Assembly (NCBI GenBank): GCA_950295325.1
Contig: OX485805.1
Location: forward strand, 52,414,758 to 52,478,757
Direction: 5' to 3'
Origin: Polytrichum commune
Taxonomy: Eukaryota > Streptophyta > Polytrichopsida > Polytrichales > Polytrichaceae
DNA length: 64,000 bases
Each line of letters begins with the position of its first letter. Position 1 is the stretch's first letter. Under the pieces are notes generated by a model. The model was not told the origin of the DNA. It worked only from the letters and a program-made list of their open reading frames with translations, and did not search any database. This document shows, in pieces, positions 1 through 64,000 of the stretch. The position numbers and the translations under genes are program-made.

Positions 1-1032
1 ATAAACCAATATAAACAATTATTCGTTCAAACGTCCACACCAACTCTAATGATGCACAAAAAATTACCGAACCGGGAAAGTGTTGCATGTAATACAACCA
101 ACTCCCAACCAAATCTACAGTCGAATTAAAATAAAACTTTGTTGCATGAAATTTTAGGGGAAAAAACAAACAAAACATCTCTAAAATATCATCAAATGAA
201 GATTTATTTATTTGTACATGAGTTCAAACTCTCCAACCAATTCTGGAGAAACCCTGGAATAATAGACACCCATATTACACAAACCCTAAAACTAAGATAC
301 ACCCAATACATGGGTAACCACCGTAAACATATATTTTGGCCCAATATATACCCAAACCCGAACTGTACATTATGCCCCAATAATGCCCTAGATACATGGC
401 CACCACTACCCTCCACATGCTCAAACCCGCACCTAAAGGGATTGTGTATAGCACGACACAATAAAGCAGTACATCAAATAATACACACATTACAATCAAG
501 TAGACATACAAGATATTACACCCTTATAAATGCATGTAACCAAAATCTTAGGCCGCAAGATAACACCGTCCCAACGTGGCCACTTCAATGCTCATGTCAC
601 ACCACACCATGCACATGTCTAGCGAGACTCATGCCAGACATACTATGTGTGCTAGGTGCCCCCTCTGAAAGCCAACCCCCTCTAACACCAACCCAACCAA
701 ACGTTAAACAATTTATTGAATTCACATACTGTCACGGTAGATTCCCAAATACCGCACAAAAGGAAAAAAAACAAAGAAGTACAACCCACTCATCCAAACA
801 CTCAGAACAACTGGGTGGAAAGTCAACCCCCTCATCACTATCATAGCAAGAGTGAGAGGAGCTAGCGATCCATGAACAACCAATTAAAGAACTAGAAAAC
901 CTCAAAATATCCAAAAAAGAAATCAAAATACTTATGAAGCAACTACACCAAATAGCCATTAAATACCTAACATACTTGATACTAAACAAAAGAAAACTAG
1001 ACAATAAACAACCCCTTGTCGATCCCCCCTAG
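1..1032 (+). mobile_element. 3' end of a LINE (non-LTR retrotransposon), decayed
   Basis: The frame beginning at base 1 reads as the C-terminal part of a LINE ORF2. It shows the zinc-knuckle region typical of the end of plant LINE reverse transcriptases (CTLCPNNALDTW, then STCSNPHLKG and IARHNKAVHQI). A Cys-rich stretch CSCHTTPCTC follows, then MPDILCV near 631-651 and FIEFTYC near 712-732. A Lys-rich helical tail ends in QPLVDPP and a stop at 1030-1032. In-frame stops near 130, at 844-846 and at 853-855 show the copy is dead. The PD...E/T pattern after the zinc region resembles a PD-(D/E)XK restriction-like endonuclease; that part is inference. The 5' portion lies outside the window. Confidence 0.75.
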
Positions 1033-1799
1033 AGGCTAGGAACTGAACCGTTGGGTAAACTAATGGAGCCCACCTCCTGAGAGGGAGGAAGTACCCCTAT
1101 AGTGACGCTTGGTCAAACATGATCATGGTAGAGTAGAACGGGCTCCCATTCATGTTAGGGTAAAAGAAACCTCGACGTTGCTTTTTATTTTATTTTTATT
1201 TTATGAGTGCAAACAATCCAAACCTGAAGGGGATCAAATGAAAAAAATACTTAGGGTTGGTTCACATGGGGTCCCAAGTCCCATCGTGGTTAGCAAGTCC
1301 CAACTTTTGAGCCTCAAGAATCCTTGATGTATGATTTATATCCTTTAAAGTAAAATCTCGATTATTGTATGCAACAAATTCTTTGGACATGTGGCGAGTT
1401 GGGTCTAGATTAGCTTTTTGGTTGTGTGTATTATTTCATTATTATTATCCACATTATATTTTTCTCGTGTATGTATTATTCGTTTTATCTATGTAAACTC
1501 AAGTTGTGTGTAGCTTTTGACACATTATTAAAATGTGGTTAATTATCATTAAAGTTGGATCTTGATTATAAATGCAAAAATATTTGTGGGATTGGTGTTG
1601 AGAGTTGGGTCTAGACCAGTTTTTGGCTCCACCCAACTCTCAACACAAGTCCTTCGCCTCACCTCACCTTTAAGACGTGTTGCCATGTCACACTGAGGAC
1701 CATGTGTGAAGTGGTAACTCCCAACTTCCATGCTCTCCACCAGCTGAGATTGCATGGACTGACCTCAAGTGAACTAAGGCTTAGGACTTGGAACTCGTG
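1033..1799. other. Intergenic, nothing recognised
   Basis: AT-rich sequence after the LINE stop. The first ~100 bases may be the LINE 3' UTR. Only short open frames with no familiar motif are present. Confidence 0.5.
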
Positions 1800-2445
1800 T
1801 GAATCAACCCAGAGAACGTTGTCACGTCACTCTTCTTTGTCCACGAGGTTTTCCCAAGGACAACAAACAAATGCAAATATGTTAATCCACAAGTCTAAAC
1901 CAATGAATGGGGAGAACCGATCGCTAGTTCTACACGAACTGGTTGAGTTTGAGAAATAAACGGTTGACATTTGAGACTTCAGAATAATCACTGATCATTT
2001 TTAGAGGAATTTAGAGAATACACCTCAATTTAATCAAAGAATAACCGAAAGATGTCAACATGTAACCGGTTGGACTTGGAAACACGAGGATGTTGACTGT
2101 TTTATGCCCAAAACTCTCCCCGGACACTGGTCCAACCTCTGTTTGTTAGGCCTTTGTCTCCCTCTGACCAAGGGTTTTAGCATGCCAGGGTTTTAGCCCA
2201 TTTGTGGCGAGGCCTTACTCGACTCCCAAAAAATTCATCATGTAGGAAGTGAGAATTGTATCATTCAGTTTTCAGCTGAATCCCTGCTTTAAAATGTCCG
2301 GAGCTTGACCTCACATGGATCCAACCCATGCACTAAACCCTAAACTACTTACAGCACTTTGCATAAAAAATTTGCTATGGGGAGGAAGTGTTTGAAGGTT
2401 TATGGAGATGAAGGCGGTGGTGAGATTTCTGTAACACTTTAATGA
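1800..2445 (+). pseudogene. Decayed tandem copy of the ERG promoter and first codons
   Basis: Segments 1812-1875 and 2105-2445 match 3020-3080 and 3085-3500, the region just upstream of and including the ERG start, in the same order. Shared blocks include TTAGGCCTT-GTCTC, AAGGGTTTTAGCA, TTCAGCTGAAT-CCTGCTT, AATGTCC-GGAG, CTCACATGGATCCA and GAAGGTTT followed by the start-codon region. Many differences are C-to-T or G-to-A at CpG sites of the parent, as expected of a methylated silent copy. A repeat of about 170 bp (1945-2120) interrupts it, and another repeat begins where the similarity ends. It is too short and mutated to code for anything. Confidence 0.7.
1945..2120 (+). repeat. Dispersed repeat J, copy 1
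   Basis: Matches 60328-60485 in the same orientation, sharing GAGTTTGAGAAATAA-CGGTT, TAGAGGAATTTA and CAACCGGTTGGACT-GGAAACAC. It lies inside the decayed ERG promoter copy and is absent from the functional promoter at 3.0-3.4 kb, so it probably inserted after the duplication. Confidence 0.6.
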
Positions 2446-2665
2446 AACAAAATGAAATGAAACGATATGGATTTTAAGGTCCGGGAAGTCAAAAGGCTTA
2501 TGGGATATCACATTGGGTGTCAAACATGTTAATTCTTAGAGTAGCATAGTGCAATAACCCCTGCAAGATAGAAGCTAATACCAACTTGACCGTCCAATTG
2601 AAAGAAAGACTTGAGATTCCCTAGTACTACACTCTTAAATAGTGAAGGGGGACTCATCTCCAAAA
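2446..2665 (+). repeat. Dispersed repeat K, copy 1
   Basis: The reverse complement of 43025-43262 matches this stretch: AATGAAATGAAA, AAGTCCGGGAGTCAAA, AGAGTGGC/AGAGTAGC-AGTGCAATA, CCAACTTGA, GAAAGACTTGAG. It starts where the decayed ERG copy ends. Its class is unknown; no coding remnant or terminal repeat was seen. Confidence 0.55.
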
Positions 2666-2854
2666 AATTGTAGAGGGGCACTTTAAGAGAAAGTGTATTT
2701 ATCCTAGTGTATTATCTTTGGTCCAATTTTTTTTCCCCTTAACCAATAGGATCTCTCGATTTGGGAGGTTCTTTAGACTAGAGCCTTAAGTTAGTAACTT
2801 GAGAATGAGCAACCTACATGAAAACTAACCTTAAGTTCATCATTCTAGACTGAA

Positions 2855-2965
2855 TCTGCACTTAGTTAGGGCATCCCATAGTTATATTCCCAAGACCCAT
2901 ATGCGTTAATCTGTACTTAGTTGGAGCATCCCATGGTTATATTCCCGGGACCCATACTGCTTAAG
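2855..2965. repeat. Two-unit tandem repeat (~55 bp)
   Basis: Two adjacent units each read CTG-ACTTAGTT, GCATCCCAT, GTTATATTCCC, ACCCATA. They lie between the decayed ERG promoter copy and the functional one. Confidence 0.6.
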
Positions 2966-3125
2966 AATGTTATGGGACTTTTAGTGCAAACAATAGAACG
3001 AAAAAGACTCATTCGAACTAGACAACGTTGACGTGTCACTCTGCGTCCAGGAGACTTCCAGGGCCAACGAGCGAAGACGATTCGTCGAGCCGGACCACGA
3101 CCGTTCGTTAGGCCTTCGTCTCTCT

Positions 3126-3245
3126 CCGCTCAAGGGTTTTAGCACACCAGGGTTTCAGAATAACAGGATTTTAGCACACCAGGGTTTTAGAATAACAGGA
3201 TTTTAGCATACCAGGGTTTCAGAACACCAAGGTTTTAGCACGTTG
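3126..3245 (+). promoter_or_regulatory. Iterated telobox-like motifs in the ERG promoter
   Basis: At least five head-to-tail repeats of a CACCAGGGTTTTAG / AATAACAGGATTTTAG unit lie about 225-340 bp before the ERG start. AGGGTTTTAG resembles the plant telobox (AAACCCTAA on the other strand), common in promoters of ribosome-biogenesis genes, which would fit ERG. The repeats are seen directly; the regulatory role is inference. Confidence 0.4.
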
Positions 3246-3467
3246 TGGCGTCTGGAGACGCCCTCGCTACACTACGAATTCATCGATTCTCTGGAATTGC
3301 ATCGCTTCAGCTGAATTCCTGCTTCGAAATGTCCAGGAGTTGGCCTCACATGGATCCAGCACACACGCATGTCTGTAAACTTACACCTCTGAGCACCAAA
3401 AGCTGGTCCGGGGAGGTTAAGATCGTTTGTTGAAGCATTGGGGGAAAGCATTTGAAGGTTTGCCGAG

Positions 3468-6400
3468 ATGCAGGCAGTTGTAAGATTGCTGCGGCAGTCG
3501 AGGCCCTCGCTGTTTCAATCCCCGTGGTCTCCAGCTCCGTCAGAGAGAGCCTTCTGGTTTAGCGCTCACCATTTTTATACGTCGAGGAGTGGTGGTACCA
3601 GCAGCGGTAGCGATGAGGAAGGCGCCTTCGTTACCTCTTCGAGCTCCTCAGATGACGATGAGCCTGGGCCGTCGGGGTACGAAGGGGATTCCGAACGGGA
3701 GCGGCGGGCTAAGAATGCAGCCGCTGAATTGCAGGCCATGTCGTTATTGAGAGCCGCCCTTGATGAGGCGGACGAAGAGGGCGAGGGCATTGGAGAAGAG
3801 GATCGGGTCCCTGTGAGAGAGGAGGATCAAATGTCGCTGCGTGTCGGTGTTGTTGGATCTCCGAACGCGGGGAAATCGAAACTTACAAATCGATTGGTTA
3901 GCATTCACATCATTTCTCACATCTTTGCTTTGATATCTTCTGACTTCTCTCTTCTTTCCCTAATTGGGAGGTCAGTACTCCGCCAATCACATGGTACATA
4001 ACCTCCAGTGCATACAGTAGCCATTCGATGTTGACCTAATTCATTGCTGTCTACCTTGCGTGAGGAGGTAATTACTTCAAAGATTATTTTCTGCTACTGA
4101 TTCGACTATGTGGTGGCGGTTTTGGCTTCAGCTTGGGTTTGTTTCGAGTTGTACGTTGAATCGTCTTAATCTCTGTGCATAAATCTCAGTGGATACATAA
4201 GCCAATCAACTGTGATCTAATTCATTACTGTCAGCTTCGCTCGACAGTGTCCTTATTTTCAAGGATTCTATTCTGCTATTGATTCGACTCCCTCAAATCC
4301 CAGGCAGTCGGATGTTTAGGCCTTAAATCTCATTCGTTCTATTTCATGTACAATTGTGATGCCAGCTTTTGCTCCAGTTTGGGTTGTTGTTTTCATTTGT
4401 TTATTGGATTCCCAATCGATGTGCACAAACCTCAGTGCACACATTGGTCATTCAATGCTGACATAATTGATCGGTGTCTACTTTGCTTGTGTGGTAATTA
4501 CTTTCAAGGGTTCTGTTCTGCTACCAAATAAACTGTGCAAAAATCCCAGGCGATCGGAGTTTTAGGGTTTGGCTATAATATCTCATTCGTTCTATTTCAC
4601 GTACAACTGTGGTGCTGGTCATTGTGATCCAGCTTGGTATTGTTTTTCAGTTGTTTAGTGGATCATTTCCCTTTCTATGCATACATTAGCAATTCAATGC
4701 TGACTTACTTTATTAGTGTCAGCTTTGCTCGATGGTGAAACTACTGTCAAGGGTTCTATTCTTACTGATTCGACCATGCACAATCTCAGGCAGTTGGAGG
4801 TTAGGGTTTAGGGCATAAGTTCTTATTTAATTTATCTAGTGTATAAATGTGGTTTTTTTTTTGGCTTCAGCTTGGGTTTGTTTCCATCATCTCAATCTCT
4901 GTGCATAAACCTCAGTGCATATGATAGCCATTAACTTTGACCTAAATCATTAGTGTTGACTTTGCTAGAGGGTAAAACTACTTTCAAGGATGGAATTTTG
5001 CTACCAATTTGACTCTGCAAAATCTTAGGCAGTTGGAGGTTTGAATGGAGGCCTTAAAACCTTATATGTTCTATTTCATGCACGAATATGGTGTTTGTTG
5101 TTTCCGCTTGGGTTTGTTTCCAGCTGTTTCTAGGATCATCTCAATCCCTGGTTTGCAAAAATGCAAACAATTCACACCTGAACTCTTGGAACTGAATTCC
5201 CCTATTAAATTCTACAACACTCTGTTTCTCCTGGGTCATCACCAAGGCACTGAGTCTGTGATGAACAGGGTTCAGGGTTTAGGGTTTAGGTCTGGCCAAT
5301 CTTAGACCATGGGTTCCCACTTATGTCCTAGTTATGGATGTCTTAGTACAAATGCTATACAAAAATTTGTTTGAATCTTTTTTCTACCTCTGGAGATGTA
5401 GTAGCAATTGAAGTCTAAGAGTCTATCATTTGGCTACTCTTCTGCTCTAGTAAAAAGTGAAGCTCTTCAGTTGAAACCCTAAGCTTCTTATCAAGGAAGA
5501 GAACAAGGCTTTTATTTTTCTTGAAAACCCAGGTATTGTTCTCCTGCAGGTTGGGTCAAAAATTTCGGCTGTTTCTAGAAAGACAAATACCACTCACAAG
5601 GAACACATGGGTATCCTCACCAAAGGCAACAAGCAGCTAGTAAGTTTCCTCAAATTTTGAGAGTCATTCTCCTTGTTCCAGGTCGTGAGTTGCCACATAT
5701 CTGTTTATCATGTGATTTCATGAGAAGTAAAAACATTGTAGCCTGAACATCAAGAACATTTTGAGATGAATTTGTTCTTATTTTTGTGCAAGTAATAACA
5801 CAGACATTGTCACCTTGGATGCTATGGTAGATTTTTTTTGATACTCCAGGTTTAACAGTGGACATCAGGGGCCACCCCCTGCGAGTTGACAACCGCAGCC
5901 GAGTGCGCAGTGCGTGGCAGACAGCTGAGCTTTGTGAGGTTCTGATTGTGCTTGTTGATGCACAACGCCAAATTGAAAGGTTGATGCGAGGTTCTCAGGC
6001 TGGATTCTGTGATATGTTGTGCCATGGTCATTAAAACCAACTCCATTAAGATTTGTATTCTCTGTCTTACAGGTGGTCTTTTATCTCACATTTGATCTAT
6101 CAAAGATGGGTTCATGTTGTTGTCTATTTCTATAGTGGCTAGCATATAGACCTCTATTGTTGGGAGGTAGTTTTCCTAGGTTGTTGTCACTTGCTATTTG
6201 GGCATTCATTACTCTCAAACCCCGTTATTGACCTTATTGTTACCTTATTGTTTACAGACCTGATAAGCGAGTAGCTCGCTTGGTTGAAAAGCTTGGGAAC
6301 GAGGAGACAGTTTCACAAAAGAAAGTTTTGTGTCTGAATAAGGTATGTGTCTCTTGTTGGTTTGGAAATGAAAGCATATATTACCATCCTGGCTGTTTGG

Positions 6401-8049
6401 AAGCTTGTAAAAGTCATCAATTATCACCAAGCTCTGTTTGCTGGCAGCCAAGCTTATGCACTTAAAAAATTCAAAATTTATGTAGGTGGATGTGGTGACA
6501 CCCAAGCGGTTGCTGCTACCTTTGGCTGAACAGTATGGAAACCTGCCAGCCTTTGACAGGTTAGTTACTTTTTACAGTGATTGAAACAGGTTCCTCCTTG
6601 TCCTTCACCCTTAACGAATGCAACTTAATTATTAGTTACATATTACTTACATACATATTTTGCAGGGACTAATTTTGTAAGGTGGTCGTCTCAGAAAATG
6701 AGGTGATTTGTGTTGAATCAATATTTAATTGATAAATTCCCTTCACTGTCAAGTAATATCACTATGGTTTGAGGTTATTTGAAATGGTGGACAAATAATG
6801 AGGAGGCAAATATTTTATCATGACTTCTTTTCCTTCCCTTTTCTGATCCAACAATCCTTACTACGTGCACAGTACTTTCATGACCTCAGCGTTGACTGGA
6901 GATGGTGTAGATGAACTGGAGGAGTATTTACTGGATCAGGTAATTTCTATCAAGGGTGCACCTCATTTAATCTGATGAGTAATCCTTGGCTCACCTTTTT
7001 TGAGGATTGTTACATTTCCTGATGGAATGCTGATGTTCTGGTTCTGGGTGGTGTCTCTAGGCTGTCTTAAGACCCTGGGAAGAAGAAGCTGATTCTATCC
7101 CACAGCGGATAGCCAAGGCTACAGCACTTGAGATTGTTCGTCAACACATATTTGATTGCTTGCATAAGGTTCTATTCCTATCCCGAGGTTTACTGTCTTT
7201 GGTTCTTTTTCTGAGCCTTTCCATAAGGAGTTAAATATTTTGTTGTTTTCCTTTGTGCCAGAAGGAAGGGTTGGTTATGCCTCATTGAGCATTTGTGGGT
7301 TGGTCCAAGCTAAAATGATTAGATATTCTTGTTTGGTCCTGGTTTTTGTCACCCTCCGAGTTGCTGGTTCAAATCAAGGTATTGAGATTTTCAACATAAA
7401 ATTTCCTACGGTGTCAAAATTCCTACTGGTTTTAAGTTTTATAAATACAAGTACAAGAACATGTCATGGTCATGTGGGTTGACAGCTCCCAATGTCAAAT
7501 CGACTGGAAATAACAAGAAGTTGATGAAGTGCAGGAGATACCATACAGTATAGAGCAAAGGCATCTATCTTGGAAGTATTTGAAAGATGGTTCCGTCCGA
7601 ATTCAACACCTTTTACTTGTTGAGAAAGAAGGGCACCGCAAGATTTTGATAGGCAAAAATGGCGATGTGATCAGGTTGGACATACCCTTCTAACATGTCT
7701 GTCGGCTCAATTACGTTATTAATGGTTTGTCTAACAAGGAGCACACACATAAAATTCTGGTGTGCTTTTTGTGCTTTCCCACATCTCAGGTTTTCCAGCA
7801 CAGTGTAAGATGTTGGACTTTCTAGTCTATTGTAGAAACTAGAGTTTTATTGAGAATTTTCTAATGCTGCTCTTCAAATGGTGTTTCTGCAGACGCATTG
7901 GTACAGTGGCACGCTTGGAGCTTCAAAAATACTTGAAAAACACTGTTCACTTAGTTCTAGATGTGAAGGTATTAAAGCCAGGGCATACAATCTCCAGCTC
8001 TCTAGAAGAAGTTGGTGGGGATCCTCTGTTTCTACAACAACTAGGGTAG
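3468..8049 (+). CDS. ERG: Era-like GTPase ERG, organellar ribosome assembly
   Basis: Nine exons: 3468-3896, 5550-5639, 5831-5979, 6258-6342, 6486-6559, 6873-6939, 7061-7168, 7535-7674 and 7893-8049. They sum to 1299 nt, 432 aa, with all junctions GT/AG and in phase. Residues 1-45 are Arg/Ser-rich and low in acidic residues, as in a mitochondrial presequence; an acidic linker follows. GTPase motifs: G1 GSPNAGKS 130-137, G2 RKTNTT about 153-158, G3 DTPG 177-180, G4 NKVD 250-253 (split by intron 4) and G5 SAL 281-283. A C-terminal type-2 KH domain has GKNG at 374-377. Era-family proteins bind the 3' end of small-subunit rRNA during 30S-type assembly; plant ERG is the mitochondrial member. A chloroplast Era is less likely given the leader and the closeness to ERG. 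All catalytic motifs are intact. Confidence 0.9.
3985..5170 (+). repeat. Degenerate ~240-bp tandem repeat filling ERG intron 1
   Basis: Five diverged units lie head to tail in intron 1. One landmark (CAGCTTGGGTTTGTTTC and variants) recurs near 4125, 4365, 4625, 4865 and 5100. A second (CTCAGTGCA-ACAT, then CAATGCTGAC-TAATT) recurs near 3995, 4195, 4430, 4670 and 4910. Spacing is 235-260 bp. Each unit also carries CTTTCAAGG-TTCT and a CAGGCAGT-GGAGGTT block. The units make the intron about 1.65 kb, whereas the other ERG introns run from 122 to 366 bp. Confidence 0.75.
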
Positions 8050-9440
8050 CATAAATTAGTGCTAATGTAGGATACATTCCCGACATTTTCAAAGGATGCC
8101 ACTCAGACTTGTAATTGCCAAGGGTCTCACACATTATACTGATATCTCACTGGAGCTTTGAATCTATCTGTGTATGAGCTCATGAATGTTCACATAAGTC
8201 ATATGGGAAGGGTTAAAACATCAGGGTTTTTGATAGTAGTCAGGAGAGGACTATCAAGTGGTTTGTAGTAAATTAGACTTGTCCGCCCTTTGTGAGTAAA
8301 GGTGTTTACACCAGAGTTGGTCTAGTATACAGGTGAATGCATGGTATCAAAGAACCTACGTGTGGGTATCAAAGTTGTAATACCAGTCAAATATTGATAT
8401 TGGGTGGGTATCTCAAGGTGAGAGAATGTTTGCATATTTGAGTTCTTATTTGGGTCAATACCATTCTAAACCAAATTGATATTGGGGCAATTTTGCCTAA
8501 TATGATTTTGCATGGTACAAATGGTATAATCTGATAATGTACATACTTGGATCTGTACACAAACACATTGATTGTATAGAGGTGTGTTACAGCCTTCAGC
8601 TTCAACAATGTGAAGAGGTCTGATATTAGTCTGATTTACTGATTACAAAGATTCTCTTAGGCGAACTCATTGTGGTTTTGTTGTTGACAAAAGCTACGAT
8701 GCAATGACCACCTATCGCAGAGGTGTTTCTTGCTAGCCCTAACTCTGCCCTGATTTTGCCCTAATTTTTAGTATTGTGGTGCTGCTTCCATATTCCCTCC
8801 ACCTGCTTTTCTACCAGAGGTGTGCCTATCCCAACGCAATTCCTTCCCTGCCTTGCCTCCGAGCCTCTCAAACTTTATACTGGCGAAGAGAAAAAACAGC
8901 AACTCATGTTGGAACTATTTTGACCAACCATTATTCTTCAATGTGCACATCAAGTTCTGTGTGTGATAGGTTGCCCAACATACAGACTGGGTAAAGCTCT
9001 TTGAATAACAAAAGAATTGCAGAGTATTTCAGCCATCAAGATAATTAGGGTAGACCTAGACCTTCCTGATTCCGCATGACTTGCTTTGAGTGCAGTTTGT
9101 CCCTATGGCTTCAATCAAAGGCCTTGTTCACATGGCTTTTTCCAATCGCTTATTGTGATGCCAAGAAAAGAGACCTAGTAACTTGTTATTGCGAAAAAGT
9201 TTGTGACGAAATGTTATTATTTTCTTGATCCCAATCCAACTTTGTTGGCGCAACTTTGTATTCATAAATTGTGAACATAAACTCACATTGCAATCACCTG
9301 ACCTAGCCTGTTTTCTCGAGGATTCAAGAACATCAGCGGTGGAGAAAACAAGCTCAACGATGCAGTTGAATGGCTTTCATGCTCATTCAGATCGCCACAG
9401 GAGCCTTCACTTAAATTTCTTCTACCTATGACAACCTCGT
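8050..9440. other. ERG-CCDC40 intergenic region
   Basis: Holds the presumed ERG 3' UTR, one MITE (8311-8545) and the CCDC40 promoter. No other coding sequence was recognised. Confidence 0.5.
8311..8545 (+). mobile_element. MITE family C, copy 1 (truncated)
   Basis: Shares GTTGGTCTAGTATACAGGTG, ATGGTATCAAAGAACC, GTAATACCAGTCAAATATTG and the downstream GGTATCA/TGCATGGTA blocks with copies near 27.2, 31.4, 50.0, 53.8, 55.4 and 61.3 kb. The complete copy at 50001-50354 defines the family. This one lacks the right end. Confidence 0.65.
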
Positions 9441-9448
9441 TATAAGTA
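9441..9448 (+). promoter_or_regulatory. Possible TATA box of CCDC40
   Basis: TATAAGTA lies 62 bp before the chosen ATG at 9503, leaving a 5' UTR of about 30 bases. Placement is plausible; there is no other support. Confidence 0.3.
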
Positions 9449-9502
9449 GAATTGTTGTTTTCTCAACAACATAACTATATGTATTTTTGCAATTGATCAA
9501 CA

Positions 9503-12500
9503 ATGGTGGAGGGAATTGTTGGGACTCCAAATACATCCGCGGCTGGGGCGGCGGAGGACGCCTCCATCCCATTTAAAAGAGATGACGACCAAAACAGCAA
9601 CATACCAAGCAGCGCGACGAATGAGCTATGCGATGCAGCGGTGTTGCAAAAGGTTCAAGACAAGCTCAAGAAACAACTTCTTGACCGCAAGACGGAAGTC
9701 GAGGAACGCATTTACGAGCAAAAGCGGAATTTGGCAAGAGCCACGAAAGACCGCGAAGAAGCGGGCGTGCAACTTTACGATTTGCAATGTAATCTTGCGG
9801 GTCTGCATTTAGGTTTACATGAGGCGACTGCGAAACTTGCGACTACCGCAGAGGCCCACACAAAGGTTCCGAGTCTCAACAAAATATAGTTTGATAGCTG
9901 ACCATACTTATATTCATCCTTATGGCCTAGTACCCAAATACTCTATAACCTCTTCATCGATAGAACTCCAAAAAATGAACGTCTAGCCACCAAATTTCCC
10001 ACAAAGGTTTTCGAAATGCCCACCCTGTAGCAAAGTAGAACTAGACTTCTGGGAAGCCCATCTACGTTGTCAAAGTTTCGATACACAAGTAAGATCATAT
10101 TGTATTCAAAATTATTATTGTATTGAATGATTTTACATGTTTTGGCATACTTAGTTTTTCTCATGTTTATGATGGAAGATTAGGTGCAGAAACTTGTTAT
10201 GAAGGGTTGGGCTCACCAATACAATCAATGGAAATAGTAGCAAAATGTTTGAGTATATGTAAGCAAAATGATTAGAAAATATGTATTTTAAGCACAAACA
10301 TGGTTGTTTGCTTATAACAAAGAATGAACATGGATGATTGATGGACTCTTAAAATAATTGGTTTGACTTGAATTTATGTTGGACCTGAATCTTTGTTTTA
10401 TGCCATTCAAGCCCCGCAATCAATGCTTTGAGCACCCGATTGGGTTTTCAATGAATTGTGACAAAATGGCATACAAATGTTTGTCTATTCAAAGATATCA
10501 ACATCAATATGACTAAGTTGGATGCTTTATTGATGCAACTGTCAAAAGAATTTTTATAAATTATGTCCATTTGGCTCAAAACTTCATTTCCAAGCTTCAG
10601 TTCATTTCAAGAACAAAAATTCCAAAATCATATCATGGGCATCACATTTCATTTATTGGTGTTAGAATCTTACACGTTGATGTCAAAACTCAATAATTTA
10701 TCAAATTCCAAAAAATTGCATTTCTTGTCAATAGGCTTGAATTGTCTTCACCAGTATACATACATACATACATATAGAAAGAAGGATAGTCATACCAATT
10801 ATTTTATATTTATAATTGATATAATAGGTACCCTAAAACCTCAACTGGTGGCAGGCCAGGGAGGAAAATGTTCAAGTGCAAAAGCACTATGATATAAGGA
10901 AGAATGAGTACGACACTCTTCAAGAAAAAACGACTGCAACAAGGCTTGAACTTGACAATTTACAAAACACTTTGAAAAAGTTAGAAGGCTTCAATGAGAA
11001 AATGAAGGGAGAGATCCAATTACAAAGGCGGGCAACATACGGAGGAGAAGAAGAGGTTCTAAGGGTTGAGAGAATTAAAAAAGAACAAGACATCTTGATT
11101 GACGAAATGCAAGAGCGTATCAAACAGTTGCATGAAAAGGTCGCTTTGAAAAAAGCACAACTGGCAGGTCCACATCAATAGCATTTTAACCCTCACTATG
11201 TATGCCACGAAACATTGAGTGTGGACCGCACTAATTTTGAAGCATCTACATTCTTAAAGTTGGTGTGGTCCATAGTTAAATGAGAGTCAACATCAATTCC
11301 AATATTCGCCACACAATTGATGTGTTTGGATGTCCACCACATCAATTTCTTTATATCCAAAATAACATGTGTCATGAAAACAACATGTGTTTTTTTGGGT
11401 TTTGTGACAATGTGATAGGTGAGGAATAGCTAACATTGATCGGCTCTTGATGGAAGTTACTTAAATGAGCTTGGAAGAATATCATTTATTTAATATTGTT
11501 GACTTTTCAATTTCTACTCGAAAATCATATCTTGTTGTTTAGAGATATCCCCGGGGTGCACTACACTAAACACGTAGGACTACACATGAGTGCACAAAAG
11601 GGATATCAATTTAAACTTTTCTGTACTATGTATATATGTACTACACAAATGATTAAGGTTGGAGGATTTTCATAAAATATACAACATTAGTATTTGTTAT
11701 GGTAGTCCAAGGGGTGGACTCTCATAACATGTACAAACTAATGTGAGTGTAAGAAGGGGTAATATTTTAAGCATTAGCGTACATAATATACATAAGGAGG
11801 AGGTATTAGTTTTTACTACTGTGTACATTTTAAAAGAATATAATTTTTTTTTGGTAAATGTATAAAATGGGGCCCTAAGGTTTAGATGATTTTTTTTAAT
11901 AATAGATGTGTTAGTTTCATTTAATTCACATTTTCATCCATTGTTGTCGTATGATAATAATCCTCAATGACTCTTGTTAGGGTTCACATTTGGGTTATAA
12001 GACCAACTAGAGGCTCTTGGAGTGCTTGTGGGCTCCCTTGAGTTTTCCTCTCCGGATTGTAGCTAAGTTATTTAGATATTGTCTTTGTTTGTTTGATGCA
12101 ATCATTGATGCTATGGGTTAAAAAAAAAATTGATGACTTTCTCATTAGAAAGTGAACATGGATTTCACATGTAATAAAGGCATATTTAATTCATAATTTG
12201 TATTTGTATATGTAGTCAAGGTATTTATCACATTAAATTTGAAAAGCCTAGTATAAATACATGAGTCCATTTTCTAGCTTGCGGTTAGCACGTATACAGT
12301 TGTTTTTTCTCTTTAATTTTTTTGTATATAGGGGGTTCAATTTTATATTGACCCACACACGTCATTTAGGTTTCCAATGAAAAGTCCACCCCTTGGGTAT
12401 GGTAATGTCAGTAGACTATACTGCATAAGTTTTTCTTTCAATATCAACTTATGTTGGTATCATAATGGAACCACCAACAAGTGCACAAGTGATCTTACTA

Positions 12501-15500
12501 ACCGTTTGATGGTAGACTTAGAGATAATAAATGCATTAGCTTTTATGACATAGATGCTTTATGAGTTACATCTGGGGGATAAAAAAGTCTTCAACTACTT
12601 TATTGGTGAATGCTAGGGTTTGCATTATACATATGATAGGGGTTGATTGTTATTCAAAAGTATATTTGTATACTTATGTTAACGACTATATAAGCCAAAC
12701 CCATGCAGTATTGTTACGGCTTAAGTCAACCAACACAAAGAAATTTATTTATTTTATGTATGCACATTGCCACTTGTACCATTATCGTTGATATTGTACG
12801 TGTAATACTTAATTTAAAAATAAAAAACTTTAAGATAGGGGGTTTTTAGATTACGATGCAAATGCACATGATTCTTGGTTTTAATGAGAGGTGCACCCCC
12901 TGGGATAGACAAACATTGATGAAAAAGGAGAATGTCATTTTCACAATTGAGTGACTTGGAGGTGGTGTGTCGTTAATGGTAATTGTGTCTAATAACTAGT
13001 GTGAATATTGTATTTAGTGCCACTTACTATTTGGAATTACGCAATGCTATATCTATAGATTATACATCTCATATTTTACCAACAAATGTCGAATTTGTAT
13101 CTTGGACAGTATAGAACATCAACAACTTTACTTGGTTAAAAATTACATCACTAGTAAAACGATATAGCATTGCGTAACCCCAAATACTAAGTGACACTAA
13201 ATACAATGTTTAGTGTAGTAATTGGATTATTTGGCTCACTGATTCAATTCCAAACAAATCCTCAAAATATTTGTTGGGGTAAACCCTAATTATGCACCAT
13301 GATAATTGAAAGAAGAAGACTGGTTTAATATCATTGACTTTTGTATACCTCACTAAACAATTTAAACATGTTTTTTTTCTTTCTCATAAACAAGAGATTG
13401 ATGAGAAAGGACAATGTCAACTTCAAATATGAGTGGCTTTTTGGTGATGCATTATTGATGGTAACCATGTCTAATGACACGATGGTTGGACTATTTAGTC
13501 CACCTCAGTCCAAACAAATCTCAAGTTGACTTAGTCCACCCTAATTAGAGATCCCCAATGTAGAAATACATGGTGGAGTGGTGAGTGGGATCCATATTAA
13601 TGGCACCTCTAAAAAAAAATTCTAAATTGCAAGGATGTTCACTTCGAGTTGAATTGAGTCTACCTAATGAAACATTTCAATGGGTTTTTGATTTCAGCTC
13701 AACAAAGAGAAACGAAGGTCGCCAATGTCGCACTTCAAGAAGCCGATATTGAGATGGATTCGATCAACACCGAGAAACGCCAAATCACGTTTCAGTGGAA
13801 ATCCACTCTCGTTGTATTGAGCCGGTGTGATCTAGCTATTCAGGTCAAACTATAAGACTTCGGCAACTTCAACTTCATGCACTGTCTCTTCAGGTCAAGG
13901 TCAATCGTGCCAAAAATCCACATTCTTCAGCTCAAGAATCACCCTTGGATGACATGATTATAACAAACTTTAAAGAAAAAGAAAAAGAAACCTAGGTAGT
14001 GATGGGCTATAACTTTAAAGCCAACAAATTTGTTTTTTTTATGAGTACCAGTTAGTCAGTTGTGATAACTAAACCTATATAAAAAATTCCGTTTAAGTAT
14101 CCGAGCATAATTGCTTGATTATGTAGTTTTTGTACACTATGTAGTAATCTATGACTCTCCAAGTTGTTCATTACAGGTTTGTTTGAAATTGATCCTAGGT
14201 TCTCAATCATGCCACTTTCATTTTAGATAATTATCTATAGAGATCAGTTATAGGTAAAGGTCATCATTAGGTGTGATTACCATAAAACATGATTGATTCC
14301 GGTGTCCAACAAAACAAATGCCACAAACTTGGTACATTTCAGATTAATTCTTTGTATTAAATGTTAGGAAAATTCTTGTCCGTTGTAACTAGGGATTTGA
14401 AAAATGTGTACACAACTCAATTCAGTTGTCAATGCTTCAGAAATCATGACCAAAAACCTATGGTTGAAAACCGAACTCTATTTAATCATACATTTTGCAC
14501 CAAGGCCCACAATAAACGGTTGGAATGGACAACTTTGTGTTCCCATTTATCGATGTTGTGTAAACCACCCATGGTGGTTGTCGTTGAATGTTTCCAACCT
14601 TGTTGTTGCACTAAAACACGTTTAATGGGACACATAGTTTTGCATGAATGTGTGTGTGTATGAACAGTCATTGTTACAAGCGATTCACGACCAAAGTGAA
14701 CAAATGCTCTCGATCAAGGCCGAGAAGAACAATTATCGAAAGGCTATTGTGATTGAGAATACGAGAGCAGGAAGGTTATTCATCGGCTTGATGAAAGTCG
14801 ACTCGGCCATGAAAGAAGTGCAAAAGAGCATAAACCGTGCGACTAAAAAGAAGACGAAAATGCTTAAACAGCAAGCTAAAATTGCGGTGAAGCTTAAGAA
14901 GGTGGAAGAAAAGATCGAAAGAATCCAAGGAGAGATAGTTGTCATGCAAGAGGAGATCAAGGTATATTTTGACCGCCTGAATCTCACTTGTGCTTGATCT
15001 AGTATATTGCAAGACACATATTTTGCTTCACATGCACATTGAATGTCAGAATTCTTGTCACTTTTTGACACGAGGCAGTAGCACTTGGTCCAATGTGGAT
15101 CTTTGTAACCTTGTATCAAGTTTACATATGAGTTCAAATCTATGTCCAAGGGAAGCAAGTCTTGTTCATGGCAACTTCTAGTTCGCATCATGTGTCTCTC
15201 CCTTTCCTCTTGAAATTTTGCCGCCGAACGTAATCTTTGGATCAATTTGATCCAGAGTATCAAATCTGATTGCTTTGAATGATTTTGCAGGAAACAAATA
15301 AAGTGTACTTGAAAGAGAACACAAAGATCCATGAGCTCGAGAATCGAATTTTGACCCAACTGAAAGAACAAATCACCCTCGAGCAAAAGTCGGCGCACGC
15401 GACGATTTCGAACATCACTGAGTTAAGGAAATTAGTGAAGCAAGAGGACACGATGGCGACGGAGCTCAACTATGATCTCTCCCGCATCCGCGTGGACATC

Positions 15501-18500
15501 CTCAACATACAAGAGTATAATCAAACCGTCGCATCAGCACTGAAGGCGGTGAACGATGAGCTGAATCGGAAGTACAGCCTCATCCGGAAGCTCGAGGCCG
15601 AGATCAAACGGAAGCACCAAGAAATCGAGATGAAGACAAAAGAATACGCTCGACTCCAACGTCAGTTCGAGAAACTGACACGAGGTCTCACAGACCCAAA
15701 CACGACGCCTTGGGAAGCGATGATCAACAGTCTGAAGTCCGAGATCGACGCGAAATCGAAATCTTCGAGCCAGAGCCAGAAGTTGTGGATGACGTTACAG
15801 ACGTCCCTTGTGGCGCTCCAAAACGAGATCAACAACTTGACCGAAAAATCGCAGCTCATGACGTATGAGCAAGGCGTGTTGATTCAACGCAGAACACGAG
15901 TAGATGGCCAATACAATGCGTTGTCGAAAACGATCAAACAGCTCAATATAGGGATTCGCGTGAAGCAAAACATGATCATAAGGTATGAAATCCTCGCTCT
16001 TGCACTTCTGTTGCAGTTGTATTCCGGAATATGCCGGAATATACACATGATTCATATCTGCAATTCCCTTATGAATATATGCACATGTATCTTATTTCGA
16101 TTTTGGAGATTTTGATGTGTCATACACAAACTAATTACATATACTTCATGATTCTTCTCAAGCAACCGTCCATTAGTATAGGAAGTTAGGGACCTCGATG
16201 CACCGCGAAATCATAAACTGCGAAATTATAAACTACGTGCTTTTGTAAACCATGTGCGGTTGGGGGTTGATTACAGATGAGATATTTCTCAATTTTTTTG
16301 TTGGATAATTGGCACCCTATTAGTAGATATGGTTTTAGAACATATAGCCATGGGGTGGAGGTCAGGTGGAGTTAGTTCATATACAAAAGATGTATATGTT
16401 GTTCTTGCATGTTCAATATATTGATCAAACCAACATTGATTTTGTGTAACATGTGTAATGTGGGGAGTTGTTACATTTGTTGTGGTCTTCACATCTTAGC
16501 TCAATTCTTATTGAAATATTTTCAAAATCTTTACTTATTTTGAACTGAATTTCTCACGTATTGACATGCTTGTGGTCTGCACAATTGAGCTCTTCTCGAA
16601 ATCTTTTTAACAAGTTATCACCCGTCAAATTCATCTTGGTCTTTTGAATACTATGATCCCCATACTTCTTACACATTGTCATGGGCCTTCACACAATGTG
16701 ACAAGTGGCATATTATATGACAAGCTAAACATTTGTAGGGGGGGAATATGAAATCCTCCAGAAAACACTAAAAGGAACCAAGATGGAAAATCAAGCTTAA
16801 GAAACCACGGTGTATTGAGGATTACTAATTCAAATGGCAAAATGATTTGGTTTGGGGCCATTAATGAACTTTGTTTCCCTTATACTAACTACTTGTACTT
16901 TGATTATGTAGGCTGAATGATTTGATAGGAAATAATACAACCCTCCAAAAGTCGTTGACAACGGAGAATGAAATTCTACAAATGGATCAAAGAATCGCTC
17001 TAAAGGACTTGGCAAAAGAAACCATGGAGATGCAAACCAAATTAGAAGAACAAAAGGCAGAACGAGACTATGCTCTAAAACACATGAACGAGTTGGAACA
17101 CCATGTGATGTTGTGGAGATACAAAATTACTTTTGAGATCCAAATTCAGGTTCAAATATGCTTAGCCTCGGGAATACTACGTGTGATGTCAAACATATTT
17201 TTATTGACATTTTACTTGGGTCTAAATAAGCAGAACATTCTTAGAAGTGAATTTTTCCTTCAATCCCTTCCTAATTTGTGTAGAATGGGAACCACTTTCA
17301 ACCTCGGGGGGTGCACATTTCATTAAAACCTAGAATCACGTGCGTTCACTGCATCCTCTAAAAACCCCCTATATACAAGTTATTTTTTGTGAAATGAAGT
17401 AATACACATACAATTGCAACAATAAATATACAAGTGATAATATGTATACACAAAAAAACATCCATTCATATATAGTCATTAACATAAGTATACAAATATA
17501 CTTTTGAACAATAATCAACCCCTATAATATGTATAACAAAATATCCTAGCTTTCATCAGCAAAGTCGTTGAAAACTTTTTCATCTCCCGGATGTAACTCA
17601 TAAACATTTGATTCACCAATATGTGTCATTGTAGCCAATGCAATTAATTATTGTCTCTAAGTCTACCATCAAATGATCAGTAAGATCATATGTCCACTTG
17701 TTGTTAGCCCCTTTTTGATACCAACATAAACCAATCTCCACGTTTGATGGACGGTCCATCAAGTCAATTGGATCCCTATACTGCACCCAACGATTACAAA
17801 ACTTCCTCCGCATCCAATATGAAAACTTATGATATGTAGTATAGTAACAATACCATACAAGTACAATTATTGTATACTTTTTAAAGGCCTTCCATATATG
17901 TACGTAACTATAAATTATAACACATATACCATATGTATACGTAATATGGCAAGGTCCAAATCAATACCCCTTCTGTGCACTCACGTATACTCGTACATGT
18001 TTAGTACAGTGCACCCCCCGAGCTTTCAACTAGCACGACATTAGCAAGACTAGATGGATTGTTGCATTTTTTGGGTGCGATGTGTTATCTTGGAATACAA
18101 TGTGGGTACACTTGAAATGGTTGTAATCATATTACAAAACTTCATAAATGCTCGAGAAGTGCCACACCATTTGAAATATAGACCACAACACTGCACTCAT
18201 CTTAACAAGGCGTTGTAAAATGTTTGAGACGAATGTTCACAAAGGTCTACATAATGATTATGTAGTTGTCTTTGCTCTACCAAAAGAAGATAGTAACATG
18301 TATGCAAAGAGACTCATCATATTACCAGTGTCTGAGTCGTAGACATATTTCATTGTGCATTGGTGAGAAAAATATGCAAACCTACCACAACAATAGTTTT
18401 ATCAGACTCTCAATGACGCAAGACAATTTTCATCAATGTAAGATGTGTTCCCCATGACTCATATGCTTTGTAGTGTCGTTATGCTTAAAATTGCTTAAGT

Positions 18501-20225
18501 CATTGTATCCATCCATCATCTATGTTTTTGTGAATGCAGGCATCCATAGACCCTAGCATTGGACAAGCGGACCTTACCGCCATGAGGAAAGATGCGGATC
18601 GGATGCAATCACAACTGGATGGTCTTATTCTAAAACGCAAACAATTGATTGCGGGTCTAGAATCAAAGGTGGACAGCCGCAAGGCAATCAATACCAAAAT
18701 TGAGGTTTGTAAGATTCATCCATCATCGCTCACTTCGGACTATAAGTATAAAGCACATGCTCTCATGAAAACCCTAGTAGAACAATGAAAGAAAACTTGT
18801 TCATTCCAACCATATGTCACAACTTTTCCAGTGCAACTCATGGCACAAGAATGCATAAACAAATCATTTTGGTTGTGAAATGGAGGTTTAGATTGGTTGT
18901 CAATCATCCTAAAATTGGAATCCTTTAGTGGACAACCAAACTGATTTAATTATGAATTTTCTCGCCATGACTTCTGATGGACAAGCTACAACAGATGGTT
19001 GGAAGGAACTAGTTTCCTTCTACTGAAACTTAATATCATCTACTTGAAAATGAATTCCATTGACATCATGATGGATGTGCTAACCTTGTCACCATTGTTC
19101 TTACCGCCGTGTACATACTACTTAATTGTATACCTATATAAATCAAGTCAACCAACTCACAGCTCAAGCAACTACGATAAATGTATACTAGAGTTGCCTC
19201 TTGGTTCAACATAAATTTCTTTTTCAATAAGTAAATTTAAATTGCCACATGTTGTTATTGTGTTGGTTGGGTTGGTAGGTTGTGTACATACATTGTTATT
19301 GCATTCATATATATATATATACACACATACATTGAAGGAAAATGAGAAGGAAAAGATGCTCCAACATGGAAACGTCATGGTGTGACAAATAAAGAGACAT
19401 GTGTGTAAGTGGGTAGATATGTGGGTGGGTGCATTGGTAGGTTGGTAGGTGGTCAGCCACATGTTGATCGCCTAAGCGAGCCCTACTCTTGACACCAAAT
19501 GTCAAGAATTATAATTATCAACATTAATTTGTGTGTGTTTGCATTGGTGTTGTCATTATCCTTCTATACGTCTATCTATTAGAACTCTCCCATTATTCTT
19601 GCAAACTTTAAATGAGCAACAAAAACAATGTTTCTTATCCTCCAATCCACTAAAAGGAGATTCAGCTTGTAGCCTATAAGTAAACTCAGACTGAGAAGAA
19701 AGTGTCACACTAAAATTCATTCAATTTGTACCTAATGCATATTAAAAATAAGTTCTAACCTTTAAGAAGTCCTCTACGGTTATTTGTATTTTATCTAAAG
19801 AATTCCTTTCATCTAAAATTACCTAGCAATAAAATTCAAGCAAGAGGATGTCGTTGAACTTCTTAAACAATTGTAGATAATCTCTTGCTTATCTTGTTCT
19901 AAAACAAATAACATGATAATCATGTAAACCATGACCATCACATAGTCTGATTAGTTAGAATTTATATATACTACGAAGATCATGGGTTGTTTGCCACTAG
20001 AAAGCTCTTTATCGCTACCAAATAGATCTTAAATATCCAAAAATAGTAGTGTCTACTATTTGTATATAATGAGAAAAAACCCAATGACAACAATATGTAA
20101 TTCATGTAGTGTTTGTGCCCAAAAAAAAAGGGTACCTCATGTAGTGTTAAATATACATCTACATTCTAAGGAACCTTCTTGTTGGACTAAATGTCTTACA
20201 CAAATAAACAAATCAATAGCACCAA

Positions 20226-20267
<42 letters not shown>

Positions 20268-23200
20268 AACTCCGTCTTGGATTAGCTGTATAAAATTAAA
20301 ATAGTGTGCAGGCCATGAGCCATCGCAAAGGAATTGAAGGCCCTGCTGGCTTTGAAGCTGGGTTAGTGAAAGCAAATGCAGACTTGAGGAAGGCCATAAA
20401 AGACACCGATAAGAATGCCGTGCACCTTGAACAAAGGTTGAAACATCTTATATTGAGAACACACATCATTGGAGCTTTAAAAAAAAAAAAAAAAAATCAA
20501 CAATAATAATAAGACAATCATGAGGAATATTTTTAAAAAAAAAATTGATATGTCACGTGGAGTTGGAGGTCAGTAGTTTGAAGCCATGATCAAGAGATAT
20601 TCATGTCACTTTTTCAAAGCCTTGGTCACGGGACATAGTGTAAAGCAAACTTAGGAATGGTTTATACTACAAAATCCAAGAGTGGTGACCATGAAAATCT
20701 AGAGGCTCTTCAAAACCATCCAAAGGCCATACCACTTGATACAATATCTAATTTTGCAGTTCATTGGCCCTTAAGAATATTATAAAACGAAAGTGGATCA
20801 TGTTGAGGGATTGCAACATATGTTTAGGTTTGGGTCCCCATCGTGCAAACATATTAATTCTAGGAGACGATGGCAATCCAATCGATTTCCATGGCCCTGG
20901 TTTTTGTGTTAGACCCACCTTTATTCGATGGGCCTAATGCAATATCCAGTAGTTATTTACCATGCGATGCAGCTACCGGATATTTACCATTGCATGATAT
21001 TTTCTTGAAAGACGTTACAACCTGGTCTTAAGGCCCACTTTTATTCGATGGACGTAATGCAATATCTGGTAGCTATTTGTTGCCATTGAGGGTGTCACAT
21101 AGATTTTTTTTAATCCATTCAAATTTCTTTGACAAGTCCCCCAACTGCTCAACCAATGGCATAATATGTATAGCATGGGTCAAGGGCCCTCAAGAACCTA
21201 TGTAAAGTAGGCCTTAAACCATGACGTAGTGTCTTTCAAGAAAATATCATGCAATTGATGGAGAACATTACTATTCCCAAAAAGAATCAACCAAAAAGAA
21301 TGTTTGCTTCAAAATGTGTGGTACTAAGATATATTTCCCCCTTGATGATCACATATTTGGGTTGCCTCGCCACAAAGTTTGGGTGATCACCAAACATTGT
21401 CCAATTATAAACACGTAAAATCTCATATCACTTTCTCGTCCATTTTATGACACGGTCGATCCTTTGCCAATAACCATGCGTGCAGCAAAGTGGGACCGCA
21501 CCTCATTTCTCAACCAACGAAAGGAATTTAAAAAGTGTTGGTCATGGTCCATGGTCACTAGTGTAAACACGCCCTAAGTTCCATAGAAAAGGCATCTCAA
21601 TCTCATTGCCCATGACATGTTTTTGCAGGCTATTGGAGCTTGAAGAACAAAAAGTGACATTCAACAACAAAACGGTGGAGATGAAAGAGAAGCTTGATTT
21701 AATTGTTGCACAACACGAAGAGTGCAGGTTTTCTTTATACAATCCTAGCCGTTAAATACATCACACACATTATGATTGTCATGACTTAATGCACATGGTC
21801 TAGGGTTTTGCCAAGGGAAGCCGGTCCATTCTATTGCACAAATTGCACATGGACCAATGCAATTTTCCAGTTTAATGCATCAGCCCTAGTGCATTCCATG
21901 TGTAAGAATCTTCTCAGATTCCCGCTCTCGGGAGCTACTTACATGTGAAAGGGCACTAATAAGGTACATGGGTGTCATTCGATTTGTTTTTCAAACACTC
22001 CAACTTCTAGTTATTAGTTACGCACAATGAAACTTGTGTTGCATTAACAAATCTACAATGAAGCATCAACAAAAACTGGACTGGAAAATCGGACCTCCCT
22101 GATTTGGTTATGATTCTTGGAAGTACATGTTGTTGATTCCATAACTGAAGACATAGGTCAGTAAATAAATTTTGAAGAGGTAGTCCAACATGGGTCCAAC
22201 GTGGGTCCAACCTCTTCTAAACATGTGTCTTTCTGGTGATTATTCATTGATCGTCATCTAACCACACACCAATCAAATATAGGTGTCCGGTTAAGAAAAA
22301 CAACCAAATAACACTTCCATACTCTATGTGTTGAATCAATGCAGTCTAATGTTGAATTCTCACACAAATCAATAACTCATATTTTAGCATGATGGGGTCA
22401 AGATGGGACAAAATATCAATGAACTTTTTATGCCATTAAGCCCTAAAAGCCTACGAGGACATTTTTGTATGCGTCCTCGTGGTCCCGTGGATCTTGCTAA
22501 AAACAATCGTCTTTAACCCATTTTTGGCCACCTAGTGATTGCTATTATAATTGTCTCTCCCATCTAAAAGCTTGATCATGAAATTGCGTGCATGGTTATT
22601 CTCTATAACTTTGATGATGTGATCCTTTGATTATGCCTCGCAAATTCTCTCCGAGATGGTTCTCGAGAAATCCTTAAATTTCTCATTTTTATTGCATATC
22701 TTGGAAAAGGTTTCACCCCTCATGTCCTTGTAGACCTTTAGGGTCCTTTAGGCACACACTCTGCATTTGGCAAGCTCGTTATGAATGACACTAACGTTAA
22801 ATAATAGATGGTTCTTATAAAAATGTTCATGACCGATCACTCCTTCAGGGACAAAGAGTTGATCGATGTTAAGGTCTCAATGCCTAGCCCCGTCAATGAC
22901 CTATTTTCGAGAAACATCTTAGGTCCCAAGGTGGACAACTACATAGCAACTATGTTAGAGATTGGTATTCAAAAACAAGAAAAAACAATATTATATTAAT
23001 GACCATAATTGAAGTTTGTTGATTATAAATATTAAATTTCAATAAGTAATGTTCATTTTTCTTCTTCTTCTCCTGCTTCTTCTTCTTCTTTGGGGGGGGG
23101 GGGGGGAGGGGTATGTAACAGTGTAGACTATACAAAAAATCTTTGGCTTACAAATGTCATATCTAATTCACACAATGTCTAATTGTTATAAACCCAAATG

Positions 23201-23876
23201 CATTAGCCTCCTTATAGGTTTGCTATATTCGTTGAGAATACATTGAAAAGTTTGAACATGTAGTGGGTGTCAAGTGCTCAATGCCCATTATAGGTGTATC
23301 TTATATTAATGATCAATTCAATAATAAGCAACTTATGAATCTCACCATAATTAAGGTACACTAAAAAAAATTGGTTTACGGCAACCCCACTCTATCCATC
23401 ATCAACCCACATAATTGTCTTGTGATCTTTGGGTAACGACTAATTAAGAAAAAAGGTAACTTATGACACTCGATGATGCTACATGCCAAGTCATGAAGAC
23501 CACTCTAATCAACATGCCACACTCTAAACCATGTTCAGCGTGGTTAAATTAGATATTCAAAGTTTGCAATGACACGTGCATACTATTCTTGCGCAGAGAA
23601 AGGTTGAGAAAAGTGATGATGGCAAGGGCAAAAGCATTGTTGGCGACGGCATTGTACCAAAGGATCGGAAGGCGGCACGAGGATGCCCGAAACAACCGAT
23701 GGAAAGGCTTGTCGTTGAAGAAGACGCTCGAAGAAGAGCTCACGGATGCACAATCGAGGTGCAACACCATTTTGCGAATGATCAATCGGATGATGGCCGA
23801 GTTGCCTAGCTTGCAACCAAAGATGGAGATCTTGGCCATTCAACTAGACCTTGTTATGAGAGCTCCTAGGTGTTGA
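9503..23876 (+). CDS. CCDC40: CCDC40, axonemal 96-nm ruler coiled-coil protein (FAP172 orthologue)
   Basis: Ten exons: 9503-9865, 10855-11167, 13698-13843, 14668-14961, 15291-15982, 16912-17149, 18540-18704, 20312-20436, 21629-21727 and 23597-23876. They sum to 2715 nt, 904 aa, all GT/AG and in phase. The product is nearly all coiled coil after about residue 45. Collinear matches to animal CCDC40 include EEAGVQLYDLQ (exon 1), EADIEMDSINTEKRQITFQW (exon 3), HHVMLWRYKI (near 666-674, human HQIMLWEKKI), the block starting SIDPSIGQADLTAMR (exon 7, human SVDSEIGQTEIRAMK) and LLELEEQK across the exon 8/9 join. CCDC40 pairs with CCDC39 as the molecular ruler that sets 96-nm spacing and docks inner dynein arms and the nexin-dynein regulatory complex. 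The long acidic N-terminus of the vertebrate protein is absent. Expression is expected only in spermatogenous cells. The start follows a TATA-like box. Confidence 0.92.
11550..12902 (-). mobile_element. hAT-like element family F, copy 1 (CCDC40 intron 2)
   Basis: Begins near CCGGGGTGCAC and ends near GTGCACCCCCTGG, an imperfect terminal inverted repeat matching family copy 2. The interior matches the reverse complement of 17303-18022 in many blocks, for example AGGGGTTGATTGTTATTC and AAGTATATTTGTATACTTAT near 12640-12680. It is longer than copy 2 because it contains a nested element at 11705-12396. No transposase remnant was seen. Confidence 0.7.
11705..12396. mobile_element. Second DNA element nested inside family F copy 1
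   Basis: Inverted ends CCAAGGGGTGGACT (from 11707) and AGTCCACCCCTTGG (to 12396) are exact complements. The flanks TTATGGTA (11697-11704) and GTATGGTA (12397-12404) agree at 7 of 8 positions, an 8-bp target duplication as made by hAT elements. Removing it brings copy 1 of family F to about the length of copy 2. Confidence 0.75.
12995..13222. mobile_element. Foldback MITE in CCDC40 intron 2
   Basis: Arms of about 47 bp at 13007-13053 and 13161-13207 are near-perfect inverted complements (ATTGTATTTAGTGCCACTTA against TAAGTGACACTAAATACAAT, and TACGCAATGCTATATC against GATATAGCATTGCGTA). Outer ends resemble the CTACACTAAA ends of family B. A transcript would fold into a long hairpin. Confidence 0.75.
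17303..18022 (+). mobile_element. hAT-like element family F, copy 2 (CCDC40 intron 6)
   Basis: Perfect 14-bp terminal inverted repeats, CTCGGGGGGTGCAC and GTGCACCCCCCGAG. A perfect 8-bp target-site duplication CTTTCAAC stands at 17295-17302 and 18023-18030. Length is 720 bp with no transposase, so it is non-autonomous. The 8-bp duplication places it with the hAT superfamily. Intact ends suggest it is younger than copy 1. Confidence 0.88.
20229..20266 (+). repeat. (CT)19 microsatellite before CCDC40 exon 8
   Basis: Nineteen CT units end 45 bases before the exon 8 acceptor, so the tract doubles as an extended polypyrimidine region. Confidence 0.9.
20650..21578. mobile_element. Possible inverted-repeat element in CCDC40 intron 8
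   Basis: The left end CTTAGGAATGGTTTATACTA and the complement of the right end, CTTAGGGCGTGTTTACACTA, are similar. A third such end stands at 63927. Inside, a ~60-bp block with TTTATTCGATGG and TAATGCAATATC occurs twice (about 20920 and 21040). No target duplication was found. Confidence 0.4.
23061..23106 (+). repeat. CTT-rich run followed by 15 G
   Basis: An impure CTT tract runs into fifteen consecutive G at 23092-23106 in the last CCDC40 intron. G runs of this length are prone to sequencing and assembly error and could form G-quadruplexes. Confidence 0.8.
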
Positions 23877-25209
23877 CGACATCCTCCTCCTCGGCGGCAT
23901 ATGTGGAGTTGGTTTTGAATCATTCGTTATAGCAATTCCCTCCCTTTTTTGCATGTGTAAAATACCGTAACATTGTGCAGTTGAATGGGCGAGTTGGGTG
24001 GGGTTGGGAGTATGGCATATAAGGTGTGAGGATTATACCTCTAAGATGCTCGTCAATAGTAGATTCACCTTGACAAACTAGTAGCCCTGGCTTTGGCTGA
24101 TTAATTATAAGATGGAACACCTCACTACGTCTTAATAATGCTACGACCATCTAGAAGCGTTGCAATGAAACATGTAAAACGAGTTGACCTAAGAAGTTCC
24201 TTCAATGGAAGTGCATGTTGTTGCGAACATTGCACACCTGATCATTTGGACTGTTTTTGTTGGGCTTTTTGAGTATTGTCTTCGTTGATCTTAGCAATGG
24301 TGAGTACTTCGGTTATAGCAAATGCCGATGTTTTCTTTTCTTTTCTTTAGTCTTTTTTTCTTCTTCCGATAATGCTAATCAAGAACATAAAGATAGACTT
24401 TATAATAGCAACATGTGTATCACAACTTTGGTTACGCTTGCAATTTGATGTGTTAAATTTGTATCAAAAACTACAACATAAAAAATTGTGTATCACAAGA
24501 GTACCTACAACTTCTAGGCATGTAGATCTAATGTTCATATTATTTCAACAAATTCTATCACGTGGACAAATGCCAGTTCTAGGAGTCAACACCATAGTCC
24601 TTGGACAGTTTTGGCGTTATTCAAATTAGTTTAGGATTTTGTTAAAGTTCTTGGAAAATGTCTAGGTAAAATAGTATTTTTGTACCAAAAATAGTAACAT
24701 AATGGAATATTCAAATTATTTGATCAAGATTTGTAGAAACCACCTTGGGACTATAGTAAGAAGTGTTTCATCTTATACCACCTTGCAATTCAAGTCACCA
24801 ATGAAGGTGGTTTTTCGAATTATGAAATAATGAAGGTTTTCCAAGATTGAAGTTTGCAAAGCCCCAAGCAAAAATGATGCAAAAATATTTCAAAAACAAA
24901 ACTTGTCAATTCCAAGTTGTAGCTCACTTCTTTGTGATTATCTTTGTATTAAAGGCTGTTCTTGTTTGTCGTCATTGTCTTCCAAAAATGTTATTGGCTA
25001 GTATAAAAATTCTAAGTAATTTACTCTCAATATCAGAAATATATTGTAGATTACAATACAAACTATTGTACTAGTATGTCTCTGACTTGTGTGTTTTGGA
25101 TTTTCCTATAATCTCATCAACTCAGTTTTCTTTTCTTTTCTTTTCTTTAAGAAAAATATGAAAGATATTTTTTTTTCCTTGAACACCAACTTGAAGAGTG
25201 TGTTGAATA
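23877..25209. other. CCDC40 downstream region
   Basis: Includes the presumed CCDC40 3' UTR. AT-rich; no gene or repeat family recognised beyond short TTTTC runs. Confidence 0.5.
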
Positions 25210-25709
25210 AGGGCCACTTCACACATAAGCCAAGAACCATGACCATGGAATTGTGAGAGCCCAAAAGAAAGTGTTCAAAGGCCATCCCAACACACCTCCC
25301 AAATCATGTAATGTGGTCACGGACCCTCAAGTGTAGTGTGAAGTCATATGTGACCGGGCCCTCAATCAAATGCTATTTCAATGAATTTCTATTCATACGG
25401 GTCCTCACACATCATAAAATAGAATAAACCAACGGTTATGAGCGTTCAAAGTGCCATGGTCCCCCGGTTTTGCTTTAGGCCTACCTCCAAGAGGTGGTTT
25501 TGAAAACAATCCAAGTCACCATGAAACATGATCCATTCGATGCCATGCAAGAATCCATGCAGACTTTACATCCCTCTTGCATTCACCTACTCCGTTGGTC
25601 CCTCAAGCGTAGTGTGAAGCAAACTTGGACCGGCTCCGCCTTTTCCACCAATGAGAGTGCTTGAAGTGAAATGGTCACGGGCTCTCAGTCTCGTGTGTGA
25701 AGTGGCCCT
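25210..25709 (+). mobile_element. MITE family A, copy 1 (500 bp)
   Basis: Ends AGGGCCACTTCACACA and TGTGTGAAGTGGCCCT are exact inverted complements over 16 bp. The body matches 32495-32994 (inverted) and 63371-63869 (direct) along its whole length, all copies being 499-500 bp. The AGGGCC ends and the target duplication at copy 3 suggest a hAT-type MITE. Confidence 0.85.
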
Positions 25710-25743
25710 CAGTACAGCCATTTTGATGTGTGTGGAGAAGGTA

Positions 25744-27077
25744 AACTACATAATGTATGTAGTGTCATCAATTCTAATTATCTTGCTAAAATACTATTTG
25801 TAAACCACCCATGTAGTGTCACCAACGCTAAATGTAAACATAACATTATTTGTTATTCCTTGTAAAAGTTTCTTGGCATTAAAGATTTCCAATGTTGCAA
25901 TTAGTACTGTCATTTAGTAAGTGATATTTTCATTCAAATTTCAATCACCCATGACAAGATTTCATTATAGAATTGTTAGGATGCATACTATACCAAATTT
26001 TGTTTCAATTAGTTGGCAAGGTCTTCATTGAAATTTGAGTCATCTATGACAATACCGTAGCTTAATAGCAGGTTCGGCACAAAATAATTCTAAAAATAGA
26101 TGCCTAAAATGTTGGAATATTATTGGCATTTTTTGCCGAATATAAATTTAATTAAAATTGCCGAAAAATAAGATATTTTTACTTCTCACTAGAGTTTTAC
26201 TTATAGTGGAAGCATATGTCAATTTTGAAGGAGAGAAGGTGCTCCTTTTGTAATCAAGCTCACTTACATTAGTCCACATAGAATATGGGTTAAGAAGTAG
26301 CAAGACTCTAGGTGAGGCTTTTCAAATGTGTTGTAAACAAATTTTTGGAGTCCAATTGAGCATAGAAGATGAAGTTTTATAGAATTTTGTCCAACTAACA
26401 AAAGTTGAGAAATCAATCCTTCTTCCACCTCCAACAAGTTTTGTGTCAAAATAAGTCTTTATGCAAAAGATATGGACAAAACATTGCAGCCGTGTAAAGA
26501 TCAAAAAATTAAAATGCATTCATAACAGTTTTTCGGAGCTCATTTGTGCATAGAAGATCAACTTTTTTTGAATTTTGTTGGTCTAAGAAAAGTTTAGAAA
26601 TCAAGTAATCTTTCACCTCCAACAAATTTTATGTCATTTGAAAACTCTATGCAAAAGTTATGCGTGTTATAAAAATGAAGTCTAACTAGGTGCTTCACCT
26701 CAAAGTTTACATATCCCATATGCATTGTTGAACACAACTCCACTCTACTTGCATAAAGCACAGCTCATTCTCAACTCTTCACTCACATCTTACTTGTCAT
26801 TCAATGCAAGAGAGATGTACAAGATATAAGTTTAAATTTAAAAAATGAATTTAAGCCAAAATTTTAAAAATTAAAAGAGAAAATTGCCGAAAATGTGAAT
26901 ATACTATTTTAAGGTGTCAAACCTACTTTCTGAACTTTAATTAAATATTAGGCAGCAAGTTGCCGAACCTACTAGTAAACTACGGTACTTGTAAACTTAT
27001 TCATAAGAAGTGTCATTAGAAAAGTTACCACAATGACAACATCATCGTACGACACTAAATACAATATTTAGTGTAGT
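25744..27077 (+). mobile_element. MITE family B, copy 2, split by a nested element
   Basis: The left part (25744-26054) and right part (26986-27077) together match the 353-bp copy at 33433-33785. Shared blocks: AACATTATTTGT-ATTCCTT, CATCCATGACAA-type sequence and GACACTAAATAC-ATATTTAGTGTAG at the right end. A 931-bp element separates the halves. Confidence 0.8.
26055..26985. mobile_element. Nested DNA element E with 25-bp inverted repeats
   Basis: Ends start CCGTAG and run to AGGTTCGGCA on both sides in inverted orientation, matching at 22 of 25 positions. It is flanked by TA on both sides, as made by Tc1/mariner-type insertion. Its removal restores a continuous family B copy. Internal TTGCCGAA motifs repeat near both ends. 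No transposase was seen. Confidence 0.82.
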
Positions 27078-27159
27078 GTTGCAATTACAAATACCAGTGT
27101 TGGATTGGCATCATTCTTTTCATTCTTTTTTCGTTTCTTTTATACCATTTGAGCATCTA

Positions 27160-27476
27160 TAAGGAGGTTTTCACATTCTTGGATACCCATAGGTTATGGG
27201 TATTTGATAGCATTTTGTTTTTTGTACCATTCAAATTTGTACATCATCCAAAGAATCTTCATATTTAGCTTAAGTTGTCAAGGTATCAATATGGTTTGGA
27301 ATAGCAATGACATGAATAATAATTTGGGTATACAAAGATTCTCTCACCAAAATATCATAGTTTGACTAATATTACAATTTTGATCCCCATGGGTAGGTTC
27401 TTTGATACCATTGTTAATGTTGGTAATTGACACCATGGATTCACCATGCCAACATTGGTGGAACCCAAAAGAGGGA
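27160..27476 (-). mobile_element. MITE family C, copy 2
   Basis: The reverse complement carries CCAATGTTGG at one end, then GGTATCAAAGAACCTACCCAT, ATTGTAAT and CCATATTGATACC, in family order. Confidence 0.65.
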
Positions 27477-28301
27477 GTATTGGACGACAACAATTTTGAG
27501 CTAGTGTGAATGGAAGACACGTAACCCTCCTATCCACATACTAGTGCAAGCTCAAATTTAAGTTTGAAATAGGCTTATGTGAATCCAATATAAAGCTTGG
27601 AAGGCTATTTTAGAGGTGATCTATGTAGGTGGTCTAAGGGCACACTTCCATGTGCTAGTCGTTTTGGCAAAGCAAAATAGAGTTGTCGATATTGGTGAAG
27701 CTTTCGCCAGTACCTTCAAGCATCTTTTTGGTTGAGCACTTCGATGTGGAGTAAGGGGGCCAAAATGTGAAATAGAAGATTTGTCTTGTTGTCCAATATG
27801 CAAATTGGAATGTGGCCATATTTGCACTTACCCGCTTTAAATGTAGTCTGACTAAATGATCGAGCTCTCATTTCGAGATGCTAAAGGTATGATTATAAAT
27901 CCATAAATTATGACAAAAAGTTGAGGCATCTTCAAGTTTGAACGATAAGAATATGGTTGTGATTTATGCACTGCAACCGCCAAAAGACGTGGCTCCAGTA
28001 AATTACATTTATGTTAAGTTTGGTTGCTTGGGTTGTTATATTGTGTGTCGTACACCTTTGAGAAATTCAGTGTAAAATACCACAAATTTGGGTCCACACC
28101 AACATGTTTAAGAAAATAAAGTTATGTTTTGGCTTAATTGAAAGTCAATGTGCATGTTCCAAACAAGAGAAAAGTTCAAGCCACCCTCCACATACTTCAA
28201 CTACATGCACCCCACAAACATGGTGGCCATTGACTTTTATTTTCCAGGGGAAATTAGTGAGCACTTTCATTTGGAGGGGGCTCCAATTTGTCTTTCATCT
28301 A
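27477..28301. other. Gene-free, nothing recognised
   Basis: No coding similarity or repeat match noticed; short open frames only. Confidence 0.45.
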
Positions 28302-28794
28302 CAACGCTAATGGTATTTAGTGTCACATGCGAAAATAAAGTCACTTACCCTATTTTGAGTCGTATGATAGGTTACACTAATGACCAACAACTTTACCATT
28401 AGTGTCATCTCACGACACATGACGTTCACATCTACACACTAATATCTTGACATGAATATGTTCGATAGTGTTACAAGGCAGATGCTTATGTTACAAAATG
28501 GTTACAAGTTGACTAAAATGTATACATATGACACTTGGCATTAGTATGTTAAAGAATATCTTCCTCTTGCATACTAAAATGTAAAATTATCATATCATAT
28601 CATCTCAAGTATCCCAAATTCAAATGTGCTACGCTAAATGACATAATGTAGATAAATTTTCACTATGAAAAAGTTAATATGTTAACAAATAATATCAAAT
28701 TGGCAATTAATAAATGTGAAACTCTGAAACCTCTAGGCATATAGTTTAGGCCCTTCCCAAATAGTGTACATGTCACTATATACCATAAATTGTG
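28302..28794 (+). mobile_element. MITE family D, copy 1
   Basis: Matches 49552-49978 in the same orientation: TTACACTAATG-CAACA, ATCTTCCTCTTGC-TAC, AATGTGCTAC-CTA-ATGACAT and CCCAAATAGTG. Inverted ends are of the form GGTATTTAGTGTCAC against GTCACTATATACC. Confidence 0.65.
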
Positions 28795-30913
28795 TAATGG
28801 TTTTCCCCAACTTCAAAGGCACGTGGAAGTGCGCCTTTAGTAGACTACAAGGGAACTTGCAAGAGGTTGGAGAAATGGAACCTTGGAATCTTATGATCAA
28901 CGGTTGTCCGGACAAATAAGATTATGATGCCTTTGAACTTGCTCACACCCACCCAAGTGTAACTTCTAGCGACAAGTGTAACAACATGCGACTTTGGAAT
29001 GGTGGATCTAGTGAAAGAACAACACCATAGTCACGCCAAGACCCCGAAAAGAAGGTTCAAAACAAGTAAATAGCTTAAGACGAACCAAGCTTGAAACTCG
29101 TGCCACGCATGCACCGAGGCGCACCCACAATACCACCACGGTCAACATAAAGATGGAAGGTTGGCACATGGGCACCTAAGAGACCCATCCGAGACCACAT
29201 GATCGTATGTTGAGCTTTGTGATCACTCTTCTCATTTAGTTACATGTGTTGAATAGCATATAGTAAGGCTTGTAATGGCTTGGGGTTTGTGGCGTCTATG
29301 TTAACTCATCTAGTGTGGATGAAGGGGCTATGGTTTAAATAAATACCCTACACGTTGAGAGTCAATGTATTCTCACTAGATTGATTTGTGGCGTTTGGTG
29401 TTGTTTTTGGAGTTGAATCCTTTCAAAACGAATTTTTTAAAGTTGTAAAACAATTTGTTGCGTTTTCACCTTCCCCAATGGGTGAGTCTGAGTAGACACC
29501 ACAAATTCTTGGCTTGGGATTCATGGCGTTTGTGTAAACTCATCCATCATGGATGAAGGGGCTCCGATGTGAAAGTTACACTACGAGATTGAGGGTTAAT
29601 TCATTCCACATTGACACCCCTAGAATATTTCGGGGTCTTTGACTATATTTGTGGATTCAAATCATCTAAAAACAATCATTCACATGCTACAATGTGCTAT
29701 AATATATTCACAAGCTATTCAGTGATTGGAGTTACACACCATTGTATCTTTTCAGTATTGATGTAGAATTTTACCAAGTAAAGATGCCTCTATTGTATAA
29801 TGTCCAAACAACCAATTTGACCTTTATTGGAAAAAATGAATTATATAGTTAATAAATGTTGCATTGAGTAATTCTAGATAATAAGTGACAGTTAGTGCTA
29901 TATGTAGTGTAGTGAATGGTCAACCACAAACCTCATGTGATGGATATCAAGGGAACATCAATATTTTGATTCACATCTTCAATGAAAGTGCAACCTTAAG
30001 AACATTAACACGAACGGCATTGAATGACCTCAAAGACATGCACCTTAGGATAGGGTTAACACAAGGATCCAAGACAACAAAAACTCCAAAATTGAGCAAC
30101 TTTATTGGTTGAGAGCAAAAATCTGGATCCAAGGAGTTTACATTGTGATTTGGGCAGAAGACATTAAAAAAAGATCAGTGGACCTAATGTGGCATCACTT
30201 TCTTGTTGGACCTTAGCATTCTTCACTCAAGAAATACAATATACCTCCTAGTTTGAGAAACCAATGTTCAAGCTTGGGTCCAATCTTGAGTCCAAAAGTA
30301 AGGTCCCCAAGCTTTGTAAGGGCATTTTGGACCCTCAATTTTTGGACATGCACACTAATGTAAACCTATATGTATCTTACATGTGGCAAAAGTGCGAAGT
30401 GGCAAAAAGTGACAACAAATCACGACTCAACAACCAAAACTGAAAGGAAGACATCCAATGCCCACCAAAGCCAAACATAAAAATCAAAACCTACTTGACG
30501 AATACCATATTTGTGATACCAATCATGTATTGATACTTGGACAATATCTAGATGATGAGAGAGACGACCACGAGAAAGTCTAAATCATTTTTTTGTCATA
30601 ACCCTTGTTTGCATGTGTAAAATGGCCCTAACCACATGTACATAACAATGATTGTATTGCACAATTTTTTTTTGTAATGAAACATCAATCAATCAAAATT
30701 GGATTGAATATCATACCTTCCTTGATTTAGTCATGATTTAGCCCCCCCCCCCCCCCCAAACCACACACAAAGTTGTGTTGACAATTGAGTCTAGGGTAAT
30801 CAATGAAATTCGAGGACTTGAGGACCTCCTCAAATGCATGTACCTGACCATTGTCAAAAACACATAAAATTCCCATTCTATGTACCCAAGTAGTATATAA
30901 ACAAATTGTCCAA
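28795..30913. other. Gene-free region with a two-unit repeat
   Basis: Two ~140-bp units about 234 bp apart, near 29279 and 29513, share GGCTTGGG, TGGCGT, AACTCATC and GTGGATGAAGGGGCT or its variant. A stretch at 30380-30560 recalls repeat families I and C. A run of about 17 C lies at 30741-30757. No gene recognised. Confidence 0.5.
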
Positions 30914-31305
30914 CACTACACCAACTATTATGATTAGTGTCGTATGGCATTTTATGTCATTGTGGTAAATTTTCTAATGACACTTCTTAAGAACATGTCG
31001 TGGATGATTGAAAATTGGATGAAACCCATGCCAAATACTCAAATAAAGTTCGATAAATTATGCATCCCAACATTTTTGTAATGAAACATTGTCATGGAGG
31101 ATTGAAATTTGGATGAGAAATCACTTCGTAAGTGACAATAATCGAAACATTTTATATGTATGATGCCCAATTTTTTTTACAAGGAATGACAAATAATGTT
31201 AGGTTCACATTTAGTGTTAGTGACAATACATTGGTGGTTTCCAATTAGTATCGAGCAAGACAAATAGAATCGGAGACACTAAATACAAAGCTTTTTTAAA
31301 GTGTG
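30914..31305 (-). mobile_element. MITE family B, copy 3
   Basis: Inverted relative to copy 1. It shows ACACTACACC at one end and GACACTAAATACAAAG at the other, with TTACAAGGAATGACAAATAATGTTA-type core sequence shared with 33433-33785 and 57991-58370. Confidence 0.7.
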
Positions 31306-31368
31306 ATTTGTAATAAGAATAACATTGACTTAAACAATAACTCAAGTTAGAAAGATTCATTCACTTTG

Positions 31369-31500
31369 CAATATACACCAAATATCAATATTCGATTGAT
31401 AGTACAATTTGGATACCATTGGAGTAGATTCTTTGTAACCATTATCGATGTGAGGAATAATAACATGCATTAACCTACATACCGGTCCAACATTGCTATC
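31369..31500 (-). mobile_element. MITE family C, copy 3 (fragment)
   Basis: The reverse complement reads CAATGTTGGACCGGTATGTAG, then GGTTACAAAGAATC, ATCCAAATTGTACTATCAATC and AATATTGATATTTGG, in family C order. Only the left part is present. Confidence 0.5.
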
Positions 31501-31504
31501 CACC

Positions 31505-31735
31505 ACCAAAAAATGACTTGGCAACCAAAAGCCAAAGAAATGAAAGTAAAAGAAGGAAGAAGCTATAAGTTGCTTATTACTTACTTCCCACAACAAAGGC
31601 TTCCCTCGCATTTTTGTTGTCCCCCTCTCTCCACTTTCTCGTCAAGGAAGTTAGAGAGGGCAAATAAAGGTGACCAAGGTGACATCATCTTTCCGTTTTC
31701 ACTTTCCACTAACCTCGAACTTGGTACCCACCTTA
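31505..31735 (+). repeat. Dispersed repeat family I, copy
   Basis: Contains GACTTGGCAACCAAAA, AAGTTGCTTATTACTTAC, CAACAAAGGCTTCCCTCGC, CCCTCTCTCCACTTTCT and GGTGACCAAGGTGACATCAT. The same modules recur at 33.0-34.3, 35.0-35.5, 35.9-36.6, 36.84-36.93 and 52.8-53.1 kb. Confidence 0.6.
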
Positions 31736-32494
31736 ACTAGAGTCAAACCACCTATTGCCGATTTGGACCCCATTGGAATCTATAGGGCATTGGAGTTTCA
31801 ATCAAGATGAGACTAATTTTAATAGTTTCTTTTCATGACTGGTTAAAATAAGGTTCCGTGTTTCATGGCTTGGGCTTTTGTGCATAGCAAGGCATGATTG
31901 TCAGCCATCATGTTAATTAGAGCATGACTTAGAGTGAATGTCGAAGTTTTCATAACTACTTGTGAGCAAATATATTCCAGAAAGCATGGGTTTGTAGGTC
32001 ATAATCTAGACCCCAAGAAGTGTTTAATTTCCACTTCTACAAAAGTCTTACACATACCTTGCAATCCGAAAGCAAGTGTAAAAGAGTGTTTAGAACTTAA
32101 ACCTCCTTTAGGCTCAACTCCAAAATTTCAAACAGTTGCGGGTGCTTTAGAGAGGAAGAAGGGTTGCAACCAATGTTTAAAGTTGAAAAAGAAAATTGTG
32201 ACAATATTTCATTGCAAATTGCTTACAAGAGAAGGTAGGGTTTTGTCCAATGGATGAACTTATCCATCATCCATGACAATATTTGTTCACTTATTCATAA
32301 GAAGGTGTCGTCCAAAAAGTTACCATAGTGCTTTAAAATATCATTTCTATTGTACTTACTATTATGGGTTCATATATGAGCTTGTGGCTATGATCAAGGT
32401 AAAGCATCCCTCGTTCACACCAACCGTAGAGGTTGGCATCTCTATCTCTCTCTCTCTCTCTCTCTCTAAACTACTCAATACTTCTCACAAACAA

Positions 32495-32994
32495 AGGGTC
32501 ACTTCACACATGAGACTGAGAGCCCGTGGCCATTACACTTCAAGCACTCTCATTGGTGGAAAAGGCGGAGCTAGTCCAAGTTCGTTTCACACTACACTTG
32601 AGGGACCAACCGAGTATGTGAATGCAAGATGGATATAAAGTCTACATGGATTCCTACATGGCATCAAATGGATTATGTTTCATGGTCACTTTGACTATTT
32701 TCAAACACCACCTCTTGGAGGGAGGCCTAACATAAAACCGGGAGACCATGGCATTCCGAACACTCACAACTGTTGATTTATTCTAATTTTGTGATGTGTG
32801 AAGACCCACATGAATAAAAATCATTAAAATAACATACAATTGAGGGCCCGCTCACATACGACTTCACACTACACTTGAGAACCCGTGACCACACTACATG
32901 ATCTTGAAGGTGTGTTGGGACAACCTTTGGACACTTTCTTTTGGGCTCTCACAATTTCATGGTCGCGGCTCTTAGCTTGTGTGTGAACCGGCCC
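32495..32994 (-). mobile_element. MITE family A, copy 2 (500 bp, inverted)
   Basis: A full-length reverse-complement match to copies 1 and 3. The ends are degenerate (GGGTCACTTCACACAT and GTGTGTGAACCGGCCC). A (CT)n tract lies just before it at about 32438-32467. Confidence 0.82.
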
Positions 32995-32999
32995 GAAGG

Positions 33000-34310
33000 C
33001 TCCCCTTTCATTTGTGACATTTGGAGTCCCTCTCTCTCCTCTTTCTAAGCGGAGCAAAGGTGACCAAGGTGACATCGTTATCCCGTCTCCGGTTTTCAAT
33101 GGAAAAAAACCATACTGTAAGAGATTCTATGTGAATGCGTTTCACTATCTAATCTCAAAGATATCCACATTACTATTGCGATATGAAGTGTGAGGTGGCA
33201 AAAAGAAACTCCCGAGTTTGACTTGGCAACCAAAACCAAAAGGTAGGGACCCAAAACCGGAGAGTGGCAATTATCATAATACGAACATATTTCTCATTCA
33301 TCCAACATAAAAACTTGACTTCCCTATAAGTTTGTGGCCAATTCATCTCAAATGACTTGAACAATGTTAATTCATGTTAAGTACATGTACTTAAGGTGTC
33401 AAATGAGCTGAATAAAATCATCTGGTTTGCATACTACACTAAATGATGTGTTTAGTGTCACCAATTCTATTTGTCTTGCGCAATACTGATTGTGAATTGC
33501 CTATGTAGTGTCACCGACACTAAGTGTAAACCTAACATTATTTGTCATTCCTTATAAAAAAAATCAAACATTAGAGATTTACAATGCTGCGATTATTGTC
33601 ACTTACTAAGTGATTTTTCAATCATCCATGACAACGATTATTTATGTTAATGTTAGGATGCAAAACATACCAAAAGTGAATTGGAATGACATTATTTGTA
33701 AACTTATTTATAAGAATTGTCATTAGATAAGTTTCCATAGTGACATAAAATGCCATATGACACTAAATACGATATCTAGTGTAGGTATTTGAGAGCTTTC
33801 ATGTTAGGATGATAGAAAGGTAAGTTATGATTCCCTCCGGAAACCAAGTGAAGCAAAGGTAAAGAAATAAGAAGCAATAATGAGTTACTTATTGCTTCCC
33901 GATCCGCTCTCCTTTCATTGTGTCATTCGGCCTCTCTCTCTCCTCTTTCTAAGTGGAGAAGAGAGGGTGAACAATAACGACCATTTGACATCATCATTCC
34001 ATTTTTCGCTTTTAATGACAACACACTCTTAAAAACACGTGTAGGGATGCAATTCACTAACTTCGAAGGTAACTAACTCACCCTACATATGGGGAATGAA
34101 GTGAGAGGTGGCAAAAAGAAAATTGACCAAGCGTGACTTGGCAACAACACCAAATGGTAGACACCCTAAACCCGGGTCTAGTTTCATGACACGGAAGGGG
34201 GTAATCATAAAAAATATGCCCGCTTCGGGTTGGTTACTAATTCACCCCAAATTAAAGCTTATTAGATTGACTCAAGGTCTTTTGATGTTAATTTAGTGGT
34301 TAATTTGATT
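33000..34310. repeat. Repeat family I cluster
   Basis: Two partial family I copies flank MITE B1. Modules such as CCCTCTCTCTCCTCTTTCTAA, GGTGACCAAGGTGACATC, GAGGTGGCAAAAAGAAA and TGACTTGGCAAC appear near 33030-33090 and 33190-33230, and again at 33880-34150. No coding sequence recognised. Confidence 0.55.
33433..33785 (+). mobile_element. MITE family B, copy 1 (353 bp)
   Basis: Begins ACTACACTAAAT-TGTTTAGTGTCACC and ends GACACTAAATACGATATCTAGTGTAG. It is the uninterrupted reference for the nested copy at 25744-27077. Confidence 0.75.
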
Positions 34311-36834
34311 AAAACTAACAATGTGGGATTCACGATAGTAATCAATGTTTTCATCCTCCCTTTCCCACAATTTGGCCTCTCCCTTGGTAAGAGTAATGAA
34401 CATTCACCTAGTACATGTTCAAAGCAACGGCCCTTTGGAGAGGATGAAGACGTTGGTTTCTGTGTAGAGCCCAAGCATTGTTTTTTAAAGACATTTAAAC
34501 CCCTAAACAATGATTAGAGACCCTAAATTAATTTGAATAGGTTTAATTTAGTTTGAATCGATAACTAACTTATAGGGTGAATGTTCACAACACCTATCGA
34601 CAAGGAGGGCAAACTGAGGTGGGAAGGGTGAAAATGTAGAATATTAGTCTAGAGCCCCATATATTGTTATTTCAAAACAGTCAAACCTCTAAGTTGGGAT
34701 CAAAGATTTATATGAAATTCCCATTATAGGGGCATGTCTATATGAAACCAACATCCACCCCACCCAAAACCATACCAAAGCGGGTGAATGTTCACATGAC
34801 CTACCGAGGGGGAAGGGGGCGTGAACATGGGGAAGGGGAGGGTAAAGACATTGAAACTATTGTATAGATTGGGAGTTGTTGTTTTTTGAGAGAATGACCT
34901 TTGAATCAATGTTAGAGACCATGAATTAATTTAATGGGCTGAAATTGGGTTGACTCAACATCCAACCTATATAGATTCTTTTGTAAAGTTTTGTTTCGGT
35001 CCCCCCCCCTTCTCTTCCTTTCTACGACCCACTTAGTAGATGTTACGAAATCACACAAGAGGCAGTTCGATTCCCAACTTTGAAATCTCCTCTCTACTCG
35101 ACAAAAAAAACTTGCAAGATGGTCAACTGTCCCATGTGCTTTGGCGTTGGCTTATTTCTGTCTCAACAAAAAGAAAAGAAAAAGAAAAGAAAAAAGCACA
35201 CACACACACACACACACACAAGAACCTATGAGACAAATTTGTATTTCACCCCGATGGTATGTGTTGGAGAGAGGGAATGGCTGCATAAGAGTGTACCTCT
35301 CATCCATCCAACATAGAAACTCTACCCCTATGCATTTGTGGCACATTCTTCTTGAATGGAAGGACTAGACTAGTTCAAAGTCCTTCAAAATTCCGATTTG
35401 AAATGAACTAAACACAATGACATCCACTCTAGGTGAGAATATTGTTTCAAGGGCCTTACGATGGACAACCGAGAGGGTCACTCGTATACAATAAACTCCT
35501 CTCTCCACCATTGTGACACGTAATCAGTTTTTGGAGCCGTGTTGCTGACGTGGCAACTTCCTAGTGGTCCGTTCGGATAGAGATTCTAAACCATATTATG
35601 CACTCTCCTTCCTAATAATATGTTGAACCGGTCGTTGTGGGAGCAATAAAGCTCCCAAAATGGGCGACACCTAGTAATTAATGTTTGGAATATAGTATAT
35701 GGTCATAAATGTGGGACCGGCACCACATTACAACCAATAAATCGATCTCCAAACACTGCATAACATTATTCAGATCCATAACAATGTTACGTGGGACTGA
35801 TGATATTTCACGTAGTGTTCATGGATATTCCCCACATTCAATCTAAAATGATTGGTAGTTTTCCTGAATTCTTGAGTGTGAACTGGTTATCTCCCAAACT
35901 CAACCGGTTCATCTATGACTAGTGGTCGGTTCATCCCGTTCATTAAAGCAAAGGCAAAGAAAAAAGTAAAAAAAGGAAAAAAGAATAATAAGTTATAAGT
36001 TACTTATTACACCCTACAAACAAAAGGCTCCTCTCTCACTCTCTAGGTAGATGGGCTTTAAGTGGTTCGTTTTCTTAATCGGACCCCTCTATTTTCATTG
36101 GTATGTGGTTCGGTGTGGAATATGTCTTCAAATATTAATAACTACTTTACAATCAATAGTGAACACAATTGGGAGGACCTACATTAAGAAACCGACAAAC
36201 ATGCACTTCATATAACCATAACTAAATTAGGGGATGTCCGATTTTCATTATGGTTTTTGCAAATGTTTCATCGTAGATTTGCTAGTGCAAGATGAGTTTT
36301 GTTGTGTAAATATAATCGACATGAGTCGGAGAAACATGAAAAACAAACCAAATAACATCCACATACCTCGATACAAAACCAACATTCATTCCATCCTAAA
36401 CCAAGCGAAGGCAAAGGCAAAGAAAACGAAGAAGGATTAATAAGTTACAAAGTTACTTGTTACTCCCCACAAACAAAGGATCCCCTGCTTTCCTTTGTGT
36501 AGTTTGGCCTCTCTCTCTCTCTCTCTCTCTAATGATACATAATCAACATTCACTCACCCAAAACCAAGCAAAGGCAAAGGCAAAGGCAAAGAAAAGGGAT
36601 TGTTAAATTGACTACACATTCGTTAAAACGACCATAGTCAATATGTGCGGTGTCAACTAGGGAGTCAACTAGGCTTGGACTTGTCATCCAAGTTGGCCAA
36701 GTACGACTTATCAATTTTGACACAGAATTGATACCTTGCTCCTGTTCATGTGTGCGATGAGAAACCAAATTTTGACAGGGGGGACATGTCTATGTGCTCG
36801 TTTTTAACAAAGTATGCGGTGGATTTAACGATTC
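34311..36834. repeat. Gene-free region of family I fragments and simple repeats
   Basis: Includes (CA)12 at 35197-35220, a family I piece at 35040-35450 (CCTCTCATCCATCCAACATA) and several copies of AACCAAGC-AAGGCAAAGGCAAAG near 36405 and 36547. The module TAATAAGTTACAAGTTACT-ATTAC with CAAAGG-TCC stands near 35990 and 36440, with a (CT)n run near 36511-36531. No gene recognised. Confidence 0.55.
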
Positions 36835-36894
36835 CCTAAAGAAAAAGAAGGGAGTAATAAGTTACAAGTTACATAATACTCCCCACAAACCAAA

Positions 36895-36937
<43 letters not shown>

Positions 36938-37110
36938 CCCCCCCTCCCTTCCCTTTCTCTTTCTCTTTCTCTCTCTCTCTCTCTCTGGAGCAAAGAGGCA
37001 AGCAGGCAACAGACAGACAGACAGGAGAGAGGGACAGACAGAGACCGAAGAGAGAAGAAAGAGGTTGGCTGAGCGCGTCTGCTGCGTCGCGCACCCGCTC
37101 TTTCTCTCTC
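36835..37110 (+). promoter_or_regulatory. CT-rich promoter/5' leader of the hnRNP gene
   Basis: A family I module (GGAGTAATAAGTTACAAGTTAC, ACTCCCCACAAACCAAAGG) runs into (CT)n at 36896-36932, a C/T-rich stretch, another CT run at about 36960-36986, and GACAGA repeats. GC-rich sequence of promoter or 5' UTR type follows to the ATG at 37528. Plant core promoters often carry pyrimidine patches. A 5' UTR intron between about 37210 and 37470 is possible but undecided. Confidence 0.45.
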
Positions 37111-37527
37111 TCTCTCGCCCTCCCTCTTTTTGCCTCCTCGGCGAGCGTGGACCAGTTCTCGCCCGGCCGCTTGCCTCATGCTTCCACGCTCCTGGCCATC
37201 GCCATCTCTTCTGGTACGTAGGCCGTTCCCAGCGCTCTCTTCCGACCCTCTCCGATCAACTTGTCGAGGCGTATTGTGGGTTTTCTTCTTGATCTAGGGT
37301 TTGGTAGTTACAAAAGGGGTAGGGTTCGCTTCTCCTTCTTGGCAACTACTTACCGCGCGGGGGCTTGGTTGGTAGGGCGGGGGAGTTACATTGCATTACA
37401 TTGTGGTTGTGGTTGTGAAAGGGTTTGGTGTCTGGTGATGGTTTGTGATGATGCTTCTGTGTTTGTGTGCGTAGGGTGGTGGGGTTTGAAGACGCAAGGG
37501 GGCTGGTAGGACAGGTTAGGATTGGGG

Positions 37528-39270
37528 ATGGACTCTGACCAGGGGAAGCTCTTCATCGGAGGCATATCATGGGAGACAACCGAGGAGAAGTTGCGGGACT
37601 ATTTCAAGAGTTACGGGGAGGTTGCGGAGACTGTGATCATGAAGGACAGGGCTACAGGGCGTGCTCGAGGGTTTGGATTCGTCATCTTCTCCGACCCTAC
37701 TGTAGCGGATCGGGTGGTGCTGGAGAAGCATACCATTGATGGGAGAACGGTAAGTTTAAGTTTAAGCCTCTCTCTCTCTCTCTATGTGACATACCTATGT
37801 GGAATGTGGTGGTGGTGATGTGTGTGAGGGTTTGTGATAGTTACTACACATGAGGGGAGGGGGAATGAAGGAATGCAGAAAAAGGCTTTATGTCATAGTT
37901 TATAACTTAGTTTAGCTGTCTGTCTTTCTTAAACTTTCTCTATCTAGGTGGAAGCGAAAAAAGCCGTGCCGAGGGATGAGCAGCAAAATGTCCCTAGGAG
38001 CAACAACCAAGGGGGCACAGGGCCCGCGTCGTCTCTCACTAGGACAAAGAAGATATTTGTGGGGGGCTTAGCCTCAACAGTTACTGAGGATGACTTCAAA
38101 AAGTATTTCGAGCAGTTTGGTACTATTACAGATGTGGTTGTAATGTATGACCACAATACTCAAAGGCCTCGTGGGTTTGGCTTCATCACGTTTGATTCTG
38201 AGGATGCAGTTGAAAATGTGATCACAAAGTCTTTCCATGAGCTCAACGAGAAGATGGTGGAGGTGAAGAAAGCCATCCCCAAGGAGCTGTCTGCAGGAAC
38301 CGGCGGGGGTCGGGCTGCCGGTGGTTTTGGAGGCGGAGGGCGAGGTGGGAACTATGGATCTGGCTATGGCCAAGGCTACTCCAGCCCCGTTGGCGGCAGT
38401 GGCTATGGCAGCCGAGGAGATGTCCGGTATGGCCAGGTCTCTGGAGGCAGGGGTGGTTATGCCGGATATGGTGCGGCAGGCTATGGAAGTGCTGGCTATG
38501 GGAGCAGTGGGTATGGTGCTGGTATGAATGGAGGCTATGGCGGAAGTGGTTATGGGAATGGAGGTTATGGCAGTGCTGGAGGGAGCTTTGGAAGTGCGGG
38601 CTACACCAGCAATCCAAGCGCAGGTGGATATGGTAGTACTGGCGGGTATGGTAGCGGAGGTGCTGTTAGTGGTGGTTATGGCAGTGCACCTGCTGGAGGG
38701 AGAAGTGCTTGGGGAAGTGGAGCAGCAGGTTATGGTGCAGGTGGAAGCTCGACGCCCTACGGAGGCACTGGTGCTGGGAGCATGAGCGGATATGGCAATG
38801 CGGCCTGGGGGACAACTGGGGCTGGTGTAGGTCAGGCTACTGGGAGCACCACTGGATATGGGAGTGGTGGATATGGCTATGGAAGCAGTGATAGTGGTTA
38901 TGGATCCTCTGGATATGGTGGACGGGGAAGTGGCTATGGATCTGGTGCGGGATATGGAAGCTCAGCAGGTGGAACAGGCAGTGCGAGCTTTGCTGGAGGC
39001 TACGGGGATGCTTACACATCAGGATACTCAGACAATACTTGGAGATCAGCTGGAACCGATTCCTACAGTGCCAACCCAACAGGATCAGTGGGTGCTGGAA
39101 GTGGTGGGGGCTACAGTATTGGGGGTGGTGGCGCTGGTGGCGCTGAAGCGGCCGTTAATGGAACCACGGCTGGCTATGGGGGAGGCTATGGTGTAGCTGG
39201 CAGGCAGACACAGCGAGGTCCTGATGCTCGTTTCAGGCCCTACCCTGCTGCTGGTGACCGCACTGGATAG
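37528..39270 (+). CDS. Two-RRM glycine-rich hnRNP (RBGD/RNP1 type)
   Basis: Two coding exons, 37528-37749 and 37948-39270, joined in phase 0 (222 + 1323 nt), give 514 aa. RRM1 has RNP2 LFIGGI at 8-13 and RNP1 RGFGFVIF at 47-54. RRM2 has RNP2 IFVGGL at 110-115 and RNP1 RGFGFITF at 149-156. From about residue 195 the protein is low-complexity Gly/Ser/Tyr/Ala with many GYG, SGYG and GSAGYG repeats, a prion-like tail of the kind that drives condensation. It is a plant nuclear/cytoplasmic RNA-binding protein related to animal hnRNP A/B and Musashi, likely acting in splicing, export or stress-granule biology. The start is the ATG of MDSDQ; no better upstream ATG is in frame. The paralogue cannot be named from sequence alone. 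Confidence 0.92.
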
Positions 39271-42200
39271 TTACTGCATACCAACTTTAGAGGGACAGGA
39301 TATGTTCATAAGGTCTTTCGCTTACGAAACTAGTTCTTAGCTTTTGTGCGCATAGGTTATTAGCCTTGGACCAGTTTGTTCCCAGGGTTCGTGTGACATG
39401 ATGACTACTGCTAATCGATCATTTGCAGATGCCCGTTTTCTCTGGACAAGGGAGGAGAGCATCTGGTTGAAAATTTTGCAACTTTTTCTTATGTTGAAGG
39501 GTGCAGGCTGAGGATTTTGTGCTCTTATCCTAGGTGGTAGTGCGTAGTAGTTAGTAAAGTAGGTCGCAGTTTAAATGGTGTTCTAGAGCACAGGATAGAG
39601 GCGTTAGATATGCTGTAGGCAGGGGGCTCGCTGTTCCTTTTCTTGTAGCATCATAAACAGTCAGTTTCTGTTTCTCCCATTTATACCTCTGGTCATGCTA
39701 ACTAGGACTGTTGGCTGCTTCCCGGGATGTTGCAGGCCATCTTAATTGCTTTTGTAATGTGTAGCTTTAATATAAGTGTAGGCTGGAACTTGCTGCTCTG
39801 ATGGGCTGTATGATGGTTATTTGGCGCTATATTGGATTTTGTTGAGTTGTCTAAAGTATGGGTAATGACGTGCGGAGTGGAAGAATAGGCTATGTCAACC
39901 TGCATGTACCCATCATGCTAGGGCAGCGATAATGACCGAGAGTTGTGTCCTTATGTTAAGCTCTACGAATATTTGATGTTCACTACTTTGAGAATCTCTT
40001 TTGAGACAATTCACAGCTGAGAGTAGTTCCATTTTATTTGTCAGTGAGGAGTGGATGGGAATATTGATGTGTGGTTCCTTTTTGTCCTCCTGAATACAGG
40101 GGTTGCTGCCTAGTCTTTTTAGGGGACGCTATCTCGACTCTTTGAACATGGTCTGAAGCCAGGAGCGCTCATGGCCGAATTGTGAAACCAAATGTTTGGT
40201 TTGTCGGGCCTTCAAAAGCAAGATAGGAAATAGATAACATGCCCAATGGGAGAAATAATTTTGATTTATGTAGTCAGCTGGACAATGTTACTTACCAGAT
40301 TGTTCATTTTTTTTTCTTTTTTTTTTGTTTGCAAGAGAGGAGTATCTTGGATTGCTAGCATTTTAGTCTGGCATATCCGTGCACCAAGGAATGCCATTAG
40401 TAAATTCATTTGCATTGATTTCAGCACTGATGAGAGACTTTGGCTTCAGATACTGTTCGTTATAGCTTGTGGATTATATGGTGCCTGATGTACAAGCCTG
40501 CATGTTTACGGCTTTGTAGACTCAAATTTTTAGCCCCAGATGTACAAAAACCTGGTGTCAAAACTGATGGAGATATGAACAAGCCCTGTTCGATATGATC
40601 CAGTGTTGTGAAGCTGGAAGTGGTGGATAGACCTCTTGTCTTCTTTTCACTATTTTATCCAGTGTTCTTGAAATAGCAATTAGGTCTGGACAGCATTTGG
40701 CCTGAACTTCATTGTTGCAGTTGCTGGAAATTTCACCTGTGATACAATATCTTGAGTCAATATCTTGGGCTCCAGATTCTTCATGTGCTTTCTTGTCACT
40801 TGTGATTCTTTTTCTTTTCTCTTCCTAAATGTATGGGTGTGGTAGAATGAAACATCCACTATACCAATCTTACTGAAGCGAAGTCTTGCTTTGGTTCCTC
40901 CCTAGTTCAGGACGTTGCAGCTTGCGCACATGCTTGCTACTGTAGTGATGTATTTAGTTTTCCGGTCCTTCTTGCAGTGGCAGATGTATACTGTTGTAAG
41001 TTTACTTTTATTATTATTATTATTTTACATGCTCTTGTTATTTTGTTCTTCAACCAGCTCTACTTAGTAGCTCTTCTTCTCAACTACTTCTGAAGATAGC
41101 GGCACTGAATAGCTTTGGTGTCAGTTAGTTGGTGCTTCAGTGTCATTTTAGTTGGTGACTAGGTAAAAATTTCAAGTTTGTTCTCCATGGATTCTTCTCT
41201 CCTGATTCCCTTGTGTTGAACTCGAGGTCATAGAAGATGCACTAATACAACAAATTGCTTTGGTCTTCCCCGCTACCTCTGGAGATACAGCATAAACTCG
41301 AAACAAGGGTACATTGAGAACAACTTATGAAGTCTGGGATGCTGTGGAAGGTGTCTTCCTCCTTGCAGATTGTTTAGCTTTTGCTGCATGTCTGATGGGT
41401 TTCCTGTTCCATTCTATAGATTTTTATTGCTTGCCATGGAGTATATTTATGTACGCCTGTAATTTCTTTTAAGTTGACCATCTATCTCACTTGGAGATGC
41501 TTACAAGGATATAGTGTTGCTACAAGGTAACAGTCTAACCTTGTTAATATGACACATTCTTGCAAGACCAAACTGTGTAGTTCAAAATTCCTTCGTTTAT
41601 ATGACTGACATTTAGAATTTCCATTTTGTCATATTAAAGAGGTAGGTAATGCTAAAATTCCTTTCACCTATGTTATGTACATCTAAAATAAATCCATTTC
41701 ACTTGGGAACTTCACTTATCATTGGGAACTTAATGATAATTAGGTTAATACTGTAGAATGGACATGGTTAGGGTTAGAGTGGCGTCCTGCCTAGTATGTT
41801 GCCTTGTACACGGGTGATATAATATCACCAATATCTTGATGCTAAACGTCATGCATCATTGTTGTCTAGTTTCTTATTAGAGAGCTCTTTATATTTTGGT
41901 GTTAATGAAATGATTAGTTTTCAAAAGTTAGTGGCGAATTTAGATAAGATGACAGTTGTTAACTTGGGTAGGCAACACCATAGATCTTTGGACTCTTATT
42001 TCAAGAGATCTTGAGATTATTTGTATTTGTTCGGAGTTATAAATTATAATTTCAGACCATCTACATTGCTTAAACTTGTTGTATAAAATTTTAGGCTCCT
42101 ACTACTTATGTTTTCACGTTCCCTCAATAATACGACAACTTTATGCCATTTGTCATAGTAATGAGAAGAGGACACCTCGATAGTACGATTATTTTTTTAT

Positions 42201-43024
42201 TTTTATTTTTGGTGTTCCCAAACGTGTCATACTAAAGAGGGAGAACAGTAGTGGAGTTGTCGAAAGGTGTGCCATGTTGAAGCAGGATATCTTCAAGAGT
42301 ATATTCAAGTTCACAGGTACAAGCAAACTTTCACTACAAGTACTGAGTTGGGTGATTCTTGTCTGAAAAGTGGCCTGGCCAACTTGAAAAACTTGCATGT
42401 CCCGTCCACTTGGAATGCACTCTGTTGTAGACTTGTGTCCGCTTGTAAACAACGACTAATTCATTCTTCACACCTCTTCGAAATTCCACGAGTGAATGTC
42501 TATGGAATCACATATCCATGTGAAAGTTTTCTAAACTTCTTAGGGTTCCACTTCAAATCCAAGATGCATTAAAGGTTAGGATTTAGGGGCAGCATACATA
42601 GAGCGGAGGATCTGATAGACAGTGGTTGGATAAGAATATACTAAATTAGGCAGCTTTCCTCCTCACTTATTCTAAAAGATCAATTATTGTTTCTCAATCT
42701 CATCTTGTGATGGCACGCAAACCAACTTCTCCACTTGGATTAAAATGCTGGGATTCGGTGTGAGAGCATTATGGTAGAGGGTGTTTTATCCAACACCCCA
42801 TCCAAAAGCAACACCTATACACGCCTCCTAATCTCGTACTGGTAACACACCTTATATTGTGTAAATGTTTTTGGTGTAAAGTGGAGGTGGATTTGGGTGA
42901 AAAATAAGGTGGTTTAAGGAATATGTAGGGTTGGTATTGGGTGAAAGTGGGATTGGATTTGGGTCATGTCACTTTTGATCCTATAATGCTGTTGAAAATG
43001 AGGCACGTTTCGTGTTGGAATGTT
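39271..43024. other. hnRNP 3' UTR and downstream intergenic region
   Basis: At least the first few hundred bases should be hnRNP 3' UTR. The base composition stays like transcribed sequence to about 41.6 kb (T-rich, few repeats, acceptor-like TTTGCAG at 39423-39429), so a long or spliced 3' UTR is possible. A 101-aa frame at 42267-42572 has no recognised motif and was not called. Confidence 0.4.
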
Positions 43025-43262
43025 CTGTTTATAACACCATTAGAGATAAGTCTCCACCATTATTTGAGAACGTAGTTCCAGGGTGCCTCAAGTCTTTCTT
43101 TTGATTAGACCATCAAGTTGGCATTATCTCACGGAGGCTATTGCACTCCGCCACTCTAGAGAATCATTTGGTTTGAAACCATCTTGATGTGCTTTTAGAA
43201 CCATTGGCCTCTTTGACTCCCGGACTTTCAAATCAATTTCGATTTATTTCATTTCAATTCTG
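43025..43262 (-). repeat. Dispersed repeat K, copy 2 (inverted)
   Basis: The reverse complement matches 2446-2665 over its whole length. No terminal repeats or coding remnant seen. Confidence 0.55.
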
Positions 43263-44379
43263 CTATATCTAAGACAAATTGCTAAGCTAACCAAGGATAC
43301 CACTAATCCAAATGGACTCCAAAAATTGGTTAAGTTGCTTAAAGTGTTGGTTTAAGCACCCTCGACCTTGTTGTTAGCGGAGGTAGTCTTGAACCCTTGC
43401 AAACCTACCTCATCATATAGAGCACTACTTGTCAAACTCTTATGAAATAAAATCCATGATCATTTATCAAAGTTTAGGGGCTCCATTGCACCCAATATAT
43501 GGCCTCTTCATGTCAATAAGACTTGAGCAAAATGTGGAGCATTCAAATGGGATCATTGGTGTGACGATGTAATAGATTAAACTATTTATGTCCCAAGCAA
43601 GACCGAGGAGCTCACTCTTGCCATGAAAGTGCTCTAGATCGTCACCGCGCGTAGTCATTTAGGCTTCCCACTTGGTATGGAGATTTTAATTATGTGTTGT
43701 ATATAAAACATTCGTGAAAGTCACACATGCTTTGGCTTGGATATGAAGGAGAACAAATCTAAAGTGTGGTTGAAGCTTCCAAAATAACACTAAAGGCATG
43801 ATCAAGTTTTTTTTGCCCATGGACCTAATTGCATGTTTTAGGTGTCAATTGTCTTTAGTAGTTTGGGCAACACTCCCGCAACGATAAGAGTGTTCTAAAA
43901 TCTCCAAGCTCATTAGGATGCAATTAGGGAAAGAAAGGGTACAATGTGCCTTGTTCTAATATGAATATGTTATGTGATCTACTTATGTTATTAATTGGAG
44001 ATGCTTCTTACCATATGCCAAAGCACAAATAGCAACCTGGACCAATTATTGGCTAGGCATAATGTTATTTAACTCTTTACGTGATTTTGGTGCACCCAAG
44101 AATATGTTGGAAATTGTACCTTGTATAATTCCATTGACATTCTTCTTAAAGCCATGTTCAAGGTTGAATATGGCTTTAATATGCATGAGCATGCATCAAA
44201 GGGAAAATAGAGACATGTATAGTCTCACGATGTTGGACCTTAAAATAAGTCACTCTCATAGGTTGCAATCCTTGCCAACCTCTACTATAACACCACCTTA
44301 TTATGTTTGCCTACAAAAAAATAAAAAAATAAAATCAATGATGTCAATTACGAAGAAAATATCACAACGTTGCATGGCA
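43263..44379. other. Unassigned sequence before the Ty3 remnant
   Basis: No clear coding remnant. It may be the more decayed 5' part of the retrotransposon that follows. Confidence 0.4.
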
Positions 44380-45890
44380 TGTTTCATTGGTCGCAACATG
44401 TTTCATCGAATACATCTCGTCATGTTGGGCAACTGTGATTATTTTGGAGTTGTGGAATTATTTTAAATATTTTATTCAAGGATACTCAACACTTGTTGCT
44501 TTCCTTACCAATTTATTTGGAATGATGCTAAGTATAATTGGACTTTTGATTGCTCAAAGGCATTTGCAATTTGAATTATGTGCTAGTCCACCTTCATATG
44601 TTAGCCTTACCCACTTTAGGTGAACCTTTTGAAGTCATTTGCGATGCCTCCACTATTGGTATTGGTGACCAATAGGTTTTGAGAGTCAAATGTTTTCTCT
44701 TGTTGAAAAAAATCATTCCATTGAAGAGCAAGAGCTAATAGCAGTTGTGCAAGCCTTGCACACTTGGCATTGTTATTCGGAAGGTGTGGATTTTGTGGTA
44801 GTTAAACATTTAGACCAAAACTTTATATATAGGTGGGAATGTATCCTATGATGCTTTAGTATTGTCGATCCTTTGAGTCACAACCTGGTAGGATGTAATA
44901 TTTATACTAATATCTTGATCCATGATTCCTTGGCATGTAGAGATGCCAAATTAAGAGCCGCACTGGCTATGAATTGTTTTATGCTGACCTTTGGAGAGTT
45001 AGCTACAAACATTGCGAGCGGTTGGCCCAAAACATTGGCAAATGAAGTATTTAATGGTCTTGAGAGCGTCAATGAACAATCGGATGTTAAGGAACAATCG
45101 ATTTTTCAATCATTGCAAATACACTCACAGTCCATGTTTTAAGGATTTTGATTTTCAATTTTGGTGTTTGGGGAATCCAATAAGGGGTCTTTAAGAGATT
45201 ATATATACTTCATGAGAACCACCATTTGTATAATGGTCATATGGTTTTAATATCGAAGATACTCAAGAGGATTCAAACTTGTATTTAGTAGCCCAAAATG
45301 AGGGATGATGTTCAAAAATAAAAGATCTTGCGATGTTTGGCAACGTAGTAAAATTCTTACTACAAAGTTTGGTTAGTTGCTGCAACCCCTGGAAATCCCT
45401 AAGAGGAAGTTAGAATATGTAAGCATGGACTTCATTGTTGGCTTTACGTTTATGAAACAAGGGTTTGATGCAATCTTTATCTGTGTTGATAAATTGAGCA
45501 AGATGGCCCATTTATGGCTATTATTATAATTGTGACCGCCAAGGAGACCGCAAGATTATTTAGGGAACATGTCTACAACAACATAATATTTTCTTTAAGA
45601 TACTCAGTAATAGAAATGTGAGATTATAGGTAGATTTTGGCAAGAATTTCACTACTTATTAGACACTTTCTTCTTCTTCTTCTTTTTCAAACCAATGGTC
45701 AAACAAAGAGGTTAAATAAATTCCTTGAGGATATGCTTAGGCATTATGCGAGTCCTTCGAAGATGATTGGGATGAATACTTGTTGATGGTTGAATTTGCC
45801 CATAATCATTCTTGACAAGAATCCGTCAAGATTTCATCTTTTCTATTGAACTATGATTAACATCTTCCATATTGCATTGCTTGCTCTCTT
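44380..45890 (+). mobile_element. Ty3/gypsy retrotransposon pol remnant (RT-RNase H-integrase)
   Basis: Broken frames read in the usual order. End of RT: FIQGYSTLVAFLTNL near 44470-44515. RNase H start: EPFEVICDAS near 44623-44652, then EEQELIAVVQALHTWHCYSE near 44717-44780. Integrase core: EYVSMDFIVGF, then FDAIFICVDKLSKMAHL near 45414-45515. Later integrase: FEDDWDEYLLMVEFAHNHS and QESVKISSFLLNYD near 45745-45855. Frameshifts and stops are many, so it is inactive. No LTRs were identified. Confidence 0.82.
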
Positions 45891-46499
45891 GTCATAATAG
45901 AATTGTGCACCAACATTGATGGAAGGCCTCAGCAAGTCTACCAACTTCTCTTTGGTGATGGAGTGCAGTGTTGTATTTCTTGTATCAATGGAGTGTTTTT
46001 GAGGGGGAGGTTAGAAGTTTGAGGAGGCACAAGTAGGGTCAATGTTTATGGAGCCATACTAGATTTTGAAGTTCAATTATGTTGCAACATGGAGGTATTT
46101 TGATAGGATTTTCACCTTCTTAGTCTAACCGCTTATTGATGGCCCACTTGATATGTGATGAGGAGCAGAGGAGCCTTCAAATGGGCACGGGCAATACATG
46201 CGGCCATGGGAAAATATTGTTCATAGAACAAACAAGTTCAAATGGGCCATCAATGAGCATGATATTTGTTATGGGCATGTTCAAACAACAAATAAGGAAA
46301 TATCAATTGGAAAAATGCTTTTCACATTGGATGCTCAGAAACATGAATACTATAAACCCACACTAGCATAAATAAAATATAAAAATACTAGTAATAGTCT
46401 CTACCTTATATATCCCAAAGAGGGTCTACCAAACCATTTCTAAGATGAAAGTAAGCAATTTCATGTTCAGTTTGATGTGTACCACTTTGCAAGTTTTTG
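45891..46499. other. Sequence between two transposon wrecks
   Basis: Possibly the 3' part of the Ty3 element; no motif recognised. Confidence 0.4.
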
Positions 46500-47095
46500 A
46501 AGATAAATCCTCTTTCCAGTTTTGGTTGTGCTTTACTTCCAAAATACCATATGTCAATTGCCTCATTGTTCTTCCTCAATCATCAAATTGTGCATGAATA
46601 TGCACACAAAGACAACATCAGTGATGTCACCAACACACCACTTCATGCACAAGTTGGCCATGACAGCCATTTCGGTTGCAACATTCCAAATGCGCGTTTC
46701 ACATCGTCACCAACAATTTCTTGACACTCGAAGAAGTGTGCCCTTTTGGTGTCTTCAGGTGCAGTAAGCACGGTAAAGACTACATTTGGTGCTCAATACC
46801 ATTAACCACAAACTTCAAGTCCTCATTGTTAGTCTCAAGTATGTTGCGGATCAAATGAAGGTGGTCATTGTACCCTTTGGGCATTCAGGAAAAATGCATG
46901 TCATCTCCACATTGATTGGTCAGCTCCTGCTTCGAGAATGATCGATAGATTCTTGCAAAATGATGTTGCCACTGAACTTGACAGTTCTTCCATGACCAGT
47001 GCATACAATCCAAACTACCAAACATTTTTGGAAAGCCCCTCTCCTTGGTGACAAACATCTGTGTAGTAGTGTCATCAACACCAAGATTGCCCACT
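46500..47095 (-). pseudogene. PIF/Harbinger-type transposase fragment
   Basis: On the minus strand, KERGFPKMFGSLDCMHWSWK matches the conserved GFPGMLGSIDCMHW-WKNCP block holding a catalytic Asp of plant Harbinger transposases. Downstream, after stops and frameshifts, come KFVVNGIEHQM, HFFECQEIVGDDVKRAFGML (the family QE...R-DVERAFGVLQ block) and CIFMHNLMIEEE (the ILHNMIVED block). The N-terminal part is missing. A dead fragment of a DDE transposase. Confidence 0.8.
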
Positions 47096-48239
47096 GTTTT
47101 CCATATCCTGGACTCCTAAGGTATTACACGTGCCTAGACCCTTTTGGCGCTGATATTATAAGGGTCTTGGCCCAGTCAACACACGTGTGCAGTATGCAGA
47201 TTTTGAAATCGATTCAAAAGGGTTGCAAGCTCCCAAGAGCATAGGGGAGCTGTGGGGGGTATGAATAGTGAAATGGCATATGAAAATTCTAATCAAGATT
47301 TCCATGAATGGCAATGTGGAGTCAATTCTCATGGCTTTTTATATTTTGGCATGGTTGAAGTTGCTTGTACCACAATTTGGCTTGTACACAATTTAGCATA
47401 TTGTTCACAAAGCGAAATTGCATCAAAACTGAGCTACATCTTGCAATTGATTCAACTTGCTCAAAAACGTAGTCCCTTGGCCCCATACGTTTAGTCACCT
47501 TGATGGGAACTGGGAGACTTGCAAGATGGAAATGCGTACTTGTGGGTTATTATGGAGCTTATCAATACTCCACTCCTTGAGTTCAGTTGCAGCAGTTGTG
47601 ATTTCTAACTCACATAATCTGTCGTGGACGTTTCTAACTCGCATAAGTTACACATAATTACATGCCCCAACAGTACTTAAAATCATAATTATAGTCTAAT
47701 GATTTGATATGCTTTGGGCTTGATGACGATTTGGAAATAATTTGGGCTTTGATCTCACATCAACCAAATGTTTGAGAAGCAGAAGTGGCATCACTAAAAA
47801 GCCCACGGATTATCCAGAAAGTTAGGTCTTTTGCACAAAAACAAAGTGATAGTACATCTGTTCTCGTGTCCACAAAGGACTAACATGTTTCACTTCAGCT
47901 AATTATGGCTATGAGGCTGGTCTGAGTGATAGCCCACACTATATACCCAAAACAGTCTACACATATGGGTGTAACAAGCGAATACAAATGGCATTGCTTT
48001 CAACTATGACAAGCTACAGAATTAAAGATGTGTTTAGAGTGGTAAAAAGCACATCACAAATCACATACCAAGGGGTTTGGACAAATGCAATCCCAGAGGT
48101 ACAAAACATGCTTTAAGTACAAGTACATCTTTATTTTACTCAGTACCCAGCACAACCGGTTATAGACACTCTTAAACAACATGAAAAAGACTCGTCTCTA
48201 CAGACTCTTCAGGCATCGCTGCTCGTCATCATATTGGAT
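47096..48239. other. SOD downstream region
   Basis: The last few hundred bases before 48240 are presumably the SOD 3' UTR on the minus strand. Nothing else recognised. Confidence 0.45.
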
Positions 48240-51200
48240 TTAGGAAGATGCCCGAAGACCAATGATTCCTGCAGAGAGGATGCAAGATTAGCAAACAGAA
48301 AAAACTGTACTAGCAAATATCAGATCAGCGAAATTCCAGTGGATGAATCCTACTTCATGACAATCCTTGTTGGTCATTCAGTTCATTCGTAACACAGAGC
48401 TTGGCTGAATTAGAACCGCATTCAAACCCATCAGCTAAAATCGACCAGAATTCTTAGACGTTCAGACATTTGCAAGAGTGTATATTGCATATCATAATTG
48501 GAGGCCAGAAAATTTATGAAACATATACAAAGTACTGTTGATGGAACTCACCACAGGCAACCCGAGCACCTGCATTTCCAGTCGACTTGCTCAGCTCATG
48601 GCCGCCTGGAGCAATCAGCAAAGTCGATCAGATTCATGACTTCCACGGTTGATAAGCACATTAGTGTCAAAGAATTGCTGGGAACGTTATGCAGATATGT
48701 GTCAACCCTTGTGAGAGAAAGCTAAGAAAATGAATAATGAAAAGTTTACCCTTTCCAAGGTCATCAGGGTCGGCATGGACGACCACAGCACGACCAATGA
48801 TGGAATCACTCCCAGCGAGAGGGATCTGCCAAGAAAATAACAGAGGAATGTGAGGATCAATTTCCTTTGATGAAAACATACTATAGAATCTCTTCCTAGA
48901 ATAAGAACATGCTCAGAACTCTGAGACTCTCTCATCACTGCTAATTTTAATGCTAGTGATGGATTACAGTCTTAAAACCCACTGTCACAATATACTTGAA
49001 CTGGACAAAAGTTTTGGGTCCCATTTCTACAACTGACTAAAAAGCACACCCAAGTTTCAGTGCAAAGAGTTTATTGGGGCATTGATATTTCCAGAGAATG
49101 AACTGAGGAAGTGATGTAGGTGGGGGATTTTAAGAAGCAGTACATGGCAATCCTTCAATGAAACCTTGGCAACGCCTGCATCAAGAAACCAAACACACAA
49201 AGGCTCACAAAGTGAGAGTTGTAACTCACGAACACTTGGTGATGAATGAAGATACACAACTTTTAAGAAGATACAAGATCCTCAAGCACGACATCACCTC
49301 ACATTAACTTCATATGTGCTTATACACCATCAACAAACACATTGATTGGGAGCACAAAGAGCACAAATTTCAAATTGTAGTACGATGGTGATGGTAAAAT
49401 GCATTACCATCATCTCCGGCAATGACATTTCCTAAGTCTCCAGCATGGCGAACTTCATCTTCAGGGGCTCCATGCTCCAAGTTCTTAGGATTGAAGTGGG
49501 GACCTGAAGCAGAACATATGAATGGCAAGTGCATATAATGATTTCTATTCTACACCGTTTAGGGTATAGTGCCACCAGCCCTATTATGAGGGCTTTCCTG
49601 GGTCACACTAATGGTCAACAAGTTGGTGATTAGTGCAACCCCATGACACTTGAATATTCTCAAAAAACTGAGACCTATGCTTGGATTGCCACTAGTCAAC
49701 AAGTTGACCGTTAGTGTAAACACAAGACAATTGGCGTAGTATGCTCAATATAATCTTCCTCTTGCCTACGAAAACGTGAAACTGTCAACTCAAGTACTCG
49801 AATGTGCTACACTAGATGACATGCCACAGAAAAATAACCGCTTCAAAAGTTGCAAAAGTTGCAAATGTTGGCAAATAGTATCATGTTGACTATTACAGAT
49901 GTGACATTTCTAGGATTCTGGGTAATTTAGTGTAATCCCTCCCAAATAGTGCGTGGCACTAAATACCATAAACAGTGTCCCACCACAAGTGGGTATAGTC
50001 CAATGTTGGTCTGGTATATAGGTGAATGCATGGTATCACTGATCAACGTCAATAATGGTATCAAAGAACCCACCCGTGGGTATCACAATTGTAATCCCAA
50101 TTAAATATTGATATGTGGTGAGTATTTCAAGGTGAGAGAATGTTCATAACCCCACTTATTATTTGGGTCAAAACAATTCTGAACCATATTGATACTAGGG
50201 CGCTTTTACCGAGGTATCAAGGTATTTGCATAAGACAATCACCCGAATGGCCTCGAAAAAAAAAATATCCTCAAATACTGAAATCAAAAAAAGTGGAATT
50301 CTCATGAAAGATACCCGAATTGTATCAGAAAAAGATGATCCCAGACCAACACTGGTATAGTCTACCAAAAAGACAAGTAAAACAGAACCATAAAAGGAGA
50401 ATCCATACCGGTGGACATGCAGCCATTGGTGGTATCACCCAAAGCATGGACATGGAATCCATGCTTCCCAGGGTTCAATCCCTTGATCTCTCCCTCCACG
50501 GTAGTCGGACCTGTAAATATCACCAAACAAAGATAAGCGACCTCAGGTTGCACATTAACTCTTCAAGTTCGGTATACCAGAGACCTTTAGAAATCCTTAG
50601 GAGAACAGATATGCACGGAAAACCAAACATGCATTAGAATTCAAGACCATTAGAATTTCTTGGGTCTGTCTGCAGTCACATGACAAAACCGGTGATAGAG
50701 ACAGAAGGAACACCAGATTCTTGTCTATCATGTCCACAGGTATGGATCTTGCAACAGTTAGTTCATACGCAAAAAAAAATCTTCAGCCTTGTAATTTGAA
50801 ATCTCTAAAAAAATAAATCTCTCTACAGAACAGATGCGATGGCCGGGAAGAAAACAAGCAATTTCTGACATGCAAAGATAAGAGTTGTTTTGCAAGGATT
50901 TCCAAGAAAGTGCACCCTACGCTAGAGGAAAAACTCAAGAAACGGTATCCGCAGTCTATCAACATATCTATTAAAGAGTAATATGTCCATCAGAAAGACA
51001 CATGCAGATATCCCACTATCAAATATCCCAGCAAAAGTGGGAATAATCAACCAGAGTAAGAAAAAAAGTCAAACCACCAAATCACACAATATAAAATTGG
51101 CACACCTAATGCTCGTCTATGTTTCAAGGTTCTAATAATGACCACAGCCTGCAGTTATTAAACCACTCTGTTTTCAGGTGGTATGTCCAAAATGGAGCAG

Positions 51201-51731
51201 ACTAGAATCGAACAACATTAGCACACTCATCAGTGCGCTTCAAGACACAACACGACATCGAACAACATCCATAAGGCATGATCAAATTTCCTACCAGAAC
51301 CCAAAAGAATTCAACTCCAGTTGGCAGGTACGTTACGTACCCAAACAGGGTTTTACAAGAAAAGTGCTCATGAACTACCAAACTATAGCAAAACCTTCGA
51401 GGAAAATTCCTTCAGTCTTCCTTATGTTCCCACCATCGATCACACACTAAAAGCCTTGCGAAAGTATTCATAGCCAAAAATCTTTCATACCTTCCCAACA
51501 AGCCCTCCCTAAACCATTATCCACACCAACTGCCTGCAAAGATACAAAAGAAGAGGAGAGGCCACACCCAAAACCCACGAGCAAAAGCAATCCCTACTTA
51601 CATAACCCAATGGGGTTGAGAACCACATGAGGATTATTGAGTTATGTACCGTTACAGTCTTGGCAGAAGGAGATGACGCCAGTGACGTCGGAGGGTCCGG
51701 TCAGGACACACACTGCTTTGAGAGCAGCCAT
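48240..51731 (-). CDS. CSD1: Cytosolic Cu/Zn superoxide dismutase
   Basis: Seven exons on the minus strand, in transcript order: 51731-51650, 50510-50409, 49503-49408, 49175-49144, 48825-48750, 48605-48552 and 48268-48240. They sum to 471 nt, 156 aa, all GT/AG and in phase. It converts superoxide to hydrogen peroxide and oxygen. Copper ligands are His47, His49, His64 and His121; zinc ligands His64, His72, His81 and Asp84; the structural disulfide would be Cys58-Cys147. Signatures [12 protein letters not shown] and [10 protein letters not shown] are intact. There is no transit peptide and no peroxisomal tail (it ends RASS), so it is cytosolic, at the usual ~152-aa length. Exon 4 is only 32 nt. 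Oddities: a CxxC at 23-26 and Cys103-His104 where the family usually has DKQ. The symbol follows plant usage for the cytosolic form. Confidence 0.95.
49552..49978 (+). mobile_element. MITE family D, copy 2 (SOD intron 2)
   Basis: Matches 28302-28794. Ends ACACCGTTTAGGGTAT and the complement of its right end, ACACTGTTTATGGTAT, form an imperfect inverted repeat that continues into AGTGCCAC on both sides. No target duplication was found. Confidence 0.68.
50001..50354 (+). mobile_element. MITE family C, copy 4, complete (SOD intron 2)
   Basis: A 354-bp element with ends CAATGTTGGTCTGG and CCAGACCAACACTG, inverted complements at 13 of 14 positions. It is flanked by a perfect 8-bp duplication GTATAGTC at 49993-50000 and 50355-50362. 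The 8-bp duplication and CA...TG ends fit a non-autonomous hAT element. This copy defines family C. Confidence 0.88.
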
Positions 51732-51835
51732 GGCTATGGGGTTAGGGTTGGGGTGTGGATCGGATGGACAGCGTTCCGAGTGTGAGAGAAGAAACAAGAG
51801 GGTTTGGACACCGAGAAGAAGAGCAGGAAGCTGGC

Positions 51836-51842
51836 TTATATA
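51836..51842 (-). promoter_or_regulatory. TATA box of the SOD gene
   Basis: TATATAA on the minus strand lies 105 bp upstream of the ATG. This would give a 5' UTR of about 75 bases. A TGCATGCA palindrome (RY-like) stands just upstream of it. Confidence 0.5.
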
Positions 51843-51945
51843 TTCCTGCATGCATCAGCGAGAGAGAGAGTGCAAAAGGAGGACGAGAGAAAGACGAAGA
51901 GAGAGAAGGACCACGAGAGCTAGCTTTCTTAAATCTTGGCACCGT

Positions 51946-52440
51946 GTACATTATAGAGGGTTGACAGGCTGACAGACTACTGTAGGACCACAAGATCTAC
52001 GATGGTTATACAGCTTTGAGTGGACCAGGAATTACCTGAATCTTCACCCTAGATAGATTTTAGGCGAGAAACTGCAAAAAGGAAAAGAAAGGAGAGAGAC
52101 CTCGACAACCAGCGCCCTAAATCTCTGCAGGAAGTACATTTTGAAGAGGTGGCAGGTTGACAGACAGCAGTAGGAACCCAGATCTACCCATTCGGAACAT
52201 CTTTGTGTTGCCCAGGAATTTACCTACATCTACCCATACAGAGATTCTGGTGGAGAAACCGTGAAATCCTTTTACAAGCGTACATTTTAAGAAGGTGGCA
52301 GACAGACAGACTACTGTAGAATCTCAAAGATCTACAAAGGGTTTATATTTGAGTGCGTAGGAATTACCTGAATCTTGAGAAGAGAGAGATTCGGGTTGCA
52401 AATCTTACACTTAGAAGCACAGATTTGTTCGAGACATTCC
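51946..52440 (-). promoter_or_regulatory. Three degenerate tandem units in the SOD upstream region
   Basis: Units begin at 51946, 52134 and 52280. Each opens with GTACATT, followed by a GGCAG/GACAG stretch, an ACT-or-AGCAGTAG-type block, AGATCTAC, and in units 1 and 3 GGAATTACCTGAATCTT. GTAC is the core bound by copper-response SBP-domain factors and is palindromic. The repeat is seen directly; the copper role is inference. Confidence 0.5.
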
Positions 52441-53835
52441 ATGGTTGGGAAAGGAGCCTCTATCCGACTGACTCACGGATGGAGGAAAGCGACAAAGTTC
52501 AGGTGGTGGCCAAGTGGAACTTACATACCAACAACATCTCATGACATTTTACTCTGCCATTGTGAAAGTTGTGAATAGAGTGGTGGATTCTGTTTTACAA
52601 CACCTTCCGAGGGGGAATATCGTAGTTAAAAACATCCTCCCTGTAGATTTGTTGCTCATTTTTTTGTTTTCCAGTTTACATTCTTTAGACTAAAGTTCAC
52701 ATACCCATACCTTAGAACGTAGGTTGTTTTTTTCCTTGAGATTATCAAAGCCAAATCTTACAATGAGTTTTGGGTACCTATGTTATTCCTTTGAGGAGAG
52801 AGGGAATTTTTGTATACATGCATACCTCTCATCCAACCTACATAAAAGATTGACTACCAATAGGTTGACTTCTAACATAAAAACTCGAGATAGGTTTGTT
52901 ACCAATTCATCTCAAATGACTTCAACTTAAATAATTCAAAAAAAATTCCAATGTCAAATAAACTAAAACAAATAACCTCAAAAGCCGCACAATATTTTAG
53001 GGCTTTTAAGTTGGATGAATGAGAGGTGCGCCTGTATATGATATCTCTCTCTCTCTCTCTCCATCCTTCCACAATGCTTGCTGTAAATGGTAGGTGAAAG
53101 AAGGTGAGTCATGAAATGTCCACTCGTGTGAGAGTCAAACATGATGCACTACAGTGTGACTCAAGACCTTTCCAATGATGGCGCAGAGACCAGGGTCACG
53201 TAACTTATCATACAGGACTCGTCAAAGTCTTCTCTGTTCTCCAAGGTGGCCAAGTGCCAACTTCCCTAGGAAGTGAAGAGAAATATCGATTTGTGAGGAA
53301 TTCCACACCAAGATACCCTCCACAATAGTACTTTCTGGAACAAGATACGTGTCCGAGGGTTATCTAACTAACAATCTCGGGAACATCGTAAGCTAAGCTG
53401 TGTACATAATAATACTTTTGAATACAAGAGTGGACATCCCGATGTGGTACTAATCATGCAGATATTTCCAAGTTTCAGGAACATTGTTTCAGTTGGATTA
53501 GCATCAGTTGATAGGAGATTCCACTGCTTGAAGTGCTCATATCTGAACAGCGTAGCGATAGATACTTGATGTGACCAATTATTCCCACACTGTCAAGAGG
53601 AATATCGATTCTCAAGTAAGCAACAAGAAACCCGGAATAAATTAAAAATTAAAAATATTTAAAAATAAATGAATAAAAGGTCGACTCCACCAGTAATATA
53701 ATACAGTTGAAATTGTAGGGATATATCTGCATTGTTATCTTTGACATTCGCGTGTATGATTTGTAAAGACAACAGGTCATGTAGAGCAATGACAACAACA
53801 GCAATGATAATCTCATGCTCAAAAGAAACTCAATG
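52441..53835. repeat. Intergenic with a family I piece
   Basis: 52780-53065 carries family I modules (GCATACCTCTCATCCAACCTACATAAAAG, shown here in part: CCTCTCATCCAACCTACAT; ACCAATTCATCTCAAATGAC) and ends in (CT)n at about 53043-53061. The remainder is unassigned. Confidence 0.45.
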
Positions 53836-54212
53836 GTTTATAGGTGCATATGTAGAATCAATAATCAACGTCAATAATGATATCAAAGAATCTACATGCA
53901 GATATCACAATTGTAATACACATCAAATATTAATATTTGTAGGATATGCCGAGGTAAGAACTTTTGTATACCCAAGTTATTATTTGGGTCAACACCATTC
54001 TAAACCATATTGATGCTATAGTGAGTTTACCTAGGTATCAAGGTCTTGCATGGTACATAGACCCAAATAGTACCAAAAAAAACAATCACCGTCAAATACC
54101 CATACTCCACTGGCATCGAAGAATGCAAAATCCTCACTATAGATACCCAAATGGTATCCAAAAAAAAAAAAGGATACCAGTCCAAAGCTGGTTTATACCA
54201 TGCAAAAATACT
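53836..54212 (+). mobile_element. MITE family C, copy 5
   Basis: Contains ATCAATAATCAACGTCAATAA, GATATCAAAGAATCTAC, ATTGTAATACACATCAAATATT, CATTCTAAACCATATTGATGC and the right-end GATACCAGTCCAAAGCTGG, in family C order. Confidence 0.65.
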
Positions 54213-55374
54213 ACAGATACTAATTAACTTGATGTCTCGAAGTTTCTGATCTAGGGACAAAGCTGAAATACAGGTTAGTATAAATTCCTCACCCACTATG
54301 TGAGTCTAGTTTGTACTTTCTTGTACAACTTCTAAAACATCCACACAATGTTTGAATCTTGCTCATTTAGGTCTGCAATTTGAGAGGGACCCCTATGATG
54401 AGTTATACGCTCAAAAATGGGTGAGTCATAGCAGATGAAAGTTGGGAAATTTCAGATTGCATCAGAAACTTCACCTTGAAAATTCATGCTCCAAGTACCT
54501 TCAAATCAGCAAGGCATCCTCAAGAAGCAGTTAACCTTGCAATGGCGGATGTCCCCAACCGTCAAGAAATAGGACCGAGATCTGAAACTCTTCACAAAAA
54601 CAATAACAGAGATTCGAGGTTGTGTACTAATGAAACCTTCCAAGTGCAGGTAGTATGTTGTCCGGACTGATTCCCAGTAAGAATTAGAAATCATACCAAG
54701 GCCTATAATTCCAAAAGCTTAAGTGGTAGAAGGCGAGAAATATGTCACCTGTCTGCCAGGTCAAAACCTCTTCATCACAAATCAATACTTTTAGAAATGA
54801 CCTATAAGAATGTAGCAAACCCATTGTACAAGTTAAGGAAGAATCAAATTAGAGCATTGAGGAAAGTCATTTCAAAGGCTTCCCCACAAAGCTTTGCAAC
54901 ACACTGCATCATCCAGCCTATCAAATCAAGCCTAAAGAATAAGTGTTTAAATCACAAAGCTTTGAAATTTGCTAGTGAGCAGAGTGGACTCTCAAAATTG
55001 TTGGAATTGGAATAAATTGTGGGAAATGAACTAAAAAGTTGTTGGAAACTATTTAAACAGGTAACAGGTAATGTAGGAACATTATGAAGGAGGCTGTCAA
55101 CGTGAGAAATCTTACAACAGTACACACTCCCAGATTAGAGAGCTCAAATGTTTGCCACGCATGCCAATCGCAGGTGGGCTTCACCACAACTACACTAAGC
55201 TAGGAACCCGAGCTTTTCACCATTCTTCTTTGCAAGTCTGATCAATCCTTGTCTTTGCTTCGCATCAGCACCAATGGACTTACAAAACTCTGTGATAATC
55301 TGCAAGTCACACATGCGTGTAAGAACATGGGCCCAAGATACACCAAAACTGTAACCATCGAGGTTCACATTAAT
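54213..55374. other. Gene-free, nothing recognised
   Basis: Short frames only. The frame at 54797-55015 is Lys-rich with no family motif. Confidence 0.4.
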
Positions 55375-55705
55375 ATTATTTTGGTATATAGATGAATGCA
55401 TGGGTAACAATGATCAACACCAAGAATGGTATCACAGAAGCTACCCATGGATATCAAAATTGTAATACCAGTCAAATATTGATATTTAGTGATATTTAGT
55501 GGGTATGTTGAGGTGAGAGAATCTATCTATGCCCGAGTAATTATTTGGGTCAATACCATACTAAACCATATTGATACTAGGGCGACTTACCTAGGTATGA
55601 AGGATCTTGCATGGTATATAGACTTGAAGGGTATCAGAAACACAAATTCCATCAGATACCCATACCCAACTAATATCAAAATATGTGAAATCCTCATTAT
55701 AAAAT
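55375..55705 (+). mobile_element. MITE family C, copy 6
   Basis: GGTATATAGATGAATGCATG, GGTATCACAGAAGCTACCCAT, TTGTAATACCAGTCAAATATT and ATACTAAACCATATTGATAC match the family in order. Confidence 0.65.
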
Positions 55706-56540
55706 GAGATACAAGATAAATCACACATGGTGGCAGGCCATTTGACCAAGGGCTATGCACAACAATCTTTAAATTCCACGACATCAACCGGCTCGATCAT
55801 GAGTTCCCAATAATAGATCATCCTGGTCTTTGATAGTTGTATAGCATGAGTACAAGACCTCAAATTCGACACAAGGAAACTAGAGCCACAAAACCCTGAG
55901 GTAAGAAATACCGAAAGTCAAGAGTTTTGATTTCTTCCAGAAAGCACGTTATTTTTGCTACACCCACAAACACAAAACTGCAAACATGCATCCTACGACT
56001 CCCATGTAATTGGAACATTTATCGAGAAAGATTCGAGTTGCAAGGATGTCATTTGAATATGAGAGGTACTGGCACAGTACTATTCCCGAGTCGGGCTTAT
56101 ATCTTCGCTAAGACTGGTTGTGGACATAACCTAGAGATGATAAAGCTGCGTAGACATGCGAAGGAGATAAACCAAGTGCATGTAACAAAATCGGCCTCAC
56201 AACGTCTTGCAGACTGTGATTTGGTGAAGTTCCTCATTTCGCATACATCCCAAAGTCTAAATTCCAAAAAAAATCCTGCAGCTAAAAGTGTTTCATAAAA
56301 CACAAAATGGGGTTTGCAGACAGCAGAAAGACAAGACACCATCCAGTTACCCTCCACATGGAAAGATAACCTCTCACAGCTACCGAACAGAGAAACTCCA
56401 CTGCCAACAACACAAACTTTATGGTATTCCAACCCTCAGTTCAGTGAGCATGTCCCATTTTCGTAACCCGTGTGCGGAGGAATCTCCGATGACATCACAT
56501 CTTTCTAGTGATGACTCTGAGGAGGATAGTTATAACCCAT
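55706..56540. other. Gene-free, nothing recognised
   Basis: No coding similarity seen in the 110-123-aa frames that overlap here on both strands. Confidence 0.4.
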
Positions 56541-56900
56541 AGCCATATCCCCTCGCGATTGGTGTACTAAAAAACACCACAAACCCCATATGAAACCTTA
56601 ACTTCTCCTCCCTTAGCTCGATTCCCCCGCACACCCATCACATAAGTTTGTATGTTAACCGACTCATGTCGCCGCCGCCCAGCTATGGATTATAGCCGTG
56701 CCCAGCTCAATATTACGCACATAGCCGTATCCCCTCGCGATTGATGTACTAGAAACCAATAAACCATATGAAACCTTGATTTCTTGCTCAATTCCTCCTC
56801 ACACCCATCATTACATATGTTATAAATATATATGTTAACCAACTCATGTCGGTCAACCATGAGTTATTGAATCATAGCCGTGCCCACTCGCCGCTCCCCA
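56541..56900 (+). repeat. Two-unit tandem duplication (~182 bp)
   Basis: Units starting at 56541 and 56723 share AGCC-TATCCCCTCGCGATTG, CCATATGAAACCTT, CACACCCATCA, TATGTTAACC-ACTCATGTCG and ATAGCCGTGCCCA. Confidence 0.75.
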
Positions 56901-57712
56901 GCTCATGAAGGCAACTGGACATAACCCACATAACCCATACAATTGACCATGCATTTGCTCCTCGTGTCGGTTATCGTACTAGGAGAAGGGGGAGGAAGAG
57001 AATTTGAGCACATGAACTCAAATCAACCACGCACCTGTGAATGCAATGCAATCCCCTTGCCACGTAGTTGGTTAAATTCCTTCTTCCCTAGTACATTCCG
57101 CGTCAACACCACAATGGGTGCAAACACCCCTTTCCCTTCATTCTTATTCCCCATCATCGTCACCTGCGCCCGGGATCCCCTACAAGAAGAAGCCGCCAAG
57201 CCACCACTCCTCCCCAGCTGCCGTCGCCCCGAACACTCGCCACAGACCGATGAAGATGCGCTCCAATTCAACCCCGGCCCCGCTACTCTCAGCTGCACCG
57301 ACTCCATAGCTAGGGCAACTACTCACTTCCTCACTGAACCCCAATTCCTCAAACTCTAGTGAACTCTTTCAGAAACTTCAAAGTCCCACGAGCAAGCAAG
57401 CCAGCCAGCCAGCCAGACGGTGTGTATGCAAACTACACTCCAAAATTTGAGTGGCGTTAGTGGTTTGTGGAGCATGGATGGGGAGGTTGTGGACAAATGG
57501 GTGGCATGAATTCTAAGCTGAGGTTGGCGTGAGCGAAATGTGTGAGACGATGTTGATGTTTGTTGGGGTGACAATGGATTTGAGAGGGTGGGGGAGAGAT
57601 GGCGGAGAGAGATGGGGAGACCTGCGCCACACACCTTTCGGCTGCTGAGGAGTCTGAACCTGGTGGTGACTTGGCTTCTTCCTTGCCTTCCTTCCCCCCT
57701 AGCTGCCCCCAC
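56901..57712. other. GC-richer intergenic stretch, no gene called
   Basis: Overlapping frames on both strands are compositional: Pro/Gln/Gly-rich with no domain. Confidence 0.35.
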
Positions 57713-57835
57713 CACAAACATTTGCTGGCCCTGCCCCTTTCCCCTGCCCCTGCCCCTAACCCCTGCCCGTGCACCCACGACAAACATTTGCTGGCCTGCC
57801 CCTGCCCTTGCCGCATGGATGGCCAGCTTTTGTTG
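57713..57835 (+). repeat. 66-bp tandem repeat with CCCCTG runs
   Basis: ACAAACATTTGCTGGCC occurs at 57714 and 57780, each followed by CTGCCC-rich sequence. Confidence 0.65.
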
Positions 57836-57990
57836 GGGCCAACTAAAAGGACACGTAACTTTCTATTGGTGGCTCGTGTCTTGGTTTTGGGGGGTTCCAA
57901 TGGGCAATGGGCACTAAAGAGCGGGCAGAGAAAGAGAGGTGGGGGGGGAAAAAATCCTCCTATGGGTTGTTGGTTCATTGCACCATGTGA

Positions 57991-58370
57991 ACTACACTGA
58001 TGAATGTGATATTTGGTTTGTCATATGGTGTTTTATGTCACTTTGATGACTTTTTGGATGACACTTCTTATGAATAAATGAACATGGATGATCAATGAGT
58101 TCATCCATTCACCAAAACCCTACTTTCTCTTGTCAGCAATATGTGATGAAATATTGTCATGGGTGATTGAAACTTGGATGAAAAATCACTTGGTAAGTGA
58201 TAGTAATTGCAACACTGTAAATGTATAATCCCCCCCAAAAAAAATTTACAAGGAATGACAAATAATGTTGGCTTTACGGTTAGTGTTGGTGACTCTATAC
58301 TACGGTTTTCAGTTAGTATTGAGCCAAGACAGTTGGAATTGGCGACACTAAATATCATATTTAGTGTAGT
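57991..58370 (-). mobile_element. MITE family B, copy 4
   Basis: Inverted relative to copy 1, with ACTACACTGATGA at one end and GACACTAAATATCATATTTAGTGTAGT trimmed to its last 17 bases (ATCATATTTAGTGTAGT) at the other. The core TTTACAAGGAATGACAAATA is shared with copy 3. Confidence 0.72.
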
Positions 58371-60327
58371 AAGGTCAAGGCATCTATAACCGATAAAATA
58401 AGAGAATTTGCACCTGTTTAGGAGGAGCAATAGTTGGGGGGTTATTTTCCTTGCAAAGAGAAACAAACTCTAAGGAGAATGCAACAACAACAACAACAAC
58501 AACACCCAAAAAAAAATCATGAAATTGTTGAAGCGGTAAAAGTTTAGGGAAACACAAGTCAATTTTAGGACAACCCATAACCGCTCATCTAAATGCTAAT
58601 TCTTGCGAATGACGATGGTCAAAACTTTTATGAGGATAATCAATCACAAGCCGCCACCACATAAGCCTCACTCCATTTTTGCCTAGAAAATATAGATCTC
58701 ATCCATGATGGCATGATTACAAATACACCAATGAGCAGTTAAATGGATTTGATCAACTATGAATGCCTCGACCTTCTGGCACATGGAGGAGGCATTGCTT
58801 GTTATTAAACTTGAACTGACATGCTAGTCATAATAGTACACTAAGGTTGCATGCTTTTGAATTGTCTAGCATGATGCTCAAAAAATGAAATGCAGGCGTG
58901 TGCACACATATCATATATATTTGCCAATCAGGTCAATTGCCTCCCCTTCTTGATTTGATGCATAGAAGGCTTGCTTTTGTTGGGGCCAACCGAAAGGCAG
59001 CCTAACTTTCTTATTGAATGGTCATAGAGGTCCTCCCAATTATGTTTGTAATCGAGCCTAGAATGGTTAACAGATTTCAAGCATGTAGTCCATCCTCTTT
59101 TAAACATGTGTCTTTTGGGTATTCGTTCTCAAATCCATGCATAATCACACAACACTCAAATATAGGTGCCCGTTCAAGAGCACAATTTGAATTAAACCCA
59201 CTTGCCTTATGGGTCATCAGTTCCGATTTCACTATGGCACAAGGGTGAGACACCACTTGCTATTGAACTGGAACCGATGTGTAGCATGTTATTTTAGTCA
59301 TCGTGACACACTAAGGTCACATGTTTTCGACTATCCGGCATGATGCACAAAAAATGAAAGGTGGTTGTGTGCACACATTACCATAGAATATGGCAATTGG
59401 GTCGGTTGCCTCCCCTTCTTGGTTTGGTGCATGGATGGCCTACTTTTGTTGGTAGCAACTGAAAGGTAAGCTCCACTTTCTATTGGTGTCTCAACCTACT
59501 CTCGTGCCTAAGGGGTCCAATGGGGAACTAAAAAGCGGAGAAAGAAACAATCTTCTATTGGTCATCGGTTCATTTTCATACGTGAGTCATGGCATGGGGA
59601 GGAATCGCCACGTGCAATTAGAGGTTAGTAGTCACTACAACACATAGATGCTCAAAAGATGGTAAGGCAAATGTACCTAAAGCCAACATAGCAATAGTCC
59701 AGACACCTTTGAGTGGTACTTGGTTAGGTGTGGATCTATGAAGAGACACCAAAAAGACATGTGTTTAAAAGAGATTGGACTATGTACTCGTGATTGGGGG
59801 GACGTATATGGTCAGTTAATGAGCACACAAATTTTTAATTTGAAAACGAATAAGACATTCATATAGCTCTAGAAATAATGAGACAAATGACTACAAGCAC
59901 GCTTTGGATATTATCTCGCTCAAATTTCGTGTTTCGTATTCGCCAAGAAGTGGGTGCATGGAAATTTTTAATTTTTTTTAATTTAATTTTTTTTAAAGGA
60001 AGAAATAGAAGAAGAAGAACTCCGAAAAATACACATCCACCTTAGTGTGCACACATTTCATAAAAGAGCAACCTTGTTCGAGAGGACTTGGCTTCTTCCT
60101 TGCCTCCCTTCCACACAATTTGATTCGACTTGGGGGATTAGAGGCCTTATTGTGACCTCAAGTAACTAAGTGGTCACGTGGAAGGTTAGGTCCTAGATGG
60201 GCATTATTTCTTGGTTCCCTCTCGGTTTGCGCTGAGCTTTTCCAAGGTGGTTGTAGTTTGGTTATGTTCTTGCAATTCACTTTTCAAAATTTAAATTCAA
60301 AAATTTCAAAAAAGAGAACGGACTACT

Positions 60328-60485
60328 AGAGTTTGAGAAATAAGCGGTTAAAGTTCAAGACTTTATGAAACTACTAGTCGTTATAGAGGAATTTAATTAA
60401 TAAACAACTATCAAAAATATCAATATGCAACCGGTTGGACTGGGAAACACTAGAATATTGGCAAATTATGCTCAAAAATCTCCCT
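60328..60485 (+). repeat. Dispersed repeat J, copy 2
   Basis: Matches the repeat inserted in the decayed ERG promoter copy at 1945-2120. Confidence 0.6.
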
Positions 60486-61344
60486 GGCCATTGCTTCCTT
60501 GTTGTCCCCATCACCCCCCAAAAAGAAATTCAATTGTGTTTGCCTCCCCTCCTTGGCTTCCGGCTTCAATTGGGGTCAACCAAAAAGGTAAAGTAATAAG
60601 TGTATGTTGGTGGCTCACTCGGCCTTCAAGTTGGGGTTCCCAATGAGCACCAAAGAGCGGGCCCGGGGGGGGGGACAAGCGAACCAAAAATATCATTGAA
60701 CCACAAATTAAACAAAACAAAACAAACTCCAACAAGTTGTAGATTCACCGTTCCTTTCACCATGTGAATTATAACATTAGGAGGAGGTATCACTCGCTTT
60801 TAAACTTGAACCAAAGTGTAGTAGGTCATTTGGTTCACTATGACTAGCTTGCTTCAATGCTTCGGTGATCTTGTTGTTGAGCTTCTCAGTCCATCTATTG
60901 TCATGGAATCAATCCTTGAAAGTTATGCAGCTTTGTTTTGTGTTTATAGGGGTTATGCAAGTGTTGTGACATAATTCACTAAAGAACTTCTCTTCCGTAT
61001 TGGTCCGGCATGTGCGACCCGTAAAAGTAGTGTAGTCCACATCGTGGTGGATTCACAAGCTTTAGGCTCCAATCCACCAAACATCGTAGCAGCAAGGTGG
61101 ATAAACCCCCTATTCATCTTGTTATAGGCATCGCGGTTGCTAATGCCACTCAAGCTATGTGGGTGGCAAGCTGGCACATGCCGCTACCGCATGCACTTAG
61201 GTGGGTCTAGGTAGTAGACACAAAGAGAGTCTTTTATTTCTTGAAACACCCCCCCCCCCCCCTCCTCCTCCTTAGGTGCAGATTAACGACAATGATATTG
61301 AGGTTTTCTTATTGTGTATGTAAGACACAACCATGGGCGTTCAA

Positions 61345-61715
61345 CCAATGTCGGTCTGGTATATAGATGAATATGTGACATCAATAATCAACATCAATAA
61401 TGGTCTCAAAAAACCTACCCACGGGTATTAGAATGTAAATATTTGTCAAATATTAATATTTAATGTATATATCAAGAGGATTTCATATTCATACCATACC
61501 AAAGCATATTGATACGATGGCAATTTTGCCTAGGTATCAAGGTTCTTCCATGGTATATACACATGAATGGTATTGATATATATATATATATATATATATA
61601 ACTATAACTATAATTATTTCCCAAACATCCATAACTTTTTGTATCAAAAATTTGTGAAAGCCTCATTATATACACCCGAGTGGCGGAGCCAAAAAAAACT
61701 AGTACTATACTCACA
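61345..61715 (+). mobile_element. MITE family C, copy 7, with (TA)n
   Basis: CCAATGTCGGTCTGGTATATAG at the left end (first 15: CCAATGTCGGTCTGG), ATCAATAATCAACATCAATAA, CATATTGATAC and GGTATCAAGGTTCTT follow in family order. A (TA)n run at 61575-61601 lies inside. Confidence 0.65.
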
Positions 61716-63370
61716 CCAGTTTCAACCCACCTCAAGCTTGCAGGCCAACTTAAGGTTAGGGTGGCTTGGATGTATACTTTTCAAGAGGGGCCCACTTCCG
61801 AAACACAAAACATATGAAACACAAAAATATATGAAACACAAAATTATCGCGAGGTGATTAGCAAATCCAAATAGCTTATAATTTCATGAGCTCGTATGGG
61901 CCTCTTAGCCAGAGCTTTGCAACAACCCAAAAACATTACACACCTTAGAATTCGTTATGGAATAAATGTATGCGGATGAATGTAGAAACTATAGAACTAT
62001 TAAGGATGAAACTGAGTTAACTTGTTTAACCAAAATGGACCTTTCAATTTATACAACTTTGTCTTGAAAATTTGGACACTTCCATGATCCATCCACTAAA
62101 GCTAACAACGAAAATGGGCTATAAAAACCGCCTCATGTAATATGGGGGTGGATGTATTATGGAGTATACACAAGGTTGATGAATGGATTCATACATGTTG
62201 ATACATGTCCTACGAGATGCATTGTCATATGAAAGTGCCTACTACTAAGTTTTGTACGATTTTATGTAAATCAGTTATGATTTCTATATATATCCTTGTT
62301 TGATTCTTGTTATTTCTCATTGATCGTGTTATATTCCAGCAATTGCAATCTTGAAGATTATAATACACAGTGTTTTAACACAAATCAAATTGATTAAAGA
62401 AATTGTTGTTGTCCAATCCCCGTCGAAATTTGTGCATTTTTCTTGATTCCATTGTAGTCAAACTTGATTACAAAATGTGACAATTGTTGTGAAAGTCAAG
62501 ATTGAGAGACTAAATTTAGGATATGAGAATATTCTAAATGAATCACTACACTCGTAATGAAGTATAGAGTAATTTATAGTGCATTTTCAATTGGACAAGG
62601 AATGTGCTTACTAACTTTAGGACATATTGTAAGCAATTGTGTTTCCATTGATAAATTATTTCATATATCTTGCCCATTTGTAGTCTTCATTTTGCATGAG
62701 AGCTCTTCGGAAGGCTAAAAAAATAGATGCACTTTTTAGATGGTCTGTCAAGGTGGATCGTACATTTCAATTGATGTGGCTTTGACATGTTGTTGTTTTT
62801 TAATAAAGTGGTTTCACTTTATCTCAAACACACTTGTCTACTATACACAAAACAAAGTAAATAAGCAAGTATTGACAAAATGTTTAAGAAAACATGTAAT
62901 AAACAATATTTGGCATTGAAGCACATGTGTCCGTCATGTCCAAGATTTCAGAATGTACATATTGCAATGAATTTTTCAAAATACATAAATATTGTTCAAG
63001 TGTCGTGCCTAACCTTTTGATCATTCCAAATATTATATCGCATCAAGTCTCAAGAAATTAGAGTATAAAGGCAAAAACATGTCCATGTTGGTCCAAATGT
63101 ACAATATTTTGGATGACATGATATATCACGTGATTTGCACTAATTTTTCATAAACCGAATTAGTATAACTTTTGAGTTGAAAATTAGTGTGCATTAGTTT
63201 ACATACTTTATCTATTCCTCCTTTCCTCTTCTAGTCATAAGGGGACATTCCAAACACAAAAAGGAATTTTAAAGAAAGTAATAAAAATCAAATCTAACAA
63301 TCTAAACATACCACCTTATTTTAGTTATTAAATATACAAGGTCCTTGCAATCGCTTATATTTGTCATCTA
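61716..63370. other. AT-rich, nothing recognised
   Basis: No gene, terminal repeat or family match noticed. Confidence 0.45.
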
Positions 63371-63869
63371 AGGGCCACTTCATACAGGAGCCAAGAGCGG
63401 TGATCATGAAATTGTGAGAGCCCAAAAGAAAGTGTCCAAAGGCCCCCAATACACCTCCAAAATCATGTAGTGTGGTCATGGATCCTCAAGTGTAGTGTGA
63501 AGTCATATGTGACCAGGCCCTCAACAAAATGTTAATTTAATGAATTTCTATTCATGCAGGTCTTCACACATGATAAATTAGAATAATTCAATGGTTGTGG
63601 GCGTTCAGAGTGCCATGGTCTCCCGTTTTTGTGTGAGGCCTACCTCCAAGAGGTGGTCTTTGAAAATAATCCAAGTGACCATGAAACATGATTCATTTGA
63701 TGCCATGTAAGAATTCATGTGGACTTTACATCCATCTGACATTCACATACTCCGTTGGTCCCTCAAGCGTAGTGTGAAGCGAACTTGGACCGGCTCCACC
63801 GTTTCCACCAATGAGAGTGCTTGAAGTGTAATGGTCACGGACTCTCAATCTTCTGTGTGAAATGGCCCT
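63371..63869 (+). mobile_element. MITE family A, copy 3 (499 bp)
   Basis: A full-length direct match to 25210-25709. Ends AGGGCCACTTCA and the complement of TGAAATGGCCCT are inverted. TGTCATC stands on both sides (63362-63368 and 63872-63878), two bases away from each end, consistent with a 7-8 bp target duplication. Confidence 0.82.
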
Positions 63870-63924
63870 AATGTCATCATATCACTTGTGGTTACCTTTT
63901 GAGTAATATTGTCATGGAGACTAC

Positions 63925-64000
63925 TCTTAGGAGCAGTTTACACTATGGACCACGAAGTCGGACCAGGGCATTGTAAGAGCATTGATTGGCTGTTGAACTC
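63925..64000 (+). mobile_element. Possible left end of the element family seen in CCDC40 intron 8
   Basis: CTTAGGAGCAGTTTACACTA with GGACCACG resembles both ends of 20650-21578. The rest is cut off by the window end. Confidence 0.35.

What the first reader, a model, noticed from the sequence alone, without database searches (positions are those of the whole stretch)
9503..23876. Complete CCDC40 in a land plant: marker of flagellated sperm
All ten exons join in phase to 904 aa, collinear with animal CCDC40 from the LYDLQ block to the C-terminal helix. Flowering plants and conifers lack axonemes, so an intact copy under coding constraint says this plant swims its sperm. The vertebrate acidic N-terminal extension is absent, leaving the coiled-coil ruler core. 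It can serve to test how the 96-nm ruler was kept in plants, some of which have lost outer dynein arms.
Basis: partly seen in the sequence, partly recalled or inferred. Interest (0 to 1): 0.8.

Follow-up and report, generated by a model that had tools for sequence, protein, structure and literature searches.

The report
Moss CCDC40, the axoneme ruler protein
This is an ordinary, intact copy of CCDC40, probably from a moss: one half of the coiled-coil ruler that spaces the motors and spokes of swimming cilia, as expected in a plant whose sperm swim.

Summary
Ten GT/AG exons at 9503-23876 (+) join in phase to 904 aa with no internal stop. The protein matches Chlamydomonas FAP172 over residues 44-888 (E 3.9e-99); of 6 PDB sequences found at E up to 0.001, five are named CCDC40/FAP172 and one 'Coiled-coil protein, putative'. 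All 10 genome matches lie at this locus. A CCDC39/FAP59 partner lies on another contig, with RSP3, a GAS (DRC4-type) gene and eight dynein heavy-chain loci. The plant is probably a moss, from LEAFY (narrow score margin; PMC6588583). The dyneins look like an I1 pair plus six single-headed chains; no outer-arm chain was found, which agrees with print but is not proof of absence. Core length is conserved: 692 residues against 692 in Chlamydomonas. So the gene call is right and the swimming-sperm inference well supported, but little is new: a moss ccdc39 mutant is already known to be male-sterile. One loose end: CCDC39 here is strongly diverged at a run (QAYYVIKAAQE) invariant in human, Tetrahymena and Chlamydomonas. 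Interest low; new member of a known kind.

The parts
9503..9865 (+). CCDC40 exon 1 (ATG 9503; residues 1-121, contains the LYDLQ block)
   Evidence: stop-to-stop frame 9497-9889 puts an in-frame stop 6 nt before the ATG; genome match over 1-124
10855..11167 (+). CCDC40 exon 2
13698..13843 (+). CCDC40 exon 3
14668..14961 (+). CCDC40 exon 4
15291..15982 (+). CCDC40 exon 5 (longest, 692 nt)
16912..17149 (+). CCDC40 exon 6; its junction with exon 7 falls in a gap-free block aligned to FAP172 (...MLWRYKITFEIQIQ|ASIDPSIGQ...)
18540..18704 (+). CCDC40 exon 7
20312..20436 (+). CCDC40 exon 8 (near here Chlamydomonas has 19 more residues)
21629..21727 (+). CCDC40 exon 9
23597..23876 (+). CCDC40 exon 10 with stop codon (C-terminal helix)

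Best explanation
It is the single-copy CCDC40/FAP172 orthologue of a land plant, probably a moss. In the sperm flagella the 904-aa protein would pair with CCDC39/FAP59 into a long coiled coil on each outer doublet, laid end to end, whose fixed length sets the 96-nm repeat and marks where radial spokes, N-DRC and inner dynein arms dock. Shown here: the gene, its open frame, single locus, full-length match, conserved core length, and presence of genes for the partner, spoke, N-DRC and inner-arm parts. Inferred from other species: pairing, position on the doublet, ruler action, expression in antheridia.
For: Exon chain; full-length match to FAP172 at E 3.9e-99 and to 5 further chains, no other named family at E up to 0.001; 10 of 10 genome matches, from 48 candidates, at this one locus; core of 692 residues in both plant and alga; CCDC39: five collinear exon matches at C6:10449714-10455321 from 15 candidates, hand-joined exons hit FAP59 at E 6.4e-82 and the 6 hits are the chains that recalled human CCDC39 also found; RSP3, 4 matches of 8 candidates; GAS, 3 matches of 39 candidates, best 58.3 bits against a cut-off of 32.3; eight dynein heavy-chain loci by two domains. 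Ruler role and CFAP91 binding of CCDC39: PMC9776847 (passages). Moss ccdc39 mutant male-sterile: PMC8648619 (passages).
Against: Nothing found contradicts it. Weak points: no transcript, no dN/dS, no test of pairing. NYD-SP28 (DRC1/2) gave 0 matches of 10 candidates, but its controls were silent everywhere. The GAS control rang, below cut-off, in 4 of 14 prokaryote genomes. The partner CCDC39 is strongly diverged at a run invariant in human, Tetrahymena and Chlamydomonas, so the pair may differ in detail from the algal one.
Confidence: 0.96

Rival explanations
1. Another long coiled-coil family that resembles CCDC40 through heptad composition.
For: Pfam gave four weak hits, all below their cut-offs (FliJ, DUF3450, BRE1, Laminin_II).
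Against: Full-length match to FAP172 and CCDC40 chains with no CCDC39 among the 6 hits. CCDC39 is a separate gene in the same genome. 200 of 200 block shuffles score below zero.
Confidence: 0.01
2. A decaying copy in a lineage that no longer needs it.
For: No expression data; the partner CCDC39 is diverged at one conserved run.
Against: 904 codons open, nine canonical introns, 224 of 690 aligned core residues identical to Chlamydomonas, core length unchanged; eight dynein heavy-chain loci, RSP3 and GAS present.
Confidence: 0.02
3. The gene is real but used outside the sperm flagellum.
For: Not excluded by sequence.
Against: Other axonemal genes are present. In Physcomitrella the only ciliated cells are the male gametes (PMC4947347, passages).
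Confidence: 0.02

Closest known systems
Chlamydomonas FAP172 (7ju4_B, 8glv)
   Same: 904 aa in both; residues 44-888 against 28-892; core 692 against 692 residues, 224 of 690 aligned identical.
   Different: Chlamydomonas has 19 more residues near plant residue 754. Chlamydomonas has outer-arm heavy chains (7kzm, recalled as its outer arm); none was found here.
Human CCDC40 (8j07_h3, 1142 aa; species recalled)
   Same: Collinear from residue 52 to 889 (chain 296-1126), 172.5 bits.
   Different: The chain has 295 residues before the match, this protein 51.
Physcomitrium patens CCDC39 (Meyberg et al. 2020, not held; seen as cited in PMC8648619 and PMC8128824)
   Same: The other half of the same ruler, in a moss; mutant is male-sterile and the gene is cited for proper flagella formation.

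Membership tests
CCDC40/FAP172 | Full-length similarity to FAP172/CCDC40 better than to CCDC39 or any other coiled coil | tested here: met
   6 hits at E up to 0.001: five named CCDC40/FAP172, one 'Coiled-coil protein, putative'; no CCDC39 chain
CCDC40/FAP172 | Coiled-coil ruler core of constant length | tested here: met
   692 residues against 692 in FAP172 between residues 44 and 735; the end point was chosen after seeing the alignment, and there is no control set of other coiled coils
CCDC40/FAP172 | CCDC39/FAP59 partner in the same genome | tested here: met
   C6:10449714-10455321; hand-joined exons E 6.4e-82 to FAP59
CCDC40/FAP172 | Forms a heterodimer with CCDC39 on the outer doublet and sets the 96-nm repeat | not testable with these tools
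   needs biochemistry or cryo-ET of the sperm
CCDC40/FAP172 | Expressed in cells that build motile cilia | not testable with these tools
   no RNA data held
Moss (source organism) | LEAFY of the moss type, nearest to a moss LEAFY | tested here: inconclusive
   GLDYLFDLYEQC in both LEAFY loci read, of four found. A 53-aa piece of one scores 91.6 bits to 4bhk (recalled as Physcomitrium), 89.8 and 89.5 to 9g19 and 9fwy, 81.7 to 2vy1: a narrow margin. That D at site 312 marks type II is recalled; that type II is mainly in mosses with one liverwort exception is from PMC6588583
Axoneme without outer dynein arms | No outer-arm heavy chain gene | tested here: inconclusive
   Same 8 loci by two domains, 2 of them with DHC_N1 upstream; the 7 compared with the PDB rank inner-arm or unnamed chains first; a missing match in this genome does not show absence

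The most novel reading that the evidence does not exclude
In this plant the two halves of the ruler evolve under different rules: CCDC40 keeps its exact algal core length, while CCDC39 has diverged at a patch that is invariant in human, Tetrahymena and Chlamydomonas (QAYYVIKAAQE, here VEFFLNKLKTE). That patch would be a docking site for a partner lost or changed in outer-arm-less plant sperm, so the ruler could be read as a map of what the plant axoneme discarded. (Odds lowered from 0.12 to 0.10 on re-checking: the stretch is diverged but still recognisable, not lost.)
Probability: 0.1. Interest if true: 0.45.

Novelty: new member of a known kind. Interest (0 to 1): 0.18.

Why it matters
It indicates that a plant, probably a moss, with no detectable outer-arm dynein keeps both ruler subunits, radial-spoke and N-DRC genes and what looks like an eight-gene inner-arm set. 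That makes such sperm a clean system for asking what the ruler does when only inner arms need placing. The gene itself is an expected orthologue and changes nothing in how mosses are understood to reproduce.

Tried and rejected
BRE1 (PF08647): 0 matches of 21 candidates, uninformative. TPH (PF13868): 3 matches of 5 candidates on C1 and C6, not pursued. NYD-SP28 for DRC1/2: 0 of 10 candidates with silent controls, no conclusion. ODAD1_CC: 0 of 8 candidates; the controls that rang were 3 prokaryotes below cut-off, so no conclusion about the docking complex.

Literature: two searches with CCDC40 plus plant terms listed 25 of 1,240 papers and 10 of 2,031; among those rows only PMC9632326 holds the word CCDC40, as one name in a list of marker genes (passages). 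A search for CCDC39, moss and spermatozoid found 2 papers. I therefore do not claim that moss CCDC40 is undescribed. Meyberg et al. 2020 is not held; Hyams and Campbell 1985, Hodges et al. 2012 and Oda et al. 2014 were seen only as citations.

I considered the absent N-terminal extension as a plant feature and rejected it. I considered a missed exon as the cause of the odd CCDC39 run: a pattern scan of the 9.7-kb locus printed two stretches, one YYVIK at 5495 that lies out of order and runs into a stop, and the EREEVQ stretch itself at 7854. A forward-frame BLOSUM scan ranks VEFFLNKLKTEREEVQSRGA (7824) first with 32 and the next stretch with 19. The reading 7761-7907 as one exon with donor GT after 7119 upstream is collinear with FAP59, but an acceptor-like AG at 7850 would cut the run off, so transcripts are needed. 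Structure prediction was not run, as a single long coiled coil would not test pairing.

Full report
The gene. Ten exons on the + strand (9503-9865, 10855-11167, 13698-13843, 14668-14961, 15291-15982, 16912-17149, 18540-18704, 20312-20436, 21629-21727, 23597-23876) join to 2715 nt and 904 aa with one stop, at the end; nine of nine introns (329-2530 nt) begin GT and end AG. The ATG at 9503 lies 6 nt after an in-frame stop (frame 9497-9889). The two other frames of the spliced sequence hold 69 and 44 stops.

What it is. phmmer against all PDB sequences returned 6 distinct sequences at E up to 0.001: Chlamydomonas FAP172 (E 3.9e-99, residues 44-888 on 28-892), four chains named CCDC40 and one named only 'Coiled-coil protein, putative' (8tek_O; Tetrahymena by recall). 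Pfam gave four hits, none above its cut-off. Shuffling the protein in 7-residue blocks, which keeps local coiled-coil composition, destroyed the match in 200 of 200 trials (best -5.1 bits against 333.5 for the true order). Between residues 44 and 735 the two proteins have 692 residues each, with three gaps of 1-2 residues, and 224 of 690 aligned residues identical. I chose that end point after seeing the alignment, just before a 19-residue difference near residue 754, and I have no control set of other coiled coils; so constant length agrees with a ruler but does not prove one. In the whole genome the protein matches ten places, from 48 candidates, all of them exons of this locus.

The N-terminus. 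The match to the 1142-aa chain 8j07_h3 (human by recall) starts at its residue 296 and at residue 52 here. The chains of 872, 875, 893 and 904 aa also match from near their starts, so the extension is what is special, not its absence.

The plant. The genome has 408 Mb in 64 contigs. The evidence for its group is LEAFY: four SAM_LFY matches. The two loci read both hold GLDYLFDLYEQC. A 53-aa piece of the first scores 91.6 bits to 4bhk (recalled as Physcomitrium), 89.8 and 89.5 to 9g19 and 9fwy (which print N where this has D), and 81.7 to 2vy1 (which prints H). The margin is narrow; the D is the better clue. PMC6588583 (passages) sorts LEAFY by sites 312, 345 and 387, finds type II mainly in mosses with one liverwort exception, and reports types I and II together in mosses outside Bryopsida. 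That the D is site 312 and marks type II is recalled. I take a moss as likely, not certain. Five contig lengths were seen (77.9, 70.3, 59.2, 44.7, 42.1 Mb); about seven chromosomes would fit, a guess.

The rest of the axoneme. CCDC39: five collinear exon matches to FAP59 on C6 from 15 candidates; the hand-joined exons (686 aa, with about 20 residues of intron included by mistake) hit FAP59 at E 6.4e-82, and the 6 hits are the same chains found with recalled human CCDC39. RSP3: 4 matches of 8 candidates at two loci. GAS (DRC4-type, recalled): 3 matches of 39 candidates at one locus, over the cut-off; the control rang below cut-off in 4 of 14 prokaryotes. Dynein heavy chains: Dynein_C gave 27 matches from 28 candidates and the stalk domain MT gave 19 from 27; both sets fall in the same eight loci.

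Dynein types. DHC_N1 gave 9 matches from 11 candidates at two places, C2:14.62 and C1:55.66-55.67 Mb. They lie on the same strand and some 55-65 kb upstream of two of the eight C-terminal ends, with MT matches between, so I take them as the same genes. Their C-terminal ends rank first with 8glv_Cn and then DNAH10 (E 3.2e-150 and 2.1e-120), and with Dynein-1-beta and then DNAH2 (E 1.5e-109 and 1.6e-78): the I1 pair. Of the other six, three were compared alone. Their first hits are 8glv_Kg, DHC2 and 8glv_JG, with DNAH3, DNAH1 and DNAH3 as the nearest correctly named human chains; lists were cut at E 1e-40, 1e-40 and 1e-60, so weaker outer-arm hits were not shown. Two (L006, L012) were compared in one joined query whose top hits are DNAH7 and unnamed 8glv chains (365 to 325 bits for the first five), with DNAH5 at 125 and outer-arm alpha at 111. 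One (L010) was not compared with the PDB but is 64.6% identical to L005. That DNAH1, 3 and 7 are single-headed inner-arm chains is recalled.

Outer arms. No outer-arm or DHC1b candidate appeared, but the tool warns that a missing match does not show absence. It agrees with print: PMC4415241 (passages) counts moss and fern among organisms lacking outer-arm dynein, citing Hyams and Campbell 1985; PMC12637542 (a preprint; passages) names P. patens as lacking outer arms and keeping inner arms. Against reading too much into the missing DHC1b: PMC4947347 (passages) reports dynein-1b and IFT transcripts in the fern Marsilea.

How it most likely works. PMC9776847 (passages) describes CCDC39/CCDC40 as molecular ruler proteins that determine radial spoke position (citing Oda et al. 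2014, not read) and shows by pull-down that Tetrahymena CFAP91 binds CCDC39. By homology this protein does the same in the sperm flagella. In P. patens a ccdc39 mutant is male-sterile (PMC8648619, passages), and PMC8128824 (passages) cites PpCCDC39 for proper flagella formation. The functional prediction for CCDC40 follows closely.

A result beyond the simple reading. The run QAYYVIKAAQE is invariant in the three-sequence CCDC39 alignment of Chlamydomonas, Tetrahymena and human (columns 641-651). Here the aligned stretch is VEFFLNKLKTE: only the last residue is identical, with YY read as FF. It is still the best match to the motif in the forward frames of the 9.7-kb locus (score 32, next 19). 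The chain 9y6s_4R is also degenerate there, so such divergence is not unique to this plant. I cannot say what binds there, and an alternative acceptor at 7850 in L013 leaves the exon edge open.

Verdict. The finding is correct and carefully read, and ordinary: an expected orthologue in what is probably a lineage already known to have swimming, outer-arm-less sperm. Its value is as one more data point for how the ruler is kept when outer arms are lost.

Noticed in passing
L013 (G000:C6:10448200-10457900), 7824-7856 in the locus: CCDC39 of this plant reads VEFFLNKLKTE where human, Tetrahymena and Chlamydomonas share the invariant run QAYYVIKAAQE.
   Followed up: partly
window 12449-12909 and 17298-17729: Introns 2 and 6 of CCDC40 carry copies of one element of about 450 bp in opposite orientation (four arm pairs, 76-94% complementary), bracketing exons 3-6.
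   Followed up: no
window 12988-13226: A further inverted repeat inside intron 2, arms 102 nt, 75% complementary, 35 nt apart.
   Followed up: no
G000: C1:15.1, C1:51.3, C1:55.6, C2:14.6, C3:44.2, C6:10.0, C6:24.1 and C7:0.14 Mb: Eight dynein heavy-chain loci by two domain searches, two with DHC_N1 upstream: looks like the I1 pair plus six single-headed inner-arm chains, with no outer-arm or IFT dynein found.
   Followed up: partly
window 3456-3998 (+): Open frame with a 50S ribosome-binding GTPase motif (MMR_HSR1, just over its cut-off), upstream neighbour of CCDC40.
   Followed up: no
window 37510-39267 (+): Two open frames, each with one RRM, the second glycine-rich: an hnRNP-like gene, downstream neighbour.
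   Followed up: no
G000: C1:40.6, C1:62.3, C7:8.6 and C7:14.0 Mb: Four SAM_LFY (LEAFY) matches; the two loci read both have D at the YLF-D-LYEQC site.
   Followed up: partly
PDB entry 9fqr: Chains of dynein length carry names of other proteins (for example 'putative malate dehydrogenase 1B' at 4069 aa and 'Radial spoke head protein 9 homolog' at 4583 aa), so molecule names of this entry need care.
   Followed up: no
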